From: Chitinophaga sp. E66
GTDB lineage: Bacteria > Bacteroidota > Bacteroidia > Chitinophagales > Chitinophagaceae
DNA: 64,000 bases
Assembly (NCBI GenBank): GCA_019285755.1
Contig: CP079103.1
Location: 744,001 to 808,000, forward strand
Reading direction: 5' to 3'
In this document: positions 1 to 64,000 of the stretch, in pieces
Numbering within the stretch: the first letter of the stretch is position 1
Layout: every line of letters starts with the position of its first letter
Position numbers and translations under genes: made by a program
The notes under the pieces: generated by a model
The model's database searches: none
What the model was told of the DNA's origin: nothing
Seen by the model: the letters and a program-made list of their open reading frames with translations, nothing else

Positions 1-349
1 TAATACTGCCATGTCGTTACCCTTCCAGGTGCTGCCCGCGGGTGATTATACGATGGGCGACACGGACTATATGGTACTGGCCTCCTGCAGCTCCAGCGGT
101 ACCGGCGCTATCGGTGAAACCGTGCCTAAAAATTTCATCAATTTGCCTGCTGCGAACACTTGCAAAAACCGTGTATATGTTATCCGTCGCGTTATGCGCG
201 TAACAGACGAGATTGCCGAGCTGCATATCAAAGCCTCCACCGGAAAGATCAGCGGTCATGACCAGATCATTATCGCAGAGCCCGGCTTCACGGTAACCGT
301 TGCTTCCAATGGAACCAACTGGTACCTCGTGTCCCGTTCTATTATGTAA
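1..349 (+). CDS. C-terminal fragment of a fibre-like surface protein (5' truncated)
   Basis: The frame is open to the left window edge and stops at TAA 347-349, so only the last ~115 residues are seen. The pattern (YTMGDTDYMVL, a run of hydrophobic strands, then VASNGTNWYLVSRS) matches a module that occurs twice in the next gene (for example LVSNGTDWVITSK), so the two proteins are related. No known enzyme domain is visible; a beta-rich adhesin or fibre head is an inference. A strong terminator follows directly, so it ends its own transcript. Confidence 0.7.
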   Translation, partial: NTAMSLPFQVLPAGDYTMGDTDYMVLASCSSSGTGAIGETVPKNFINLPAANTCKNRVYVIRRVMRVTDEIAELHIKASTGKISGHDQIIIAEPGFTVTVASNGTNWYLVSRSIM

Positions 350-362
350 TAATTTTCGATTG

Positions 363-398
363 AAAGGAACGGCGGTTTCCTGCCGCCGTTCCTTTATA
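363..398 (+). terminator. Rho-independent terminator
   Basis: Perfect 13-bp inverted repeat (AAAGGAACGGCGG, 7-nt loop, CCGCCGTTCCTTT) just after the stop of the partial gene, followed by an A/T-rich tail. Confidence 0.85.
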
Positions 399-418
399 AT
401 CCAACAATCCCTGATGTT

Positions 419-2107
419 ATGAAACTTTCTCTCTCGCTTTGCAGCATCACCGCATCCATCTTCCTCGCCGCCCTTCTCTCCGGGCAGGATGCACAAGCCC
501 AGATCAAGCTCGGCGGCAATTCCATCGCCACCCGCGGAGACGCGCTCCTTGAGCTGGAGAGCCCCCGCAAAGGCTTGTTGCTGCCCCGCGTCACTTCCAT
601 GGCGCTCACCGCACCACCGCTCGATACCGCCGCGCGTGGCATGATTGTATACAACGTTACCGACAACAAAATTTATATCCGTTCCAACAGCACCTGGAAA
701 GCAGTAGGTGAAGAAGCTTCCACAGGTTGGGGCCTGACCGGCAATTCCTCCATTAACCCCGCTACAAACTTTTTGGGCACAACAGACGCCCAGCCGATCA
801 TCTTCAGGACCAACAACACGGAAGCCGCCCGCATCGCCGCCGACAGGAAGATGGGCATTGGCACTACCTTGCCGAATTCTCATCTTCATGTCAACGGGTC
901 CACCGCCACCAATGTGGCCGTGGCCACGGGTAACTTTACCATGGCAGACTCCAATAGCGTGGTGATCATGAATAATACGGGCAATGCGAACTTCGCGCTG
1001 CAGAATCCTGCCAACTATAAGGGCCGCGCGATCGAGATCGTGGCTTATAATACGGGCGCGATTACTTTTACCGGCTACAATATCCGCACACAAAACGGCG
1101 TGAATCCGACAGTTGGTTTGCCGGCAGGTTATAGCCTCCGGCTCGTCAGCAACGGCACCGATTGGGTGATCACCAGTAAGCAGCGAAGCGGATTGCCGTT
1201 ATACATGGCTACAACGAACGGCACCGGGGAAGGTGAGGTAGTACGTGACCTTAACGGGTTCATCAGCAGGGGCAGCGGCGTTTACCAGACGGACGTAGGG
1301 GGTAACCCGGCCAACCAGATCCCGAATGAAACGGCCTGGTTCAGTATGACATTGCAATCCGTAGGCGGTGGATACTTCGGGCAATTCAACCTGAACGACC
1401 ATAACGCCTATTTCCGGGGCAATTCCATTACCAACCTTCCCGTTGCGGAATGGTATAAGATGATCAGTCACCCTGCCACAGTTGAGTTTGCGGGAGAAAG
1501 CCTGGGGACCGATAGCCTCCGTTTGAACATGATCAATAACCGCAGCATCGTATTCGCCACCAACAACGTAAACCGGTTCCGCCTTAACGGAAATGGTAAC
1601 ATCAGCATGCATGGGCCGGTTTTAATTGACGGTACGCTGAGTGCTAACGGTGCTGCTACATTACAAAGCACATTGAATACTGCCGGGGCCACAACCTTAC
1701 AGAGTACGCTTCTTGTGCAGAACTCGGCTACATTCGAAAGGAATGCCGTGGTGGAAGATTCGTTACGGGTGGAAGGAAGGATGCGGATGCAGGGGATGGT
1801 GATTGCCAACATCCGGAATGTAAATAACGGGAATGCGACATTGGCAGATAACGACTACGCCCTATATATAACCAGTAATGGCGATCAAACGCTGACATTG
1901 ACTACGGGCGCGGCTCAAATTGGTAGGATTGTAGTAGCCAGGACTAGGAAGAATGGAAGTGGTACCGACAGGACTTTAACCATTACCGCAAGTGGGGGTA
2001 ACGTTGAAGGAGGAGCAAATATTACGATACCTATACAGAACAGCTCCAATAACTGTGTAACCCTCCAACAATTAACTGCTACCAACTGGATCGTCATCGC
2101 AAGATAG
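419..2107 (+). CDS. Secreted fibre-like surface protein, 562 aa
   Basis: Begins with a Sec signal peptide (hydrophobic core residues 5-20, cleavage probably after AQAQ). Residues ~30-90 hold a segment common at the start of Bacteroidota fibre-like proteins (LLELESPRKGLLLPRV, then GMIVYNVTDNKIYIRS). Two copies of a ~95-residue beta-rich module follow, at ~165-255 (ending SNGTDWVITSK) and ~465-562 (ending TATNWIVIAR), related to the C-terminus of the upstream partial gene. The middle is low-complexity and Asn/Thr-rich. No catalytic motif was seen. It resembles phage tail-fibre-like cell-surface proteins; function is unknown. The next gene starts 11 bases downstream, so the two are probably cotranscribed. 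The frame is intact, unlike many neighbours. Confidence 0.8.
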   Translation: MKLSLSLCSITASIFLAALLSGQDAQAQIKLGGNSIATRGDALLELESPRKGLLLPRVTSMALTAPPLDTAARGMIVYNVTDNKIYIRSNSTWKAVGEEASTGWGLTGNSSINPATNFLGTTDAQPIIFRTNNTEAARIAADRKMGIGTTLPNSHLHVNGSTATNVAVATGNFTMADSNSVVIMNNTGNANFALQNPANYKGRAIEIVAYNTGAITFTGYNIRTQNGVNPTVGLPAGYSLRLVSNGTDWVITSKQRSGLPLYMATTNGTGEGEVVRDLNGFISRGSGVYQTDVGGNPANQIPNETAWFSMTLQSVGGGYFGQFNLNDHNAYFRGNSITNLPVAEWYKMISHPATVEFAGESLGTDSLRLNMINNRSIVFATNNVNRFRLNGNGNISMHGPVLIDGTLSANGAATLQSTLNTAGATTLQSTLLVQNSATFERNAVVEDSLRVEGRMRMQGMVIANIRNVNNGNATLADNDYALYITSNGDQTLTLTTGAAQIGRIVVARTRKNGSGTDRTLTITASGGNVEGGANITIPIQNSSNNCVTLQQLTATNWIVIAR

Positions 2108-2118
2108 AATCAAGCATC

Positions 2119-3710
2119 ATGAAACGTTTTTCCACCATTCTCGCATTATCGCTCCTGCCTTTCCTATCGAAAGCGCAGCAGGGTGTTTACATTGCACCGG
2201 GCGAGCGTTTGCAGGTAAATCCCGGAGAACCCTTCAGTATTTACGGCAATATGGTGAACAACGGGGCCATTGGCACCGGCAATAATGCCAATATCTATTT
2301 CTTCGGCAAGACCTGGAACAACGGCACCGGCGCTTCCATGCCCGATGAAAGCACCAACGGCAACACCGGCAAGGGCGGGCTGTTCCGCTTTGTCGGAAAT
2401 AATCCCCTCTATGGTAACCAGGGATCGCAGCAGGTATTTGGCGGGTACAACGCCGTAAACCGCCTGGGCGCCACGTTTCCCAATATCGATATCAATAACC
2501 CGCTGGGGCTGATCATGTCTGACCTCACGGACTTAAAGATCCGCAATACCCTCAACTTCACCACGGGCCACCTCTTCCTCAACGGCTGGAACCTCGTGAT
2601 CGGTAACGGCAATCCCGGTCAGATCACCGGTTACAGCGAGCAGTCTTTCATCGTTACGGGAACCGCCATCGCGGAGGGTTCCTCTTCCGGGAACAGATCA
2701 AGGGGCGGATGGGAAAGTGGTATTCCCCATAGGCTCTTCCGCTACTGGTTACGCGCCTTTCCTCATCGAGTACGGCGGACCGGCGGATGATTTCCGCGCC
2801 CGGGTGTTCGACAGTGTATACCAGTATGCGATCTCCGGCCTTGTTAACAAGGTAGACTTCACGAACAAGACATGGAACATTGCACGCAGCAAAACCGACG
2901 AAGCGGATACCCGTCTCACCATCCAGCATATGGACATCGACGAGGGAGAGACTATAACTCTTTCCGCAATTCATCCTACGTAAGCCGGTTCCTTAACAAT
3001 ACCGGGATTACATGGAGCCGGATGCATTTCCCACAGCGGGAAATATCACTACCTCCGGTTCCCTGCGCAATGCAACGATGCACGTGCGGCGCTTCAACAA
3101 CGGCATCCGCAACAACGAGTATTTCACCAAAGCATCCATATTGTACGGCCCTTACGCCCCGGCCGTATTTATCGTATTCAACGCCTACCGCATCAACGAG
3201 TCGCTCGTGCAGCTGGAGTGGTCGGTGGCCCGGGAACAGAATAACGAGAAGTTCATCATCGAGCGGCGGCTGGATAAGGATACCGGCTTCGTAAAAGTAG
3301 GCGAGGTGTTTACCATGGCGCCCAACGGTAATACGGCCACACGGCTGGACTACCGGTACGTGGACCCCAATGGGCACGACGGCTGGAGCTACTACCGCAT
3401 CCGCGCCGTGGCGCGCAACGGCAGGGAAAGCGTCACCGAGATCCGGGAAGTACCGCCTTATCTCCGGCTCGAAGTGTTCCCCAACCCCAGCTTCGGCGAC
3501 TTCCAGGTAAGGGTGCGGGGCGTGCAGTCGAACCTCCTGATGCAGATCGTGAGCAGCATAGGGCAGGTCATGAACCAATACAGCATAGAAGGAGAGCGGA
3601 CGATATACGTGAACGACCTGGCGAAAGGGACTTATGTGCTCGTCTTCTACGATCGCGCAACGGGTAAACTGGTGCGCACGTTCAAGATCGTGGTGCTGGA
3701 GCGGAAGTGA
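2119..3710 (+). CDS. T9SS-dependent secreted protein with C-terminal sorting domain (four frame breaks)
   Basis: Signal peptide at the start (MKRFSTILALSLLPFLSKAQQ). The reading continues across three frames. Adding one G at each of about 2680, 2707, 2952 and 3012 gives a continuous ~531-residue protein. Typical T9SS cargo motifs appear: VVFPIGSSATGYAPF in the middle, then VQLEWSVAREQNNEKFIIER, the usual fibronectin-like segment before a sorting domain. The last ~80 residues are a type A sorting domain (LRLEVFPNPSFGDFQVRV ... LAKGTYVLVFYD ... KIVVLERK), which directs export through the type IX secretion system and cleavage at the cell surface. No enzymatic domain was recognised. The frame breaks are probably sequencing errors. 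Confidence 0.85.
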
Positions 3711-3793
3711 CAAAATCCTTTGTAAATTCCCGGAATTGCCCCAACTTTGCAGTGTCTGAACGCTGCACACAGGCTTTATTAAAATACCGGGCT

Positions 3794-4481
3794 TTGAAAA
3801 AGATCATCATCACGATAGACGGATATTCTTCCTGCGGGAAAAGCACCTGGCCAAGCAATTGGCTGCGAAGCTGAATTATCTGTATATCGACAGCGGGGCC
3901 ATGTACCGCGCGATCACCCTGTATTTCATTCAACAACGCGTAGACTGGGCCGATACCTACCAGGTAAAGACCGCGCTCGACAGCATCCATCTCGAATTCG
4001 TTTACAACCAGCTGACCGGCCAGAGCGATATGTACCTCAATGAGGAGAACGTGGAGCCCATGATCCGGGAGATGGTGGTAGCCGAGAAAGTTAGCGAGGT
4101 AGCGGCCGTTAAGGAAGTGCGTGACTTCGCCGTGGCGCAGCAGCAGAAAATGGGCGAAGGCCAGGGGATCGTGATGGATGGGAGAGACATCGGAACCGTG
4201 GTGTTCCCCATGCGGAGCTGAAGATCTTCATGACCGCAGACCCTGCCGTTCGGGTACAGCGCCGCTTTAAAGAGCTGTATGCCAAGAACCCCAATATCTC
4301 ACTCCACGAAGTAAAAGAAAACCTCGAGCTCCGCGATTATATCGACTCCAACCGCGCCGTTAGTCCCCTCCGCAAAGCGGACGACGCTATAATCCTCGAT
4401 AACAGCAACCTGACCATGGACGAGCAGCTCGACCTGGTGACCCAATGGGTGGAAGACGCAATCATGGCACATTCGTCCTGA
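3794..4481 (+). CDS. cmk: Cytidylate kinase (two frame breaks)
   Basis: Phosphorylates CMP and dCMP with ATP to give the diphosphates. The start is TTG 3794, giving KKIIITIDGYSSCGKST with the P-loop GYSSCGKST. One missing C after 3850 and one in the C run near 4208 (restoring VVFPHAELKIFMTADP) give a ~229-residue protein of normal length. Family motifs are present: YIDSGAMYRAITLY (substrate site), VMDGRDIGTVVFP, and the C-terminal SPLRKADDAIILDNS. No ATG fits the start, and TTG starts occur elsewhere here (rpsA). Both breaks lie in C runs and are likely errors, since the gene is essential in most bacteria. Confidence 0.93.
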
Positions 4482-4486
4482 TTTTT

Positions 4487-4516
4487 TTGTATATCAAAAA
4501 AACGTTATTACCTTTA
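4487..4516 (+). promoter_or_regulatory. Bacteroidota-type promoter (TTG-N19-TACCTTTA)
   Basis: A -33 TTG (4487-4489) and a -7 TACCTTTA (4509-4516, 7 of 8 to TAnnTTTG) are separated by 19 nt. It lies just after cmk and points into a region without a recognisable gene, ending at a terminator near 4950-4980. Confidence 0.55.
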
Positions 4517-4824
4517 GGGGAGAAACTATACCTTATTAGCCTCATCCTCCGAAATTCCTGCATTATTTATTGGTCTTGGCGTTATTTTCCTTTGAAAAGG
4601 AAACGTGTGTAATGCATGCCGCCCCGATATTGACCTGTGACTTATTCCTGGGAAAAAACCTGCTACTTTGTTGCCTGTCAACCTGTTGACACCTGTTCCC
4701 GGACGCGTTAGGCGCTGCCGGCAACCTGCCATCGCAGCAATCAGCGGTTTTTGTGATCGTCCAAAGGCTTTGAGCCATATCCGGACTGCATCCAGTTAAA
4801 GACCAAACTATTAACCGTATAACA

Positions 4825-4929
4825 ATGAACTCTGAAATATATTCAACGCCGCCATGCCCATCGGGCATGCAGGCATGTAAAATCAATGTGGACCGGCGGC
4901 GTATCCGCCCCGATTCATATTTTCAGTAG
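4825..4929 (+). CDS. Possible 34-residue small ORF
   Basis: ATG 4825 to TAG 4927-4929. It begins MNSEIYSTPPCPSGMQACK and ends RIRPDSYFQ, with two Cys and a basic RRR. There is no clear ribosome binding site and no known family. It sits inside the structured unit, directly before the terminator. The coding sequence overlaps two hairpins, so it may be fortuitous. Confidence 0.25.
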   Translation: MNSEIYSTPPCPSGMQACKINVDRRRIRPDSYFQ

Positions 4930-4947
4930 GTGTATTCGGTTAATAGG

Positions 4948-4980
4948 AAAGGGGCGAATTCTTTCGCCCCTTCGCTTTTT
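4948..4980 (+). terminator. Rho-independent terminator
   Basis: GGGGCGAA, 4-nt loop, TTCGCCCC (4951-4970), then TTCGCTTTTT. It separates the 4.5-4.9 kb unit from the kinase gene. Confidence 0.8.
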
Positions 4981-5042
4981 CTGCCGGATGCCAGATATCG
5001 CAATTAAATTTTAACTTGTGGAGGCTGTTTGCTCCATTAAGC

Positions 5043-6983
5043 ATGTTTCTCAAAAGGTCCATCTTCCTGCTATCAGTGCAGTTATTCCTCATGGTTTGCG
5101 CTTCGGCGCAGGATTCCGTGCGGGTATTCCGCACCCTGGACTCCGTCCGCGCCCTGCCCGATGATACAGCCAAAGTCAACGCCTACATGGCCAAATCAAG
5201 GTCCATGTACCGGTATTTCGACAAGGGAGGCAGAGACAATCCCTTCCTCCAGGAAGCCCTCGCCCTCTCCCAGCGCCTCCGCTACCAGAAAGGACTGGCG
5301 GAAGCATACAATGATCGGAACCGCCCGCCGCAACCGTTCGCAGTACATCCTGGCCACCGAATTCCACGAAAAAGCGCTCAAAGCCGCCATCGAGAGCAAA
5401 AACGACCGCCTTATCGCCACTTCTTATAATAACGTAGGGGTGGATTACCGCCGCAGGGAGATGCTCGAAAAAGCCTTCGATCACCACTTTGAAGCCCTGA
5501 AGATCGCCGAAAGGATCAATGAGACACGTTCCTCACCGTCGCCATCAACTCCATCGGCAATATCTACCTCTCCGACGCCAAATACGACGCTGCTATCCGG
5601 GAATTTACCCGCGCCCTGGAACTGGAAGAAAAAGCAACAACCCCTTGGCGTGGCCATTAACCTGGGTAACCTGGGGTATGCCTATGAAGGGCTCAACCAG
5701 CTCGACCGCGCGATCGATTACTACGACCGCTCCCTGGCCGTTAACCAGCAACTGAATAACCATACCGGCATGGCCATCTGTTACACCTGCCTCGGCACGG
5801 CGTACCAGAAAAAGGGCAACAACGCAGCCGCCATGGTCTACCTCCAGAAAGCCCTCGAAGCCAACGAGCAGGTGGAGGACAAGGTGCACCTGGCAGAGAA
5901 TTACCTCTCGATCGGCCGGCTTCTCAACGACGAAGGCAAACTCCCGAAGCCCGAACGTATATCCAGCAAGCGCTGGACCTCGGTCACCAGTGGACCTTCA
6001 ACTACGTGCTGCAGGAAGCCTACAAAGCCATGGCCGACAACTACAAAAGAGCCGGCGAGTTCGCCAAATCTCTCGATAACACGCAGCTTTCCTCCAATAT
6101 AAGGACAGCATCCTGGAAGAGCGTACCAGCACCGAATTCGCACAGATGAAGGCGCTCCATGAAGTGCACCAGAAAGATAACAGGATCAAGGAGCTGCAGC
6201 AGGATCAGGAGATCAACCAGCTCCGCATCCGGCGCAACCTGGCCCTGGTGATCGCGCTGGCGGGATTTCTTTATGCTCATCGTGGGAGGGTTCTTCTATA
6301 TCCGCCACCGTAACCTGCAGGCCAACCGGCAAACGCTTCAACTGGAGCTGCGGTCGCTCCGCTCGCAGATGAACCCGCACTTCATCTTTAATTCCCTGAA
6401 TTCCATCCACCGCTACATCTGGAGCAACAACCAGGAAGAAGCTTCAGAATACCTCACCAAGTTCTCGAAGCTGATGCGGATGATCCTCGATAACAGCCAG
6501 CATACCTTTATCCCGCTCAATAAGGAACTGGATTCTTTGCGCCTGTACCTGGATCTGGAGGCCCTGCGCTGCAACCATATGTTCGATTATCATATTTTCG
6601 TGGACGATGAGATCAACGAAGAAGAGGTCCTCATCCCGCCCATGATCATCCAGCCGTATGTGGAGAACGCTATCTGGCATGGGTTGGTGCACAGGAAGGA
6701 AAAAGGCAGGCTGGATATTGAAGTAGGGCTGAAAGGGCGGATCCTGGAAGTGACGGTAACGGATAACGGGATCGGGCGGAAGCTGGCGATGGAGATCCGG
6801 GAGAAGAAAGACCGCCTGCATAATTCCATGGGCATGAAAGTAACCGAAGGGCGCATCGCGCTGATCCGGAAGATCAATAACACGAAAGACGCCAATGTGG
6901 AGATCACCGATCTGCACGGGCCGGAGGGCGAGGCCGCAGGCACGAAAGTACGCATCGTACTGCCCGCGGAATTTTTATTCTAA
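5043..6983 (+). CDS. TPR-containing sensor histidine kinase, LytS/YehU class (several frame breaks)
   Basis: Signal peptide (MFLKRSIFLLSVQLFLMVCASAQ), then about six tetratricopeptide repeats in the periplasm (residues ~45-370; for example NLGYAYEGLNQLDRAIDYYDRSLAVNQQ in two overlapping stretches). A coiled coil, one membrane helix (~400-425) and a cytoplasmic kinase follow. The kinase is the His_kinase type: LRSQMNPHFIFNSLNSIHRYI holds the phospho-accepting His, and the ATPase part has VENAIWHGL (N box) and DNGIGR (G box). ATG 5043 was chosen because it starts the signal peptide. Roughly seven missing bases (near 5310, 5527, 5640, 5950, 6085, 6268) break the frame; the translated pieces join smoothly, so this is one ~650-residue gene. 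The LytTR regulator starts 18 bases downstream and is its partner. The signal is unknown. Confidence 0.88.
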
Positions 6984-7001
6984 CAGCATAAACATTCCTA
7001 C

Positions 7002-7763
7002 ATGAGCGAAATCAGAACCATCATTGTAGACGACGAGCAGCATTGCATCGAGGCATTGCAGACGATGCTGAGCAAGAAATGTCCGGACGTAACGGTGCTG
7101 GCCGGCGTAAAAAGCGTCCAGGAAGCACGCAATATCATTGACGAAATGCGCCCCGACCTCGTTTTCCTCGATGTGGAAATGCCCCATCAAAACGGGTTCG
7201 AGCTCCTCAAACAATACGACCGCATACCCTTCGACGTGATCTTTACCACCGCATACGAACAATACGCCCTCAAAGCTATCAAGTTCAATGCGCTCGATTA
7301 TCTTCTCAAACCCTTCAGCATCCAGGAGCTGCAGGATGCCCTGCGCAAGTTCCACGAACGCCGGCAGAACCGGCCGGAACCAGGGATGGCCCCGCTGGAA
7401 ATGTTCCTGCAGAACATGAAAACCCTCCAGCAAACAAATAAGAAGATAGCGCTACCGACCATCAACGGACTTGTGTTTATGCCCGTCCAGCAGATCGTGC
7501 GCTGTGAATCCACCGGCAACTACACGAAAATATTCTTTACCGACCGCAAGCAGCTCCTCGTTTCCAAACCACTCAAAGAATTTGAAGAGCTGCTGACAGA
7601 CGTGGATTTCTTCCGCGTTCACAATTCCCATCTTATCAACCTCCAGCAAATGGATAGCTATATCCAGGGCGAGGGCGGCTTCGCGCTGATGAGCGACGGC
7701 ACGCAGGTGGAAGTGTCCCGCAGACGCAAAGCCGAGTTCCTGCGCAAGGCCATGCACTTCTAA
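7002..7763 (+). CDS. LytTR-family response regulator
   Basis: Receiver domain, residues ~4-120, with acidic pocket D10/D11, phospho-acceptor D57 (LVFLDVEMP), conserved T (FTTAYE) and K in LLKPF. A LytTR DNA-binding domain follows (~145-250): LPTINGLVFMPVQQIVRCES, then FFRVHNSHLINL. At 253 aa it has the normal length and an intact frame. Its start lies 18 bases after the kinase stop, so the two are an operon and a cognate pair. Regulators of this class bind direct repeats upstream of their targets, which cannot be predicted here. Confidence 0.93.
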   Translation: MSEIRTIIVDDEQHCIEALQTMLSKKCPDVTVLAGVKSVQEARNIIDEMRPDLVFLDVEMPHQNGFELLKQYDRIPFDVIFTTAYEQYALKAIKFNALDYLLKPFSIQELQDALRKFHERRQNRPEPGMAPLEMFLQNMKTLQQTNKKIALPTINGLVFMPVQQIVRCESTGNYTKIFFTDRKQLLVSKPLKEFEELLTDVDFFRVHNSHLINLQQMDSYIQGEGGFALMSDGTQVEVSRRRKAEFLRKAMHF

Positions 7764-7837
7764 CGCCACTTCAGATTCCAAATTTCACATTTCCGCCGCC
7801 AGTTATGCGGCATTCGATACCGGATATTAATTCCCGG

Positions 7838-7867
7838 TTGCGGGCGTTTGCAGTGATAGTACTTTTG
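7838..7867 (+). promoter_or_regulatory. Bacteroidota promoter (TTG-N19-TACTTTTG)
   Basis: -33 TTG 7838-7840 and -7 TACTTTTG 7860-7867 (8 of 8), spacing 19 nt. The -7 element lies in a perfect palindrome AGTACTTTTGTACT (7858-7871). It drives the plus strand toward a terminator ~80 nt away, with no gene between. Confidence 0.65.
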
Positions 7868-7872
7868 TACTG

Positions 7873-7974
7873 CATTATCACCGTGTTTGTTAAGCGACCC
7901 CAAATTTATTTTCTCTGCATTACTAGCGTTTGATTACCCCAAAGAAAAAAAGCACCGTTCAGCGGTGCTTTTTC
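7873..7974 (+). ncRNA. Candidate intergenic small RNA, ~100 nt
   Basis: A consensus promoter and an intrinsic terminator bracket about 100 nt on the plus strand between the LytTR regulator and convergent ispH. I found no plausible start codon and reading frame. The terminator also suits ispH on the other strand. No known RNA family was recognised. Confidence 0.45.
7943..7974. terminator. Bidirectional terminator
   Basis: AGCACCG, TTCAG loop, CGGTGCT, flanked by an A run on the left and TTTTT on the right. It can end plus-strand transcripts and ispH on the minus strand. Confidence 0.85.
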
Positions 7975-8010
7975 ATATCTGGATGTTTTCTTAGTCAGGC
8001 AAGTTGTCTA

Positions 8011-9236
8011 TCACGACCATGCAGCCGCGGTTTCATCGACCAGGTGCTCCAATCCATAGAAACCCGCCAGCTTGCGGATGACGCCTTCCACGATGGCGTC
8101 CGGACAGGAGGCGCCGCTTGTCAGCAACAGGGTTATCTTTTCTTTTTCGGGCAGGTAGCCGGTGCTGCGGAGCTCTTCGTGGTGATGGAAGTCGTAATGC
8201 AGGAGCTCGTGCTGTGAAAGGAGTTTTTCTTCGGAAGAAATAAAGTAGGTGGGGAGTTGAACTTCGCAGAGCTCTACGAGGTGCGAGGTGTTGGAACTAT
8301 TATAACCGCCTACCACGATGGCGAGATCGGCGTGCTCGGAGAGCATACCGGTTACGGCCGTCTGGTTATCGTTGGTGGCATAACAGAGCGTGTCGCGCGT
8401 GTCGGCGAAGCGCTCGGAGATCCGTTCGTCCGGCAGCTGGTAGTGCTCCTGGATGGCCTGGCGCACATAGTCAGCGATCGCCTGGGTTTCGGAAGCGAGC
8501 ATGGTGGTCTGGTTCACGACTCCTACGCGCTGGAGGTGCCGGGTAACGTCGAACCCTTCGCTGAATTGCCCTTTAAACTCTTCGTAGAATTGATCTGCCG
8601 GCGCCGTGCCGCGGATGAATTCTGCGAGGCGGTGCGTTTGTTCCATGTCCTTTACCACGATGGTAGGGGTATGTGAGCGGCTATGGGAGAACGTGGCGCG
8701 GGTTTCTTCGTGTTTCGGTTTGCCGTGCACGATCACCGTGTAATCCTTCTGGCCGATCTGTTCGGCCTTATTCCATACGCGCTCCACGAATGGACAGGTG
8801 GTATTGTATTTCAGCGGCGCGATGCCGAGGGATTCCAGCCGGGATTCGATCTCCAGCGTGGTGCCGAAAGCGGGGATGATAACGATATCGTCCGAATGCA
8901 GGGATTCCAGGGGATGAGTTGCTTGCCGGAAGTGTCCATGAGGAATTTTACCCCGCGGGAGAGCAGGTCGCTGTTGACCTGGGGATTGTGTATCATTTCG
9001 CTCAGCAGGAAAATCCGCTTTCCTTCGTTCTCTTCCACGGTGCGGAAAGCGATCTCGATGGCGTTCTCTACGCCGTAGCAGAACCCGAAGTGGCGGGCAA
9101 GCAGGATCGTCAGCGGTCCGAATTCCAGCCGGGTGGGCGTAAAGTCTTTCTTCATGCGGTCTTGCTGCTTCCTTTGCTGTTTGATGGCGGAGATCAGCGG
9201 ACTGCGGTATATGATAGGTACGTTGAATGTTTTCAT
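8011..9236 (-). CDS. ispH: 4-hydroxy-3-methylbut-2-enyl diphosphate reductase (one frame break)
   Basis: Last enzyme of the MEP isoprenoid pathway; reduces HMBPP to IPP and DMAPP with a [4Fe-4S] cluster. Cluster ligands are visible: C in HFGFCYGVENAIE, C in NTTCPFVERVW and C in LTSGASCPDAIVEG. Also seen: MIHNPQVNSDLLSRGVKF, HGKPKHEETRATFSH and VVGGYNSSNTSHL. One missing C in the C run near 8908 joins the pieces to 408 aa, the length of the long Bacteroidota form. A -7 element lies 15 bases upstream of the ATG, giving a very short leader. Confidence 0.95.
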
Positions 9237-9250
9237 GGCTTGTCGATAGG

Positions 9251-9258
9251 CAAAGATA
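9251..9258 (-). promoter_or_regulatory. -7 promoter element of ispH
   Basis: TATCTTTG on the minus strand (plus CAAAGATA), 8 of 8 to TAnnTTTG, 14-22 bases upstream of the ispH ATG. No clear -33 TTG at the usual distance. Confidence 0.5.
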
Positions 9259-9542
9259 GGTATTTCACCGTTGGAATTCCGCCGGCGGGGTGACGGTCGC
9301 CAGACAATTCCTGTGCGAAGCTCCCGGCGTTTCTCCCATCGCCGTCTTTTATCTGCCAGCGGGTATGATGGCGGGATGGGGGATGTATCTTTCCGGGGCT
9401 TTTATTGTTACCGCCCGCTAGTATGATAAGTTATTTACCCTGACTGATTTCTCTGCCCATGGCAGGGGATTTCATCTGCTCGCACTACCGGTTCACCAAT
9501 TCAAGAAGGATTTTACGTTTACTGATAAATGATCTGAAACAT
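9259..9542. other. Spacer between ispH and the hybrid kinase
   Basis: No coding frame with family similarity was seen. A weak -7-like TATCTTTC on the plus strand near 9386 and the plus-oriented terminator at 9543 leave room for an unannotated plus-strand transcript of ~150 nt; support is weak. Confidence 0.3.
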
Positions 9543-9571
9543 GGTCCCGGTTCTCCGGGACCTTTTATTTT
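9543..9571 (+). terminator. Rho-independent terminator, plus-oriented
   Basis: GGTCCCGG-TTCT-CCGGGACC followed by TTTTATTTT. The T tract is on the plus strand, although the adjacent gene is on the minus strand. In the minus direction the stem is followed by a mixed sequence, so it would be a poor terminator for the kinase gene. Confidence 0.65.
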
Positions 9572-11253
9572 ACGCAAAGAGAGAGGGCTTCCTGGAGCAT
9601 GCTGAAACTGATCGGCTTCTGGAGGAAGCCGGTAGCGCCGGCGTTCATCAGCAACTCGCGGGTGGAAGGGAAGGCATCTGCGGTGGCCATTATAACAGGA
9701 ATGTGTTTCATGCTGGCTTCCCGCGTACTTTCACCAATACTTCTTTCCCGTTCATGACGGGCATGTGGTAGTCGAGAATCATAACGTCGAACGGGGTGCG
9801 CTCGGCTTGTTGGTATGCTTCCTGTCCGTTGACGGCCATGGAAACACGGCAGCCCATCCGCCTGAGGAATTTGGCGAGGAGGAGATTATTCATATCGTTG
9901 TCGTCCGCGATCAGGACGTTTAGGTTCAACAGGCCGGGCGTGGAGGATATCTCAGGTACCAGGTCGGGCGTTGGTCCCGGCTCAGATTCAATGAGGGGAG
10001 CGACACGATGAAAGTGGTGCGCTCGCCCGGATGGCTTTCCACGTCTATGCGCCCGCCCATAGATAGTGTTTTTGCACGGGTGATGAAAAGCCCCAGGCCG
10101 GTACCTTCCACCTGCAGGTTGCCTGTTGTCACGAATGGCTCGAACACATTTTCCAACTGATCTTCGGGGATGCCTTGTCCGGCGTTACTGACGCGGATTT
10201 CCCAGCGGGTGCCTGTCGTGCGCCGGATCAGTATGTTCACTTCGGTATTCCGGTCGGCGAACTGGATGGCGTGGGAGAGGAGGTTGGTGATGATGATATG
10301 TAGTTTGGAAGGGTCGGCGGAAATGAACGGCGGCATATCTTCCATATTAAAATTCAGCGAAACGCCGCTATACTGTGCCACTACGCCATGTAGTTCCGCG
10401 ATCTTCGAGAAGAAGGGCTTCACTTCTACGGAACAGGCGTTAGACTCATCGTGCCGGCCGGATTCGTTTCTGGCCAGCTGCAGCACGTTGCCGAGGATAT
10501 TGTCTGCACTGTTGCCTGCGGCGAGTAGGTGGTCTGTCAGCGCGGCGATGCGCCGGGTATCGGGTTTGAAGGTCAGCTCCCGTTTGATGAGTTGGCCGGC
10601 GAGCATCACGGCGTTTAGCGGCGTGCGGAGCTCGTGGGTGACCTGGTAGAGGAAGATGCGGCGGAAGTCGCTGCTGCGGACGTAATGCCTGCCGGTGAGC
10701 ACGATGAGCAATAGCATCCCGGCCATGGAGCACCAGCGGAAGATGAAGGCGGTCTGTTCATCGAGGAAGATGAACTGACCGAAATGAAGGAAGTGCCCTG
10801 CTTCGAGCGCCACCAGCACAGAGATGGCGGTAAGGAGACAGAAGCGGCGGATACGGGTTTATGGAAGATGAGAAAGGTGACGGCAATGAGGAATACGACC
10901 ATGAGCTGCAGGAGGAGGACGTCGCCGAGGGCGAGGCCGAAGTAAAGTACGGCTGAGCATTGGTTAAGGAAGGTGACGAGTGCGGCGGCGGTATGATGGA
11001 CGGTGCGGTTCAAATACAGGGCGTAGGCGGCGATGAGGCATTCCGCCATGGCAGGAAAAAATGATGAAGGGGTTGCCGGTCAGCAGGTAAAAGACGGGGC
11101 CTATGATCAGCACGAGTGCACTGAGCGCAAGGCTGAGGCTGTTCACGAGGATGACGCTTTGGATGGCGGATTCTTCGTGCAGGCTCCTGGTCCCCGTTTT
11201 AACGATGGACGAAATCTTTTGCCGGCCGAACGGACAATGGTCTGGGCGGACAT
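9565..11253 (-). CDS. Hybrid sensor histidine kinase / response regulator (several frame breaks)
   Basis: N-terminal membrane domain of about six helices (residues ~25-195, e.g. LSLALSALVLIIGPVFYLL, LLLQLMVVFLIAVTFLIF), then a HisKA domain with the phospho-accepting His in QVTHELRTPLNAV, and a HATPase domain with LLSHAIQFAD (N box) and GTGLGLFITRAKTLSMGG (G boxes). A C-terminal receiver domain follows: LIADDNDMNN, phospho-acceptor D in VMILDYHMP, and K in GFLQKPIS. Starting at ATG 11253 and restoring about five bases (e.g. C run near 9997, G run near 9722) gives ~564 residues. The output partner is not adjacent; a histidine phosphotransfer protein elsewhere is likely. The input is unknown. 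Confidence 0.88.
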
Positions 11254-11333
11254 GGAACGGGATTTACATAACCAATGTACGTATCTCCCGAGATCGGTCG
11301 GTTAATCGGATGTTAAGAGGATTGTTAAGGTAT

Positions 11334-12225
11334 TATTTCTCGTTGCTATACTGCCGGAGCCATTGTTTCTCTTCTGAAGTGAGGCTGTTGTAGCCTTTTT
11401 CGGAGATCTTATCGAGCAGTTGGTCGAGCCGGGATGCATGGGAGGCGTCTGTGGTATTGCGGACCACGCGGAGGGGGATTTTTTGGGCTTGAAGGAGCGG
11501 GTGGTGGTTTTATTGCGGGTGAAGAGGTTGTTGATGCCGTCGAAGAGTTTCATGAGGGGGCGCAGAGATCGTACCCGGTGTTTTTGAGGATACGGACGTA
11601 GCCAAATCCGAAGAGGGCGCCGCCGAAGTGGGCGAGGATACCGCCTGCGTTACCGTCGGGGATGGATATGAGGTTGATGATGAGGACGGCGACAGCCATC
11701 CATTTGAGGCGGATATGGGCTACCAGGATGCTGATCTCGAGGTTGGGCATGAGGGTGGCGCTGGCGATGAGGAAGGCCATTGAAGCTGCGGAGGCGCCAG
11801 GAGAGGGCCGCCAAGGTAATTGTTCTGGGGAAGGAGCCAATAGAAAAGGATGTACATGGCGGCGCCGAAGATGCCGGCCAGAAGGTACATGGGAAGCACG
11901 CGGCGGTTGCCCAGTTCGGCACGGAAGAAATTGCCGAACCAGAAAAGTGTCAGCATATTGAAAAGGATGTGCAGCACCTGTATATGGAAAAACATATAGG
12001 TGAAAAGCCCCAGGGTTTGAAGATGAAGGAGCGGTCTACATGGAGGACGAGGTTATCGACGAGGAAATTCCACGCGGTGGCGGCAAACGGGACCTGTACG
12101 GTGCCGAGGAGCCGGAGGATCCCCACGATGAGGAATACGGCTATGTTAATGATCATCAGGTGGTTAACCGTGTTTTCCTGTCTGAGCCAGTACTTGATGT
12201 CCGCTTTGAATGTAGATCCGTTCAT
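11334..12225 (-). CDS. Rhomboid family intramembrane serine protease (several frame breaks)
   Basis: Cleaves membrane proteins within or near the bilayer. ATG 12225. Motifs: HILFNMLTLFWFG (HxxxN in helix 2), GASAASMA (catalytic Ser in the GxS motif, restored by one G near 11797), and the helix-6 His in AHFGGALFGFGY. Six membrane segments are expected. A soluble C-terminal tail of ~75 residues ends LDQLLDKISEKGYNSLTSEE, a helical segment common in Bacteroidota rhomboids. Family length ~297 aa after repair. Substrates are unknown. Neighbours do not hint at a specific role. Confidence 0.88.
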
Positions 12226-12358
12226 ACCGGAAAATTAAGGAAAAAAATGCTCGCCGCCCTTTCCCACAGCCATTTTTCCATAACCGGGCGGAAAACGGAT
12301 AAAAGCGGCGGAGATACATAAATGGTTCATTATCAGTAACAGATTTTACTAAATAAAG

Positions 12359-12389
12359 TTGTCTTCAAGGGAGATTAATCGTATCTTTG
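12359..12389 (+). promoter_or_regulatory. Promoter of rpsA (TTG-N20-TATCTTTG)
   Basis: -33 TTG 12359-12361 and -7 TATCTTTG 12382-12389, spacing 20 nt, full consensus. The TTG start of rpsA is ~20 nt further on. Confidence 0.8.
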
Positions 12390-12409
12390 CACCCTTAAAA
12401 CTTTATATT

Positions 12410-14305
12410 TTGGAAGAAAACAACATTACTAACGAACAAAACGCTGAACAACAGGCTCCTGTGGCTCCGGCCGCGGCAGAAACAGCGACAAAAAATGCTC
12501 CTGTTGCAGTAGAGACCGCTCACGATGATTTCGACTGGAGCGTGGACAAGCGCAACGTTACTTCCTACACCGCTGAGGAGAAAGCGAAGTACGACGCAAC
12601 TTACGACGGCACCTTCAAGGTGTTCGAAGAGAACAGCCTGCTGATGGGTACCATCGTGGGTATGACCAAAACCGACGTGGTGATCAACATCGGCTTCAAA
12701 TCCGACGGCCTGATCTCCTTCAACGAATTCCGTGACCTCCCCGGCCTCAAAATCGGCGACGAAGTGGAAGTACTGGTAGTTGAGAAAGAAGACCGCGACG
12801 GCAACCTGCACCTGAGCCGTAAACAAGCTCGCATGCAGCGTGCATGGGAACGCATCGTGGAAGTGTACAAAACCGGCGAAGTTGTTACCGGTACCGTTAC
12901 CTCCAAAACCAAAGGCGGCCTGATCGTGGACGTTTACGGCATGGAAACGTTCCTGCCGGGTTCTCAGATCGACGTGAAACCCGTTACCGATTACGACCAG
13001 TTCGTGGGCAAAACCATGGAATTCAAGGTGGTGAAAGTGAACGAGGCTATCCGCAACGCAGTGGTTTCTCACAAAGCGCTCATCGAATCCGATATCGAGC
13101 AGCAACGTGTGGACATCATCAGCAAACTGGAGAAAGGCCAGGTGCTGGAAGGTACCATCAAAAATATCACCGACTTCGGCGCCTTCATCGATCTGGGCGG
13201 TCTGGACGGTCTGCTGTATATCACCGATATCAGCTGGGGCCGCATCAGCCATCCGAGCGAAGTGCTGCAGATGGACCAGAAGATCAACGTGGTTGTTCTC
13301 GACTTCGACGACGAGAAGAAACGTATCTCCCTGGGTTACAAACAACTGACCCCCATCCGTGGGATACTTTGCCCGCTACCATCTCCGAAGGAGCGAAAGT
13401 AAAAGGCAAAGTAGTAAACATCGAAGATTACGGCGCGTTCCTGGAAATCCTCCCCGGTGTGGAAGGCCTGGTTCACGTATCCGAAATCTCCTGGGCTTCT
13501 ACCCCATCAACGCGAAAGAATTCTTCAAACTCGGCGAAGAATACGAAGCAGTGGTGGTTACCCTCAGCAAAGATGAGCGTAAGATGTCCCTGTCCATCAA
13601 ACAACTGACCGAAGATCCCTGGTCTACCATCGAAACCAAATTCCCGCTCGACAGCCGTCACAAAGGCATCGTGAAAAACATCACTCCTTACGGCGTGTTC
13701 GTTGAACTGGAAACCGGCATCGGCGGTATGATCCACATCTCCGACCTCAGCTGGATCAAACGCTTCAACCACCCCTCCGAGTACACGAAAGTGGGCAACG
13801 AGATCGAAGTAGTAATCCTCGGTATCGACAAAGACAACCGCAAACTCTCCCTCGGTCACAAACAGATCGAAGAAGATCCTGGAACACCTTCGAAACTATC
13901 TTCCCCATCGGTTCCGTACACGAAGGCACCGTTGTGAAGAAAGACGACAAAGGCGCTACCGTGCAGCTGCAATACGGCCTGGAAGCTTACGCTCCCGCCC
14001 GTCACCTGCGCACCGAAGATGAAAAACCGATCGCTGTTGAAGACGTGAAAGAATTCCAGATCATCGAATTCGATCGCAACGAAAAACGCATCCTGGTTTC
14101 TCATACCAAGGTTTGGGAACAAGCGAAAGCCGACGAAAAGATGCTGTCATCAAAGAAAACGTGCTGACGCTGAGAAAACCCGCAAGACTGTGAAAAACAT
14201 CCAGTCTAAGGTAGAAAAAGCCACCCTGGGCGACCTGGGCGCGCTGGCCGAACTCAGAGAAAACTGAAACAATCCGAAGGCGGCGAAGAAAAGAAAGCCG
14301 AGTAG
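12410..14305 (+). CDS. rpsA: 30S ribosomal protein S1 (several frame breaks)
   Basis: Binds mRNA and helps load it on the 30S subunit. Start TTG 12410 (M-E-E-N-N-I-T) follows the promoter. Six S1 repeats are visible, beginning at GTIVGMTKTDVV, GTVTSKTKGGLIV, GTIKNITDFGAFIDL, GKVVNIEDYGAFLEI, GIVKNITPYGVFVEL and GTVVKKDDKGATVQL. An acidic Ala-rich N-terminus and a charged Lys/Glu C-terminus flank them. About seven single missing bases (C runs near 13352, 13502, 13878; others near 14138-14265) break the frame. Restoring them gives ~633 residues ending KKAE. An essential gene broken this often argues for sequencing error. Codon use is strongly biased, as expected for high expression. Confidence 0.95.
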
Positions 14306-14330
14306 TAGTATTGTTCTCGTAAAATAAAAG

Positions 14331-14360
14331 TCCCCTGGCGCAAGCCCGGGGATTTTTTTA
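14331..14360 (+). terminator. Terminator of rpsA
   Basis: TCCCC...GGGGA stem with an inner GGC/GCC pairing, followed by TTTTTTT, 26 bases after the rpsA stop. Confidence 0.85.
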
Positions 14361-14506
14361 TGCCCCTCCGCCAGCCATCCCACATCCCGGCCCTTTCCTC
14401 CCCACCTCCTCCATCTTTCCATCCGCTCACGGCCGCCCCCGGCCGCCACATGGCCAGTGCATGTAACCAACCAGGGCCAGGCATCCCCGACTTGAGCCGC
14501 AGGATA

Positions 14507-14628
14507 GGATAAGCCGTATATAACACTTACTTAAACCGCCTTTAAACCGCATATAAGCCGCCCCTTAAATTAGGGCGGTTTATATGCGGCTTATATACGG
14601 CTTATAGGCGGCTTATATGCGGTTTATC
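14507..14628. repeat. Imperfect 122-bp palindrome built of 10-11-bp repeats
   Basis: Centre CCGCCC-CTTAAATTA-GGGCGG (14558-14578). Both arms consist of a repeated unit of the form GCGGYTTATAT: five plus-sense units on the right arm (from 14575) and about four in the reverse sense on the left. The arms can pair over most of their length with a few mismatches. It is non-coding and lies between rpsA and susC. Confidence 0.75.
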
Positions 14629-15004
14629 TCATCCGGAAGCTTACTGTTTCCTACCATTTCCATGACTGAAGCATGACAGTTGACCTGCTTAAAACCTACC
14701 GGCAATAACCTCGAACAAAGGGGAATATTGAGCGAACACTATTTTAGTTGGATTCCTGTGCATGTAGGTAAATGACATTTCAAATAACATCACTACTTGA
14801 TAAATTCATGCATGAATTTTTATCCGGGGTTCATCCCGGCATTGCACAAAACGTGGGGCAACATTAATTTGATAGCCTGAAATGCTTTGCAGACAGCCAT
14901 TTTAACTTATCTATATCCCCTATAACCAAAATTTATTAGGTTTTCCTTAACACATCCTATACCTTCGCATCCTATTTAGTCTATAAAATTAATAGGGTAA
15001 CACA
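14629..15004. other. Leader and spacer upstream of the SusC gene
   Basis: A/T-rich, no coding frame. A -7-like TACCTTCG (14960-14967, 7 of 8) lies ~40 bases before the susC ATG and may be its promoter, but no TTG is at the right distance. No riboswitch was recognised. Confidence 0.35.
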
Positions 15005-18000
15005 ATGTCGAATCTGTACAAGCTTACCCTGCTTATGCTGCTGCTGAACCTAACTACATTTGCACAAAGCAGGAAGATCTCCGGTAAAGTCAGCTCCGGT
15101 GATGGCCAACCACTCCCCGGCGTAACCGTTTTCATTGCAGGCACTTCCACCGGTACCATTTCCTCGGCCGACGGCTCCTGGAGCCTCGCCGCCATCCCTG
15201 ACACGGCCACCGCCGTTTCTTTTCGCCTCATTGGCATGGAAACGCTCGTGCTGCCCATCAATGGCCAGGATGTCATCAATGCTGTCCTTCATTCCTCCGA
15301 CAAGCAATTGCAGGAAGTGGTGGTAACGGCGCTTGGTATTTCCCGCGCCAAAAAAGCGCTCGGTTATTCTGTCCAGGAAGTGAAGAGCGCCGAACTTCAA
15401 ACGCGGCCCACCAACGCCCTCGGCGCCCTCTCCGGTAAAGTTGCCGGCCTGCAGGTGATCTCCGTAGGCGGTAACATGGGCGGTTCTAACCGCGTCCTGC
15501 TCAGGGGCATCAACTCAATCTCCGGAAACAACCAGCCGCTGTTCGTGATCGACGGTATCACCATCGATAATGCCGATCTCAACACCCGCTCCACCGCGCA
15601 GGGCTCTGCCGGTAAAGATGTAGGTAACACCATACAAGACCTCAACCCGGACGATATCGAATCCGTAAACGTGTTGAAAGGTCCCGCTGCTGCGGCGCTC
15701 TACGGTACCCGGGCGGCCAATGGCGTAATCGTTATCACCACTAAAAAGGACGCGCGGGCAAAGGGCTCGACGTGGCCATCAACTCCGGTCTGGAACTGGA
15801 ACGCGTGGTCCGCCTTCCCGAACGCCAGCACCGGTACGGTGGAGGTAAAGCCAATAGCTTTCAAACGGCTAATATCAACGGCAAAACCTATAACCTCGTA
15901 GATTACGGCATGGATGAAAGCTGGGGCCCCAAACTCGACGGTACCCCGTGCTCCATTGGTATAACCTGGACCCGGAATTTGCCGATGACTACCTCAATCC
16001 CCAACCCTGGGTGTATCCCAAACATGACGCGACCGACTTCTTCCGCACCGGCCTGGCTACCACCAACAACGTATCTGTCAGCGGCGGTAACGAGAATCAG
16101 ACTTTCCGTTTGTCTTATACCAACAAGATCGTTCGTGGCACCACCCCGAATTCCAAGCTGCACCGTAACTCGCTGAACTTTTCCGGCTCCAACCGCTTCG
16201 GGAAATTTGTAGCCACCGGCAATTTCAATTATATCAAGAACCAAAGCACCGGCAGACCCTGGACCGGCGCCACCAACCGCGGCATCATGCTGGAAGCATT
16301 CCAGTGGGGACAGGTACAGGTGGATTACGATAAGCTCAGCGAATACAAACGCGCAGACGGCACACCCGCGCCTGGAACCGTAACAGCTGGGAAAACACGA
16401 CGGCAGGGCGCGCCACCAAGTACATCGACAACCCCTTCTGGTCGGCCAACGAAAGCTATCTCGAAGAAAACCGCGACCGCTTCTACGGCAACATCGGCCT
16501 TAACTATGAAGTCAACAGCTGGTTGCAGCTGAGCTCCAAAGTTAACGCTGACCTGTATGGGTATGATTACCAGGACCGCATCGCCGTCTATTCCCGTTCG
16601 CAAAGCAACTACATCGAGTACAACAATAAATTCAGCGAGTTCAACTACGAATTCCTCGCCAATGCGAACAAGCGCTGGAATGACCTTTCATTGACTGCAT
16701 ACGCAGGCGGTAACATCATGAACCAAAAGCGGACGATCTCAAACGCCACCACACAGGGCGGCCTGATCATCCCATTGTACTACAACCTGAAGAATGCGAA
16801 CAGCGTCCTCAACGAATCTAACCGCTATCAGAAAAGTATCTATTCACTGTTCGGGAGTGTTTCGCTCGGGTATAAGAACCTGCTGTTCCTTGACGGTACG
16901 CTGAGAAACGACTGGAGCTCCACGCTGCCGCTCGACAAGAACTCCTTCGCGTATCCTTCCGTTTCTTCCAGCTTCATCGTGAGCGAACTGAACGGTCTGA
17001 AGAGCGCTTCCTGGCTTGATTTGCTGAAAGTCAGGCTGAGCTGGGCGCAGGTGGGTAACGATACCGATCCCTACCAGCTGCAACAGGTGTATGAAGCCGT
17101 GCAGTCTTTCAACGGGAACCCCGGTTATAAACTGCCGGCCGTACTGGCTAACAGCCGCCTCAAACCGGAAATCACTTCTTCCCTGGAAGCCGGCGTCAGC
17201 TTCCGGATCCTGAAGAACAGGCTTGGCCTGGACGTAACGGCTTACACCAACGACAGCCGTAACCAGATCATCAATATCCCCACGTCCACCGCCTTTGGAT
17301 ATGACAGCAAATTCATCAACGCAGGCAAAATCAATAACAAAGGCCTGGAAGTAACGCTGACCGGTGTTCCGGTATCAACGAAAGATTTTAACTGGGATGT
17401 GAGCCTCAACTGGTCTGCCAACCGCAACAAGGTGGTGCAACTGACCGAGGGCGTAACCAGCTTCCCCATTAACGACGCCAACAGCCTGATTGCGTTGGTA
17501 GCGGTAGAAGGCGAGTCTTTCGGACAACTGCGCGGATATGATTTCGTGTACGATGCGGAAGGCAATAAAGTGATCGGTTCCAATGGCGCTTACCTGCGTA
17601 CGGAACAAATGCGCCCCTCGGCAGCGTACTGCCCGACTGGCAATTCGGTATCGGGCAGCATTTTACCTACAAGCGGTTTGATGCAGGTTTCTGATCGACG
17701 GGCGCGTGGGCGGCAAAGTGTTCTCGCAGACTTACAGCGTAGGCACCCAGACCGGTGTGCTGAAACACACAGCTGAAAACGGTATTCGTGAGAATGGTCT
17801 CCTGCTCGAAGGGGTGACCGGTAACGTGGTGTTCAACGCTGATGGCAGCTACACCGTTTCCAACACAAAAGCAAATACCACCCGTATCTCTGCGCAGAAC
17901 TGGGCGCTGGGTTATTCCAATGGTCCTACCACACAAAGCATCTTCGACGCTACTTATGTGAAATTGCGGGAGATCACAGCCGGTTATACCATTCCGTTCA

Positions 18001-18180
18001 ATAATAAAACCGTGCAGCAGCTGCGCGTATCCGCCTACGGCCGCAACCTCTGGAACATCTACCAGCAGAACCGCAGCGTGGATCCCGAGCTGACCAGCAG
18101 CAGTGGTAACATCCAGGGCATTGAAGGGGGAACATCCCGTTCCGGCCACATTTGGTGTAAACGTACAGGTGAAATTCTGA
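15005..18180 (+). CDS. SusC/RagA-family TonB-linked outer membrane protein (several frame breaks)
   Basis: Outer membrane transporter that works with a SusD lipoprotein to import glycans or peptides. Signal peptide, then a carboxypeptidase-D-like domain (KISGKVSSGDGQPLPGVTVF) at ~22-100 and the SusC signature LQEVVVTALGISRAKKALGY. The plug domain has LQVISVGGNMGGSNRVLLRG, PLFVIDGITIDN and NVLKGPAAAALYGTRAANGV. The barrel follows, ending with a C-terminal aromatic strand (FGVNVQVKF). About five missing bases (near 15763, 15950, 16370, 17625, 18130) break the frame; repaired length ~1060 aa. It lacks an N-terminal SusC-specific STN domain, so no anti-sigma control is expected. The SusD partner starts 9 bases later. 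Substrate unknown: no glycoside hydrolase is linked. Confidence 0.93.
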
Positions 18181-18189
18181 TAAACCGAC

Positions 18190-19728
18190 ATGAACATGAA
18201 GCAACTTACTTTTCTGAAATATACATTCGCAGCGCTGGCCGGTCTATTGCTGGCAGCCTGCAGCGACGATAAGTTCAGGGATATCAATACCGATCCCAAT
18301 CGTCCGGCCGATGTGCCCACGACCACCATTATTTCTACTGCACAAAAGCAGCTGGTAGACGCCTTGCGCGGATCAGCCGCAAACTTCCGGGGCAGCATGC
18401 TGTTCGCACAGTATCTGTCACAAAACCAATACACAAACGAGTCGCGTTACGACATTGGCCGTACCAACGCCGACGCTATCTGGGATGGCACATATAAAGC
18501 GCTCAACAACCTGGAGCAGATCATCAGGCTCAATACCGACCCACTGACGAAAGTCCGCGTGGCAGGTACGGTAGGCCCCAACGAGAATCAAATTGCTATT
18601 GTTAGGATATTGAAGTCCTGGGCATTCCTGTCGCTGACGGATGTATTTGGTGATATTCCGTATAACTCTTACGGCAATTCCGATCCTGATTTCCAGGCCC
18701 TGAAGGTCAACCCGGAAATACTCAAACCGAAATATGCTTCGCAAGAAAAGATATATGCCGATATCCTGAAAGAACTGAAGGGAGCCGCGGCACAGCTGAC
18801 AGCGACCAATACATTCCAGGCGTATGACGGCATTTATAAAGGCAATACCGCCCTGTGGAAGAAGTTCGCGAATTCCCTGCGCCTCCGGGTGGCGGTCCGT
18901 ATCCGCGCCAAGCAGCCGCAGCTGGCCGACACGCATATCCAGGAGGCGATCGCGGGGATTGATTTCCGCTAATTCGGAAAACGCGGTATTGAAATATGAA
19001 GCCAAATCTCCGAATGAGGCGCCATTATATCGCGCAACCGTGACGGAGAACCGCCGAGACTTTTCCGTGTCGCATATCCTGATCGATGTGCTGCAGGGGG
19101 AGGTAGGGCCCTTCACGACCGCGGACCCGCGCCTTCCGGTTTATGCCCGGGTGAACAATAAAGGGAATACCGCGGTCAGCCTTATGGGCTGTTGCCGTCA
19201 GTGGCCAGCATCCTGAAAGCGGAAGATATCAGCTTGCCGGGTACGGTGGTAAATGCCGCAGACTATGCCGAAGTATTGATCGAGCTGGCGGAAGTGAATT
19301 TCCTGCTGAGTGAAGCACGCGGCTGGACGCAGGCGGATTATATTGCCGGCGTCCGTGCTTCCCTGGAAAAATGGGGTATTTCAGGCGCTGCAGCAGACAC
19401 TTACGTGAATGCCTTGCCCGCGGCTAATCAGGCGAATGTTTTGTCGCAGAAGTACCTGGCGCTTTATATGCAGGGTATTGAAGCGTGGTCAGAGATTCGG
19501 CGGACAGGCTACCCGACCTGGCTGATTAAACCAGGAGACGTGGTATGGCCAGACGTGCCCAGCACGGAAGCAGGAGCTGATAAGTTCACGCCGCTGGTCG
19601 GGACGGCAATCCCTGCACGGCTATATTATCCGCAGAAAGAGCAGGCGGTAAACCTGGACAACTACCGTGCGGCATTACAGGCACAAGGTGGAGATAACCT
19701 GGCAACCAAAGTTTGGTGGAATAAATAA
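18190..19728 (+). CDS. SusD/RagB-family nutrient-binding lipoprotein (frame breaks)
   Basis: Surface lipoprotein lid of the SusC channel. Signal peptide with lipobox LLLAAC; the acidic SDD after the Cys fits the Bacteroidota surface-export signal. Family motifs: DINTDPNRP, YRYDIGRT-like SRYDIGRTNADAIWDGTYKALNNL, ILKSWAFLSLTDVFGDIPY, and the C-terminal YLALYMQGIEAWSEIRRTGYPT and RLYYPQKEQAVN. This is the SusD-like group 2 pattern. Missing bases near 18963 and 19180 split it; repaired length ~513 aa. Cotranscribed with susC; followed by a terminator. Confidence 0.93.
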
Positions 19729-19758
19729 AGACCAGCCATATACATTTTAAGATGGTGA

Positions 19759-19789
19759 AGGGCGTCCCGCAAGGGATGCCTTTCTTTTT
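19759..19789 (+). terminator. Terminator of the susCD pair
   Basis: GGCGTCCC-GCAA-GGGATGCC followed by TTTCTTTTT, 30 bases after the susD stop. Confidence 0.85.
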
Positions 19790-19803
19790 ATGTATATTTC
19801 TAT

Positions 19804-20015
19804 ATGAAATTTCTCGACTTTATTGCCCGTGATCTGGCTGGGTGGGTACTTTACCGGTTGCCGGGGCTACTTTGCGATGGTTGCTTTCCGGAGGAAGGCG
19901 AACATTTAAGAAATTATTGTCGAGGGAGGAAATGTGGGGAAATGTGAAGGTGGTATTCTGCTGTGTTGGACTGGCTGGTATAACTGCCGGTATCGCTTAT
20001 TGGATAAAGCGTTGA
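19804..20015 (+). CDS. Small membrane protein, 70 aa, paralogue of the next gene (one frame break)
   Basis: With one G restored near 19864 the product is MKFLDFIARDLAGWVL, then RLPGATLRWLLSGGRR, a basic hinge and a C-terminal membrane helix (VVFCCVGLAGITAGIAYWI). The next gene has the same order: amphipathic start, LPGGTIRWLFSGRKRR, hinge, final helix. I do not recognise the family. It lies between the susCD terminator and the next gene, one base apart from it, so the two are probably cotranscribed. Confidence 0.6.
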
Positions 20016-20016
20016 T

Positions 20017-20240
20017 ATGGAATTTCTTATCGAAACAATACTTGGTTGGTTTTTGAAACCCTGTTCGGCAGGCTGCTGATCATGCTGCCGGGAGGTACGA
20101 TCCGGTGGTTGTTTTCCGGGAGAAAACGCCGTTGGAGGGAGTTCCAGGTGACCGATGAATCTTTTGACAATTTCCGGGCTGTGTGCTTATTCATATTGAT
20201 ATCGGGGATACTGGCCGGTATTATCTATTATTTTATTTGA
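20017..20240 (+). CDS. Small membrane protein, 74 aa, paralogue of the previous gene (one frame break)
   Basis: Begins MEFLIETILGWFLETLFG after restoring a G near 20056, then LLIMLPGGTIRWLFSGRKRR, an acidic hinge (VTDESFDNF) and a C-terminal helix (VCLFILISGILAGIIYYFI). It shares layout and the LPG-T-RWL-SG core with its neighbour. Function unknown. Starts one base after the upstream stop. Confidence 0.6.
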
Positions 20241-20403
20241 TAATCAAAGTATTATAAAGAAATATTAATGGGTTTGAGATCAACCTGATTATACCTGATC
20301 CCTTCTACTTTCAATTTTCCCGATTGCGTAAATGAAATTCCCTTTTCGATAAAGTAGCCGGCTCACGCCGACTGACCTTTGCGGCGGATTAATATACCGT
20401 TGC

Positions 20404-20437
20404 AAGGCCCGTTTGTTTCCCCGCAAAGGGCCTTTTT
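20404..20437 (+). terminator. Hairpin with T tract in the leader of the TonB receptor gene
   Basis: AAGGCCC...GGGCCTT with an inner TTG/CAA pairing, then TTTTTG, 52 bases before the receptor ATG. It either ends the upstream transcript or acts as a leader attenuator. Confidence 0.6.
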
Positions 20438-20488
20438 GTAGTGCCGGAACGTTGATCCCACGAACTTTGGCTTTATTAAACATTGAAA

Positions 20489-22908
20489 ATGAAACAATTA
20501 CTGTACGTATTGATGCTGATGGTCGGATTTGCCGGTATGGTGAAAGCCGAAGATCTTGCTCCCGGGAATATCACGGGCGTCGTGCTGACGAACGACGGGC
20601 AACCGGCTCCAATGGTGACCGTTCTGCTCAAAGGCAAGAACCGCGGCGATATGACCAATGAGAAGGGTGAGTTCAATATCCGCCGGGTACAACCCGGTAC
20701 ATATACCCTCCAGGTTTCCCTCGTAGGGTTCGAAACAGCAGAGCAAACCGTGACCGTTGAGGCTAATCAAACGGCGGAAATTAATATCAATCTGGAATTG
20801 TCAAATACCCAGCTGAACGAGGTAATTGTAAAAGGTACGCAGCTGAAAGGAAAGCGCGAAAGCGACCAGATCGCCCGGTTGCCCATCAAGAACCTGGAGA
20901 ACCCGCAGGTGTACAACACTGTGGGCCTTGAGCTGATGAAAGAACAGGTGGTGACTAACTTTGACGATGCATTGCGCAACCCCGGGTGTAAACCGTATGT
21001 GGAGTTCTACAGGCCGCCCGAACGATGGCGCCGGTTACTTCTCCATGCGCGGGTTTGCCGTTCAGCCTTCCATGATCAATGGCATTGCGGGTATTTCAAA
21101 CGGCTCCATCGATCCGGCGAATATCGAGCACATTGAAACGATTAAAGGGCCCTCCGGCACCCTCTTCGGAAGCAGCCTCATCTCTTTCGGCGGCCTTATC
21201 AATATTGTAACCAAGAAGCCTTACGATCACTTTGGCGGCGAGGTTTCTTATACCGGTGGCAGCTTTGGCCTTCATCGCGTAACTGCGGATATCAACACTC
21301 CGCTGACGGCCAACAAGTCAGTCCTTTTCCGCCTGAATGCAGCCTACCACCACGAGAATTCCTTCCAGGACGCCGGTTTCCGTAAATCCCTGTTCGTAGC
21401 GCCCAGCTTTACGTTCAACGTGAACGACCGCCTGACCATCGATCTGAATGCAGAGATCTATAATGGCAAAGCTACTAACCCCTGATGGTGTTCCTGAACA
21501 GGTCGCGCCAGCTGATCTACCGTACGCCGGATGAAATGGGAATCGATTTTAACCGTTCCTTCACCAGCAACGACATCAATTACCGCACCCCGACTAACAA
21601 CTTCTATGGTCAGGCGCGTTATAAATTGTCCAGCAAATGGACCTCTCAAACCAACGTATCCTACAGCCACCGTAAAAGCGACGGCCATTATCAATACGTG
21701 ATGTTCCTGGATCAGGAGCTATCAAGCCGAATGATACCCTGCTGAGCCGTTTCGTGTATACGCAAAACTCGACTACTGAAGCGACCGGCATCCAACAGAA
21801 TTTCATTGGAGACTTTAAGATCGGTTCCATGCGCAATCGCGTGGTATTCGGCCTCGATTTCCTCAGCCTGGTTTCGAGAGCGGATAATTCTCCCTATAAC
21901 CGTTTCGATTCCGTAAGCTCCGTGAATGTGAATGATCCCCGTTATTACGAGTTGAACCGCGAAGCGGCAGACGCAAGCCTTGGGAAACTGTCGACCGGCT
22001 TCACCCGTAACAAGCAAACTCAATATACCTACAGCGCATATGTTTCCGACGTACTGAACATTACCGATAAGTTCCTGGCTATGGCAAGCGTTCGTGTGGA
22101 TTATTTCGACAGCAAAGGAACGCTCGATTTTATTGCTAATAAAAGATCCGGCGACTATACGCAACTGGCAGTATCTCCGAAATTCGGCCTTGTGTACCAG
22201 GTGGTTAAGGACAAAGTAAGCGTTTTCGCGAACTATATGAACGGTTTCAAGAACGTAGCGCCTGTTACACAACCGCTGCCTGAGCTGAATGGTGACTTCA
22301 ACCCGCAGCAGGCCAACCAGTACGAAGGCGGTGTGAAACTGAACGTACTGAAGAACCGCCTGAACTTTACCCTGAGTTACTACGATCTGAAGGTAAACAA
22401 CCTGAGCCTTCCCGCAACCTATGTAAAAGAAGGCGTAACCTATAATTACAACGTACAGGAAGGCACCCAGCGCAGCCGCGGTATCGAAGCCGACCTGAAC
22501 ACCTCGCCCGTAGACGGACTGAACATCGTGTTCGGTTACGGTTACAATAACAGCAAACTTGTGAAAGCCAATGCTTTTACGGTAGGCCGCCGTCCGGTGA
22601 GCGCGGGTCCTGAGCACTGGCCAACATCTGGGCGAGCTACACTCTCCAAAACGGGGTGTTGAAAGGGCTTGGTTTCGGTGCGGGTGGTAACTATGCCAGC
22701 GAGAATGTCATTACCAATGACTCCCGTACCGGTATCTTTACACTGCCTTCCTACACCGTGTTCAACGCTTCCGCGTTCTACACTGGAAAGCCTTCAGGGT
22801 TGCCCTGAAAGTGGATAACATCGCTGATAAAGAATACTTTGGCGGTTGGACGACCATCGAAAACAAATGCCCCGCCGCTTATCCGGCAACCTGACTTACA
22901 GGTTCTAA
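20489..22908 (+). CDS. TonB-dependent siderophore-type receptor (several frame breaks)
   Basis: Outer membrane receptor that takes up iron chelates using TonB energy. Signal peptide, then a CarboxypepD_reg-like domain (GNITGVVLTNDGQPAPMVTV) at ~25-105, plug with NTPGVNRMWSSTGRPNDGA (restored) and YFSMRGFAVQPSMINGI, IETIKGPSGTLFGSSL and GGLINIVTKKPYDHFGGEV. The barrel contains typical siderophore-receptor pieces (NQYEGGVKLNVLKNRLNFTL) and ends YRF. About six missing bases; repaired length ~808 aa. No Fur box was identified. Convergent with the HAD gene across a shared terminator. Confidence 0.9.
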
Positions 22909-22926
22909 GGGTTATGCATATCAGTT

Positions 22927-22957
22927 AAAAGGGCGCCACCGGTAGGGGCGCCCTTTT
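22927..22957. terminator. Bidirectional terminator
   Basis: GGGCGCC...GGCGCCC with AAAA on the left and TTTTG on the right, between convergent genes. Confidence 0.8.
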
Positions 22958-22978
22958 GTATGTTGTGGGTAATATGAC

Positions 22979-23637
22979 TTAAGAAGATAACTTTTCCAGT
23001 TCCGCCTCGCCAAAGGAGAGGAGAGAGGGAGCTGCATGTCTGCCAGTACAAAACGCGGTTCGGAGCGCTTGTGGGCTTCCGGTACTACCACCACCTTCAT
23101 CCGGGCGGCTTTAGCGGCGATCATGCCGGTAACGGAGTCTTCAAAAGCCAGGCAGTTCAGCGGATGGGTGTTCAGGGCTTCGGCGCAGGCGAGGTAGACC
23201 GCCGGATGCGGTTTCCCGTAAGGCTCGAACTCAGCAGAGGAAACTGCGTCGAAATAAGAGCGGATATTAAGATGATCCAGGACGGATTGGATGAGGCTGT
23301 TAGGGGAAGAGGAAGCCAGGCCGATGCGGTAATTGCGGGAGCGGAAGAACTCCAGGATATATCCCAGTCCTTCCATGCCCTGGCCGTTGCGGAGGATCTT
23401 GGCCGTAACGCTTTCTATGATCTCGTCGCTCACCTGCTCAGGGCTCTTGGAGTTCCATCCGAAGTAATTGTGCCAGTAGCTGACCACTTCGCGGGTGCGG
23501 AGGCCCGTAGTAAGGTGGGTAAGCTCCGGGGACAAGGAAACGCCCACGGTAGAAAAAACCTCGCGCATCGCGATGCCCCACAAGGGCTCGGAGTCGATAA
23601 GCAGGCCGTCCATATCAAAAATCGCCGTCTGGATCAT
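22979..23637 (-). CDS. HAD-superfamily phosphatase, beta-phosphoglucomutase/hexitol phosphatase-like (one frame break)
   Basis: HAD motif I FDMDGLLIDSE with both Asp, motif II in LASSSPNS, motif III Lys in YGKPHPAVYL, motif IV FEDSVTGMIAAKAA. The helical cap between motifs I and II is the type 1 cap of sugar-phosphate phosphatases such as YniC. ATG 23637 chosen; an upstream in-frame start would add residues without similarity. One missing C near 23026 alters the end, which should read SFGEAELEKLSS; length 219 aa. Likely removes phosphate from a sugar phosphate; exact substrate cannot be told. Confidence 0.88.
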
Positions 23638-23658
23638 GAAAATGTGTCTTTTGCGCCG

Positions 23659-23666
23659 CAAAGGTA
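23659..23666 (-). promoter_or_regulatory. -7 promoter element of the HAD phosphatase gene
   Basis: TACCTTTG on the minus strand (plus CAAAGGTA), 22 bases upstream of the ATG. No -33 TTG was found. Confidence 0.45.
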
Positions 23667-23907
23667 CAAGGTTTTGGGAATAAGCTGCCATAGTTACTGC
23701 AGTTATACAGCGTCCGGGAGGCCGGGAGCCGATAAATAATAGTTATGGGCCATAACCAGGGGCTTACCGTGGATGGATACTGCCGATCGGCCCAATCCCG
23801 CCGTGGAAGGGTGCGACGCAACGGAAGCTGACCCGGAGAACCGCCGCCGGCCCCACCCTCCGTTAGAAAATATCTAAAAACACCCCGCCTTTTTATGAAA
23901 AAAAGTT

Positions 23908-23937
23908 TTGCGTTGTGAGGGTGGACGGCTACCTTTG
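23908..23937 (+). promoter_or_regulatory. Promoter of the sulfite reductase operon (TTG-N19-TACCTTTG)
   Basis: -33 TTG 23908-23910 and -7 TACCTTTG 23930-23937, spacing 19 nt, full consensus. The transcript would start near 23943, giving a ~230-nt leader before the sulfite reductase gene. Confidence 0.75.
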
Positions 23938-23963
23938 TATTACTCTACAAATTCTATAGGAAT

Positions 23964-24038
23964 ATGGGTTATGAAATAACAAATAGGGCGATGATGCAAA
24001 TGTGCGGCTTCTGTTGGGGTAATAACCCGGCAGACTAG
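23964..24038 (+). CDS. Candidate Cys-containing leader peptide, 24 aa
   Basis: ATG 23964 to TAG 24036-24038, about 20 nt from the predicted transcript start and preceded by AGGAA. It ends MMQMCGFCWGNNPAD; the internal ATG at 23991 or 23994 could also be the start. Two Cys codons and a Trp codon lie close together, followed by a GGGT-AATA-ACCC stem-loop over the stop region and, 45 nt later, a terminator-like hairpin. The arrangement is that of a ribosome-mediated attenuator: slow reading of Cys codons when cysteine is scarce would alter folding downstream. The operon makes sulfide for cysteine, which fits. The function is an inference. Confidence 0.55.
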   Translation: MGYEITNRAMMQMCGFCWGNNPAD

Positions 24039-24081
24039 AGCGGAGCGCTTACATAGGAACATCTGTTTACAGAAATATACT

Positions 24082-24115
24082 AAGGAGCCTCCCATGTTCA
24101 GGGGCTTTTGTTTTT
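24082..24115 (+). terminator. Terminator-like hairpin in the sulfite operon leader (putative attenuator)
   Basis: AGCCTC pairs with GGGGCT, extended by A/G with T pairs, loop CCATGTTCA, then TTTTGTTTTT. It lies between the leader ORF and the sulfite reductase ATG (24173), so readthrough is needed for expression. Confidence 0.6.
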
Positions 24116-24172
24116 AAGGCACCGCGCCTCCAATGTTATGAATACCATTTTATCACGAGCAACTCATTCATC

Positions 24173-26290
24173 ATGCAAAGTTTCAGAACCGAACTGGAAA
24201 ATCCGATCGTAGAAAAGGACATCATTGAACTGGAGCAGAAGATCAGGCTCTATCGTGAAGGCAAAATGACGGACGAAAAATTCCGCTCGCTCCGCCTCGC
24301 ACGTGGCGTCTATGGACAAAGGCAGCAAGGCGTTCAGATGGTTCGCATCAAGCTCCCGTACGGTAAGATGACCCTTCGTCAATGGAAACGTATCTCCGAT
24401 ATCTCCGATGAATATTCCACCGGCAACCTGCACCTGACTACCAGGCAGGATATCCAGATTCACTTCGTGTCCCTGGATCGTACCCCTGAACTGTGGTCCA
24501 AGCTGGAACTCGATGATGTTACCATCCGCGAAGCCTGCGGGAACACGGTTCGCAACATCACTGCTTCAGATACGGCCGGCATCGACCCTAACGAGCCTTT
24601 CGACGTAACGCCCTATGCGGACGCTGCGTTCCGGTATTTCCTCCGCAACCCCATCTGCCAGGACATGGGCCGCAAGTTCAAGATGGCGTTTTCTTCCAGC
24701 GTAAAAGACACCGCGCTTACCTTTATGCACGACCTCGGCGCCATCCCCAAGATCCGCATTGTGGACGGTAAAGAAGTACGCGGCTTTAAAATACTTGTAG
24801 GCGGCGGCCTTGGCGCCCAGCCCTACCTGGCTAAAGTGACTTTCGAATTCCTGGAGGCCGATCAGCTCGTGCCGTATATAGAAAGCATCCTGCGTGTGTT
24901 CGATCGCTATGGCGAAAGGTCTTCCCGCCACAAGGCGCGCCTCAAATTCCTCATCCAGAAAATCGGTATCGAAGAATTCGAGCGCCTGGCCAAAGAGGAA
25001 TACAAAGCCCTCAAATCCAAGACCTACCCGATCGATTATACGACCTTCCCGGAAGTAGAGCTGCCCGCAGCCGATCCCGTGCTTCCCGCATTCACCATCA
25101 AGGACGAGAAGGCCTTCGAAGCCTGGAAACGCACCAACACCTTTGAGCAAAAGCAAAAAGGTTTCTATGGCGCTTACATCCGCGTGCTGTTGGGGAACAT
25201 CAGCTCCACCACCTCCCGCTCTCTCATCGAAAAGCTGGAACCAGTGGTAGGGGACGACATTCGTGTAACGGTGAACCAGGGCCTGTTGCTGAAATTCATC
25301 CGTCCGGAGCACCTGCCTTATGTCTTCAGCGTCCTGGAAGCGCATGACCTTCACAAAGCGGGTTTTGATTCAGTGGCCGACATCACCGCATGCCCCGGTA
25401 CAGATACCTGCAACCTCGGCATCTCCAGTTCCACCGGCATCGCCGTAGCCCTGGAAGACGTGATCCGCGACGAATTCCCCGACCTGATCTACAACAACGA
25501 TATCAAAATAAAGATCTCCGGTTGCATGAACTCCTGTGGTCAACATGGCCTTGCCCATATCGGCTTCCATGGCTCCTCTCTTAAAAGCGGCGGCCGGGTG
25601 CTTCCCGCCCTCCAGGTGCTCCTGGGCGGTGGCGTGCTGAGCGACGGCGCCGGGCGCGTGGCGGATAAAGTACTGAAAGTGCCCAGCCGCAAAGGCCCGG
25701 ATGTGTTGCGCACACTGCTGCACGACTATGAAGCCAATGCACAGAAAGGTGAGCTGTTCAACGATTATTATGACCGCAACGGCGAAAAGTATTTTTATGA
25801 ACTGCTCAAGCCCCTCACTGATCTCACCGCGCTGAGCGACGGCGACTTCATCGACTGGGGCCAGGCAGAAACATTCTCCACTGCCATCGGCGTAGGCGAA
25901 TGCGCCGGTGTCATGATCGACCTGATCGCCACCCTGTTGTTTGAAGCGGAAGAAAAGCTCGATTGGGCCACACAGGCCTTCGCCAATAAAGCCTGGGCAG
26001 ACGGCATCTATCATTCCTACGCCTGCCTCATTCAGACCGCTAAAAGCATTCTGCTGGACGAAAACGTGAACTGCAACACGCAGCACGGTATCATCAACGA
26101 TTTCGACAAACATTTCGTGGAAACCGGCAAGTTCCCCGTAGAAGGAACTTTTCGCGCCCTGGTGCTCCAAATTAACCAACACGAGCCCACCGAAAGCTTT
26201 GCCAAACAATATTTACAACAAGCAAAAGCGTTTTACGACCGTGCGCAGCAATACAGAACTGCCCGCCAGTCGGCCGCCGCCAATGCTTAA
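24173..26290 (+). CDS. Assimilatory sulfite (or nitrite) reductase with C-terminal HEPN-like domain
   Basis: Six-electron reduction of sulfite to sulfide at a siroheme-[4Fe-4S] centre, in the cytoplasm. Two duplicated ferredoxin-like/siroheme halves (residues ~1-540). First half: LPYGKMTLRQWKRISDIS and HLTTRQDIQIHFV. Cluster ligands: two Cys in TACPGTDTCNLG (~405-415) and two in SGCMNSCGQHG (~449-455). The last ~150 residues (from ~550) are extra to the usual enzyme and look like an all-helical HEPN-type domain (EEKLDWATQAFANKAWADG, HSYACLIQTAKSILL, EPTESFAKQYL). 705 aa, frame intact. Followed by the two genes that make siroheme, supporting a sulfite or nitrite role; the Cys leader favours sulfite. 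Confidence 0.9.
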   Translation: MQSFRTELENPIVEKDIIELEQKIRLYREGKMTDEKFRSLRLARGVYGQRQQGVQMVRIKLPYGKMTLRQWKRISDISDEYSTGNLHLTTRQDIQIHFVSLDRTPELWSKLELDDVTIREACGNTVRNITASDTAGIDPNEPFDVTPYADAAFRYFLRNPICQDMGRKFKMAFSSSVKDTALTFMHDLGAIPKIRIVDGKEVRGFKILVGGGLGAQPYLAKVTFEFLEADQLVPYIESILRVFDRYGERSSRHKARLKFLIQKIGIEEFERLAKEEYKALKSKTYPIDYTTFPEVELPAADPVLPAFTIKDEKAFEAWKRTNTFEQKQKGFYGAYIRVLLGNISSTTSRSLIEKLEPVVGDDIRVTVNQGLLLKFIRPEHLPYVFSVLEAHDLHKAGFDSVADITACPGTDTCNLGISSSTGIAVALEDVIRDEFPDLIYNNDIKIKISGCMNSCGQHGLAHIGFHGSSLKSGGRVLPALQVLLGGGVLSDGAGRVADKVLKVPSRKGPDVLRTLLHDYEANAQKGELFNDYYDRNGEKYFYELLKPLTDLTALSDGDFIDWGQAETFSTAIGVGECAGVMIDLIATLLFEAEEKLDWATQAFANKAWADGIYHSYACLIQTAKSILLDENVNCNTQHGIINDFDKHFVETGKFPVEGTFRALVLQINQHEPTESFAKQYLQQAKAFYDRAQQYRTARQSAAANA

Positions 26291-26319
26291 TCAGACCACC
26301 ATTTTAAAAAATCACGATC

Positions 26320-27094
26320 ATGCAAACATTACATCCGAAAGTGACACTGGTAGGCGCCGGCCCCGGCGATCCCGATCTGATCACGGTGAAAGGGTTGAAA
26401 GCTATTCAACAAGCTCGGGTAATCCTGTACGACGCCCTGTCGAACAACGAACTGCTGGACCACGCGCCGCAGAATTGTCTGAAACGCTTCGTAGGCAAGC
26501 GCGCAGGTATGCATGTGTACACCCAGGCGGAAATTAACCGTATGATCGTGAAATACGCACTCACCTATGGCAGCGTGGTTCGGCTGAAAGGGGGCGACTC
26601 CTTTGTTTTCGGCCGCGGCCAGGAAGAGATTGCCGCCGCGCAGCAATACGGCATCGACACTGAAGTAATACCTGGCATCAGCAGCGCCATATCGGTGCCC
26701 GGGGTCAATAAAATTCCGTAACCGCCCGCAATGTCAGCGAAGGTTTTGGGTGATCACGGGCACTACCCAAGACGGTAAACTGAGCCGCGACCTCGAATTC
26801 GCCATCCAGGCAGACACCACCGTGGTGATCCTCATGGGCATGAGCAAACTCGCGGAAATCGCCGCCATTTACGAAGCGCAGGGCCGTGGACAAGTGCCTG
26901 CCGCCATCATTCAGAACGGCACATTGCCGACCCAAAAGGTTGGGGTAGGGGTGGCCGCCGACCTGGTGACTATCGCAGAACAACAGGAGCTTCGCAACCC
27001 GGCTATCATCGTGATCGGCGAAGTAGTGCGCTTCCATGAAGCATTCCAGGAGCTGCAGTCGAAACTGGCGGACGATTATAAACTGGCCGTTTAA
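26320..27094 (+). CDS. cobA: Uroporphyrinogen-III C-methyltransferase (one frame break)
   Basis: Adds two methyl groups from SAM to uroporphyrinogen III, giving precorrin-2 for siroheme. Motifs: VTLVGAGPGDPDLITVKG (SAM site), VILYDALSN, VRLKGGDSFVFGRGQEE, EVIPGISSAI and, after a restored base near 26725, SVPGVNKIPVTARNVSEGFWVITG. ~258 aa. Sits 29 bases after sulfite reductase and 17 before the siroheme synthase gene, so it is part of one operon. It is also called sumT or cysG C-domain. Confidence 0.93.
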
Positions 27095-27111
27095 TTCGTT
27101 ATCTTGTCGAC

Positions 27112-27696
27112 ATGGAGCAAAACCATCTCTTTCCCATATTTCTCAAGCTCGATCAGCTGCAAGTGCTGGTAGTGGGCGGGGGCAACGTGGGTTGCGAAAA
27201 AGTAGGCGCGATCCTGAATAACTGTCCAAATGCCCGTGTAACGGTAGTGGCCACATGGTTCGCCCCTGAATTGGCGGGCATCGTCGAAGGCTTTCCCAAT
27301 GTTACGCTGGTAGAAAAAGCATTTTCCTGCGGGGACATTTTCGGGAAAGACCTGGTAATCGCAGCCACGGCCGATAAAGAACTGAACCACTGTATCTGGG
27401 AAAAGGCCAAAGCCGCCAAAGTGCTGATCAATGTAGCAGATACCCCGGCGCTTTGCGATTTTTACCTCAGTTCCGTGGTACAGAAGGGGAATCTGAAGAT
27501 CGCCATCAGCACCAACGGAAAATCACCGACCATCGCGAAGCGATTAAAGGAAGTGTTGAATGAATCCATTCCTGAGGGACTGGAATCCATCCTGCAGCAT
27601 CTACACTCGATCCGCGACCGGCTGAAAGGCGATTTTACGGAGAAAGTGAAGAAATTGAATGAGTTAACAAGCGTTTTGGTAAGCAAGAAAGATTAA
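27112..27696 (+). CDS. Siroheme synthase, precorrin-2 dehydrogenase/ferrochelatase domain (Met8/CysG-N type)
   Basis: Oxidises precorrin-2 with NAD and inserts iron to give siroheme. Rossmann start LQVLVVGGGNVGCEKVGAIL, then VIAATADKELNHCIW, LINVADTPALCDFYLSSVV and AISTNGKSPTIAKRLKEVL, all usual for the family. 194 aa, intact. The methyltransferase is a separate gene just upstream, so the two together replace CysG. Last gene of the sulfite operon; a terminator follows. Confidence 0.93.
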   Translation: MEQNHLFPIFLKLDQLQVLVVGGGNVGCEKVGAILNNCPNARVTVVATWFAPELAGIVEGFPNVTLVEKAFSCGDIFGKDLVIAATADKELNHCIWEKAKAAKVLINVADTPALCDFYLSSVVQKGNLKIAISTNGKSPTIAKRLKEVLNESIPEGLESILQHLHSIRDRLKGDFTEKVKKLNELTSVLVSKKD

Positions 27697-27721
27697 TTCA
27701 TACGATAGGTACCATCTAAAA

Positions 27722-27761
27722 TAAAAAAGAGCCGTCCTGCTTGGGTGGCTCTTTTTATTTT
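27722..27761. terminator. Bidirectional terminator
   Basis: GAGCCGTCC-TGCTT-GGGTGGCTC with AAAAAA on the left and TTTTTATTTT on the right, between convergent genes. Confidence 0.85.
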
Positions 27762-27776
27762 AGTCCGACTTTGATA

Positions 27777-28297
27777 TTAAGCTTCCATAAACAGCGCTTT
27801 CAGCTCGCTGGCGTCGGTCGGTTTCATTTTGCCGCCGAGGATGAGGCGGAGCTGGCGGCGGCGGAGGGCGCCTTCATATAACTTTTTCTCCTCTTCCGAT
27901 TCGGCGATTATCTGCGGTACGGGACGGATTTGCCGTTAGGGTCCAGGGCTACGAAGGTCATAAACGCTTCGTTGGATTTGTAACGGTATTGTAAAACCGG
28001 GTCTTCGCCCCACACTTTCATATGCACCTCGATGGAAGTGGTGAAAGCGCGGGTGACGATGGCTTCGATGTGTACCACATTGCCCAGTTTGATGGGATTT
28101 TCGAAGGAAATATTATCGACGGAGGCGGTTACCACCGGGGCGGCGCAGTGTTTCATGCAGGCCAGGGCGGCGGCAATGTCCATCCAGTACATCAGGCGGC
28201 CACCCATCAGGTTGCCGAAGGTATTGGTGTCGTTGGGCAACACCAGTTCGGTCATCTGAACGAGGGATTCATGGGCCTTTTTAGGCATCAAGGTCAT
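27777..28297 (-). CDS. Acyl-CoA thioesterase, hotdog fold (one frame break)
   Basis: Hydrolyses acyl-CoA. Hotdog family pattern: LVLPNDTNTFGNLMGGRLMYWMD in overlapping view (PNDTNTFGNLMGG holds the usual catalytic Asn/Asp region), DIAAALACMKHC, VTASVDNISFENPIKLGNVV. One missing C near 27922 truncates it; the correct C-terminus reads VPQIIAESEEEKKLYEGA and continues to FMEA, giving 173 aa. Similar to YciA/ACOT cytosolic thioesterases. Natural substrate unknown. Confidence 0.88.
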
Positions 28298-28457
28298 AAT
28301 GGAACGTTATTTCAGGGGGCAAAATTACGGGAATGCATTGACAATTCCGTTGCCCGCCATGGAAGCCCAAACCGGAACAGCTCCTTGGGGAAATTTTTGA
28401 AAGGCAACGTGGTGGCCGGTTTGAGCGGCGTTTTTAAGGCCGGTGCGAAAATTCGGT

Positions 28458-28487
28458 TTGGGAGCGCAGCAAATTTGTGTAACTTTG
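28458..28487 (+). promoter_or_regulatory. Promoter of pyrG (TTG-N19-TAACTTTG)
   Basis: -33 TTG 28458-28460, -7 TAACTTTG 28480-28487, spacing 19 nt. It leaves a ~95-nt leader before pyrG. Confidence 0.7.
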
Positions 28488-28588
28488 CATGACCTTACGG
28501 AAGTAAATTACTTGACAGGATACCACCATTACAGTCCCGGCATCACTTCCCGCTTTGGTCAAGTAAAAGAATCAGGAACTTAGTTTTT

Positions 28589-30240
<1,652 letters not shown>

Positions 30241-30258
30241 ATTAATCTTGATGTAACA

Positions 30259-30307
30259 ATGATTTCTGTTAGCGGATGACTTTAACATTTCCGCTAGCAG
30301 AAATCAT
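30259..30307. repeat. Long inverted repeat between pyrG and yidC
   Basis: ATGATTTCTGTTAGCGGA (30259-30276) and TCCGCTAGCAGAAATCAT (30290-30307): 18-bp arms with one G-T mismatch and a 13-nt loop. No T tract follows, so it is not a standard terminator, though it may stabilise or end the pyrG mRNA. Confidence 0.65.
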
Positions 30308-30328
30308 GCATCATACCCGCCTTTATAT

Positions 30329-30336
30329 TACCTTTG
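30329..30336 (+). promoter_or_regulatory. -7 promoter element of yidC
   Basis: TACCTTTG, 8 of 8 to TAnnTTTG, 24 bases before the yidC ATG. No clear -33 TTG. Confidence 0.5.
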
Positions 30337-30359
30337 CTCCTTAAATTTTAATTTTCGAC

Positions 30360-32193
30360 ATGGATAGAAATTCGGTCATTGGTTTTGTGTTACTGGGCCT
30401 CCTCCTCGTAGGTTATATCTGGTGGAACCAGAAAAGCTCCCAGGACGCTAGAATCGAAAAGGCCCGCCAGGATTCCATCGCCAACCTGAACAAGCCAGGG
30501 AACAACAAGCCAAACCGGTTGTCCTCGATAGCAACGCAGCAGTAACGGGCGCAGATTCCTTACGCCTCAGCAGCGAATATGGTCCCTTTACCCTCGCGGC
30601 AGCCGGTACAGAAGCCACCGCCGTGCTGGAAAACAAACTGGTTAAAATCACTTTTTCCAATAAAGGTGGTCAACCCAAACAAATCCAGCTGCTGGAATTT
30701 AAATCATCCGCAGGAGAGCCCCTCATGCTCCAGGAAGGTTCTTTCAACCGCCAGGGCCTTAAAGTGCCTTTGCCGAATAACCAATCGCTCAATACCGCAG
30801 ACGTATACTTCACCGCAGGCAATGTGGAGCAACACCCCGATGGCAGCAAATCCATCAGCTACCGCCTCCCCACTTCCAACCCGGCTCAATATATCGAGTA
30901 TACCTACATGCTGAAAAACGACAGCTACCTGGTGGACTACACCATTAACCTGGTAGGCATGCAGGGCGTGCTCGGCAATAAAGCGGTGGAGTTTCAGTGG
31001 AACAGCCAGTCCGACCTCCAGGAGCACAGCATGCAACAGGAGCGCCTCAATAACCAGATTCACTGGCGCGACACGCAGAAAGACCACGACTACTTCACAC
31101 TCTCCAACAGCAGCGAGAAGAAGCTCGAACGCCCCTGCAATGGGTAAGCTTCAAGCAGCAGTTCTTCAATACCACGCTGATCGCCAGGAAGGATAATTTC
31201 GCATCTGCCGATATCCACACCAAGGTGCCTGAAAGCGGCAATATCGTGGGTCAGCAAATGACTACCCTGGCCATCCCGTACAATGGCGCCGCCAACTATA
31301 GCTTCCCTATTGAAGTGTACTATGGTCCCAATAAGTACAAGACGCTCAAAGCAATGGACATCGAGTTGCAGAAGATCATCCCCTCGGCTCCGGTATCTTC
31401 GCCTTCGTGAAATATGTCAACATCTGGATCATCATCCCGGTGTTCGATTTCCTAGGCGGACTTACCTCCAACTACGGCCTGATCATCCTGTTGCTTACCA
31501 TCTTCATCCGTCTCATCATCGCACCGTTCACCTACCAAAGCTATGTGTCGGCCGCCAAGATGAAAGTGCTGAAGCCAGAACTGGATGAGCTGCGTGCAAG
31601 GTATAAAGATGATCAGCAGGCTTTCGGCGTAGAACAGATGAAGCTCTTCCGTAGCGCCGGTGTGAACCCGCTGGGGGCTGTCTGCCCGCCGTGCTGCAGC
31701 TGCCGATCCTCGTGGCGATGTACTCCTTCTTCCCCAGCTCTATCGAGCTGCGCCAGGAAAGTTTCCTGTGGGCGAATGACCTTAGCACATACGATTCTAT
31801 TTATAACTTCGGCTTCACCATCCCCTGTACGGAGATCATATTTCGCTGTTCACCATCCTGATGACGATCACCAGCCTTATCCTGGCGTTCTACAACAGGG
31901 GCATGGCCGATCAGAGCAACCCGGTGATGAAATACATGCCGTACGTGTTCCCCATCATGCTGCTGGGTATCTTCAATGGTATGGCAGCGGCCCTCACGTA
32001 TTATTACTTCCTGAGCAACGTGATCTCCATCGCGCTGCAATGGGTAATCCAGACGTTCATCATCAACCACGATAAAATTCACGCGCAGATCCAGGCGAAT
32101 AAAGCAAAACCCCAGTCTAAGTCCAAATGGGCGGAGAAACTGGAAGAAATGCAAAAGCGCCAGGCAGAGATGCAGAAAACGCGCAAGAAATAA
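30360..32193 (+). CDS. yidC: Membrane protein insertase YidC (several frame breaks)
   Basis: Inserts and folds inner membrane proteins. N-terminal membrane anchor ([17 protein letters not shown]), large periplasmic beta domain (~residues 80-340), then the conserved Oxa1-like core: [55 protein letters not shown] (restored), and the last helices around [20 protein letters not shown]. Basic C-terminal tail ([16 protein letters not shown]). Missing bases near 30515, 31130, 31388, 31680 and 31828; repaired length ~612 aa. Follows pyrG. Confidence 0.95.
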
Positions 32194-32210
32194 TATAACC
32201 GCATAACACA

Positions 32211-32243
32211 AAAAGGCTCCATGAAACTGGAGCCTTTTTTTTT
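32211..32243 (+). terminator. Terminator of yidC
   Basis: AAAAGGCTCC, 8-nt loop, GGAGCCTTTT, then more T residues. Its loop contains an ATG that would falsely extend the next gene. Confidence 0.85.
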
Positions 32244-32250
32244 ACCCAAT

Positions 32251-33174
32251 ATGAAGCAGATTGTACTTTTGATGATCGGGCTGGCCATGACAGGCGCGGC
32301 CTTTGCACAGGATGCGGCGCCTTCGCCGGAGAGGATCCAATCTACCGTGAACTATCTGGCATCCGACAAGCTCAAGGGCCGCGGTACGGAGACGAAAGGC
32401 GGGGAGCAGGCGGCAGCTTACGTGGAGAAACAATTCAAGGCCATTGGTCTGCAACCGGCGGTAGGCGGACAATTTTTCCAGCAATTCGTGTTTGCCCGGG
32501 GTAAACATTACAACCTGCATAGCAAAAACGTAATCGGTTATATCGACAACGGTGCATCACGAACCGTGATCATCGGTGCGCATTATGATCACCTGGGCCA
32601 TGGGGAGCTGTTCAATGGCCGCTATCCTAATGAGATACACAACGGGGCGGACGACAATGCATCCGGCGTGGCGGGGCTCCTGGAGCTGGCCAGGCATTAC
32701 CAGGGTAATGGCGTGAAGGAGCCGTTCAATTTCATGTTTATCGCTTTTTGGGGTGAGGAGCTCGGTCTGCATGGGTCGAAGTACTACACCCGTTATCCGT
32801 TAGATTCGTTGAACAAGGTGCAGTTTATGCTGAACATGGATATGATCGGCAGATATAATCCTGAGCGCGGAGTGGGCTTCGGCGGTTATGGTACGGCGAA
32901 GGAGTGGCCTGAAATTTTCAAAGGCGTGCAGGATGGGGGCATTAAGTTCTTTACGGACGGCTCAGGCAAGGGCGGCAGCGATCACCATAGCTTTTATGTT
33001 GCAGGCGTTCCGGTGTTGTTCCTGCATACCGGCGGGCATGATGATTATCATAAACCTACTGACGATGCGCCGAAGGTAGATGCTATAGCGGAAGCGGGTA
33101 TTCTGAAAATCGCCATCCAGCTGATTGATAACGCCATGAAATTTGAGCGGCTGACTTATGTAACGCAGGATTGA
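32251..33174 (+). CDS. M28-family zinc aminopeptidase, secreted
   Basis: Signal peptide (MKQIVLLMIGLAMTGAAFAQ). Zinc ligands and catalytic residues in order: H and D in IIGAHYDHLGHG, D in HNGADDNASGV, E-E in FWGEELGLHGS, D in LNMDMIGR and H in HTGGHDDYHKP. ~307 aa from ATG 32251; the in-frame ATG at 32221 lies in the terminator and was rejected. Releases N-terminal residues from peptides, probably in the periplasm or outside. Intact frame; own terminator follows. Confidence 0.92.
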   Translation: MKQIVLLMIGLAMTGAAFAQDAAPSPERIQSTVNYLASDKLKGRGTETKGGEQAAAYVEKQFKAIGLQPAVGGQFFQQFVFARGKHYNLHSKNVIGYIDNGASRTVIIGAHYDHLGHGELFNGRYPNEIHNGADDNASGVAGLLELARHYQGNGVKEPFNFMFIAFWGEELGLHGSKYYTRYPLDSLNKVQFMLNMDMIGRYNPERGVGFGGYGTAKEWPEIFKGVQDGGIKFFTDGSGKGGSDHHSFYVAGVPVLFLHTGGHDDYHKPTDDAPKVDAIAEAGILKIAIQLIDNAMKFERLTYVTQD

Positions 33175-33196
33175 TAATTAAATTATTCAGCATATG

Positions 33197-33227
33197 GGGA
33201 GCGTACCGGCTATGGTACGCTCTTTTT
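33197..33227 (+). terminator. Terminator of the M28 peptidase gene
   Basis: GAGCGTACC, 6-nt loop, GGTACGCTC, then TTTTT. Confidence 0.85.
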
Positions 33228-33420
33228 ACGCCATGATTTACTGAAATCTCGGACTTACTAGAGATCGTCTCCGTATTCCGGAGATATTGCCGGTGTTTTT
33301 AGTCGGGTCGGATTGATCTGCCCGTTAATTTTACTCATCGATCATCTCTTTAAAACTGATTGTTATGTTAACGTCAATAAGCTGGGGAAACTCAACCGGA
33401 TATTTTTCCGTTACCTGCGG

Positions 33421-33775
33421 ATGGAGCGCAGACTTACTAAGGGGTCGGACATTCATGAGGAATTCCTGCAGCATCTCCGTAACGAACTGCCGGAACTATC
33501 TGCATCGATGCGCGCATTGGCGCAGGAGATCGTACGAAACAAGGACGTATTTACCAGGGGAATTGGCAGAAGCAACCGCAAAGGAAGTTCTGCCCTGCAT
33601 TTTCGTAGCGCTTTCTTTCTGCCGGGAATTGCGGTCGTCGGAGCTGTTGAAGGATGTGGTAAAGGAAATAGATGGCGTGGCGCGTGAAATATGCGCGATG
33701 CAGGATGCTGTGATGGACCTGTTTCATGCACATGGCGGAGGCTGTATCCGATTGGGATGGATTTGTTACAATTAA
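33421..33775 (+). CDS. Uncharacterised ~118-aa helical protein upstream of panA (frame break)
   Basis: Starts MERRLTKGSDIHEEFLQHL at ATG 33421. A two-base loss near 33557 switches frame; the joined product continues ELAEATAKEVLPCIFVALSF and ends LGWICYN. Mostly alpha-helical by appearance, with three Cys in the C-terminal half and no signal peptide. Not recognised. Its stop is 8 bases before the Panacea antitoxin ATG on the same strand, so it is probably in the same operon and may be an accessory or regulatory part of the module. Confidence 0.5.
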
Positions 33776-33783
33776 ATTTAACT

Positions 33784-34265
33784 ATGGTATACACGGCTAA
33801 TCAAATAGCCAGCTGGTTTCTGGCCAGCCTGGACACGAATGCGGGTGATACGATTTCTCCGCTGAAACTACAGAAGTTGATATACTACGCGCAGGCATGG
33901 CATCTCGTTCATTTTGACAAGACATTATTTAAGGATAAAATTGAAGCGTGGTCACATGGGCCCGTGGTTCCTGCAATATATGAGCGCTTTGATAACGAAT
34001 GCAGAGAAAGTATATCTTTTGAGAAGCGATACGATAAGCGGCATAAATACCCTAAAATGCCGATTGAATTGGACGACTTTCTTGAAGAAATTCATGTGAA
34101 ATATGGAGAGCACTCTGCATGGTACCGGAATCCTTGGTGAAGAAAGAGTTACCCTGGCGAAAGGCAAGAAATGGGTTTCATGGATTAATGCGCTGTCATA
34201 ATGAAATTACACACGAATCCATGAAAATTTTTTACACAAAACTGTTATATGAAAAAACGCCCTGA
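33784..34265 (+). CDS. panA: Panacea-domain antitoxin (SocA-like, DUF4065; one frame break)
   Basis: Motifs of the Panacea/SocA family: YTANQIASWFLASLDT, TISPLKLQKLIYYAQAWHLV and KIEAWSHGPVVPAIYERF. One missing G near 34124 cuts the frame; in the restored frame the end reads LVKKELPWRKARNG and NEITHESMKIFYTKL, the normal family C-terminus, giving 160 aa. Panacea domains are known to neutralise many unrelated toxins encoded next to them. The downstream gene overlaps it by 17 bases, as in two-gene toxin-antitoxin operons. Confidence 0.85.
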
Positions 34266-34677
34266 AAAGGGATTTATTGATTCATCCGTTGTTGATAACC
34301 CAATTAAAATGAACGCAGGAAATGCGTCTGGCGACAGAATCAATATCTCTGTTTCGATCACTTATTTGCAATATCGTTTCGAGTGCTTCTCTGACTGGGA
34401 AAAGCAGGAGATGAAGATATTTTGGCGATTTGTTGAAAAGCTGAAACAATTTACCTGGAATGAGCTGCTTCAGAATGGCGGCGGACAACAATCCGGTTTT
34501 AGGATGACGAAAATTTCCAGGCGATTGTATCCATCAGGAGGATATATTCAGGGTATTGACGTTGAAAAGGAAATATTCGAGTTAAGGGTTGATGGAAAGA
34601 AGCGGGTACATGGATGCCGGGTAGGTGACATGTTCCATCTTTGTTGGCTCGACAGGAACCATCTTATCTGCTCATAA
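34249..34677 (+). CDS. Putative toxin paired with the Panacea antitoxin, 142 aa
   Basis: ATG 34249 lies inside the end of panA (17-base overlap, different frame), implying translational coupling. The N-terminus is polar. The C-terminal half (KLKQFTWNELLQNGG, then FELRVDGKKRVHGCRVGD and FHLCWLDRNHLIC) resembles the beta-sheet core of RelE/HigB-type mRNA-cleaving toxins with a closing Asp-x-x-His, but I cannot place it in a named family. Frame intact. A bidirectional terminator follows at once. Confidence 0.65.
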   Translation: MKKRPEKGFIDSSVVDNPIKMNAGNASGDRINISVSITYLQYRFECFSDWEKQEMKIFWRFVEKLKQFTWNELLQNGGGQQSGFRMTKISRRLYPSGGYIQGIDVEKEIFELRVDGKKRVHGCRVGDMFHLCWLDRNHLICS

Positions 34678-34712
34678 AAAAAGAGCGTGCATTTTTGGTA
34701 CACGCTCTTTTA
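34676..34712. terminator. Bidirectional terminator
   Basis: AAGAGCGTG...CACGCTCTT with AAAAAAA on the left and TTT on the right, between the toxin and the convergent PBP gene. Confidence 0.8.
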
Positions 34713-34718
34713 ATATCC

Positions 34719-37153
34719 TTAGTTATTACTTTTTGGCTTGGGTGGCATCTGGGCTTTAGGCTGTGAGCTGCCCTGTTGTTGCGGCTGAGGTTCATCGCGC
34801 TTGGGAGCTTTTTCTTTAGGAGTTTCCTTTGCGGGTTCCTTTTGCTCTTTGGGCGCTTCCTTCGGTTGTTGTTCCACAGGTTCACCATAAGCGCCAACAT
34901 CGATGCTTTCATAGTCGCTGGCGCCGCCATTCCCTACGTCTTCAGCTTCGGCTCCGGGCTGTATGTTATTTTCGTAGTTGAAGTAAAGATCGTTGTGCAT
35001 GTTGGGCGGCACAGGGAATTTAGAATTCGGGTCGATGCCGAGGGTTTTATCTGCATATACCTTCTGCATGAACATCGCGAAGATCGGCAGGCCGGTATTG
35101 GCGCCCTGGCCGAGAGCGGTGCTGCTGAAGCGGAGATAGTTGTTGTCGCAACCCACCCATGCGCCAGCTAACAGCTGCGGGGTATATCCGAGAAACCAGC
35201 CATCCGTGTTATCGTTGGTAGTACCGGTCTTGCCGGCAACTTCGCCGGGGATGTTGTAACGGAAACGCATCCGCGCACCGGTACCGCCGGGGGCGGTTAC
35301 GCCTTCCATCATCTTCACCATCGTATAGGCATCGATCTCGCTGATCACTTCTTTCTTTTCCGGAACATATGTTTCGAGGATATTGCCGAAGCGGTCTTCG
35401 ATACGGGTGATGTAGATAGGCGTCGTAATTACCCCGCGTGCAGGGAACATCGTATAGGCCCTCAACATGTCATAGAGCGAAATTGTGGAAACACCCAGTG
35501 CGATCGAGGGATACGGTTCAATCTTGGTAGACTGGAAGCCGATCTTATCATTCGCGAAATTGGCAAACGACTTCGCGCCGAACTGTTTGATGAGATAAGC
35601 GCTCACCAGGTTAAGTGATTTCGCCAGCGCGCCCGCCATGGAAATGGAACCGCCCACACTCCCTTCGGAGTTACGGGAAAGCGTCCAGTTGCCGATGGTA
35701 ACCGGCTCGTTCGGCAGCATGGTATTAGGGTTGAACCCATTCATCAACGCAAAGAGATACAGGAACGGCTTGAACGTAGAACCTACCTGGCGCGTGGTCT
35801 TGTAAACGTGGTCGTTTTTGAAGTAACGGAAATCAGGTCCGCCTACCCAGGCTTTGATCTCGCCGCTTTCAGGGTCCATCGCCATAAAACCGGACTGGAG
35901 AATGGCACGGTGATATTTGATGGAATCGAGCGGCGTCATTACCGTGTCGATGTCATTCTGGTCAGTATTGGTATAGCTCCTCCAGGAGAATGCCTTCATC
36001 TTTACCGGAGTGTTGAACGCTTTTTCGATTTCTTCATCGGTAGCCTCTTCCTCTTTCATACTGCGATAGCGGTCGGTATCCTTAATAAAGTTCTGCAGGT
36101 CCTTAGAGGCAATAGGACCGGTCCAGATCTTGCCGGATTTGATATTGGACTGCTGCTGGAACGACTTCTGAAGATCTTTCAGGTGATGCGCCACCGCTTC
36201 CTCGGCATACAGCTGCATGCGGGGATTGATGGTAGTATAAATTTTCAGGCCGTCGCGGTAAAGGTTATATTCCGTGCCGTCGGGTTTTTTATGCTCTTTG
36301 CACCAGGTCTTAAGCTCGCTGCGGAGAACTTCCCGGAAGTAGGGAGCCAGGCCTTTGTTGTGGTCAAGCTTGTTATAACGTAGCACGATAGGGCGCTGCT
36401 GGGCAGCGGCTCCTCCGCACTGGTAATATATCCTTCGCTCACCATGTTGGCGATTACCGTATTACGGCGTTGGAGCGCATCAACAGGGTTGCGGCGGGGA
36501 TTGTAAAGGGTGGAACCTTTCAGCATCCCTACCAGCGTAGCCGCTTCTTCAACAGACAGTCGTGACGGATCTTTACTGAAGAAAGTCCGCGCACCATTTT
36601 CGATCCCATAAACATTATCACCGAATGCTACCGTGTTAAGGTAAAGCGTAATGATTTCCTTTTTGGTCAGATTGCGTTCCAGCTTAATGGCGATCACCCA
36701 CTCGGAGAGCTTCTGGAAAGAGCGGACAACGATGTTGCGTGCACGGGTCTTTCCTTCGCCATCTTGCTGGAGATTGAGCGCCAGCTGCTGGGTAATGGTA
36801 GAGGACCCACGCTTTTTACCGATCAGCAGGTAAAACGGGATCGCGGCCGTGGCTTTGGCGTCGATACCGGAGTGACTGTAAAAGTTACGGTCTTCTGTTG
36901 CCAGGAGGGCATTAATGACGTTAGGGGATATATCCTTGTAGTCGATATTGGAACGGTCTACCTGGAGGTATTTACCCATGATGGTACCGTCTTCAGCAAT
37001 TACTTCAGAGGCGAGGGCAGTACGCGGGTTCTCCAGTTCTTCCATGCTGGGCATATGTCCGATGATACGGAGATTGATCAGCAGGAGGAGGAGCAGGAAC
37101 AAGCCGACCCCACATCCAAAGGTCACCCATAATATTTTTACGGATTTTCTCAT
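34719..37153 (-). CDS. mrcA: Penicillin-binding protein 1A, bifunctional (one frame break)
   Basis: Polymerises and cross-links peptidoglycan. One N-terminal membrane helix (VTFGCGVGLFLLLLLLINL), a glycosyltransferase 51 domain with catalytic Glu in LATEDRNFYSHSGID and RGSSTITQQLALNL, then a transpeptidase domain: SxxK in VGSTFKPFLYLFAL, SxN in KSLNLVSAYLI and KTG in VAGKTGTTNDNTDGWFLGY. Pro/Lys/Gln-rich C-terminal tail. One missing base near 36400 splits it; ~811 aa. Last gene after sprE on the minus strand. Confidence 0.94.
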
Positions 37154-37254
37154 ATGTTAAAAAGTGTAAAACAGTCTGTTTAGTGCAATATTATGCTTTT
37201 TCCCCTGCGTTTCATAGGCCGGGCGGCATAGCTTACCAGTTTGTCTCGCAAATA

Positions 37255-40200
37255 TTATTCCGTTATGTAGTTGTTGCCGAAGAATTTGCGGTAGCCTTCC
37301 AGGTCTTTGGTATTATTTAACAGAATGAAATTCTCGCGTGAAATAATGAACATCCGGTAGTCTGTGGGCCGTATCCGGGGATAATGACCTCACTGGCCAC
37401 CCTCGTCACCTCATCGAAGTATGTAAGTGCTTTATTTTCATCGGGAAACAGCCGGACGATCACCATGATCTCATTTGGCGTCAGGGCGTACATGCTAGTT
37501 TGCAACTGCTGGGCAGCATGTTTTTCAGTGTTGTATTTGGAGAATTGGGCTACGGCTTCATCAATCAGCACTTTAGACACCCGCTCGAAGTGGATCACCA
37601 CAAAGTGCGGAATAGCTGACTTTTCGTCGCCCAGCTGGTAAGGCGTTACCGGTTTTACAGGCGCCGGCGGCGGTGTGTTGGCTACTGCAGCAGCGGAATC
37701 TGCCTTTGCTTTCAATGCCAGCGAGTCCGGCAGGTTGGGCGTAGGCGTCTGCCAGGGTATCGTATCCGGATGTTCTCGTCCACCATCGCCGCGCCGGTGC
37801 TGTCGCGCTTGATTTCCAGGTTGGTCAGGTAGTCGGTCAGCTGCTGACGGCGTTCCAGCGCGTCCTGAATGGATTTAGCCTGTGCCAGGATGGCTTCTTC
37901 ACCGGGATATTTGGTGATCACGGAAGCGATCGCAGCTTTGCCTTCATCTTCCGGGCGGGTTTTAATGATCGCCATGGCTTCCAGCAGGTCGAATTTGGGC
38001 TGAAGGGAGCTATAGCCTACTGTGGAATCCGACAATTTGCGTAAAACGAAGATAGTGTCGTAGTTCCCGTTTCGGAAGGCGTCATAGGCCGATTCGTAAA
38101 TCGCCGCGGCTGCCTGCGTTTTTCTTTATCGCCGCTGCTCTGAAGGCCGTGCGTCAGGATGCTGGCATATTGCGTACCGGCGTACTGGTTCAGGATCTGA
38201 TTTTTAAATTTGGCAGCCTGGTCGTTGTGGTTCAGTTTGTTATGCCAGGCATACAAGCTGTATAAGACTTCCACCTTGCGGGGATGCTCAGGAAGCGGGT
38301 CAGCAACGTATCATATGTGAGGATGCCTTCGCGGGTATCGTCCAGCTTGTCGTTGTAAAGTTTGCCCAGGTCAAAATAGGCATCTTCCTGCCGGCCGCGG
38401 GAAGCCTGCAGTTTTCGGGGTGTCCGGAAGCTGCGACGCAAGCAGGCCGGTGTTAATACTGTCTGCAGGTAGGTTGGCGATGGAAGCAGCGCCTGTTGCG
38501 GCTGAATCTTCGGTTTGCCCGCCTGGCAGGTTATTGTTGTTATTGCCCGCAAGCAGGGCGCCGGATTGCTGGCTGCGGCGCCAGTTATCGCCCAGGGCGC
38601 GGTTACCCCAGCGACGGCGGAACTCACTGTAGCCGGTTGATTTGTTATTCTGATTATAGAAATACCAATCGCCGCCTTCATTGTTTGGTCCGAAGGAGGG
38701 ATTGTTGTAATTGTTGGTCACAGCGAAAGCAGGTGGTGTCTGAACGGAAGTGCCGCCGCCTTTCTTGCCCCCTTCTCCGGGCGGTGGGTTCTTGGCGGCT
38801 TTGATGGCAGCTACCTGACGTACAAGGAACGAGTCCCGCATGGCGGGAGACAAGCTGGCGATATGCTGGAGGCTGTCTTCATCCCGGATGATCTGTACTT
38901 TCTCGGCCACGGCGCCCAGCGTCTCTTTACGGGCGTTTACGAGTTCCGCATCGTGGAAATCGGGTCCCATGATGGAAGCCGTGCTATCATAGTATCGTTG
39001 TGCGTCGCGGTAGGACTTCCGGGCATAGTAGATATCCGCCATCCCTTTGAATGTGAGGGTTTTCTGCAGCATGTTGGCGCTTTCCACCCGCAATGCTTTG
39101 TTCAGATAATCGATGGCACGGTCAGGATCTTCATTGGCGCAAAGTGCGGCCATATTATAGTAAATAGCGTCTCTGAAAGGGATGAAGCGTTCCTTGCGTA
39201 ACATGCTTTGCAGCGCGGCGATGCTCTCTTCCATGCTGCCTCCGTTCACTTTGGTATTGGCTTTGGCGATCTGTACGCGGGCGTTGAAGTCGATGGTTGC
39301 GTCGGGTTTGATGGCGATTACATCCCGGAAGGCAGACATGGCAGAATCGTATTTGTTCTGATGCACGTACAGCTGGCCCAGGATGTAATACATCCGGGCT
39401 TTCTGGTCGCGGCCGCTGTTACCTTTCTTCAATGCAAGCTTCAGGGGCTCAATGGTTTCGGCGTACATCCCCTGTTTATAGAACTTCCAGGCCTGGAGTT
39501 CCGCCAGCTGGCCGTCGAGGCGGCGTGGGAAATAAGGATCGGTCTCCAGGATGTTGAGCAATGATTGCGCTTCGTCATGCTTGTTCTGTTCGATGAGCGT
39601 GCGCGACTGCCAGAGGAAGGCGTCGTTCCGGGCAACGGTATGCCTGAATTGGCGGGCATACCAGGTCTTTTCCTTTTCCTTTGAGGAAATAGACAGCAGA
39701 TCGTTCTGGCTGCTGCCTACTACTGCGTTATAATCGGATTTCTTTTTAGGCGCGAAGGTGGTATTGATAAACTGGAAGGTGTTGGCGGCATTCTCCCAGT
39801 CGCCCTTGTAATAATAGGCTTTCCCTACGAGAAGGTAGCAATCGTCGATCCAACGGCCACGGGGATCATGGATCTGAACGGCTACAGATGCTTTCTGCAC
39901 GACGGAATCCAGTTCATTGACGTCCAGATTCAGTTTTTCGACGGTGAAGGGGTAGAAGGGGAGGAATACGTTGTAATTATCCTGCCGCTGGTTGTTGATG
40001 CCGGTCAGCACTTTCTCCAGCTTCAGTTTGGCGTGGTAGTAATAGTTATACCGGGTCACGGTGTTCTGAACCACCCTGCGGGTGACGGTGAACGGCTTTG
40101 ATGCCATCTTTTCGGAAGGGGGCGCCGGTCTTCCACCTTGAGGGGCTTCTCGGGCCTGGCCGGGGTTTGGGAGGCAGGTTGGTCCTGCGCTGAAACCGGG

Positions 40201-40269
40201 AGGCGGCGGCCATAAAAATGCGCATCCCACCACACCGGCACGTAATAGAGATATATTAGAACAATGCAT
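37255..40269 (-). CDS. sprE: T9SS periplasmic lipoprotein SprE/PorW (several frame breaks)
   Basis: A component of type IX secretion and gliding. The start MHCSNISLLRAGVVGC gives a lipobox (VVGC) with the lipid-linked Cys at residue 16; the following ~40 residues may be distorted by a missing base. Many TPR-like repeats (GKAYYYKGDWENAANTF, LGQLYVHQNKYDSAMSAF, DAQRYYDSTASIM), an Asn/Gly-rich linker, FGPNNEGGDWYFYNQNNK and EFRRRWGNRALGDNWRRS, and the family-typical C-terminus MFIISRENFILLNNTKDLEG...FFGNNYI. Missing bases near 37373, 37765, 38115, 38290 and 38415; ~1006 aa. It supports export of cargo such as the protein at 2119. Confidence 0.9.
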
Positions 40270-40458
40270 GTAACGCCAGGTCGGTAATAACTTCTTTATT
40301 AACTATCTAAGGAAAAAATATTTTAAAGATAGCATAATTTTTTTCAGGACTGTGCGTATAAGGGCTAACTTGGGGCAATTCAGAAATCGTCTTTACAAAT
40401 TATGAATTTTTGATGGATATTTCGGTAAAATCTTCAATCTTTACATTTTTGCAGAAAT

Positions 40459-40853
40459 ATGGCAACGGAAGACAAAAATAAGGGTAGAAGCCTCGACCGG
40501 TTAAACCACAAGTACCGGCTGGTGATCATGAACGACGATACCTATGAGGAAGTGACGGCTTTCCGCCTTTCCCGCATGAGCGTATATGTTGCGTTGAGCA
40601 CCCTGTTCGTGCTGCTGGTGGCCATTACGGTTGCAACGGTGGTCTTTACCCCCTGCGGTATTATATCCCGGGCTATGGTGATCTGAAGCAGCGTAAGGAA
40701 TTCATGCAGCTGAAAATGCGGACGGATTCCCTGGAGCGTGCCATTTCCACCCGAGACCGGTACCTGCAAAACCTGAAAGACGTAATCGGCGGAAATATCC
40801 AGCTGGATACCACCCAGCTAAAAGTCCCTACCGTTGAAAACAGTACTTATTAA
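40459..40853 (+). CDS. Membrane-anchored coiled-coil protein, ~131 aa (one frame break)
   Basis: Begins MATEDKNKGRSLDRLNHKYR, one membrane helix (VYVALSTLFVLLVAITVATVVF), then, after a restored C near 40653, YYIPGYGDLKQRKEFMQLKM and a helical stretch ending TVENSTY. The N-terminal part resembles that of Bacteroidota M23 peptidases involved in cell shape, but no peptidase domain is present. Sits 53 bases upstream of a bactofilin gene, consistent with a role in the cell envelope or cytoskeleton. Function unknown. Confidence 0.7.
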
Positions 40854-40906
40854 ACATTTTTTCACTATCTTACACCATCTTTATTAAAACGAAAACCTTC
40901 AGACCT

Positions 40907-41314
40907 ATGTTTAACCAAAGTAAGAAAAGTGAAGGCAAGAGCATTATGCCTTCCTCCAACATCAACCTTATTGGAAACGGAACAACTATCCAGGGAGACA
41001 TCGTGTGCGAAGGGGATATCCGGATCGATGGACAAGTGACTGGCCTGGTTTCTACCAAAGCGAAGATCGTGGTAGGGCCGGAAGGGGAGATCCTGGGCGA
41101 CCTGATCTGCCAGAGCGCCGATATTCTCGGTAAAGTAACCGGAATTATCAAAGTGGACGATTTATTGTTCCTGAAGGGCAATGCCCTCATCAAAGGCGAT
41201 ATTTACACGCAACATTTCGAAATGGAGCCGACCGTGAAATTTAACGGCCGCTGCTATATGGACCCGGCCGACGCGCCCCCGTGCGTACCGGTGCGGAAAT
41301 TAACGCAGACGTAA
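40907..41314 (+). CDS. Bactofilin (polymer-forming cytoskeletal protein)
   Basis: Bactofilin core: SNINLIGNGTTIQGDIVCEGD, IRIDGQVTGLVSTKAKIVVG, GEILGDLICQSADILGKV, LKGNALIKGDIYTQHFEME in overlapping pieces, a beta-helix of short repeats that polymerises without nucleotide. 135 aa as read. A C run at 41276 may have lost a base; the alternative end (GAEINADVKHGRS) would overlap the next gene. I cannot decide between the two ends. Confidence 0.9.
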   Translation: MFNQSKKSEGKSIMPSSNINLIGNGTTIQGDIVCEGDIRIDGQVTGLVSTKAKIVVGPEGEILGDLICQSADILGKVTGIIKVDDLLFLKGNALIKGDIYTQHFEMEPTVKFNGRCYMDPADAPPCVPVRKLTQT

Positions 41315-41317
41315 AAC

Positions 41318-41548
41318 ATGGAAGATCCCTCGTCGAAGAAGAAACAGAAGCCATCTAACCTGCTGCTCCGGTATGCGGGGCTGGCCTTCCAAATGATGGC
41401 CTCCCTCGGTGTGGCGCTTTGGCTCGGTTACCTGCTGGATAAAAAGGTGAACATCGGTTTTCCTTTGTTCATGATCATTTTTTCTTTACTCGCTTTAGCC
41501 CTACTTTTGTGGCAAATTGTAAAAGATACCAGCAGGCATGACCGATAA
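41318..41548 (+). CDS. AtpZ/AtpI-family membrane protein
   Basis: 76 aa, two membrane helices (LAFQMMASLGVALWLGYLLD with the short K-KVNIGFPLF turn, then MIIFSLLALALLLWQIV), the AtpZ layout. AtpZ helps assemble or supply Mg/Ca to the F1Fo ATP synthase. In relatives it lies before atpB; the next gene here is another small membrane protein, with an 11-base overlap. Confidence 0.8.
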   Translation: MEDPSSKKKQKPSNLLLRYAGLAFQMMASLGVALWLGYLLDKKVNIGFPLFMIIFSLLALALLLWQIVKDTSRHDR

Positions 41549-41936
41549 ATTTATATTCTGGCTGGCGGCAGTGTTCGCAGCAATCACGGGTTTGTTGTTT
41601 TTGACGGAGAATGGATGGCTCGCCTCCATCGGGGTTCATTTTCCAATCCTTGTCATTGGCAACATCGTGCTCGCGCTCATTACCCTCATCAGCTTTTCCC
41701 TCAGCCGCAAAGGTCTTGCGGCCACGAACCCAAACGTGTTCGTGCGGTCGGTTTATGCCTCTACGCTGAGCAAACTCATGCTCTGCGTGGTAGGCATCGG
41801 CGTGTATGTACTTGTCAACCGCAGCCGCGTCAGCAAAGCCACCATCTTCATCCTGCTGTTCTTTTACCTCGTGTATACCGTGCTGGAAACCTGGCAGCTG
41901 TACCGCGCCAGCCTCCGGCAGAAGAAACCTGAGTAG
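41538..41936 (+). CDS. Four-helix membrane protein of the ATP synthase neighbourhood
   Basis: 132 aa with four hydrophobic segments (WLAAVFAAITGLLFL, FPILVIGNIVLALITLISF, LMLCVVGIGVYVLV, ATIFILLFFYLVYTVLETW). The start overlaps atpZ by 11 bases, so they are coupled. Possibly an AtpI-like protein, but I see no signature. atpB does not follow in this window. Confidence 0.65.
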   Translation: MTDKFIFWLAAVFAAITGLLFLTENGWLASIGVHFPILVIGNIVLALITLISFSLSRKGLAATNPNVFVRSVYASTLSKLMLCVVGIGVYVLVNRSRVSKATIFILLFFYLVYTVLETWQLYRASLRQKKPE

Positions 41937-41939
41937 CCG

Positions 41940-42558
41940 TTGAAGCAAGAACATCCTTTACAAGCACTGGCCGCCTACCTGCCGGATGGCACCTTCGAGC
42001 AGGTCATCGCCTACATCACACAGTACAGAGTACATCTCACTATTACCCGCGAGCGCCAGAGCATCCTCGGCGACTATCGCCACCCATTCCAGGGAAAGGC
42101 CACCGCATCAGCATCAATGGCGGCCTGAACAAATATGCTTTCCTCCTGACCCTCCTCCACGAAATCGCCCACCTTACCACCTTCAACATCTACGGGCACA
42201 GCGTGTCTGCTCACGGCCGTGAATGGAAAAATGAATATGGAAAGATACTGAAAGAGTTCGTTGGCAAGGGATACCTCCCGATCGATGTGGAGACCGCCGT
42301 CCGCAAAAGCCTCCACAATCCCGGCGCCACCTCCTGCTCCGACGAAGAGCTTATGCGCGTGCTCATGCGATACGACCGCAAAAAGAGAACCACTACCTGG
42401 TGGAACAACTCCCCGTCGGACAACTTTTCCGTACCAAAGACGGCCGGATATTCCGCCGTGGCCAGCAGGTACGCAAGCGCATCCGCTGCGAAGAAATTGA
42501 AAGCAAGCGGGTGTATCTTTTCAGCCCTGTTTATGAAGTGGAGCTAATTAGTGAGTAA
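41940..42558 (+). CDS. SprT-like zinc metallopeptidase (frame breaks)
   Basis: TTG 41940 start, three bases after the previous stop. Zinc motif HEIAH in LLTLLHEIAHLTTFNIYGH, with a later His in SAHGREWKNEYGKIL; these are the usual SprT/Spartan ligands. Missing bases near 42102 and 42393 (restoring HYLVEQLPVGQLFRTKDGR and QVRKRIRCEEIESKRVYLF) give ~206 aa ending YEVELISE. DNA-protein crosslink repair is the role of eukaryotic relatives; the bacterial role is unclear. Confidence 0.82.
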
Positions 42559-42760
42559 AACTGAAAAGCTAACCTGAATTTGGTGCGCAGATGCCCGGCA
42601 TTAAAGTGCCATGAACCAACTGATTCGGTATGGAATTTGTAATAAGTAGTTCATTATCAATATTAAGTCGCCTGTCTTAATTGCCCATATTATTATAATA
42701 TTTTTGTTGAACAGTCACACTTTTTCCTTCATATTTTCATAATCTACCATATTCCTCCTG
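42559..42760. other. A/T-rich spacer
   Basis: No coding frame, terminator or promoter of consensus quality seen after the SprT-like gene. Confidence 0.4.
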
Positions 42761-42795
42761 CACATCAAGTCCACATCAAGTCCGCATCAAGTCCA
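42761..42795 (+). repeat. Three tandem 11-bp repeats (CACATCAAGTC type)
   Basis: CACATCAAGTC, CACATCAAGTC and CGCATCAAGTC follow without spacers. Non-coding. The period equals that of the larger repeat at 14.5 kb. Confidence 0.8.
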
Positions 42796-42925
42796 CCTTT
42801 TCTCCACCCATCCTGCTATTATCCTACTATTGCCATTCGGTTATCCTTGCCTATCCCTTCTATCTAGTTTCCCTTTCACCTCTCTATCTCCCTTCTATTA
42901 CCCTCCTATCTTCCTTCCCTCTACG
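42796..42925 (+). other. Pyrimidine-rich tract
   Basis: About 130 bases with strong C/T bias on the plus strand (blocks such as CCCTTCTATTACCCTCCTAT), directly after the 11-bp repeats. No gene. Confidence 0.6.
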
Positions 42926-43373
42926 GAATCGACGCCTGAAGTTATTTGCTGCTTAGGGAGTTATTTAGCCAAATGATATGCTGTATCGAGTTGTTGGATT
43001 ACGGAAGAGTCGTGAAAGGCGCAAAGTTAGTTCCGCACTTCGAGATAGATGTCTCTGCAAACCCAACAGGACATAGCGTTCCTGGTTACGGGACACGCAG
43101 GAAGGTGTTCGTAAAGATGATGGCAGCGGCATTCCATAGCGCTTTTTCCCGTTGCCGGTGGCAACAGCCGGCAAACTCGTAGCAATTGTAATATGTATGA
43201 GAACGCCACATAGACAGAATCCTCAACCAGCAGTGCATGCCGCTTTTCGGGAAGGCATAAGATGGCTTTACGGCGCCAGGTGCTCATGTGGTAAATGATT
43301 GTATGTCAGGTCGGTAGATAGGATTGCAGCCGGCGCTGGAACTTTCCGGAATCTGCCGAATGGAGGGATGCGG
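42926..43373. other. Unassigned region
   Basis: Short open frames in both directions, none with recognisable similarity; the longest on the minus strand (43027-43287) is Cys/Arg-rich and looks fortuitous. It might be a degraded gene. Nothing else supported. Confidence 0.3.
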
Positions 43374-43782
43374 TCAGCCTTTCCGGATGTCGATCGAATT
43401 GAGTTTTACGGGAGTACCGGAACGAAGTGACAGGGGATGTCGGCTGCCTGGTCAACGCTGCGGATGAGGTCTTCAACATCCTGGCGGGGAGCGTTGGATT
43501 CCAGCGTTATGTCATAACGGATGTTACGCGCCTGTGCTGGTTCGCCTCCCCAGTCGCCATTGACTACGATCTCCACATGCGCAACAGGGATCTCGCGCAC
43601 GGCGGCTTCCCGGTAGAGGCTGTTGCAAACGCTTGCGGCGATTGACATCATGAATAATTCTTCGCCGCTGAACCCGATGCCCAGGCCTCCCGCGCGCGGC
43701 GTACGATCGATCACCAGGCTGCGGGGCCTGCCCAGCCAGCTGCAGCGCTCGTTTCGTGGATGGTTTTGAGATGTACCTGCAT
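43374..43782 (-). CDS. OsmC-family protein (frame breaks)
   Basis: Start MQVHLKTIHETSAAAGW. Family signatures: IDRTPRAGGLGIGFSGEEL (GFSGGE-like), MMSIAASVCNSLYREAA with the usual peroxidatic-site Cys, and, after restoring a C near 43437, RSGTPVKLNSIDIRKG. A G is missing near 43722. ~136 aa. The second active-site Cys typical of OsmC/Ohr is not visible in the repaired frame, so thiol peroxidase activity is doubtful. Role: probably organic peroxide or stress defence. Confidence 0.82.
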
Positions 43783-43831
43783 AGTACTTTAATGTACGTA
43801 ATCTTCAGTGGAATAACAAATGACGGCCGCT

Positions 43832-44843
43832 TTACACGTATGTCGCTTCATCTTCTGCTTTGCGGATCCGCGCATCTGTCTGCATTTCCAGGATGGCTTT
43901 CTTTTCTTTCCTGTGCATGGCGAAAGTGAATTCATGCTGATCGAGGAGGTCATCGTACGGACCCCGGGGCGAAATAAGTTTAACGAATACCGGTGCAGTT
44001 TCCAGGGCGATGAATAGTAGCATGATGAACCAGTTGGCCCATTGGATGGGGCGCTTTTTTGGTAATGCGGCCAAGCGCTTCCAGGCGCGAGGCCATGCCA
44101 TCGGGTTTGTGGCGTTCCAGGGCGCTGATACGCGAGGAAAGGCTGTCGTCTTCCGCTTTAATATCTGCCGCCAGTGCGGCGCGTTGGGTTTGTAACATTT
44201 GCAGGGCGGCTGCGGCGCTGTCGGCATCAGCTTTCTTGGCTTTATAGATAGGGCCAAGGTTTTTAACGCGCGATCCTCCTGTGCCGTCTGCCTCTTGTTG
44301 GGCGCGTAGTTGCAGGGTGTCTACCCGGGCTGTCTGGAAGGAGATCTGGGATTGAAGGGCCGTCATCCGGGATGCCAGTTCCGCTTTGCGGTTAGTGAAA
44401 GCGCCGCGGATGAGGGAATCTTCAGCCTGACGTTGTTCCTGTTCCATGAGCGTGAGCTCCGCGAGTATTTCGCGTTCGAAGATCTTCAGTTCCAGCGGTT
44501 TGGAAATGACTACGGCGATCATCACGGCGAGTATAAGGCGGGGCAGGGCCATCCACAGCTCTTTGCCGAAGCGGTCCCGTTTCTTAAGGCTGGATACGAT
44601 GTAGCGGTCGAGGTTGAAGATCATGAGCCCCCAAAGGAGGGCGAAGCCAATTGCCGCCCAGGGGTTTTGGAAGACGGTCCACAACGCATAACCTGCCGCT
44701 ATGGCTGCGAAAAGGCCTGTAAAGAAGATAGTAGCGCCTATGCCGGCGTACTTGTTAGTTTCGGCAGGTGCACGGCGGAGCAGGGGCAGGTGAGCGCCCG
44801 AGCAGATAAGAAAGAAATGACGGAGACGTAACATGCTGTTCAT
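43832..44843 (-). CDS. DUF4407 membrane protein (frame break)
   Basis: Three N-terminal membrane helices (IGATIFFTGLFAAIAAGYAL, PWAAIGFALLWGLMIFNLDRY, LPRLILAVMIAVVISKPL), a long coiled coil (~residues 120-255; EQEQRQAEDSLIRGAF, AALQMLQTQRAALAADIK), a fourth helix (WFIMLLFIALETAPVFVKL) and a charged tail. This is the DUF4407 layout, including the LDRYIVSSLKK motif. One missing base near 44057. ~337 aa. Function unknown; no operon partner evident. Confidence 0.85.
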
Positions 44844-44883
44844 GATTTTAGGCCGTCATGTTTCGGATAAGGAAGGATGGAAA

Positions 44884-45377
44884 TCAAATGTAGGCATTTT
44901 TTCCGCCGCCTGGTAAAATACCTATTCTCCTGTCGTTGCCGCTGATTTCCGTTTGCGGGTAACCGGTGTTTTTTCTTAGAAGCAGGAGGGGAGTTTGCTT
45001 CTTCTTTTCCGCGTGGGAAGCCACTTGGCTGATTTCAACCAGTTGTTCCAATTCTTCATCCTCGAACGGATAAGGTTGGGATTCGCCTGGGATAATGATC
45101 AGTTTAATGCCCAACGCTTTCTCCAGCTTGTAAATCGTCTCAAAAGTAAAGTTTTCGTGACCTTTGACGATTTGACTGATGTGTTGCTTTGAAACCCCAT
45201 CTTTTCAGCCAAAGCGGCTTGCGTCATTTTTCGCTCATCTAATTCGGCTAATATGCGCAGCGCGACGGCGCCAGACTTGCGCCGCCAACCAGCTTCGGCT
45301 AGTGTTTGTCTGGCATTTTCAATCCATTTTGACGGCTCTGGAGAAACAATCTTCGCTAACTTTTCTTCTAATGTCAT
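44884..45377 (-). CDS. XRE-type helix-turn-helix antitoxin (one frame break)
   Basis: N-terminal helical part ([20 protein letters not shown]), then an HTH domain: [20 protein letters not shown] with, after restoring a base near 45200, [20 protein letters not shown]. The rest ([19 protein letters not shown]) and a polar tail follow. ~164 aa. Lies 4 bases after the putative toxin gene on the same strand; this toxin-first order is that of higBA-like modules, so it probably neutralises the toxin and represses the operon. Confidence 0.75.
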
Positions 45378-45381
45378 TTGT

Positions 45382-45918
45382 CTAGGAGTTAAAAAAGTTC
45401 ACAGATGTCATGATTTTTAAGAATTGTTCGGACCTGTCCAGTTTTGTGATTTCCGCCCTAAGCGCTGGACATTCTTGCATCGCTTTCGTCAGTTTAATGC
45501 CGCCACCGGTAATAACATAGCAATTAGCGTCCAGTCTTATAGCATAAATCCGAATCTTAGGACGCCGTATATTGCGCGACTTATACTTCGCTTTGCTATG
45601 TTGAAAAATATATAATCTTACATCATCGTTTCGTAACGGCATGAAAAGTTGTTGAAGTGTACCTTCATCAAAGTGTTTAACGAGCACAAATCTTAGCATC
45701 ATAACTTCATCAATGATCTCTGAGACGGCTTCTTCCAGTGAGATGCCTTCACCGAAAGCGTCTTCCAGAAGATCAATGCGTTCCTGCAAATAAGCTTTCA
45801 CAAATTCATATTCACGCCAAAGTAGAAATAATCTGTCCAGCTCGTCCCGATCCTGATCGGGGTATCGAATCGCATAAACCGCATTCGCCTTCTCTCCAAA
45901 AATAGTCATTAATTCCAT
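45382..45918 (-). CDS. Putative toxin of an XRE-paired module, 178 aa
   Basis: Residues 1-30 IFGEKANAVYAIRYPDQDRD, then a helical stretch, then a C-terminal part with RRPKIRIYAIRLDANCYVITGG and IKLTKAMQECPALRAEI. This pattern is shared by proteins found before XRE regulators in many Bacteroidota and is annotated there as hypothetical or toxin-like; the C-terminal half could be a RelE/HigB-like fold. Frame intact. Not assigned to a named family. Confidence 0.55.
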   Translation of the reverse strand: MELMTIFGEKANAVYAIRYPDQDRDELDRLFLLWREYEFVKAYLQERIDLLEDAFGEGISLEEAVSEIIDEVMMLRFVLVKHFDEGTLQQLFMPLRNDDVRLYIFQHSKAKYKSRNIRRPKIRIYAIRLDANCYVITGGGIKLTKAMQECPALRAEITKLDRSEQFLKIMTSVNFFNS

Positions 45919-45935
45919 TCAAATCAATTTATAGG

Positions 45936-45953
45936 TTGACAAAATTGTTTCAA
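45936..45953. promoter_or_regulatory. Candidate operator of the XRE module
   Basis: TTGACAAAATTGTTTCAA, an imperfect 18-bp palindrome (7 of 9 positions), 18 bases upstream of the toxin start. XRE antitoxins usually bind such sites. Confidence 0.4.
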
Positions 45954-46170
45954 TTCCGTGCCTCCAGGATTGCTCCGGTCGGCATTGTTGATTTTGTAAA
46001 CACATTAAATAGGATGGGAAGAATCAATGAGTAGGGGCGGCAAATTACTTAAGCGGGCAGAGGGGAATGCGAACAGTTTGTTAATGGCCCGAAGCGTTGA
46101 TCAGTAGCGCGTTAAAGTTGAAGGAGTGACACAACGGTGCCGGGAAGTGGAAGAAAAGATGATAGAAAAG
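45954..46170. other. Spacer between the toxin-antitoxin module and sucC
   Basis: No gene or consensus promoter seen; contains only short fortuitous frames. Confidence 0.4.
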
Positions 46171-46205
46171 AAAAAAGAAAGGGCGGTCGTGATGACCGCC
46201 CTTTT
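46171..46205 (-). terminator. Terminator of sucC
   Basis: GGGCGGTC...GACCGCCC, followed on the minus strand by a T-rich run (plus AAAAAAGAAA), 25 bases after the sucC stop. Confidence 0.85.
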
Positions 46206-46229
46206 GAAAAATATATGTGTAAACCGGGC

Positions 46230-47442
46230 TTATGCGCTTACGGCTTTACCTACGAGTGCGGCAGCTTCGCTGAGGAGGATGGCGGATTGAACTTTCAGAC
46301 CGCTCTCTTCGATCAGGGCTTTGGCTTCTGCGGCGTTGGTGCCTTGCAGACGTACGATGATGGGCACTTCGATATTGCCGATGGATTTATATGCGTCGAT
46401 GACGCCTTGCGCCACACGGTCGCAACGAACGATGCCACCAAAGATGTTGATGAGGATCGCTTTTACTTTCGGGTCTTTCAGGATGATGCGGAAACCAGCT
46501 TCAACCGTCTGAGCGTTAGCGGTACCGCCTACGTCCAGGAAGTTAGCGGGTTCGCCACCGGAAAGCTTGATCATGTCCATGGTAGCCATGGCCAGACCGG
46601 CGCCGTTAACCATGCAACCTACGTTACCGTCGAGTTTTACGAAGTTGAGATTGTATTTGCCGGCTTCCACTTCTGTCGGATCTTCTTCGGTGATATCGCG
46701 CAGGGCCACCAGTTCGGGGTGACGGATCAGGGCGTTATCGTCGAGGTTGAGTTTACAGTCTACCGCGATGATTTTCTCGTCGCTGGTTTTGAACAGCGGG
46801 TTGATTTCGAGCATGGCGGCGTCGAGGCCTACGTACGCGTTGTACAGGTTGGTCACGAATTTCACCATGTTTTTGAAAGCTTCGCCAGAGAGGCCGAAGT
46901 TGAAAGCGATCTTACGGGCCTGGAAACCTTCCAGTTTACCGCCGGGATATACATACTCCTTGAAGATCTTATCGGGCGTGTTATGCGCCACTTCCTCGAT
47001 GTCCATACCGCCTTCGGTGGAATACATGATCACGTTCTGGCCGGAGGCACGGTCGAGGAGGATAGAGAGGTAGAATTCTTTAATGGGATTGGCGCCGGGA
47101 TAGTAAACATCCTGTGCAACCAGTACTTTATTGACAACCTTGCCGGCTTCGCCCGTCTGGATGGTAACGAGGGTGCCGCCGAGGATGTTTCCGGCGATGG
47201 TTTTACATCTTCCGCGTTTTTACCTACGGCAACGCCGCGTTGTTCGGTTCCGCGTACTTTGCCTTTACCGCGCCCGCCGGCATGGATCTGCGCCTTTACA
47301 ACGGCGAACTCGTTTCCAAACTGCACCTTCAGTTGCTTATAAGCCTCTGCGGCAGCTTCGGGCGTGTCAACCGGGATACCTTCCTGTACCGGTACGTTAT
47401 ATTTTTCAGCAGTTCTTTAGCCTGGTACTCGTGTAAATTCAT
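46230..47442 (-). CDS. sucC: Succinate-CoA ligase, beta subunit (one frame break)
   Basis: TCA cycle enzyme forming succinyl-CoA or ATP with the alpha subunit SucD, which is not adjacent. Starts [20 protein letters not shown] (ATP-grasp N-terminus), then [48 protein letters not shown] and [15 protein letters not shown], and [17 protein letters not shown]. One missing base near 47202. ~404 aa. Confidence 0.95.
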
Positions 47443-47531
47443 CGGAATACAAATTTGGCCGCTAATTTAGGCATTTTATGTTTTAATCCGGGGATTTCTT
47501 TGGATGGGGCGGATGATATGCAACGAAGAAT

Positions 47532-47539
47532 TAACTTTG
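47532..47539 (+). promoter_or_regulatory. -7 promoter element of the purine phosphorylase gene
   Basis: TAACTTTG, 8 of 8 to TAnnTTTG, 20 bases before the ATG. Confidence 0.45.
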
Positions 47540-47558
47540 CCGGGCATAAAACCCGCAA

Positions 47559-48367
47559 ATGCTGGAACAGATCAACGAATCGAAGGCCTATATTCAGCAG
47601 TTCGCCAAAGAGCGTCCTGCGGTGGGCATCATCCTGGGCAGCGGCCTGGGGAACCTGGCCGGGGAAATCACCGACCGGGTGGAGATCCCCTACGACCAGA
47701 TTCCCCATTTCCCACCTGCAACGGTGGAAGGGCATTCGGGCCGGCTCATCCTGGGCAGGCTCGCTGGTAAACCGGTTGTTGCCATGGCCGGGAGATACCA
47801 TTATTATGAAGGGCTCTCCATGCAGCAGGTCACCTTTCCCGTCCGCGTGATGAAGGCCCTCGGCATCCATACCCTCCTCATCTCCAACGGCCGGCGGCAT
47901 GAACGCCAAATTCCGTGTCGGCGATCTCATGATCATCACCGACCATATCAACCTCCAGCCCGAGCATCCGCTCCGCGGGCCCAATAATTCCCAGCTCGGC
48001 CCCGGTTCCCGGATATGAGCGAGCCCTACAGCAAATCGCTCATCGCCGGCGCCAAAAGCATCGCGGCAGCGAAGGGGATTTCCTGCACGAAGGGGTATAT
48101 GTAGGCGTACAGGGACCTACCTTCGAAACGCGGGCCGAATACAAGTTCATGCACGTCATCGGCGGAGACGCCGTGGGCATGAGCACCGTCCCGGAAGTGA
48201 TCGTCGCCATTCACAGCGGCCTGCGCGTGTTTGCCATGAGCGTTATCACCGACCTCGGCATCCGGGAGGAGGAAAACGTCATCACCCACGAAGAGGTACT
48301 GGCAGCGGCCAAATCGGCCGAGCCACATTTAACTTATATTTTCAGCGAATTGGCCCGGCAATTGTAG
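47559..48367 (+). CDS. Purine-nucleoside phosphorylase, class I trimeric type (frame breaks)
   Basis: Splits purine nucleosides with phosphate for base salvage. Motifs: [71 protein letters not shown] (restored near 47890), [13 protein letters not shown] and [16 protein letters not shown]. ~270 aa. Missing bases also near 48010 and 48080. The following porin gene begins 32 bases later and may share the promoter. Confidence 0.94.
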
Positions 48368-48399
48368 CATATGCCGGACCTTACACACGAACCATCCCG

Positions 48400-50393
48400 A
48401 TGAGGCAATTCTCGATCCTTTTGCTCCTGCTGGTCTGCACCGGCGCCGCCCTCAGGGCACAAATCAATACCGGCCGGCTTCCCATGCGCGGCGGCGGAGG
48501 CGCCAACACTTCCATGCAGCGCGATACCTCGAAACACGACCATGAGCCAGATACGCTCACCCTCCGCTACCGCTTCCTCGGTGAGCCTACCGATTTTATG
48601 ATCGACTCCTCCATCGCAGACTTCTCCTGAACTACCTCGGATTCCCCGCTTCTTATATGACGCTGGGCAATAACGGCAATGCTGCCCGCAACCTCGTCTT
48701 TACCCCCGCATGGCACCCGGCTTCGATGCCGGCTTCCACTCGTACGATGTATACAACTTCAGCCACGAAAACGCGAAGTTTTATAATACCAACCGCCCTT
48801 ATTCGGAGCTCTGGTACCTCATCGGCGCCAAGCAGGAGCAGATGATCAACCTCCAGCACACCCAGAACCGCGGTGAGAAGTTCAACTTCTCCTTCCAATA
48901 CCGGAAAGTTAACAGCCCCGGATTCTACCAGAACCAGGCTACCAACCATGATACCTATAACGTTACTGCCAATTACAATAGCCAGAATAAACGGTACCAC
49001 CTCTTCCTCAGCTATTACCTTAACAGGATCAACGGCGGCGAAAACGGCGGGATCCGCAACCCGGCAGACCTGAACGATCCCGAGATCACGGATAAGCGGC
49101 TGGTGCCGGTTCAACTCGGAGGCGATAACCCCAGCGTAGGCGGCCTGCTCAATACCAATATCCCCGTTAAGAGCTACTACCAGGAAGGCAGCATCCTCCT
49201 CCGCCAGCAATACGACTGGGGTAAAGGAGATACGCTGCAAATCAACGATACCACCGACGTATACAAGTTCGATCCCGTTTTCCGGGTGGAACACACCTTT
49301 ACCTACACCGAAAACACTTACCGCTTCCAGGACGCATTGCCGGATTCGTTGTACTACCGCACTTATTACGACATCAACATCCCCTGAATAATCCCGATAC
49401 CCTGCGTACCCGCCACCGTTGGCGGATCATGAGCAACGACGTGTCGCTTATGCAGTTCCCCATGCGGGGCAACCAGGCGCATTTTATCCGGGTTGGCGCG
49501 GCCTTCGAGACCATCCGCGGGCAGTTCAATACCGCACCCAACGCCACAACAGACGTTTCTTTCAATAACCTCCGCGTGCATGGCGAATATCGCAACAAGA
49601 CGCGCAATCAGAAATGGGACCTCCAGGCACGGGGCGACCTCTACCCCTGGGGAGAGAACGCGGGCGACTACTCCGTGTCCGGCCGCCTGAGCCGCTATCT
49701 CAATGAGACGCTTGGGAATGTGAGCCTCCTGGCCGTTAACGTGAATAGAGAGCCCTCTTACGTATACCGCTTCTTCGGCACGCCCTATGAAAAGACATGG
49801 ACCAACGTTGAACTGAACAAGGAGAACATCACCCAGATCCAGTTCCGCGCCGATAACCGTAAGCTGAAGTACAACATTACCGCTAACTACTACCTCTATA
49901 CCAACTACACCTACTTTGAAAGCTTTACCAAAGCGCCCAGAACAGCGGCGTGTTCAACCTGCTGCAACTGGTTGCTTACAAGCGCTTCGATGTAGGCGGG
50001 TTTACTTTCGACGGCGACGTGGCCTTTCAGCAACTGGCAGGCACGGCGCCCGTGCAGCTGCCCACCGTATGGGCGCGCCTCCGGGTAGCGTATACCGCAA
50101 GGCTCTTCAAAAACCTGAATCTTTATACCGGCCTGGAAGGGAAATACAATACGCCTTACTATGCGGATGATTATTCCCCGGTATTGGGCCAGTTCTTTTA
50201 CCAGAACAACCAACAGATCAGCAACATGCCCGATGTGGCCGCTTTTGTCCACTTCCGGATCAAATCCCTCTCGGCATTCGTTCGGGGCGAAAACCTGAAT
50301 GCGCTCGTTTGGGACAATAACTTTGTTGCGCCGCTGTACCCGACCAACGACTTCGGCCTGCGGGTAGGCCTTCGCTGGTGGTTCGTGAACTGA
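48400..50393 (+). CDS. Putative porin, outer membrane beta-barrel (several frame breaks)
   Basis: Signal peptide (ILLLLLVCTGAALRAQ), His/Asp/Gly-rich spacer, then a family of putative Bacteroidota porins: ADFLLNYLGFPASYMTLGNNG, VYNFSHENAKFYNTNRPYSE, LRQQYDWGKGDT, TRHRWRIMSNDVSLMQFP and AFVRGENLNALVWDN. Ends GLRWWFVN, an aromatic barrel terminus. Missing bases near 48628, 48708, 49385 and 49935; ~665 aa. Probably transports small solutes; substrate unknown. Confidence 0.85.
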
Positions 50394-50427
50394 CGCCAGA
50401 GTGGGCTGAAATGCGTATATTTGCCAT

Positions 50428-50808
50428 ATGAAGAAATTCCTCACAATATGCATTGCGCTGTTTTACACGCTGATTACCAGCGGGTTCAGTGTTAATGTGC
50501 ATTATTGTATGGGGAAACTGGCCGCTGTTGACCTGCATGATTCCCACGACGAAGGCTGCAACAAATGCGGCATGACGCAAAAAGGAGATTGCTGCAAAGA
50601 CGAAGCCCACTTCGTAAAATACGACGACTCCCACCATGCCGCCAAGGCCGCAGTGAATCTCTCAGAGCCGTCTCCGGTGGTGTTGGCGCTCCTTCAGCCG
50701 GACTGGCAAGCCAGTATCCACGCTACACCCGCTCTAACCATCTGGGCGCCCATCAATGCGCCCCCACCTCCGGGCATACCCTTTATAAGCAATTCTGTCT
50801 CTTCCTGA
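50428..50808 (+). CDS. HYC_CC_PP-family secreted protein
   Basis: 126 aa: signal peptide, VHYCMGKLAAVD with the HYC motif, GCNKCGMTQKGDCCKDEAH with the CC pair and His/Cys content, and PPPPGIP near the end. Such proteins occur in metal-handling clusters of Bacteroidota; metal (probably copper) binding is inferred from the Cys and His. Opens a four-gene plus-strand cluster that ends in an AraC-type regulator. Confidence 0.78.
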   Translation: MKKFLTICIALFYTLITSGFSVNVHYCMGKLAAVDLHDSHDEGCNKCGMTQKGDCCKDEAHFVKYDDSHHAAKAAVNLSEPSPVVLALLQPDWQASIHATPALTIWAPINAPPPPGIPFISNSVSS

Positions 50809-50890
50809 TTTGATATGGTTCCTGACCACCAGGCAACCATTATTGGATTTTACTGTATTCAACCGGCCCACAGGCCTCAAATCAAGGAAA

Positions 50891-51431
50891 ATGAAAACGA
50901 TTCTCTTCGCGCTGGCATTGACCGGCCTTACCTTCTCCGCCTCCGCGCAACAATATAAAAAGCATCGCTGCAAGCCGCAGGCCTTACCTGCGCCATGTGC
51001 TCCAATGCCACGCAAAAAGCGCTCAAAACCCTGCCTTTCGTAGATAAGATCGATACGGACCTCAATACCACCACCTTTATCCTCCACTTCAAACAGGGCG
51101 CTAATGTCAACATCGACCAGATCCGCCAGAAAGTGGAAGGGGCAGGCTTCTCTGTCGGTAAACTGGTGCTGACGGCAGATTTTAACGGCGTGGAAGTTAA
51201 GAATGACGCGCACGTCCCCTTCGCCGGGCAAACCCTTCACTTCGTGAACGTCAAACCCCAGACACTGAGCGGGAAAAAGACGTTACAGTGATCGACAAGG
51301 ACTTCCTGCCGTCCAAATCCTTTAAGAAATACGCAGCCCTCACTAAAATGAACTGCATCAATACCGGCGTCATGGAAGCATGCTGCGGTAAAGACAAGAA
51401 AGGTACCCGCGTTTATCACGTCACTATTTAA
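50891..51431 (+). CDS. Secreted protein with heavy-metal-associated (HMA) domain (frame breaks)
   Basis: Signal peptide (MKTILFALALTGLTFSASAQ), then QAAGLTCAMCSNATQKALKT, a CxxC metal site in an HMA fold. The second half adds Cys/Lys-rich sequence (MNCINTGVMEACCGKDKK). Missing A bases near 50960 and 51287 break it; ~180 aa. Probably a periplasmic copper chaperone. In the same cluster as the HYC_CC_PP protein. Confidence 0.82.
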
Positions 51432-51440
51432 CCGCCCGAT

Positions 51441-52307
51441 ATGCTGAAGAAACTCACCTTCATCCTCGCCTTCGCAGGCGTGGGGCTGGCGGCACGGGCA
51501 CAGGAACTCTACGTCCAGACCGAGCCGGCCAGTAACATGCCCGCCAATTCCGTCGGCTTGCGGCTGACCAACAAATTCTATCCCATGGACCATGCCAGCT
51601 ACACCGGCTACCGCCTGCAGCCCGAACTGATGCTCGGCATCAGCAAGAAGCTGATGGTGCACGCCAGCGGGTATTTTTCCAACGTGATGGAAAACCGGTT
51701 CAGGGCGGAAGGCGCAGGATTGTATGCGAAATACAGGTTCCTGTCCAACGATGACGTGCACTCGCATTTCCGCATGGCGGCGTTTGCGAAGGGCTCCATC
51801 ATCAATAATCCTTACATGCCGCCCATGGATGGCGATCACGATCATTCCGCTGCCGCGTTTAACAACCAGGACCTCGATCTCGACGGTATGACCTCCGGCG
51901 TGAGCGCCGGCATCATCGCCACACAGCTTGTGCATAAGCTGGCGGTTTCCAGTACGTTGTCTTACGACCGGTATATGAATAACACGAAGAATAACCTGCC
52001 GTATGTATCGCACAATGCGGTGAATTATTCGTTATCCGCCGGGTACCTGTTGTTGCCGCGTTCCTATAAAAGCTACAAGCAAACGAACCTGAACCTGTAT
52101 GTGGAGCTGCTGGGCAAATCGAACCTTGACCAGTACCGCGCTGGTTATTATGTTGACGTGGCGCCGGCGGTGCAGCTGATCATCAACAGTAATTCGCGCA
52201 TCGACCTCAGCTACCGCACGCAGCTGTTCGGAGATATGACGCGCATGATGGACCGGAGCTTCCTCGTCCGCTATGAATACAACTTATACAACATCCTTAA
52301 AAAATAG
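51441..52307 (+). CDS. Outer membrane beta-barrel protein of the metal cluster
   Basis: 288 aa: signal peptide ending ARAQ, then a chain of short amphipathic strands and a His/Asp/Met-rich loop (MPPMDGDHDHSAAAF), with an aromatic-rich end. It resembles transporters or porin-like proteins found with copper-export genes in Bacteroidota; no specific family recognised. Starts 9 bases after the HMA gene and is followed at once by the regulator, so these are one operon. Confidence 0.7.
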   Translation: MLKKLTFILAFAGVGLAARAQELYVQTEPASNMPANSVGLRLTNKFYPMDHASYTGYRLQPELMLGISKKLMVHASGYFSNVMENRFRAEGAGLYAKYRFLSNDDVHSHFRMAAFAKGSIINNPYMPPMDGDHDHSAAAFNNQDLDLDGMTSGVSAGIIATQLVHKLAVSSTLSYDRYMNNTKNNLPYVSHNAVNYSLSAGYLLLPRSYKSYKQTNLNLYVELLGKSNLDQYRAGYYVDVAPAVQLIINSNSRIDLSYRTQLFGDMTRMMDRSFLVRYEYNLYNILKK

Positions 52308-52308
52308 C

Positions 52309-52878
52309 ATGAGCACGGTATTACATATCAAGAACATGGTTTGCCCGCGCTGCGTTAAAATGGTGCGGTATGTGCTGGAGCACGAAGGGCAGGAAGTGCA
52401 GGATGTGACGCTGGGCAAAGCCGTATTGACCAGCAACCCTGACGCCGAGGCCACCACGCGCATCGCGAAAGCTTTGGAGGAAGAGGGATTTCTTTTACTG
52501 GACGACAGGAAAACGCAGATCGTGGAAGCCATCAAGAACTTCGTAGTGGAGACCGTCCACTACGGTGAGCTCGACGAAATGAACGAGAACTTCTCGACCT
52601 TGTTGTCCGCTAAACTTCAGAAAGATTACCATATGCTCAGCAAGCTGTTTTCCGAAACGGAGAACACCACGATCGAGCAGTTCATCATTCAGCAAAAGAT
52701 AGAAAAAGTGAAGGAATTGTTGGTATATGGTGAGCTGACGCTGAGCGAGATCGCATACAAGCTAGGTTATAGCAGCGTGGCGCATCTCTCCGGTCAGTTC
52801 AAGAAAGTGACGGGCCTTACGCCCAGTCATTTCAAGCAACTGAAGGAAGAGAAGCGCCGACCGCTCGACAATATTTAA
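52309..52878 (+). CDS. AraC-type regulator with N-terminal CxxC metal-binding domain
   Basis: Residues 1-70 resemble an HMA fold with the metal site MVCPRCVKMVRYVLE; the middle is helical; the C-terminal ~90 residues are a single AraC-type HTH unit (TIEQFIIQQKIEKVKELL, LTLSEIAYKLGYSSVAHL, FKKVTGLTPSHFKQ). 189 aa. The start ATG is one base after the preceding stop. It probably senses copper or a related metal and controls its own operon. The combination is unusual and I give it with fair confidence. Confidence 0.82.
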   Translation: MSTVLHIKNMVCPRCVKMVRYVLEHEGQEVQDVTLGKAVLTSNPDAEATTRIAKALEEEGFLLLDDRKTQIVEAIKNFVVETVHYGELDEMNENFSTLLSAKLQKDYHMLSKLFSETENTTIEQFIIQQKIEKVKELLVYGELTLSEIAYKLGYSSVAHLSGQFKKVTGLTPSHFKQLKEEKRRPLDNI

Positions 52879-54241
52879 TCACACCGCGTTGCTGAACAGC
52901 TGTGTTTGCGGCACGTTCCTCCACAGCCGGGCATCGAAAGCCATGCATATGTTCCGTATGTATGGCTTTCCTTTTGGGTGACGGTTACGCCGTTGGGCCG
53001 AACTTCCACGAGCCCGTCGTGCTCCGGCTCCTGCAGGCGCTGGAGGCTTTCTGAGATAGCATCGCAGTTCACATCGGCCTTATCCCAACTGGTTTCAAAC
53101 TGGCACATGAGACGGAGGATGTGTTTGCGGAGCCGCAGGTCTTCTTTCGTAAGCATATGTCCGCGGAAAACAGGGAGTTTGCCCTGGCGGACTTTTTCCT
53201 GGTAAGCAGCGAGGGATTTTTCGTTTTGCGTATAAGCGTTGCCCGTATCGCTGATGGCGGATACGCCGAGTCCGATCAGCACGGATGTGCGGTGGTCGGT
53301 ATACCCCATGAAGTTGCGGTGCAGGCTGCCGTCTGCCGCCGCCCGGAATAATTTATCATCCGGCAGGGCGAAGTGATCCATGCCGATTTCCGTATAGAAA
53401 TAATTTTCCAGTATGGATTTGCCCAGTTCATACAAGGCGCGTTTCTCGTCGCCGGAGGGAAGGTCTTTTTCGCTGAATAGTCGCTGCCCGTTGCCTTTCA
53501 CCAGGGTACATGCGCATAGCTGTAAAAAGAGATTCGCTCGGGAAGCAGGTGCATGCATTGCGTAAAGGTCTCTTTGATGCTTTTAAGCGTTTGCAGTGGC
53601 AGGCCGTAAATGAGATCGAAGTTGATGGACGTATACCCGATATTGCGGGCCGCTTCCACGCAGTTGCGCACATTCTCGAACGGCTGTATGCGGTTGATGA
53701 TGGTTTGTACGTTGAGGTCGAGGTCCTGGATGCCCAGGCTCATCCGCCGGAAACCGAGATCATAAAGCGCCTGCATGTGCCCGGGCGTCGTATTGTTCGG
53801 GTGCCCTTCAAAGCTGTGCTCCGCGCCGGGTAATACGTCTACCGTGTCAAATATTGCGGTGAGCAGGCGGGTGAGATTAGCAGGGCTGAAGAACGTGGGC
53901 GTACCGCCGCCCAGGTGAATCTCGCGCAGGCGGGGGCGCTCTGTGAAATGTTGCAGGTACAGCTCCCATTCCCGGAGGATGGTATTGATGTAGGGAATTT
54001 CGTAATCGTGGTTAACGGTGATGTATTTATTGCAGCCGCAGTAAGTGCAGAGCCTTTCACAAAATGGCAGGTGGATATACAGGCTGATACCATCCTCATT
54101 ATTCAGCGAGGCCAGTGAAGGCCCCAGCCCCTCCAGCCATTCGTCTTCATGAAATGCGCCGGTTTCCCAGTACGGAACGGTGGGGTAGCTGGTATATCGC
54201 GGAGCGGCAACATTATATTTCTTAAGCATGGTCGTCTTCAT
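52879..54241 (-). CDS. hemN: Oxygen-independent coproporphyrinogen III oxidase (frame breaks)
   Basis: Radical SAM enzyme that decarboxylates coproporphyrinogen III in low oxygen. Radical SAM cluster Cys in LPFCERLCTYCGCNKYITV (CxxxCxxC). Also RYTSYPTVPYW, LGGGTPTFFSPANL, SINFDLIYGLPLQT and the C-terminal GIGVSAISDT-like GLGVSAISDTGNAYTQNE. Missing bases near 52972 and 53508; ~454 aa. Co-transcribed with the cbb3 assembly genes: downstream end of that minus-strand operon, 4-base overlap with the previous gene. Confidence 0.94.
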
Positions 54242-54957
54242 GGCTCATCATTTAATTTATGACAGCATTTTTCAATCACTTTTTCTGCATTCGGATGCAT
54301 TTCGGGGCTAACATAAGGGATGCCGAGGTTGAGGCCCCGGAGGATGAGCAGCACGGCCATTAGGCCCATCACGTAAGGCATCGCGCGGCGGACGGCTATC
54401 CGTCCCTTCATGCCCAGCAGTTGGCTGAACCAGGAAACCGCGGCCATGGCCGGCAGGGTGCCAGCGCCAAAGGCGCCCATGAACAATGCGCCGCCCCAGA
54501 TATTCCCTGTGGCAACAGCGCCCGCGATGGCCATGTAGACCAGGCCACAAGGGAGGAAGCCGTTCAGGAAGCCAATGGCGAACAATGTGCCGGTACTTCT
54601 GCGGGCCAGCAGTTTGCCCAATGCGCGCTGCACCCAGCCAATCTTCAGTTTGGGCGTCAATTTGCCGAACAGTACAGCAGCGAGTAACAACACGCCCAGG
54701 CCTATGGATAATCCCTGTTGCCAGCCACCGAGGTAGAACTGTTGCCCCAGCCATCCGAACACGAGCCCCAGCAGCATATAGGTCGTAACGCGGCCTGCAT
54801 TGTAGAAGAGGATACCGCTCATTTTCCTCCATCCGTTGAGGTGTTGTACGGGCAGCGTCAGAGCAATGGGTCCGCACATTCCTACGCAATGGAAGCTGCC
54901 GAGGAAGCCCAGCCCGAGGCCGGAAAGGAGAAAGGCGGCGGTGAAGGCGGTTGTCAT
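54238..54957 (-). CDS. TauE/SafE-like membrane protein of the cbb3 locus
   Basis: 239 aa with six membrane helices and motif GSFHCVGMCGPIALTL and GFLNGFLPCGLVYMAI, the sulfite-exporter-like family often found with cbb3 assembly genes (where it is suggested to move copper or haem parts). Ends with a Cys-rich tail (EKCCHKLND). Start overlaps FixH by 4 bases, its stop overlaps hemN by 4 bases: translational coupling throughout. Confidence 0.85.
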   Translation of the reverse strand: MTTAFTAAFLLSGLGLGFLGSFHCVGMCGPIALTLPVQHLNGWRKMSGILFYNAGRVTTYMLLGLVFGWLGQQFYLGGWQQGLSIGLGVLLLAAVLFGKLTPKLKIGWVQRALGKLLARRSTGTLFAIGFLNGFLPCGLVYMAIAGAVATGNIWGGALFMGAFGAGTLPAMAAVSWFSQLLGMKGRIAVRRAMPYVMGLMAVLLILRGLNLGIPYVSPEMHPNAEKVIEKCCHKLNDEP

Positions 54958-55406
54958 TGTACGTAGAATTGCGTTTCCTGGAAATAATCTTTACCGTCGA
55001 ACTGCCATTGGAGCTTGATGCGGTAAGGGCCGCGGTCGAATTTGGAACGGCTCACGAGCAGCTGGCCTGCGTCGTTCAGTTCCAGTGGAAGGGTGAAGTC
55101 GCGGCGGGAATCGGCCGGCCGGTAGAAATGTACCTTCCCCTGCAGCGGCGCGCCTTGCAACTCGCCGGGAAATGTGATTTCGATGGTATCGCCAGGCTGG
55201 CGCACGCTCACCGGTGCGGACAAAGTACCGGTGTTGTTGCGCGCGTCGATGGTAGCCTGGTATTTAAGTTCTTCGGCGTAGTAATCCGGCGTCACCATGT
55301 CGATGCGGGTTTGCATGCTGCGGGTAACGAGCGTTAAGATGCCGATGGCGAAGAGGACGAATACGATGATGATGGAATGACCCCAGTTCTTATAATAGTA
55401 CGTTTT
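54954..55406 (-). CDS. FixH-family cbb3 assembly protein (start unresolved)
   Basis: Frame reads NWGHSIIIVFVLFAIGILTL (one membrane helix), then MVTPDYYAEELKYQ and a beta domain (GQLLVSRSKFDRGPYRIKL). This is the FixH pattern. No ATG, GTG or TTG lies where the family start is expected: the frame is open into the CcoG stop, and the first ATG (55316) would remove the helix. A base may be missing or a rare start used; I give the longest frame. Confidence 0.7.
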   Translation of the reverse strand, partial: KTYYYKNWGHSIIIVFVLFAIGILTLVTRSMQTRIDMVTPDYYAEELKYQATIDARNNTGTLSAPVSVRQPGDTIEITFPGELQGAPLQGKVHFYRPADSRRDFTLPLELNDAGQLLVSRSKFDRGPYRIKLQWQFDGKDYFQETQFYVQ

Positions 55407-56790
55407 TAATTGCTTACGGGCCCGAGGAAAGTGGTCTTCTTTTCCCCGATCCGTTTGCCGTTTTCATATAATCCCACTTTCAGGACGGATTTTCTTTCGG
55501 TGATGGCGGTTCGTGGCAACACGATAAAAAAGGTGCCTTCGCCCTGCGCTTCCGCTTTCACATGGATGGGCATGCCCACCACTTCGATCTTCCCGGCGCC
55601 GTTCTCGATGCGCAGTTCCAGCGGTACGTCCTGTAGTGTTTTGTTGACCAGTTTGATGCGGTAGAGGTTGGTTACGCTATCCTGACCGCGCTCCTGGAAG
55701 AGCATGCCGGCCGTTCGCATGATAGACCCGTCTACCGGTTTGCGGCTGATGAGCATGAAGGTGATCGCTACCAGCAACAAGGAGAGGATCACCGTATAGG
55801 TTTTCAACCTGCCGGTATAACGCAAGGGTTGTTTCTTCGCGATATTGTCTTCGGAAGCATAGCGGATAAGTCCCTGCGGGCGGCCCACTTTCTCCATCAT
55901 GAAATTGCACGCGTCGATACAAGCGGTGCAATTGATGCATTCCAGCTGTGTGCCGTTGCGGATATCAATGCCGGTTGGGCAGACGTTCACGCATTGCATG
56001 CAGTCGATGCAGTCGCCCAGTCCCTGTGCTTCTTTCTTGAATTTTCCGCGCGGTTCGCCTCTTTCGTAATCATATGCGACCACTACTGAATTCTTATCCA
56101 GCAGTACGCTTTGCAGGCGGCCGTAAGGACAAACCACCGTACAAACCTGTTCGCGGAAGAAAGCGAACACAGCATAAAACACGACTGAGAACGCGATCAT
56201 GGCCATGAATCCTCCGAAGTGTGCGCTCATGGGGTCCGTCATGATCTTCTGCAGTTCTTTCACGCCGATGATGTAAGCGAGGAACGTATTGGCGATGATA
56301 ACGGAGAGCAGGAAGAAGGCTGCGTGCTTGCCGGTTTTCTTGATCACTTTGGCGCTATCCAGGGTGCGCGGTTGAGTAGCTTTTGTTGAGCCGCGTCTCC
56401 CTCGATCCAGTATTCTATGCGCCTGAAGAGCATTTCCATGAAGATGGTCTGCGGGCAGATCCATCCGCAGAAGATCCGGCCGAAGGCCATCGTGAACAAT
56501 ACGATAAAGAGGATGAACGCGAGCATGGCGAGGCCGAAGATGAAGAAGTCCTGCGGCCAGAACACCGCGCCGAAAAGGGTAAAGCGGCCATTGGGAATAT
56601 CGAAGAGAAACAAGGGCCTGCCGTCGATTTGAACGAACGGCAGGCTGAAGAACAGTAGAAAATAGCAGACACTCAGGACCGATCTGGCGTTATAAAGCCT
56701 GCCTGATGGTTTCCTGGCATAGATCCATTTGCGTTTTCCTTTCTCGTCGATTGTCGCCAGGTGGTCCCTGAATATTTCTTGCTCTTCCAT
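55406..56790 (-). CDS. ccoG: CcoG/FixG-type cbb3 assembly ferredoxin (one frame break)
   Basis: Membrane ferredoxin needed to make copper available to cbb3 oxidase. Motifs: FGRIFCGWICPQTIFMEMLF, CTVVCPYGRLQSVLLD, and two 4Fe-4S sets CIDCMQCVNVCPTGIDIRNG and CINCTACIDACN, plus several helices. C-terminal IgG-like domain (LRIENGAGKIEVVGMPIHV). One missing base near 56352. ~460 aa. Ends in VSN; downstream FixH follows. Confidence 0.94.
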
Positions 56791-56803
56791 GATATTCCTT
56801 GTT

Positions 56804-57866
56804 TTATTCCGTCACTTCCACTCCTTCGGGCGCTTTGGGATTAGCGGGCGTAGTACCTTTGATGGAGTGGATGTAGGCGCAGAGCTGCGCGATCTGTTTG
56901 GGGAGAAGTCCTCTTTCCAGGATTTCATCCCTTTGTCAGGCACGCCATATTTAATAGTGGAGAAAACTTCATTCACTTTACCGCCGTGCAGCCAGAACTT
57001 GTCGGTGAGGTTGGGGCCAACGAGGCCTTGTCCTTCCGGGCCATGGCACGCGGCGCAGTTGGTGGCGAACATTTTTGCCCGGCGCCGATGTCGGCTGCTT
57101 CCGTCAGCAGTTTCACGCTGTTTTCGTCGATATTGTTGGCGGAGTTCTTCAGGTATTCCGCTTTCGCAATGGCGGCTTTTTCTTCTTCGATGGCCAGTTC
57201 CTGCAGTTGAAGGGGAGCGGTTTCGGAGATGTGGAAGCGCCATACGTAGATCACGCCGAAGATGACGCTGAAGATGAAGGCCCAGCGCCACCAGGGCGGG
57301 GTAGGGTTGTTCAGTTCGCGAATTCCGTCGTAATCGTGACCCAGGTCCGCTTCTTCTTCCGATGCGGCGTCGAGGCTTTTGGTCTGGTTGAGGCGTTCCA
57401 TCCAGGTGATGCGCGGTTTGGCTTCCTTCGCGGATTTCGCCACCTTCTCTTTCTTTCTTTTGGTGATACCGGTAAGGATCCGGAGCGCCTGGAGGAGGAA
57501 GAGCATAACGAGGATTTCGAGTCCTATTACGGTCAGCAGCATATAAAAGGTGGTGTCTGACAGGCCGGCTACTACAGGCGCTGATACTTTTTCCGCTACG
57601 GCTTCCGCCTCCTGCGCCATGGCGCTATGGCCTGCGGCCAGTAGTAACAGCACCAGGGGGAGTTTCTTCATACGGTCACGGAAGATGTCGATGGCGGAGA
57701 TCACCGTGCTGCCGAGTACAACGATAGCGATCAGCAGCCCTATGGCAATGGATATCAGGAGGAGCGCTACCGGGTGCGTCAGCTCGCCGTAGGGATCCGG
57801 CGGTGCGCCTGCGGCGGAGGCTTGCAGGGCGGCGATAGTCAGCAGGAATGTGAGAATGCGTTTCAT
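56804..57866 (-). CDS. ccoP: cbb3 oxidase c-type subunit, CcoP-like (frame breaks)
   Basis: Signal peptide-like start, two membrane helices (VALLLISIAIGLLIAIVV and FYMLLTVIGLEILVMLFLL), a Lys/Glu-rich linker, a third helix (WRWAFIFSVIFGVIYVW) and one c-type haem domain: KMFATNCAACHGPEGQGLVG with CxxCH, Met ligand in GVPDKGMKSW. Most CcoP proteins carry two haems; here one is seen. Missing bases near 56910 and 57078; ~355 aa. A shorter paralogue is upstream at 62862. Confidence 0.9.
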
Positions 57867-57873
57867 GGTCGTA

Positions 57874-58050
57874 CTATTTTTCTGGTGCATCGTTATCGAT
57901 CGGGTAATGGCTGATGGCATCCATCGTCTTTTTATCGCTTTTGAATGCGATCCAGGCTGCAGCCAGGAAGAAGACAGAGAAGAGGATCAGCGAGATCATC
58001 GGGTATATGCTGACGTCCTGTATGGTTTTGAGATAGTTGATGAACTTCAT
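57874..58050 (-). CDS. Small cbb3 subunit, CcoQ/FixQ-like
   Basis: 58 aa: MKFINYLKTIQDVSIYPMIS, one membrane helix (LILFSVFFLAAAWIAF) and a charged tail ending NDAPEK. Lies between ccoNO and ccoP, the normal place of ccoQ, and has its size. Too short for a confident family call. Confidence 0.75.
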   Translation of the reverse strand: MKFINYLKTIQDVSIYPMISLILFSVFFLAAAWIAFKSDKKTMDAISHYPIDNDAPEK

Positions 58051-58055
58051 GGCGA

Positions 58056-60176
58056 TCAGTTGTTAGCGGTTACTTTGATGTCTTTACCCAGTCGTTGCAG
58101 ATAAGCTATCAGCGCTATGATCTCACGGTCGGCCGGGATTTCCAGTTTATCTTTCTTCAGGTTGGCGGCGATCTCTTTCGCCTGTTTTTCCAGGTCGGCT
58201 TTAGATTGCGCTTCGTAACCTTCTGCATACGGAACCCCGATTTTACGCATCACATTGATCATCGCGGGGTCTTGCCTTTGTCGATCCGGTTGTCGAACAA
58301 CCAGGGTATGCCGGCATGATAGACCCGGGCGACATGCTCACGGGATCCAGCATGTGGTTATAGTGCCAGGAGTCGGGGTACTTTCCGCCCAACCTGGCCA
58401 GGTCTGGCCCGGTGCGTTTGGAGCCCCACTGGAACGGGTGATCGTAAATAAACTCGCCTGCTTTGGAGTACTCACCGTAACGGGCTACCTCATCACGGAA
58501 AGGGCGTACCATCTGGGAGTGACAGGTATAGCAACCTTCGCGGACATAAATATCGCGGCCATGAAGTTCCAGTGGCGTATACGGTTTCACGCTGCTGATG
58601 GTAGGTATGTTGCTCCGTATGAGGAAGGTGGGCACCAGTTCGAGGATGCCGCCGATACCCACCACGATGAGGCTGAACACCGCCATTTGCACTGGGCGCT
58701 TCTCGATCCAGTTGTGCCAGTGGCCTTTGCTCTTGCCATGTTCTTCGGGCGCGGCTTTCACGAGCGGGGCCGCTTCTGCGGGCTCGTCGGCCACGAAGGT
58801 GCCGCGGCGTACCGTTTTGGTGATGTTCACGATCATGAGGATCAGGCCGGATACGTACATCAATCCACCTAAAGCGCGGAGCGCATACATTGGTACAATA
58901 ACGTTCACGGTTTCAATGAACTGGTATTTGAGGGTACCGTCTTCGGTGAACTGTTTCCACATCATGCTCTGGGTAAACGCAGCCCAGTACAGCGGAATAG
59001 CATAGAAGATGATGCCGAGGGTGCCGATCCAGAAGTGGGCGTTGGCCCATTTGCGGGAATATAACTGGGTATTGAACAGGCGGGGATCATCCAGTAAAGG
59101 ATACCGAAGGTGAGGAAGCCGTTCCAGCCGAGGGCGCCAACGTGTACGTGTGCGATGGTCCAGTCGGTGTAGTGGCTGATGGCGTTCACGTTTTTCAGGA
59201 AAGCATGGGCCCTTCGAAAGTGGCCATACCGTAAGCGGTGAGGGCTACTACGAAGAATTTCAGCACGGCGTCTTCACGCACACGGTCCCATGCGCCGCGG
59301 AGCGTCAGCAAACCGTTGAGCATACCGCCCCAGGAGGGAGCGATCAGCATGATGGAGAACACGGTACCAAGGGATTGCGCCCATTCAGGCAGGGCGGTAT
59401 ACAGCAGGTGGTGCGGCCCGGCCCAGATATAGATGAAGATCAATGCCCAGAAGTGGATGATCGACCAGCGGTAGGAGTAAACCGGGCGATTGGCGGCCTT
59501 CGGTACGAAGTAGTACATGAGGCCGAGGTAAGGCGTGGTGAGGAAAAAGGCCACCGCGTTGTGACCGTACCACCATTGTACCAGGGCGTCCTGCACGCCG
59601 GCATACCAGGAATAGCTCTTGAAAAGCGACAGCGGCATCTCGAAGGAGTTCACGATATGGAGCATGGCGATGGCCACCCAGGTGCCGATATAGAACCAGA
59701 TGGCTACGTAGAGATGGCTCACGCGGCGCTTCAGGATAGTACCCAGCATGTTGGCGCCGAAAGCTACCCAGATAAGGGTAATGGCAATGTCGAACGGCCA
59801 TTCCAGTTCGGCGTATTCCTTACCGGTAGTGTATCCGAGGAAGAGCGTCAGGGCGCCGCCGGCGATGATGGCCTGCCAGCCCCAGAAGTGGATCTTGCTC
59901 AGCAGGTCGCTCCACATACGCGCTTTACAAAGGCGTTGCAGGGAATAATAGACCCCATGAAAATGCCGTTGCCCACGAATGCGAAGATCACAGCATTGGT
60001 GTGCACGGGCCGGAGACGGCCGAAAGTGATAGGCGCAAAGCCCAGGTTAGCCCGGGGATCACCAGTTCCAGCGCAGCCCAGAGGCCCGCCAGCATACCGA
60101 TCAGGCCCCAGAAAATGGCGGCATAGGCAAACCATTTGACGGTGCGGTTGTCGTACGAGAATTTTTCAAGAGACAT
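58056..60176 (-). CDS. ccoNO: Fused cbb3 oxidase subunit CcoN-CcoO (frame breaks)
   Basis: Catalytic subunit I and haem-c subunit II in one chain. CcoN part: [19 protein letters not shown] and [20 protein letters not shown] with haem and Cu-B His, then [20 protein letters not shown]. After the last CcoN helices ([19 protein letters not shown]) a ~55-residue linker leads into CcoO: a membrane helix, [15 protein letters not shown] (CxxCH) and a C-terminal Met region ([16 protein letters not shown]). One ORF covers the junction (58243-58965), so the fusion is not due to a frame error. Missing bases near 58258, 59095, 59200, 59935 and 60040. ~708 aa. Confidence 0.93.
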
Positions 60177-60188
60177 ATTAACGGGAGT

Positions 60189-60341
60189 TTATTCTTTACT
60201 GGTTTTGTCGTCGAAGAGGATGCGGTGGGCGGGAGAATAGTCGTCATCGTACTGACCATCCTTCACGGACCATATAAAAGCGATCAGGAAGAAGATGGCT
60301 ACGGCCAGGCTGGCGCATAGTAGCATTATGATCACGCTCAT
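60189..60341 (-). CDS. ccoS: cbb3 assembly protein CcoS
   Basis: 50 aa: MSVIIMLLCASLAVAIFFLI, one helix, then KDGQYDDDYSPAHRILFDD, the standard CcoS pattern. Needed for cofactor insertion. ATG 60341; 12 bases upstream of ccoNO in the transcript direction. First gene of the operon that runs to hemN. Confidence 0.9.
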   Translation of the reverse strand: MSVIIMLLCASLAVAIFFLIAFIWSVKDGQYDDDYSPAHRILFDDKTSKE

Positions 60342-60396
60342 TGTTAAAGTTTTTATAATTATGGTGTAAAAGTATCGATGCGCTCTCCGGCGTTGG

Positions 60397-60410
60397 ATGA
60401 CCCGCATCAA
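60397..60410 (-). promoter_or_regulatory. Fnr-like palindrome upstream of ccoS
   Basis: TTGATGCGGGTCAT on the minus strand, close to the TTGAT-N4-ATCAA Fnr/FixK box. Its centre is ~42 bases from the expected start if the -7-like TACTTTTA (minus, near 60367-60374) is used, the spacing of class II Crp/Fnr activation. Regulation is inferred. Confidence 0.45.
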
Positions 60411-60460
60411 ACCCTGTGATGATGCTCATCAACGGAGCCGCCGCTTTCCGGCATATTCGC

Positions 60461-62796
60461 TCATCCCCAGGTCAGCAGGATGATACTGATCGAACTGCTC
60501 GGCATGAGTATGGCGGCGGTCAGCGGACTTAAAATACCTTGTACGGCGAAGAACAATCCTGTCAGGTTATACAAGATCGAATACACGAATGCGATGAGAA
60601 TGATGCGTTTATTGATCCGGCTCATGCGGATGAAGGCCGGTAACCGGTGCAGCTGAGAAGCTTCCAGGATGCCGTCGCTGGCCGGCGTGAAGTTGTTGGA
60701 GTCGTCGGTCAGGCTGATGCCGCAATCACTTTGCCGCAGGGCGCCGGCGTCGTTCAGTCCGTCGCCGATCATCAGTACTTTTCTCCTTTTTCCTGCAATT
60801 GTACAATTCGGTCGAGTTTATCGTGCGCCTGTTGCCGGAAGAGCAGCGTTGCATCCGGCCCCATCATCTTCCGCAGGTTGCCCGCTTCGCCGGGTTGATC
60901 GCCCGAAAGGAGGGTGAGGCCGAAATGTTGTTGCAGGGCCTCCAGCATTTCGGGGATGCCTTTGCGGTAGGCATGTTCAAGGAGATAGTATCCCGCATGG
61001 TCGCCGTTGATGTTGACATGTACCACGCTTGCCCCGGGCTTCTCTTCGCCGCGCGCGCCGGTATATCCCGCGCTGCCGATCTGGACGTGCATCTGGTGCA
61101 CCCATCCCTGCAATCCCTGCCCCACCTGTTCACTGAACCGGTCGATGGTATGGATCACAGGCCTGCCCACGAACTCGCGGACCTGCCGGCTGGCCGGGTG
61201 CTGGGAATGTGCGGTCAGGGCCGCAACCGCGCTCACTTCGGCATGTGTCAGTTCGCGACCGTGCAGGACACGCTGGTGCTGGATTTACCCGTCAGCGTGC
61301 CCGTTTTATCGAATACGATATGCGTAATGCCCGCCAGGCGCTCGATAGCCTGGGCGTTACGGAGATACAGTTTATGACGGCTCAATATCCGCAGCATATG
61401 CCCGTTAGTAAAGGACGCAGCCAGCAGCAACGCACAGGGGCAGGCAATAATCAGTATCGCCGTCACGGCCGGCCAGATCTTCGCGCTGTCATAAATCCCC
61501 AGTAAATAGCGGTCGCCGCCGCAATAGTGAACACCACCCAGGTGAAGTATTGCCCCAGCAAGTGGATGAAAGACGGCTTGCCGGGGCTCTCCGCCCGCAG
61601 CTCTTCCCGGTTCCAGAGGCTCGTCAGGTAACTTTGCGCCACTTCACGGATGGTAAGGATCTCCATATTGCCTTCCAGCTGGCGGCCGCCTGCATAGATG
61701 ATCTCACCCATTTGTTTGCGCACTGGTACGGACTCCCCGTCACAAAGCTGTAATCTATCAGCGCCGTTCCTTTACCAGCAACCCGTCTGCCGGGATGAGC
61801 TCCTGGTGGTGGATGAGCAGCGTGTCGCCGGTTTTGACATCCGGCAGTTGGGTAGGCGTTTCGTTCCCGTCCTTCATTACGGTAACGGCAATGGAAATAG
61901 GCGGTATAATCCCTGTCGAACGACAAGCCACGGTATGTCTTATCCTGCAGCAACCGCCCGATGAGCATGAACATCACGATGCCGGTCATCGAGTCGAAAT
62001 ACCCGCCCCTGTGCCGGTGAGCACATCCACGACGCTCCGGGTGAAAGTGACAACGACAGCCAGTACGATAGGCAGGTCGATATTGAGGAAGCCGTGCTTC
62101 AGCCCTTTCAAGGCAGGAATATAGAATGCCTGGGCGGAGTAAAAGAAGACAGGAAGGGAGAGGAGGAGGTTCAGGTACCGGAACACGATGGTCATCTGTC
62201 CTTCCATGTGCCCTTCGCCGGAGAAGTATTCCGGGAACGACAGCAGCATGATATTGGCGAAACAAAGCCCGCAACGCCCAGCTGATAGATGAGCTTGCGG
62301 TTGGGGGCGGGCTTGCGGGCGCGGAGGTCCTGCAAGCTGATATACGGCTCGTAACCGATGCTGGTGAGCGTTTCGGCTATTTTGCGCAGGGTGGTTTGTG
62401 AAGGGTCGTAAATGATCCGGGCCTCCTTTTCAGAAAAGTTGACTTCGGTACGGAGCACGCCGGGATCCAGGCGGTGGAGGTTCTCCAGGAGCCATAGACA
62501 GGAGGAGCAGTGGATGTGCGGGATATGGAAAGTGACGTGGGCCTGCTTCTCGTCGCGGTACTGCAACAACTGTTGCTGGGTGCGCTCGTCGTCGAGGAAG
62601 TTGAATTTATCTTTCCGCACCGCCTGCCGCTGCGCAACGCCGGGCCTTTCGTTGATCTCGTAATAACGGCAAAGGCCGTTCTCGTTCAGGATTTCGTAGA
62701 CTGCCTGGCAGCCCTGGCAGCAGAAAGTTTCGTCAGGGGGCAAGGCTCGCCGCAGTGCGCACACTGGTGGCTTACTTCCTGGGCTTGTTTGATCAT
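60461..62796 (-). CDS. ccoI: Cu-translocating P-type ATPase CcoI/FixI (several frame breaks)
   Basis: Delivers copper for cbb3 oxidase. Cys-rich start (CAHCGEPCPPDETFCCQGCQ), HMA-like domain (HIPHIHCSSCLWLLENL), then eight membrane helices. P-type motifs: TGES in FVTGESVPVR, IIACPCALLLAASF (CPC), phosphorylated Asp in VFDKTGTLTG, and GDGLNDAGAL. Missing bases near 62255, 62000, 61750, 61490, 61255 and 60778; ~780 aa. Gap of 119 bases to ccoS holds the palindrome at 60397, so it may be a separate transcription unit. Confidence 0.93.
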
Positions 62797-62861
62797 GCTC
62801 CAAAGTATCCGCCCTTGCGCGCACGGGCGATGAGTGGTGTCAGACACGGCGATGATCGTTA

Positions 62862-63581
62862 TCAACTGCCGCTGATGGAAAGGATGAACCCGGTCAGCTG
62901 CGCGATTTCCTGGTCGCTCAGGTTCTTTTCCCAGGCCTGCATCCCTTTGGCGGGCACGCCGAATTTGATGGTTTTGAATATTTCGTTGGTGCTGCCGCCG
63001 TGTAGCCACTGATCGTCGGTCAGGTTAGGGCCGATGCCGCCTTTGGCGTTACCGGCGTGGCAGGCGGTGCATTTACGGCTGAAAATCTGTTTACCGGCCT
63101 GAATGTCAGCGGCTTCGGTCAGCTGCGGAACGTTGCTGGGGTCGATCGGGACAGCTTTGACAGCTGGGGCCGCCGGCGCTTCGGCGAGGGTGGCGGGCGC
63201 AGCGGTGGATGAGTTGTTCAGGGCGAAAATCCACACGTATCCCAGCACGCCGGCCAGGATAAAACTGCTGGCCCAGGCTTTATTGCCGACCCTTATGCCG
63301 GTCAGGAAGCGCAGGAGCCACAGCAGCGCCAGGATCACCACCACTTCCAGGATAAGAACGGCGGAGAGCGTGGCGAACATGTCGTTCGGTAAGTCCGGGA
63401 CAATGGCCACAGCGGCAACGCATTTGGTGAGGTCTTTACGGAGATGTTTGTCGCGGTATACCTCCATGGCCGAAATAACCGTAGAGGCGAGTAAGATGAT
63501 AACGAGGAGCAGGCCGATGCCGGTCATCAGCATAAACAGCGCTACGGGGTGCGTCAGTTCTATCCAGGATGATGTGTTCAT
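62862..63581 (-). CDS. Second c-type cytochrome, CcoP-like paralogue
   Basis: 239 aa, intact. Two helices at the start (VALFMLMTGIGLLLVIILLA, LSAVLILEVVVILALLWLL), a third (FILAGVLGYVWIFAL), Ala/Pro-rich linker and one haem c domain with KCTACHAGNAKGGIGP (CxxCH) and Met in GVPAKGMQAW. Same plan as the ccoP at 56804 (VSAME/VSAID-like VISAMEVYRD vs VISAIDIFRD; LTDDQWLHGG vs LTDKFWLHGG), so a duplication. First gene of the minus-strand region; the palindrome at 63651 is upstream. Confidence 0.88.
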   Translation of the reverse strand: MNTSSWIELTHPVALFMLMTGIGLLLVIILLASTVISAMEVYRDKHLRKDLTKCVAAVAIVPDLPNDMFATLSAVLILEVVVILALLWLLRFLTGIRVGNKAWASSFILAGVLGYVWIFALNNSSTAAPATLAEAPAAPAVKAVPIDPSNVPQLTEAADIQAGKQIFSRKCTACHAGNAKGGIGPNLTDDQWLHGGSTNEIFKTIKFGVPAKGMQAWEKNLSDQEIAQLTGFILSISGS

Positions 63582-63650
63582 AGGTAATAATCTTTACAGA
63601 AAGCTACGAAGGAACGTCAACGGAGGGCATGAGGCGTCTCAGGCGGGGAC

Positions 63651-63664
63651 CTGACTTTTGTCAG
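63651..63664. promoter_or_regulatory. Perfect Crp/Fnr-type palindrome in a divergent region
   Basis: CTGACTTTTGTCAG, 5-4-5 palindrome. It lies ~70 bases upstream of the second cytochrome gene and ~100 bases upstream of the plus-strand micro-ORF. It fits a Crp/Fnr-family site in form; the regulator is not identified. Confidence 0.45.
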
Positions 63665-63730
63665 CCGGCCCGGCAGGAATGTTATAATAGAAGGCCATAA
63701 TTGTATAACAGCGCATCCCATGAGCCGGGG

Positions 63731-63738
63731 TACCTTTG
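63731..63738 (+). promoter_or_regulatory. -7 promoter element of the micro-ORF unit
   Basis: TACCTTTG, full match to TAnnTTTG; start expected near 63743, 20 bases before the micro-ORF. No -33 TTG at the usual distance. Confidence 0.5.
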
Positions 63739-63762
63739 TATCATCATCAAAATGCGCCATTT

Positions 63763-63831
63763 ATGAAGATCATTAAAAGCATATTCCGGTTTATCGGATC
63801 GCTTTTCACCAAGAAAAATTGTTGTAAGTAA
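63763..63831 (+). CDS. Candidate 22-residue microprotein with C-terminal Cys-Cys
   Basis: ATG 63763 to TAA 63829-63831. It begins MKIIKSIFRFIGSLFTKK and ends NCCK: a Lys/Phe/Ile amphipathic helix followed by two adjacent Cys. It follows a consensus -7 element and sits 10 bases before a His/Met-rich secreted protein gene, so it may be translated first in a copper operon. Not recognised. Short length makes chance possible. Confidence 0.45.
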   Translation: MKIIKSIFRFIGSLFTKKNCCK

Positions 63832-63841
63832 AACCTGACGC

Positions 63842-64000
63842 ATGAAACGATTAGCAGCACTGGCTTTTTGACAGCCATTACCATATCCGTATCCGCACAG
63901 CACGAGCATCACCAGATGCCGGCGAAGAAAGACACCGTCCCCGCAAAAGACCCGCACGCCGGGCATAACATGCAGGATATGAAACCGGATACCGCGCACC
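63842..64000 (+). CDS. Secreted His/Met-rich protein, N-terminus (continues past the window; frame break)
   Basis: Signal peptide (MKRLAALAFLTAITISVSAQ after adding one T near 63872), then a metal-binding-like stretch: HEHHQMPAKKDT and PHAGHNMQDMKPDT. Such starts occur in Bacteroidota copper proteins (multicopper oxidases, CopB-like). The rest lies outside the window, so the family is open. Confidence 0.6.

Follow-up and report, generated by a model that had tools for sequence, protein, structure and literature searches.

Classical attenuators of the trp and his type combine a leader peptide, carrying codons for the end product of the pathway, with alternative hairpins, and the Bacteroid-trp motif is a trp leader attenuator. 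This motif, RF01692, is a listed cis-regulatory motif of the Bacteroidota (PMC2864571); for this and the other papers cited here, the statements apply to the portions of each that were available. For the cys operons of actinobacteria there is a description of cysteine leader peptides with no conserved terminator hairpin (PMC1262725), and the polycysteine short ORFs of mycobacteria are called leaderless, and cysteine-responsive attenuators, in the title of Canestrari 2020, cited in PMC13236596. A predicted attenuator, uORFC-8-2, proposed to be ribosome-mediated, is associated with cysS in the Rhodobacterales exclusively (PMC8632094). Within the Bacteroidota, the transcriptome of Flavobacterium psychrophilum holds strong clues of leader-peptide attenuation before amino-acid biosynthesis operons, the operons being unnamed in the portion available (PMC9723704), and the map for Bacteroides thetaiotaomicron includes sORFs resembling leader peptides (PMC7366714). 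There is no Bacteroidota case in the available portion of PMC2965389, and no Bacteroidota cysteine attenuator among the matches listed from the open literature, taken on their titles and the starts of their abstracts. The preliminary description of the locus presented here knew of no described Bacteroidota case either, and none has come to light in these matches or in Rfam.

The window, which is the whole stretch of 64,000 nucleotides that was analysed, comes from Chitinophaga sp. E66 and carries on its forward strand what is, judging from sequence comparison, very probably a ribosome-mediated transcription attenuator sensing charged tRNA-Cys, placed before the sulfite reductase gene sir. All of the elements first described, being a promoter, a 24-codon ORF, a stem-loop at its stop codon and a hairpin with a T tract ahead of sir, were found, in the region that separates sir from a divergent HAD hydrolase gene. 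The candidate promoter (23908..23937) has the form TTG-N19-TACCTTTG, which we take to be the Bacteroidota-type promoter consensus. It is followed by a 5' UTR (23939..23963) with a palindrome-like sequence, ATTACTCTACAAATTCTATAGGAAT, which has related palindromes elsewhere and may be an operator for an Rrf2-family protein. The leader ORF of 24 codons, MGYEITNRAMMQMCGFCWGNNPAD (23964..24038; ATG at 23964, TAG at 24036-24038), has Cys codons at 24003-24005 and 24012-24014, the second of which sits inside the 5' arm of H1, a candidate pause hairpin formed where the ORF ends (24007..24041; -16.6 kcal/mol, z -4.1). The Trp codon at 24015 does stand beside the Cys codons, as had been pointed out, but the argument that it is rarely used adds little, since Trp has one codon.

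Directly after the leader stop, bases 24042-24050 can pair with 24085-24093 in the terminator 5' arm, giving a putative antiterminator (24040..24093; -14.4 kcal/mol, z -2.0 for the folded segment), the support for which comes from relatives. The intrinsic-terminator-like hairpin and its T tract (24083..24115) have a hairpin spanning 24083-24109, with arms at 24083-24092 and 24101-24109 (-10.1 kcal/mol, z -1.1), and a T tract that runs to about 24115; the terminators of relatives are stronger. Against the Rfam collection (4227 models) at gathering score there is no match in the window and, across 14 leader loci, there are only two matches, both SAM riboswitches lying elsewhere than the leader. 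These are near sir loci of Pontibacter (L041, 2425-2526) and Adhaeribacter (L046, 6945-7045). A lax threshold added only a snoRNA match at chance level.

The layout is shared with Bacteroid-trp and with trp/his-type attenuators, the amino acid and the genes being others. Unlike the trp/his type, H1 in the sir leader has only the bases of its outermost pairs in common with the antiterminator arm. As with the mycobacterial polycysteine ORFs, a leader with Cys codons lies ahead of sulfur assimilation genes (PMC13236596, PMC1262725), but the 5' UTR would be about 20 nt long where the mycobacterial ORFs are called leaderless (title cited in PMC13236596), and there is an intrinsic terminator where the leaders of PMC1262725 have no conserved one. 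The likeness to uORFC-8-2 lies in a short uORF, tandem Cys codons in the first stem and then an intrinsic terminator stem; the difference lies in the phylum and in the Cys-tRNA synthetase gene that is preceded, and a Bacteroidota sir leader falls outside the membership of that family as defined (PMC8632094). The sir leaders further differ from uORFC-8-2 in the explicit arm of an antiterminator, close to the stop codon, and in the tandem copies of six loci.

The genes 3' of the leader are sir (24173..26290), encoding a siroheme 4Fe-4S sulfite reductase of 705 aa, a cobA/SUMT-like methylase gene that is split by a frameshift in the assembly (26320..27094, two Pfam TP_methylase pieces), and a gene for a siroheme synthase N-terminal domain of the precorrin-2 dehydrogenase type (27112..27696; TIGR01470 over cut-off). 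Sir has both of the siroheme-reductase Pfam domains, NIR_SIR and NIR_SIR_ferr. No NCBIfam equivalog is over its cut-off for this protein, the best sub-threshold names being NirA and ferredoxin-nitrite reductase. That it is a sulfite rather than a nitrite reductase is suggested by the adjoining siroheme genes, by the Cys leader itself and by a relative (L168) in which sir follows cysH-, cysD- and cysN-like genes, named by eye. On these associations the predicted targets of the leader are genes of sulfide production.

Taken by itself, the window locus is suggestive and not striking; it is conservation in relatives that lifts the case, as judged from sequence, well beyond chance. The probability of at least 2 Cys codons arising by chance in this leader is 0.035, a generic terminator scan of the window did not list the hairpin at 24083-24109, and the antiterminator duplex of this locus alone gives p 0.65 against shuffles. 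The window terminator has a 3' arm that is one G shorter than in close relatives, which, together with the frameshift in the neighbouring cobA-like gene, would make an assembly error there possible. Further window genes also look split in the list of ORFs and the genome, of 6.29 Mb, is rated 65% complete, such that uncorrected sequencing indels are likely. The closest relatives of its sir are in Chitinophaga.

A search of genome contigs with the Sir protein gave 132 loci, of which the best 80 were taken; a Chitinophaga-type set has 38 loci (the window, L003-L034, L036, L037, L050, L056 and L069). An ORF with at least 2 clustered Cys codons is kept in 30 of the 38, with the other residues varying, so that the loss of the ORF or its Cys codons in relatives, named at the outset as what would speak against the attenuator, is not what was found. 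The Cys leaders of those 30 loci begin with MG and are located 18-27 nt past the promoter box; counted from the TTTG of the box, the ATG of the leader comes after 18, 26 or 27 nt in the window and in 35 relatives. The Cys patterns include CxxCW, CCW, MCMCCW, CCC, CSCC and HCSC. In 35 Chitinophaga-type leaders, 83 of the 743 non-start residues are Cys (11.2%), as against 1.28% in the long ORFs of the same loci, and Met is also raised (8.7% versus 1.46%). The absence of stops in the leader frame is there by construction and carries no evidential weight. The segment equivalent to H1 has a z below -1 in 20 of the 30 Cys leaders (mean z -1.44); this hairpin, the 5' arm of which contains or adjoins a Cys codon, is stable in many leaders and not in all.

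In the case of L018, L019, L020, L030 and L050, the terminator and the GGAGG(C) arm are kept and the Cys pair is absent, which would make these natural deletion variants that have lost the stretch with the Cys codons. L024, L025 and L056 have neither the Cys pair nor the terminator, and some Chitinophaga without the Cys codons retain the start-site sequence. A DNA pattern for MCGFCW, tried across 294 genomes of the family, matches only in its own genome, as the peptide is unconserved outside the Cys codons. An RNA model, R1, has a match in 39 of 40 genus genomes, the position of the match being established for the window's own genome alone, where there is a single match, at the sir leader. Weaker second matches to R1 occur in some genus genomes, some of them on both strands of one place.

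The terminator is recognised by script in 34 of the 38 Chitinophaga-type loci, and in 33 of these 34 (all but L007) the fold has its 5' arm paired with bases on or close to the leader stop, weakly in some, such that the antiterminator and the terminator would be mutually exclusive. The arms are GGAGGC or a variant near the stop, and GCCTCC or a variant in the terminator. The duplex was compared with dinucleotide shuffles in 53 leaders, comprising 47 before sir, 3 before the first gene of an operon and 3 that are first members of tandem pairs; two of the eight upstream stretches that had been added were left out, L062op for being too short and L047t1 for ending ahead of its T tail. The duplex beats the shuffles at p < 0.05 in 31 of the 53 leaders (mean z -2.5) and falls short of this in 22, the leaders being related and therefore not independent tests. 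For this reason, 25 representatives were cross-paired. Cognate arms fit 2.9 kcal/mol better than non-cognate arms (centred), with a permutation p of about 5e-5 that is generous, several of the representatives still being kin. The cognate ranks among the top three of the 25 arms for 12 representatives and ninth or lower for five (L004, L046, L053, L086 and L088). The detector peptide of L051, MYVYVLLHENCGCGIP, which entered both the duplex test and the selection for cross-pairing, overlaps, in a different frame, a Cys ORF that is likelier. As the antiterminator arm is wrongly placed from one clade to the next in the MAFFT alignments A1 and A2, these two tests stand in place of a pair-by-pair count of covariation. 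A conserved hairpin had been put forward in the preliminary description as a check on its reading; the terminator is indeed present in relatives, and the antiterminator, which goes beyond that description, changes together with it across the clades.

The position of the arm is also in keeping with this, a ribosome having a footprint of known size. The arm starts at least 12 nt past the last Cys codon in 49 of the 53 leaders and overlaps a ribosome at the stop codon in 48, with both being true of 44. The exceptions are arms too close to the last Cys codon (9 nt in L033 and L073, 4 nt in L086 and L087) and stop codons far downstream of the arm (L049, L052, L058, L060 and L064).

To follow these leaders beyond the genus, a fixed detector was used, consisting of an ATG ORF of 8-60 codons with C-x(0-3)-C and then a U-tailed hairpin. 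It matches 50 of 110 sir upstream regions, versus 7 of 316 regions upstream of other genes in the same loci. Four of these 7 control matches (L051, L061, L062 and L067) precede what is likely to be the first gene in a sir operon, by eye an aldo/keto reductase or peroxiredoxin gene, leading up to sir in the same orientation; in L051 a tRNA-like sequence intervenes. From 296 Bacteroidota genomes drawn, 48 have a Sir match, 29 of which were read as loci and later 16 more. The loci L113-L128, examined after the other statistics and outside the 53 and the 25, gave 4 matches in 16, with starts estimated from the match. The total over sir upstream regions is 54 of 126, or 51 after inspection, the matches of L020, L041 and L082 having been judged not to be leaders and removed before counts.

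Going by the tree labels, Cys-cluster ORFs before sir are present in Catalimonadaceae, Cyclobacteriaceae, Fulvivirgaceae, Flammeovirgaceae, Hymenobacteraceae, Sphingobacteriaceae and unnamed Bacteroidota, with examples outside Chitinophaga such as CWFWCCMC, CMCCMMY, CCCRYCC and YCCM. There are poly-Cys leaders before sir in another family of the same order (MMCCCCCMM in L122, MMGCCCCMM in L123) and in two genomes from outside the class, with a Sir of just 37-39% identity (CCMC and CCC..CC, in L124 and L125). All four have a hairpin with a U tail and, close to the stop, an arm that pairs with it. By these sequence criteria, the trait extends to the Cytophagales, the Sphingobacteriaceae and two genomes outside the class.

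The leader label on the Sir tree (51 of 108 rows) changes 11 times, against 36 in shuffles, a difference to which near-copies contribute; six "leader without terminator" labels were set by hand, and two of these leaders, L085 and L091, have one Cys. Ahead of sir genes that lack a leader, 20 stretches, 19 of them about 7.4 kb long and the other 1.6 kb, gave no detector match; 13 of the 20 belong to a family, f5, that the Sir tree groups with a named Flavobacterium. No Cys attenuator was found in the sampled loci of the Flavobacteriaceae kin. In Pontibacter (L038, L041, L044, L048 and L055), Cys runs lie at or near the end of the leader (ACCYPC, YTCCC, ACCCC, MRCC and SAYACC) and there is no clear intrinsic terminator. 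These are closer to the mycobacterial layout than are the other sir leaders, on the portions of the mycobacterial accounts available, and perhaps have a different output mechanism.

Two Cys-leader attenuators are in tandem in six loci (L047, L058, L060, L064, L051 and L067). In the first four of these, the peptide of the first unit ends MMCCMMCA or MMCCMMCI and has its own terminator, and the second unit (CMCCM) is placed before sir; the arm pairing of the first unit has p 0.003 in L058, L060 and L064. In L051 and L067, the first unit (SNCCCMMCV and TPCCMMCC, respectively) lies ahead of the unit preceding a peroxiredoxin-like gene, in a likely sir operon. Before cysH-cysD, on the other hand, no credible Cys leader is present in 30 Chitinophaga loci, for some of which the guessed starts may be wrong, and the attenuator may therefore be specific to sir in this genus. 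Two detector matches among these 30 (L153 and L158) were judged spurious from the peptide and its position.

Comparison recovers the ORF and the Cys codons in it, the arms of antiterminator and terminator with their geometry, and H1 in most leaders; from these we infer a start site, translation, stalling, termination and a response to cysteine, in the following way. RNA polymerase would start about 20 nt ahead of the leader ATG, with a ribosome following it, and H1, which holds a Cys codon, may pause the polymerase and let the ribosome catch up. When Cys-tRNA is ample, the ribosome would reach the stop codon and cover the 5' arm of the antiterminator at or near it, upon which the terminator hairpin could form and transcription would end before sir. 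When Cys-tRNA is scarce, the ribosome would stall at the Cys codon cluster, which mostly lies 12-33 nt ahead of the arm, leaving the arm free for the antiterminator to capture the terminator 5' arm, such that sir and the siroheme genes would be transcribed. The original proposal of a cysteine-responsive leader-peptide attenuator gains from the conserved Cys codons, the matched arms and the spread to other families.

The palindrome at the start site suggests another layer of control. CymR, a protein of the Rrf2 superfamily, is a described cysteine regulator, in the portion of the literature available, and it is possible, if somewhat improbable, that the sulfur response of sir is achieved mainly by a CymR-like Rrf2-family regulator acting at this palindrome, with the leader in a minor or fine-tuning role, a situation that would be compatible with an attenuator. 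Loose counterparts of ATTACTCTACAAATTCTATAGGAAT are upstream in 64 of 114 sir regions, whether or not there is a leader, a figure without a control set, and a related palindrome, TTTAGTCTATATTTTTATAGACTTTA, lies between an Rrf2-family gene and a cysH-like gene in the same genome (L159). The retention of the start-site sequence by Chitinophaga that lack the Cys codons would also fit with this, and the occurrence of related palindromes in the sir promoter and in that of cysH, next to an Rrf2 gene, is a hint of control in two tiers. The strict 17-base palindrome is, however, rarer in the window's own genome than its reversed control (4 versus 28), and the operator is for that reason treated as a lead; regulation at the palindrome would, moreover, leave the Cys codons and the matched antiterminator and terminator arms unexplained. 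One copy of the palindrome also lies before an ORF that by eye is TonB-receptor-like (L189).

The other alternatives change how the leader works, or whether it does. Rho-dependent or translational attenuation, in which the Cys leader controls the access of Rho or the start of sir and the hairpins are minor, would suit the Pontibacter leaders, which are without a clear intrinsic terminator as in the mycobacterial cys operons (PMC1262725, in the portion available). It is unlikely, given the conserved U-tailed hairpin, the 5' arm of which is contested near the stop in Chitinophaga and several other clades. That the ORF encodes a functional Cys-rich small protein, such as a metal or redox peptide, would account for the conservation of Cys pairs and triplets, yet the rest of the peptide is little conserved, its C-terminus tracks the RNA arm (STD, EEA, ERV) and the Cys spacing varies from CC, CCC and CCCCC to CxxC, making a peptide function very unlikely. 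The weak statistics of the single locus would fit a chance association of a short ORF and hairpins without function; such an association is very improbable, in view of the 54 of 126 matches against 7 of 316, the pairing test across clades and the clustering of the trait on the Sir tree (11 changes versus 36). The attenuator with an intrinsic terminator, responding to charged tRNA-Cys, is the reading to which the Cys codons, the arms and their spread point together.

The mechanism itself is classical, the unexpected parts being its spread within the phylum and the tandem versions. Tentatively, and with a good deal of doubt, many Bacteroidota, reaching far past a single family, could be seen as having old, fast-evolving cysteine attenuators dedicated to sir, atop an Rrf2-type repressor of the whole sulfate pathway. 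If true, some lineages would stack two sensors in series, giving a steeper response, and, with Met enriched as well, the leader may read both of the sulfur amino acids, Cys and Met. The Bacteroidota would gain a cysteine sensor that is concrete and open to testing, in which the regulatory codon is clear and the RNA switch predicted, and natural variants without the Cys codons and natural tandem versions can be compared. The range of attenuation by cysteine through an intrinsic terminator would then be well wider than the rhodobacterial and actinobacterial cases in the papers considered.
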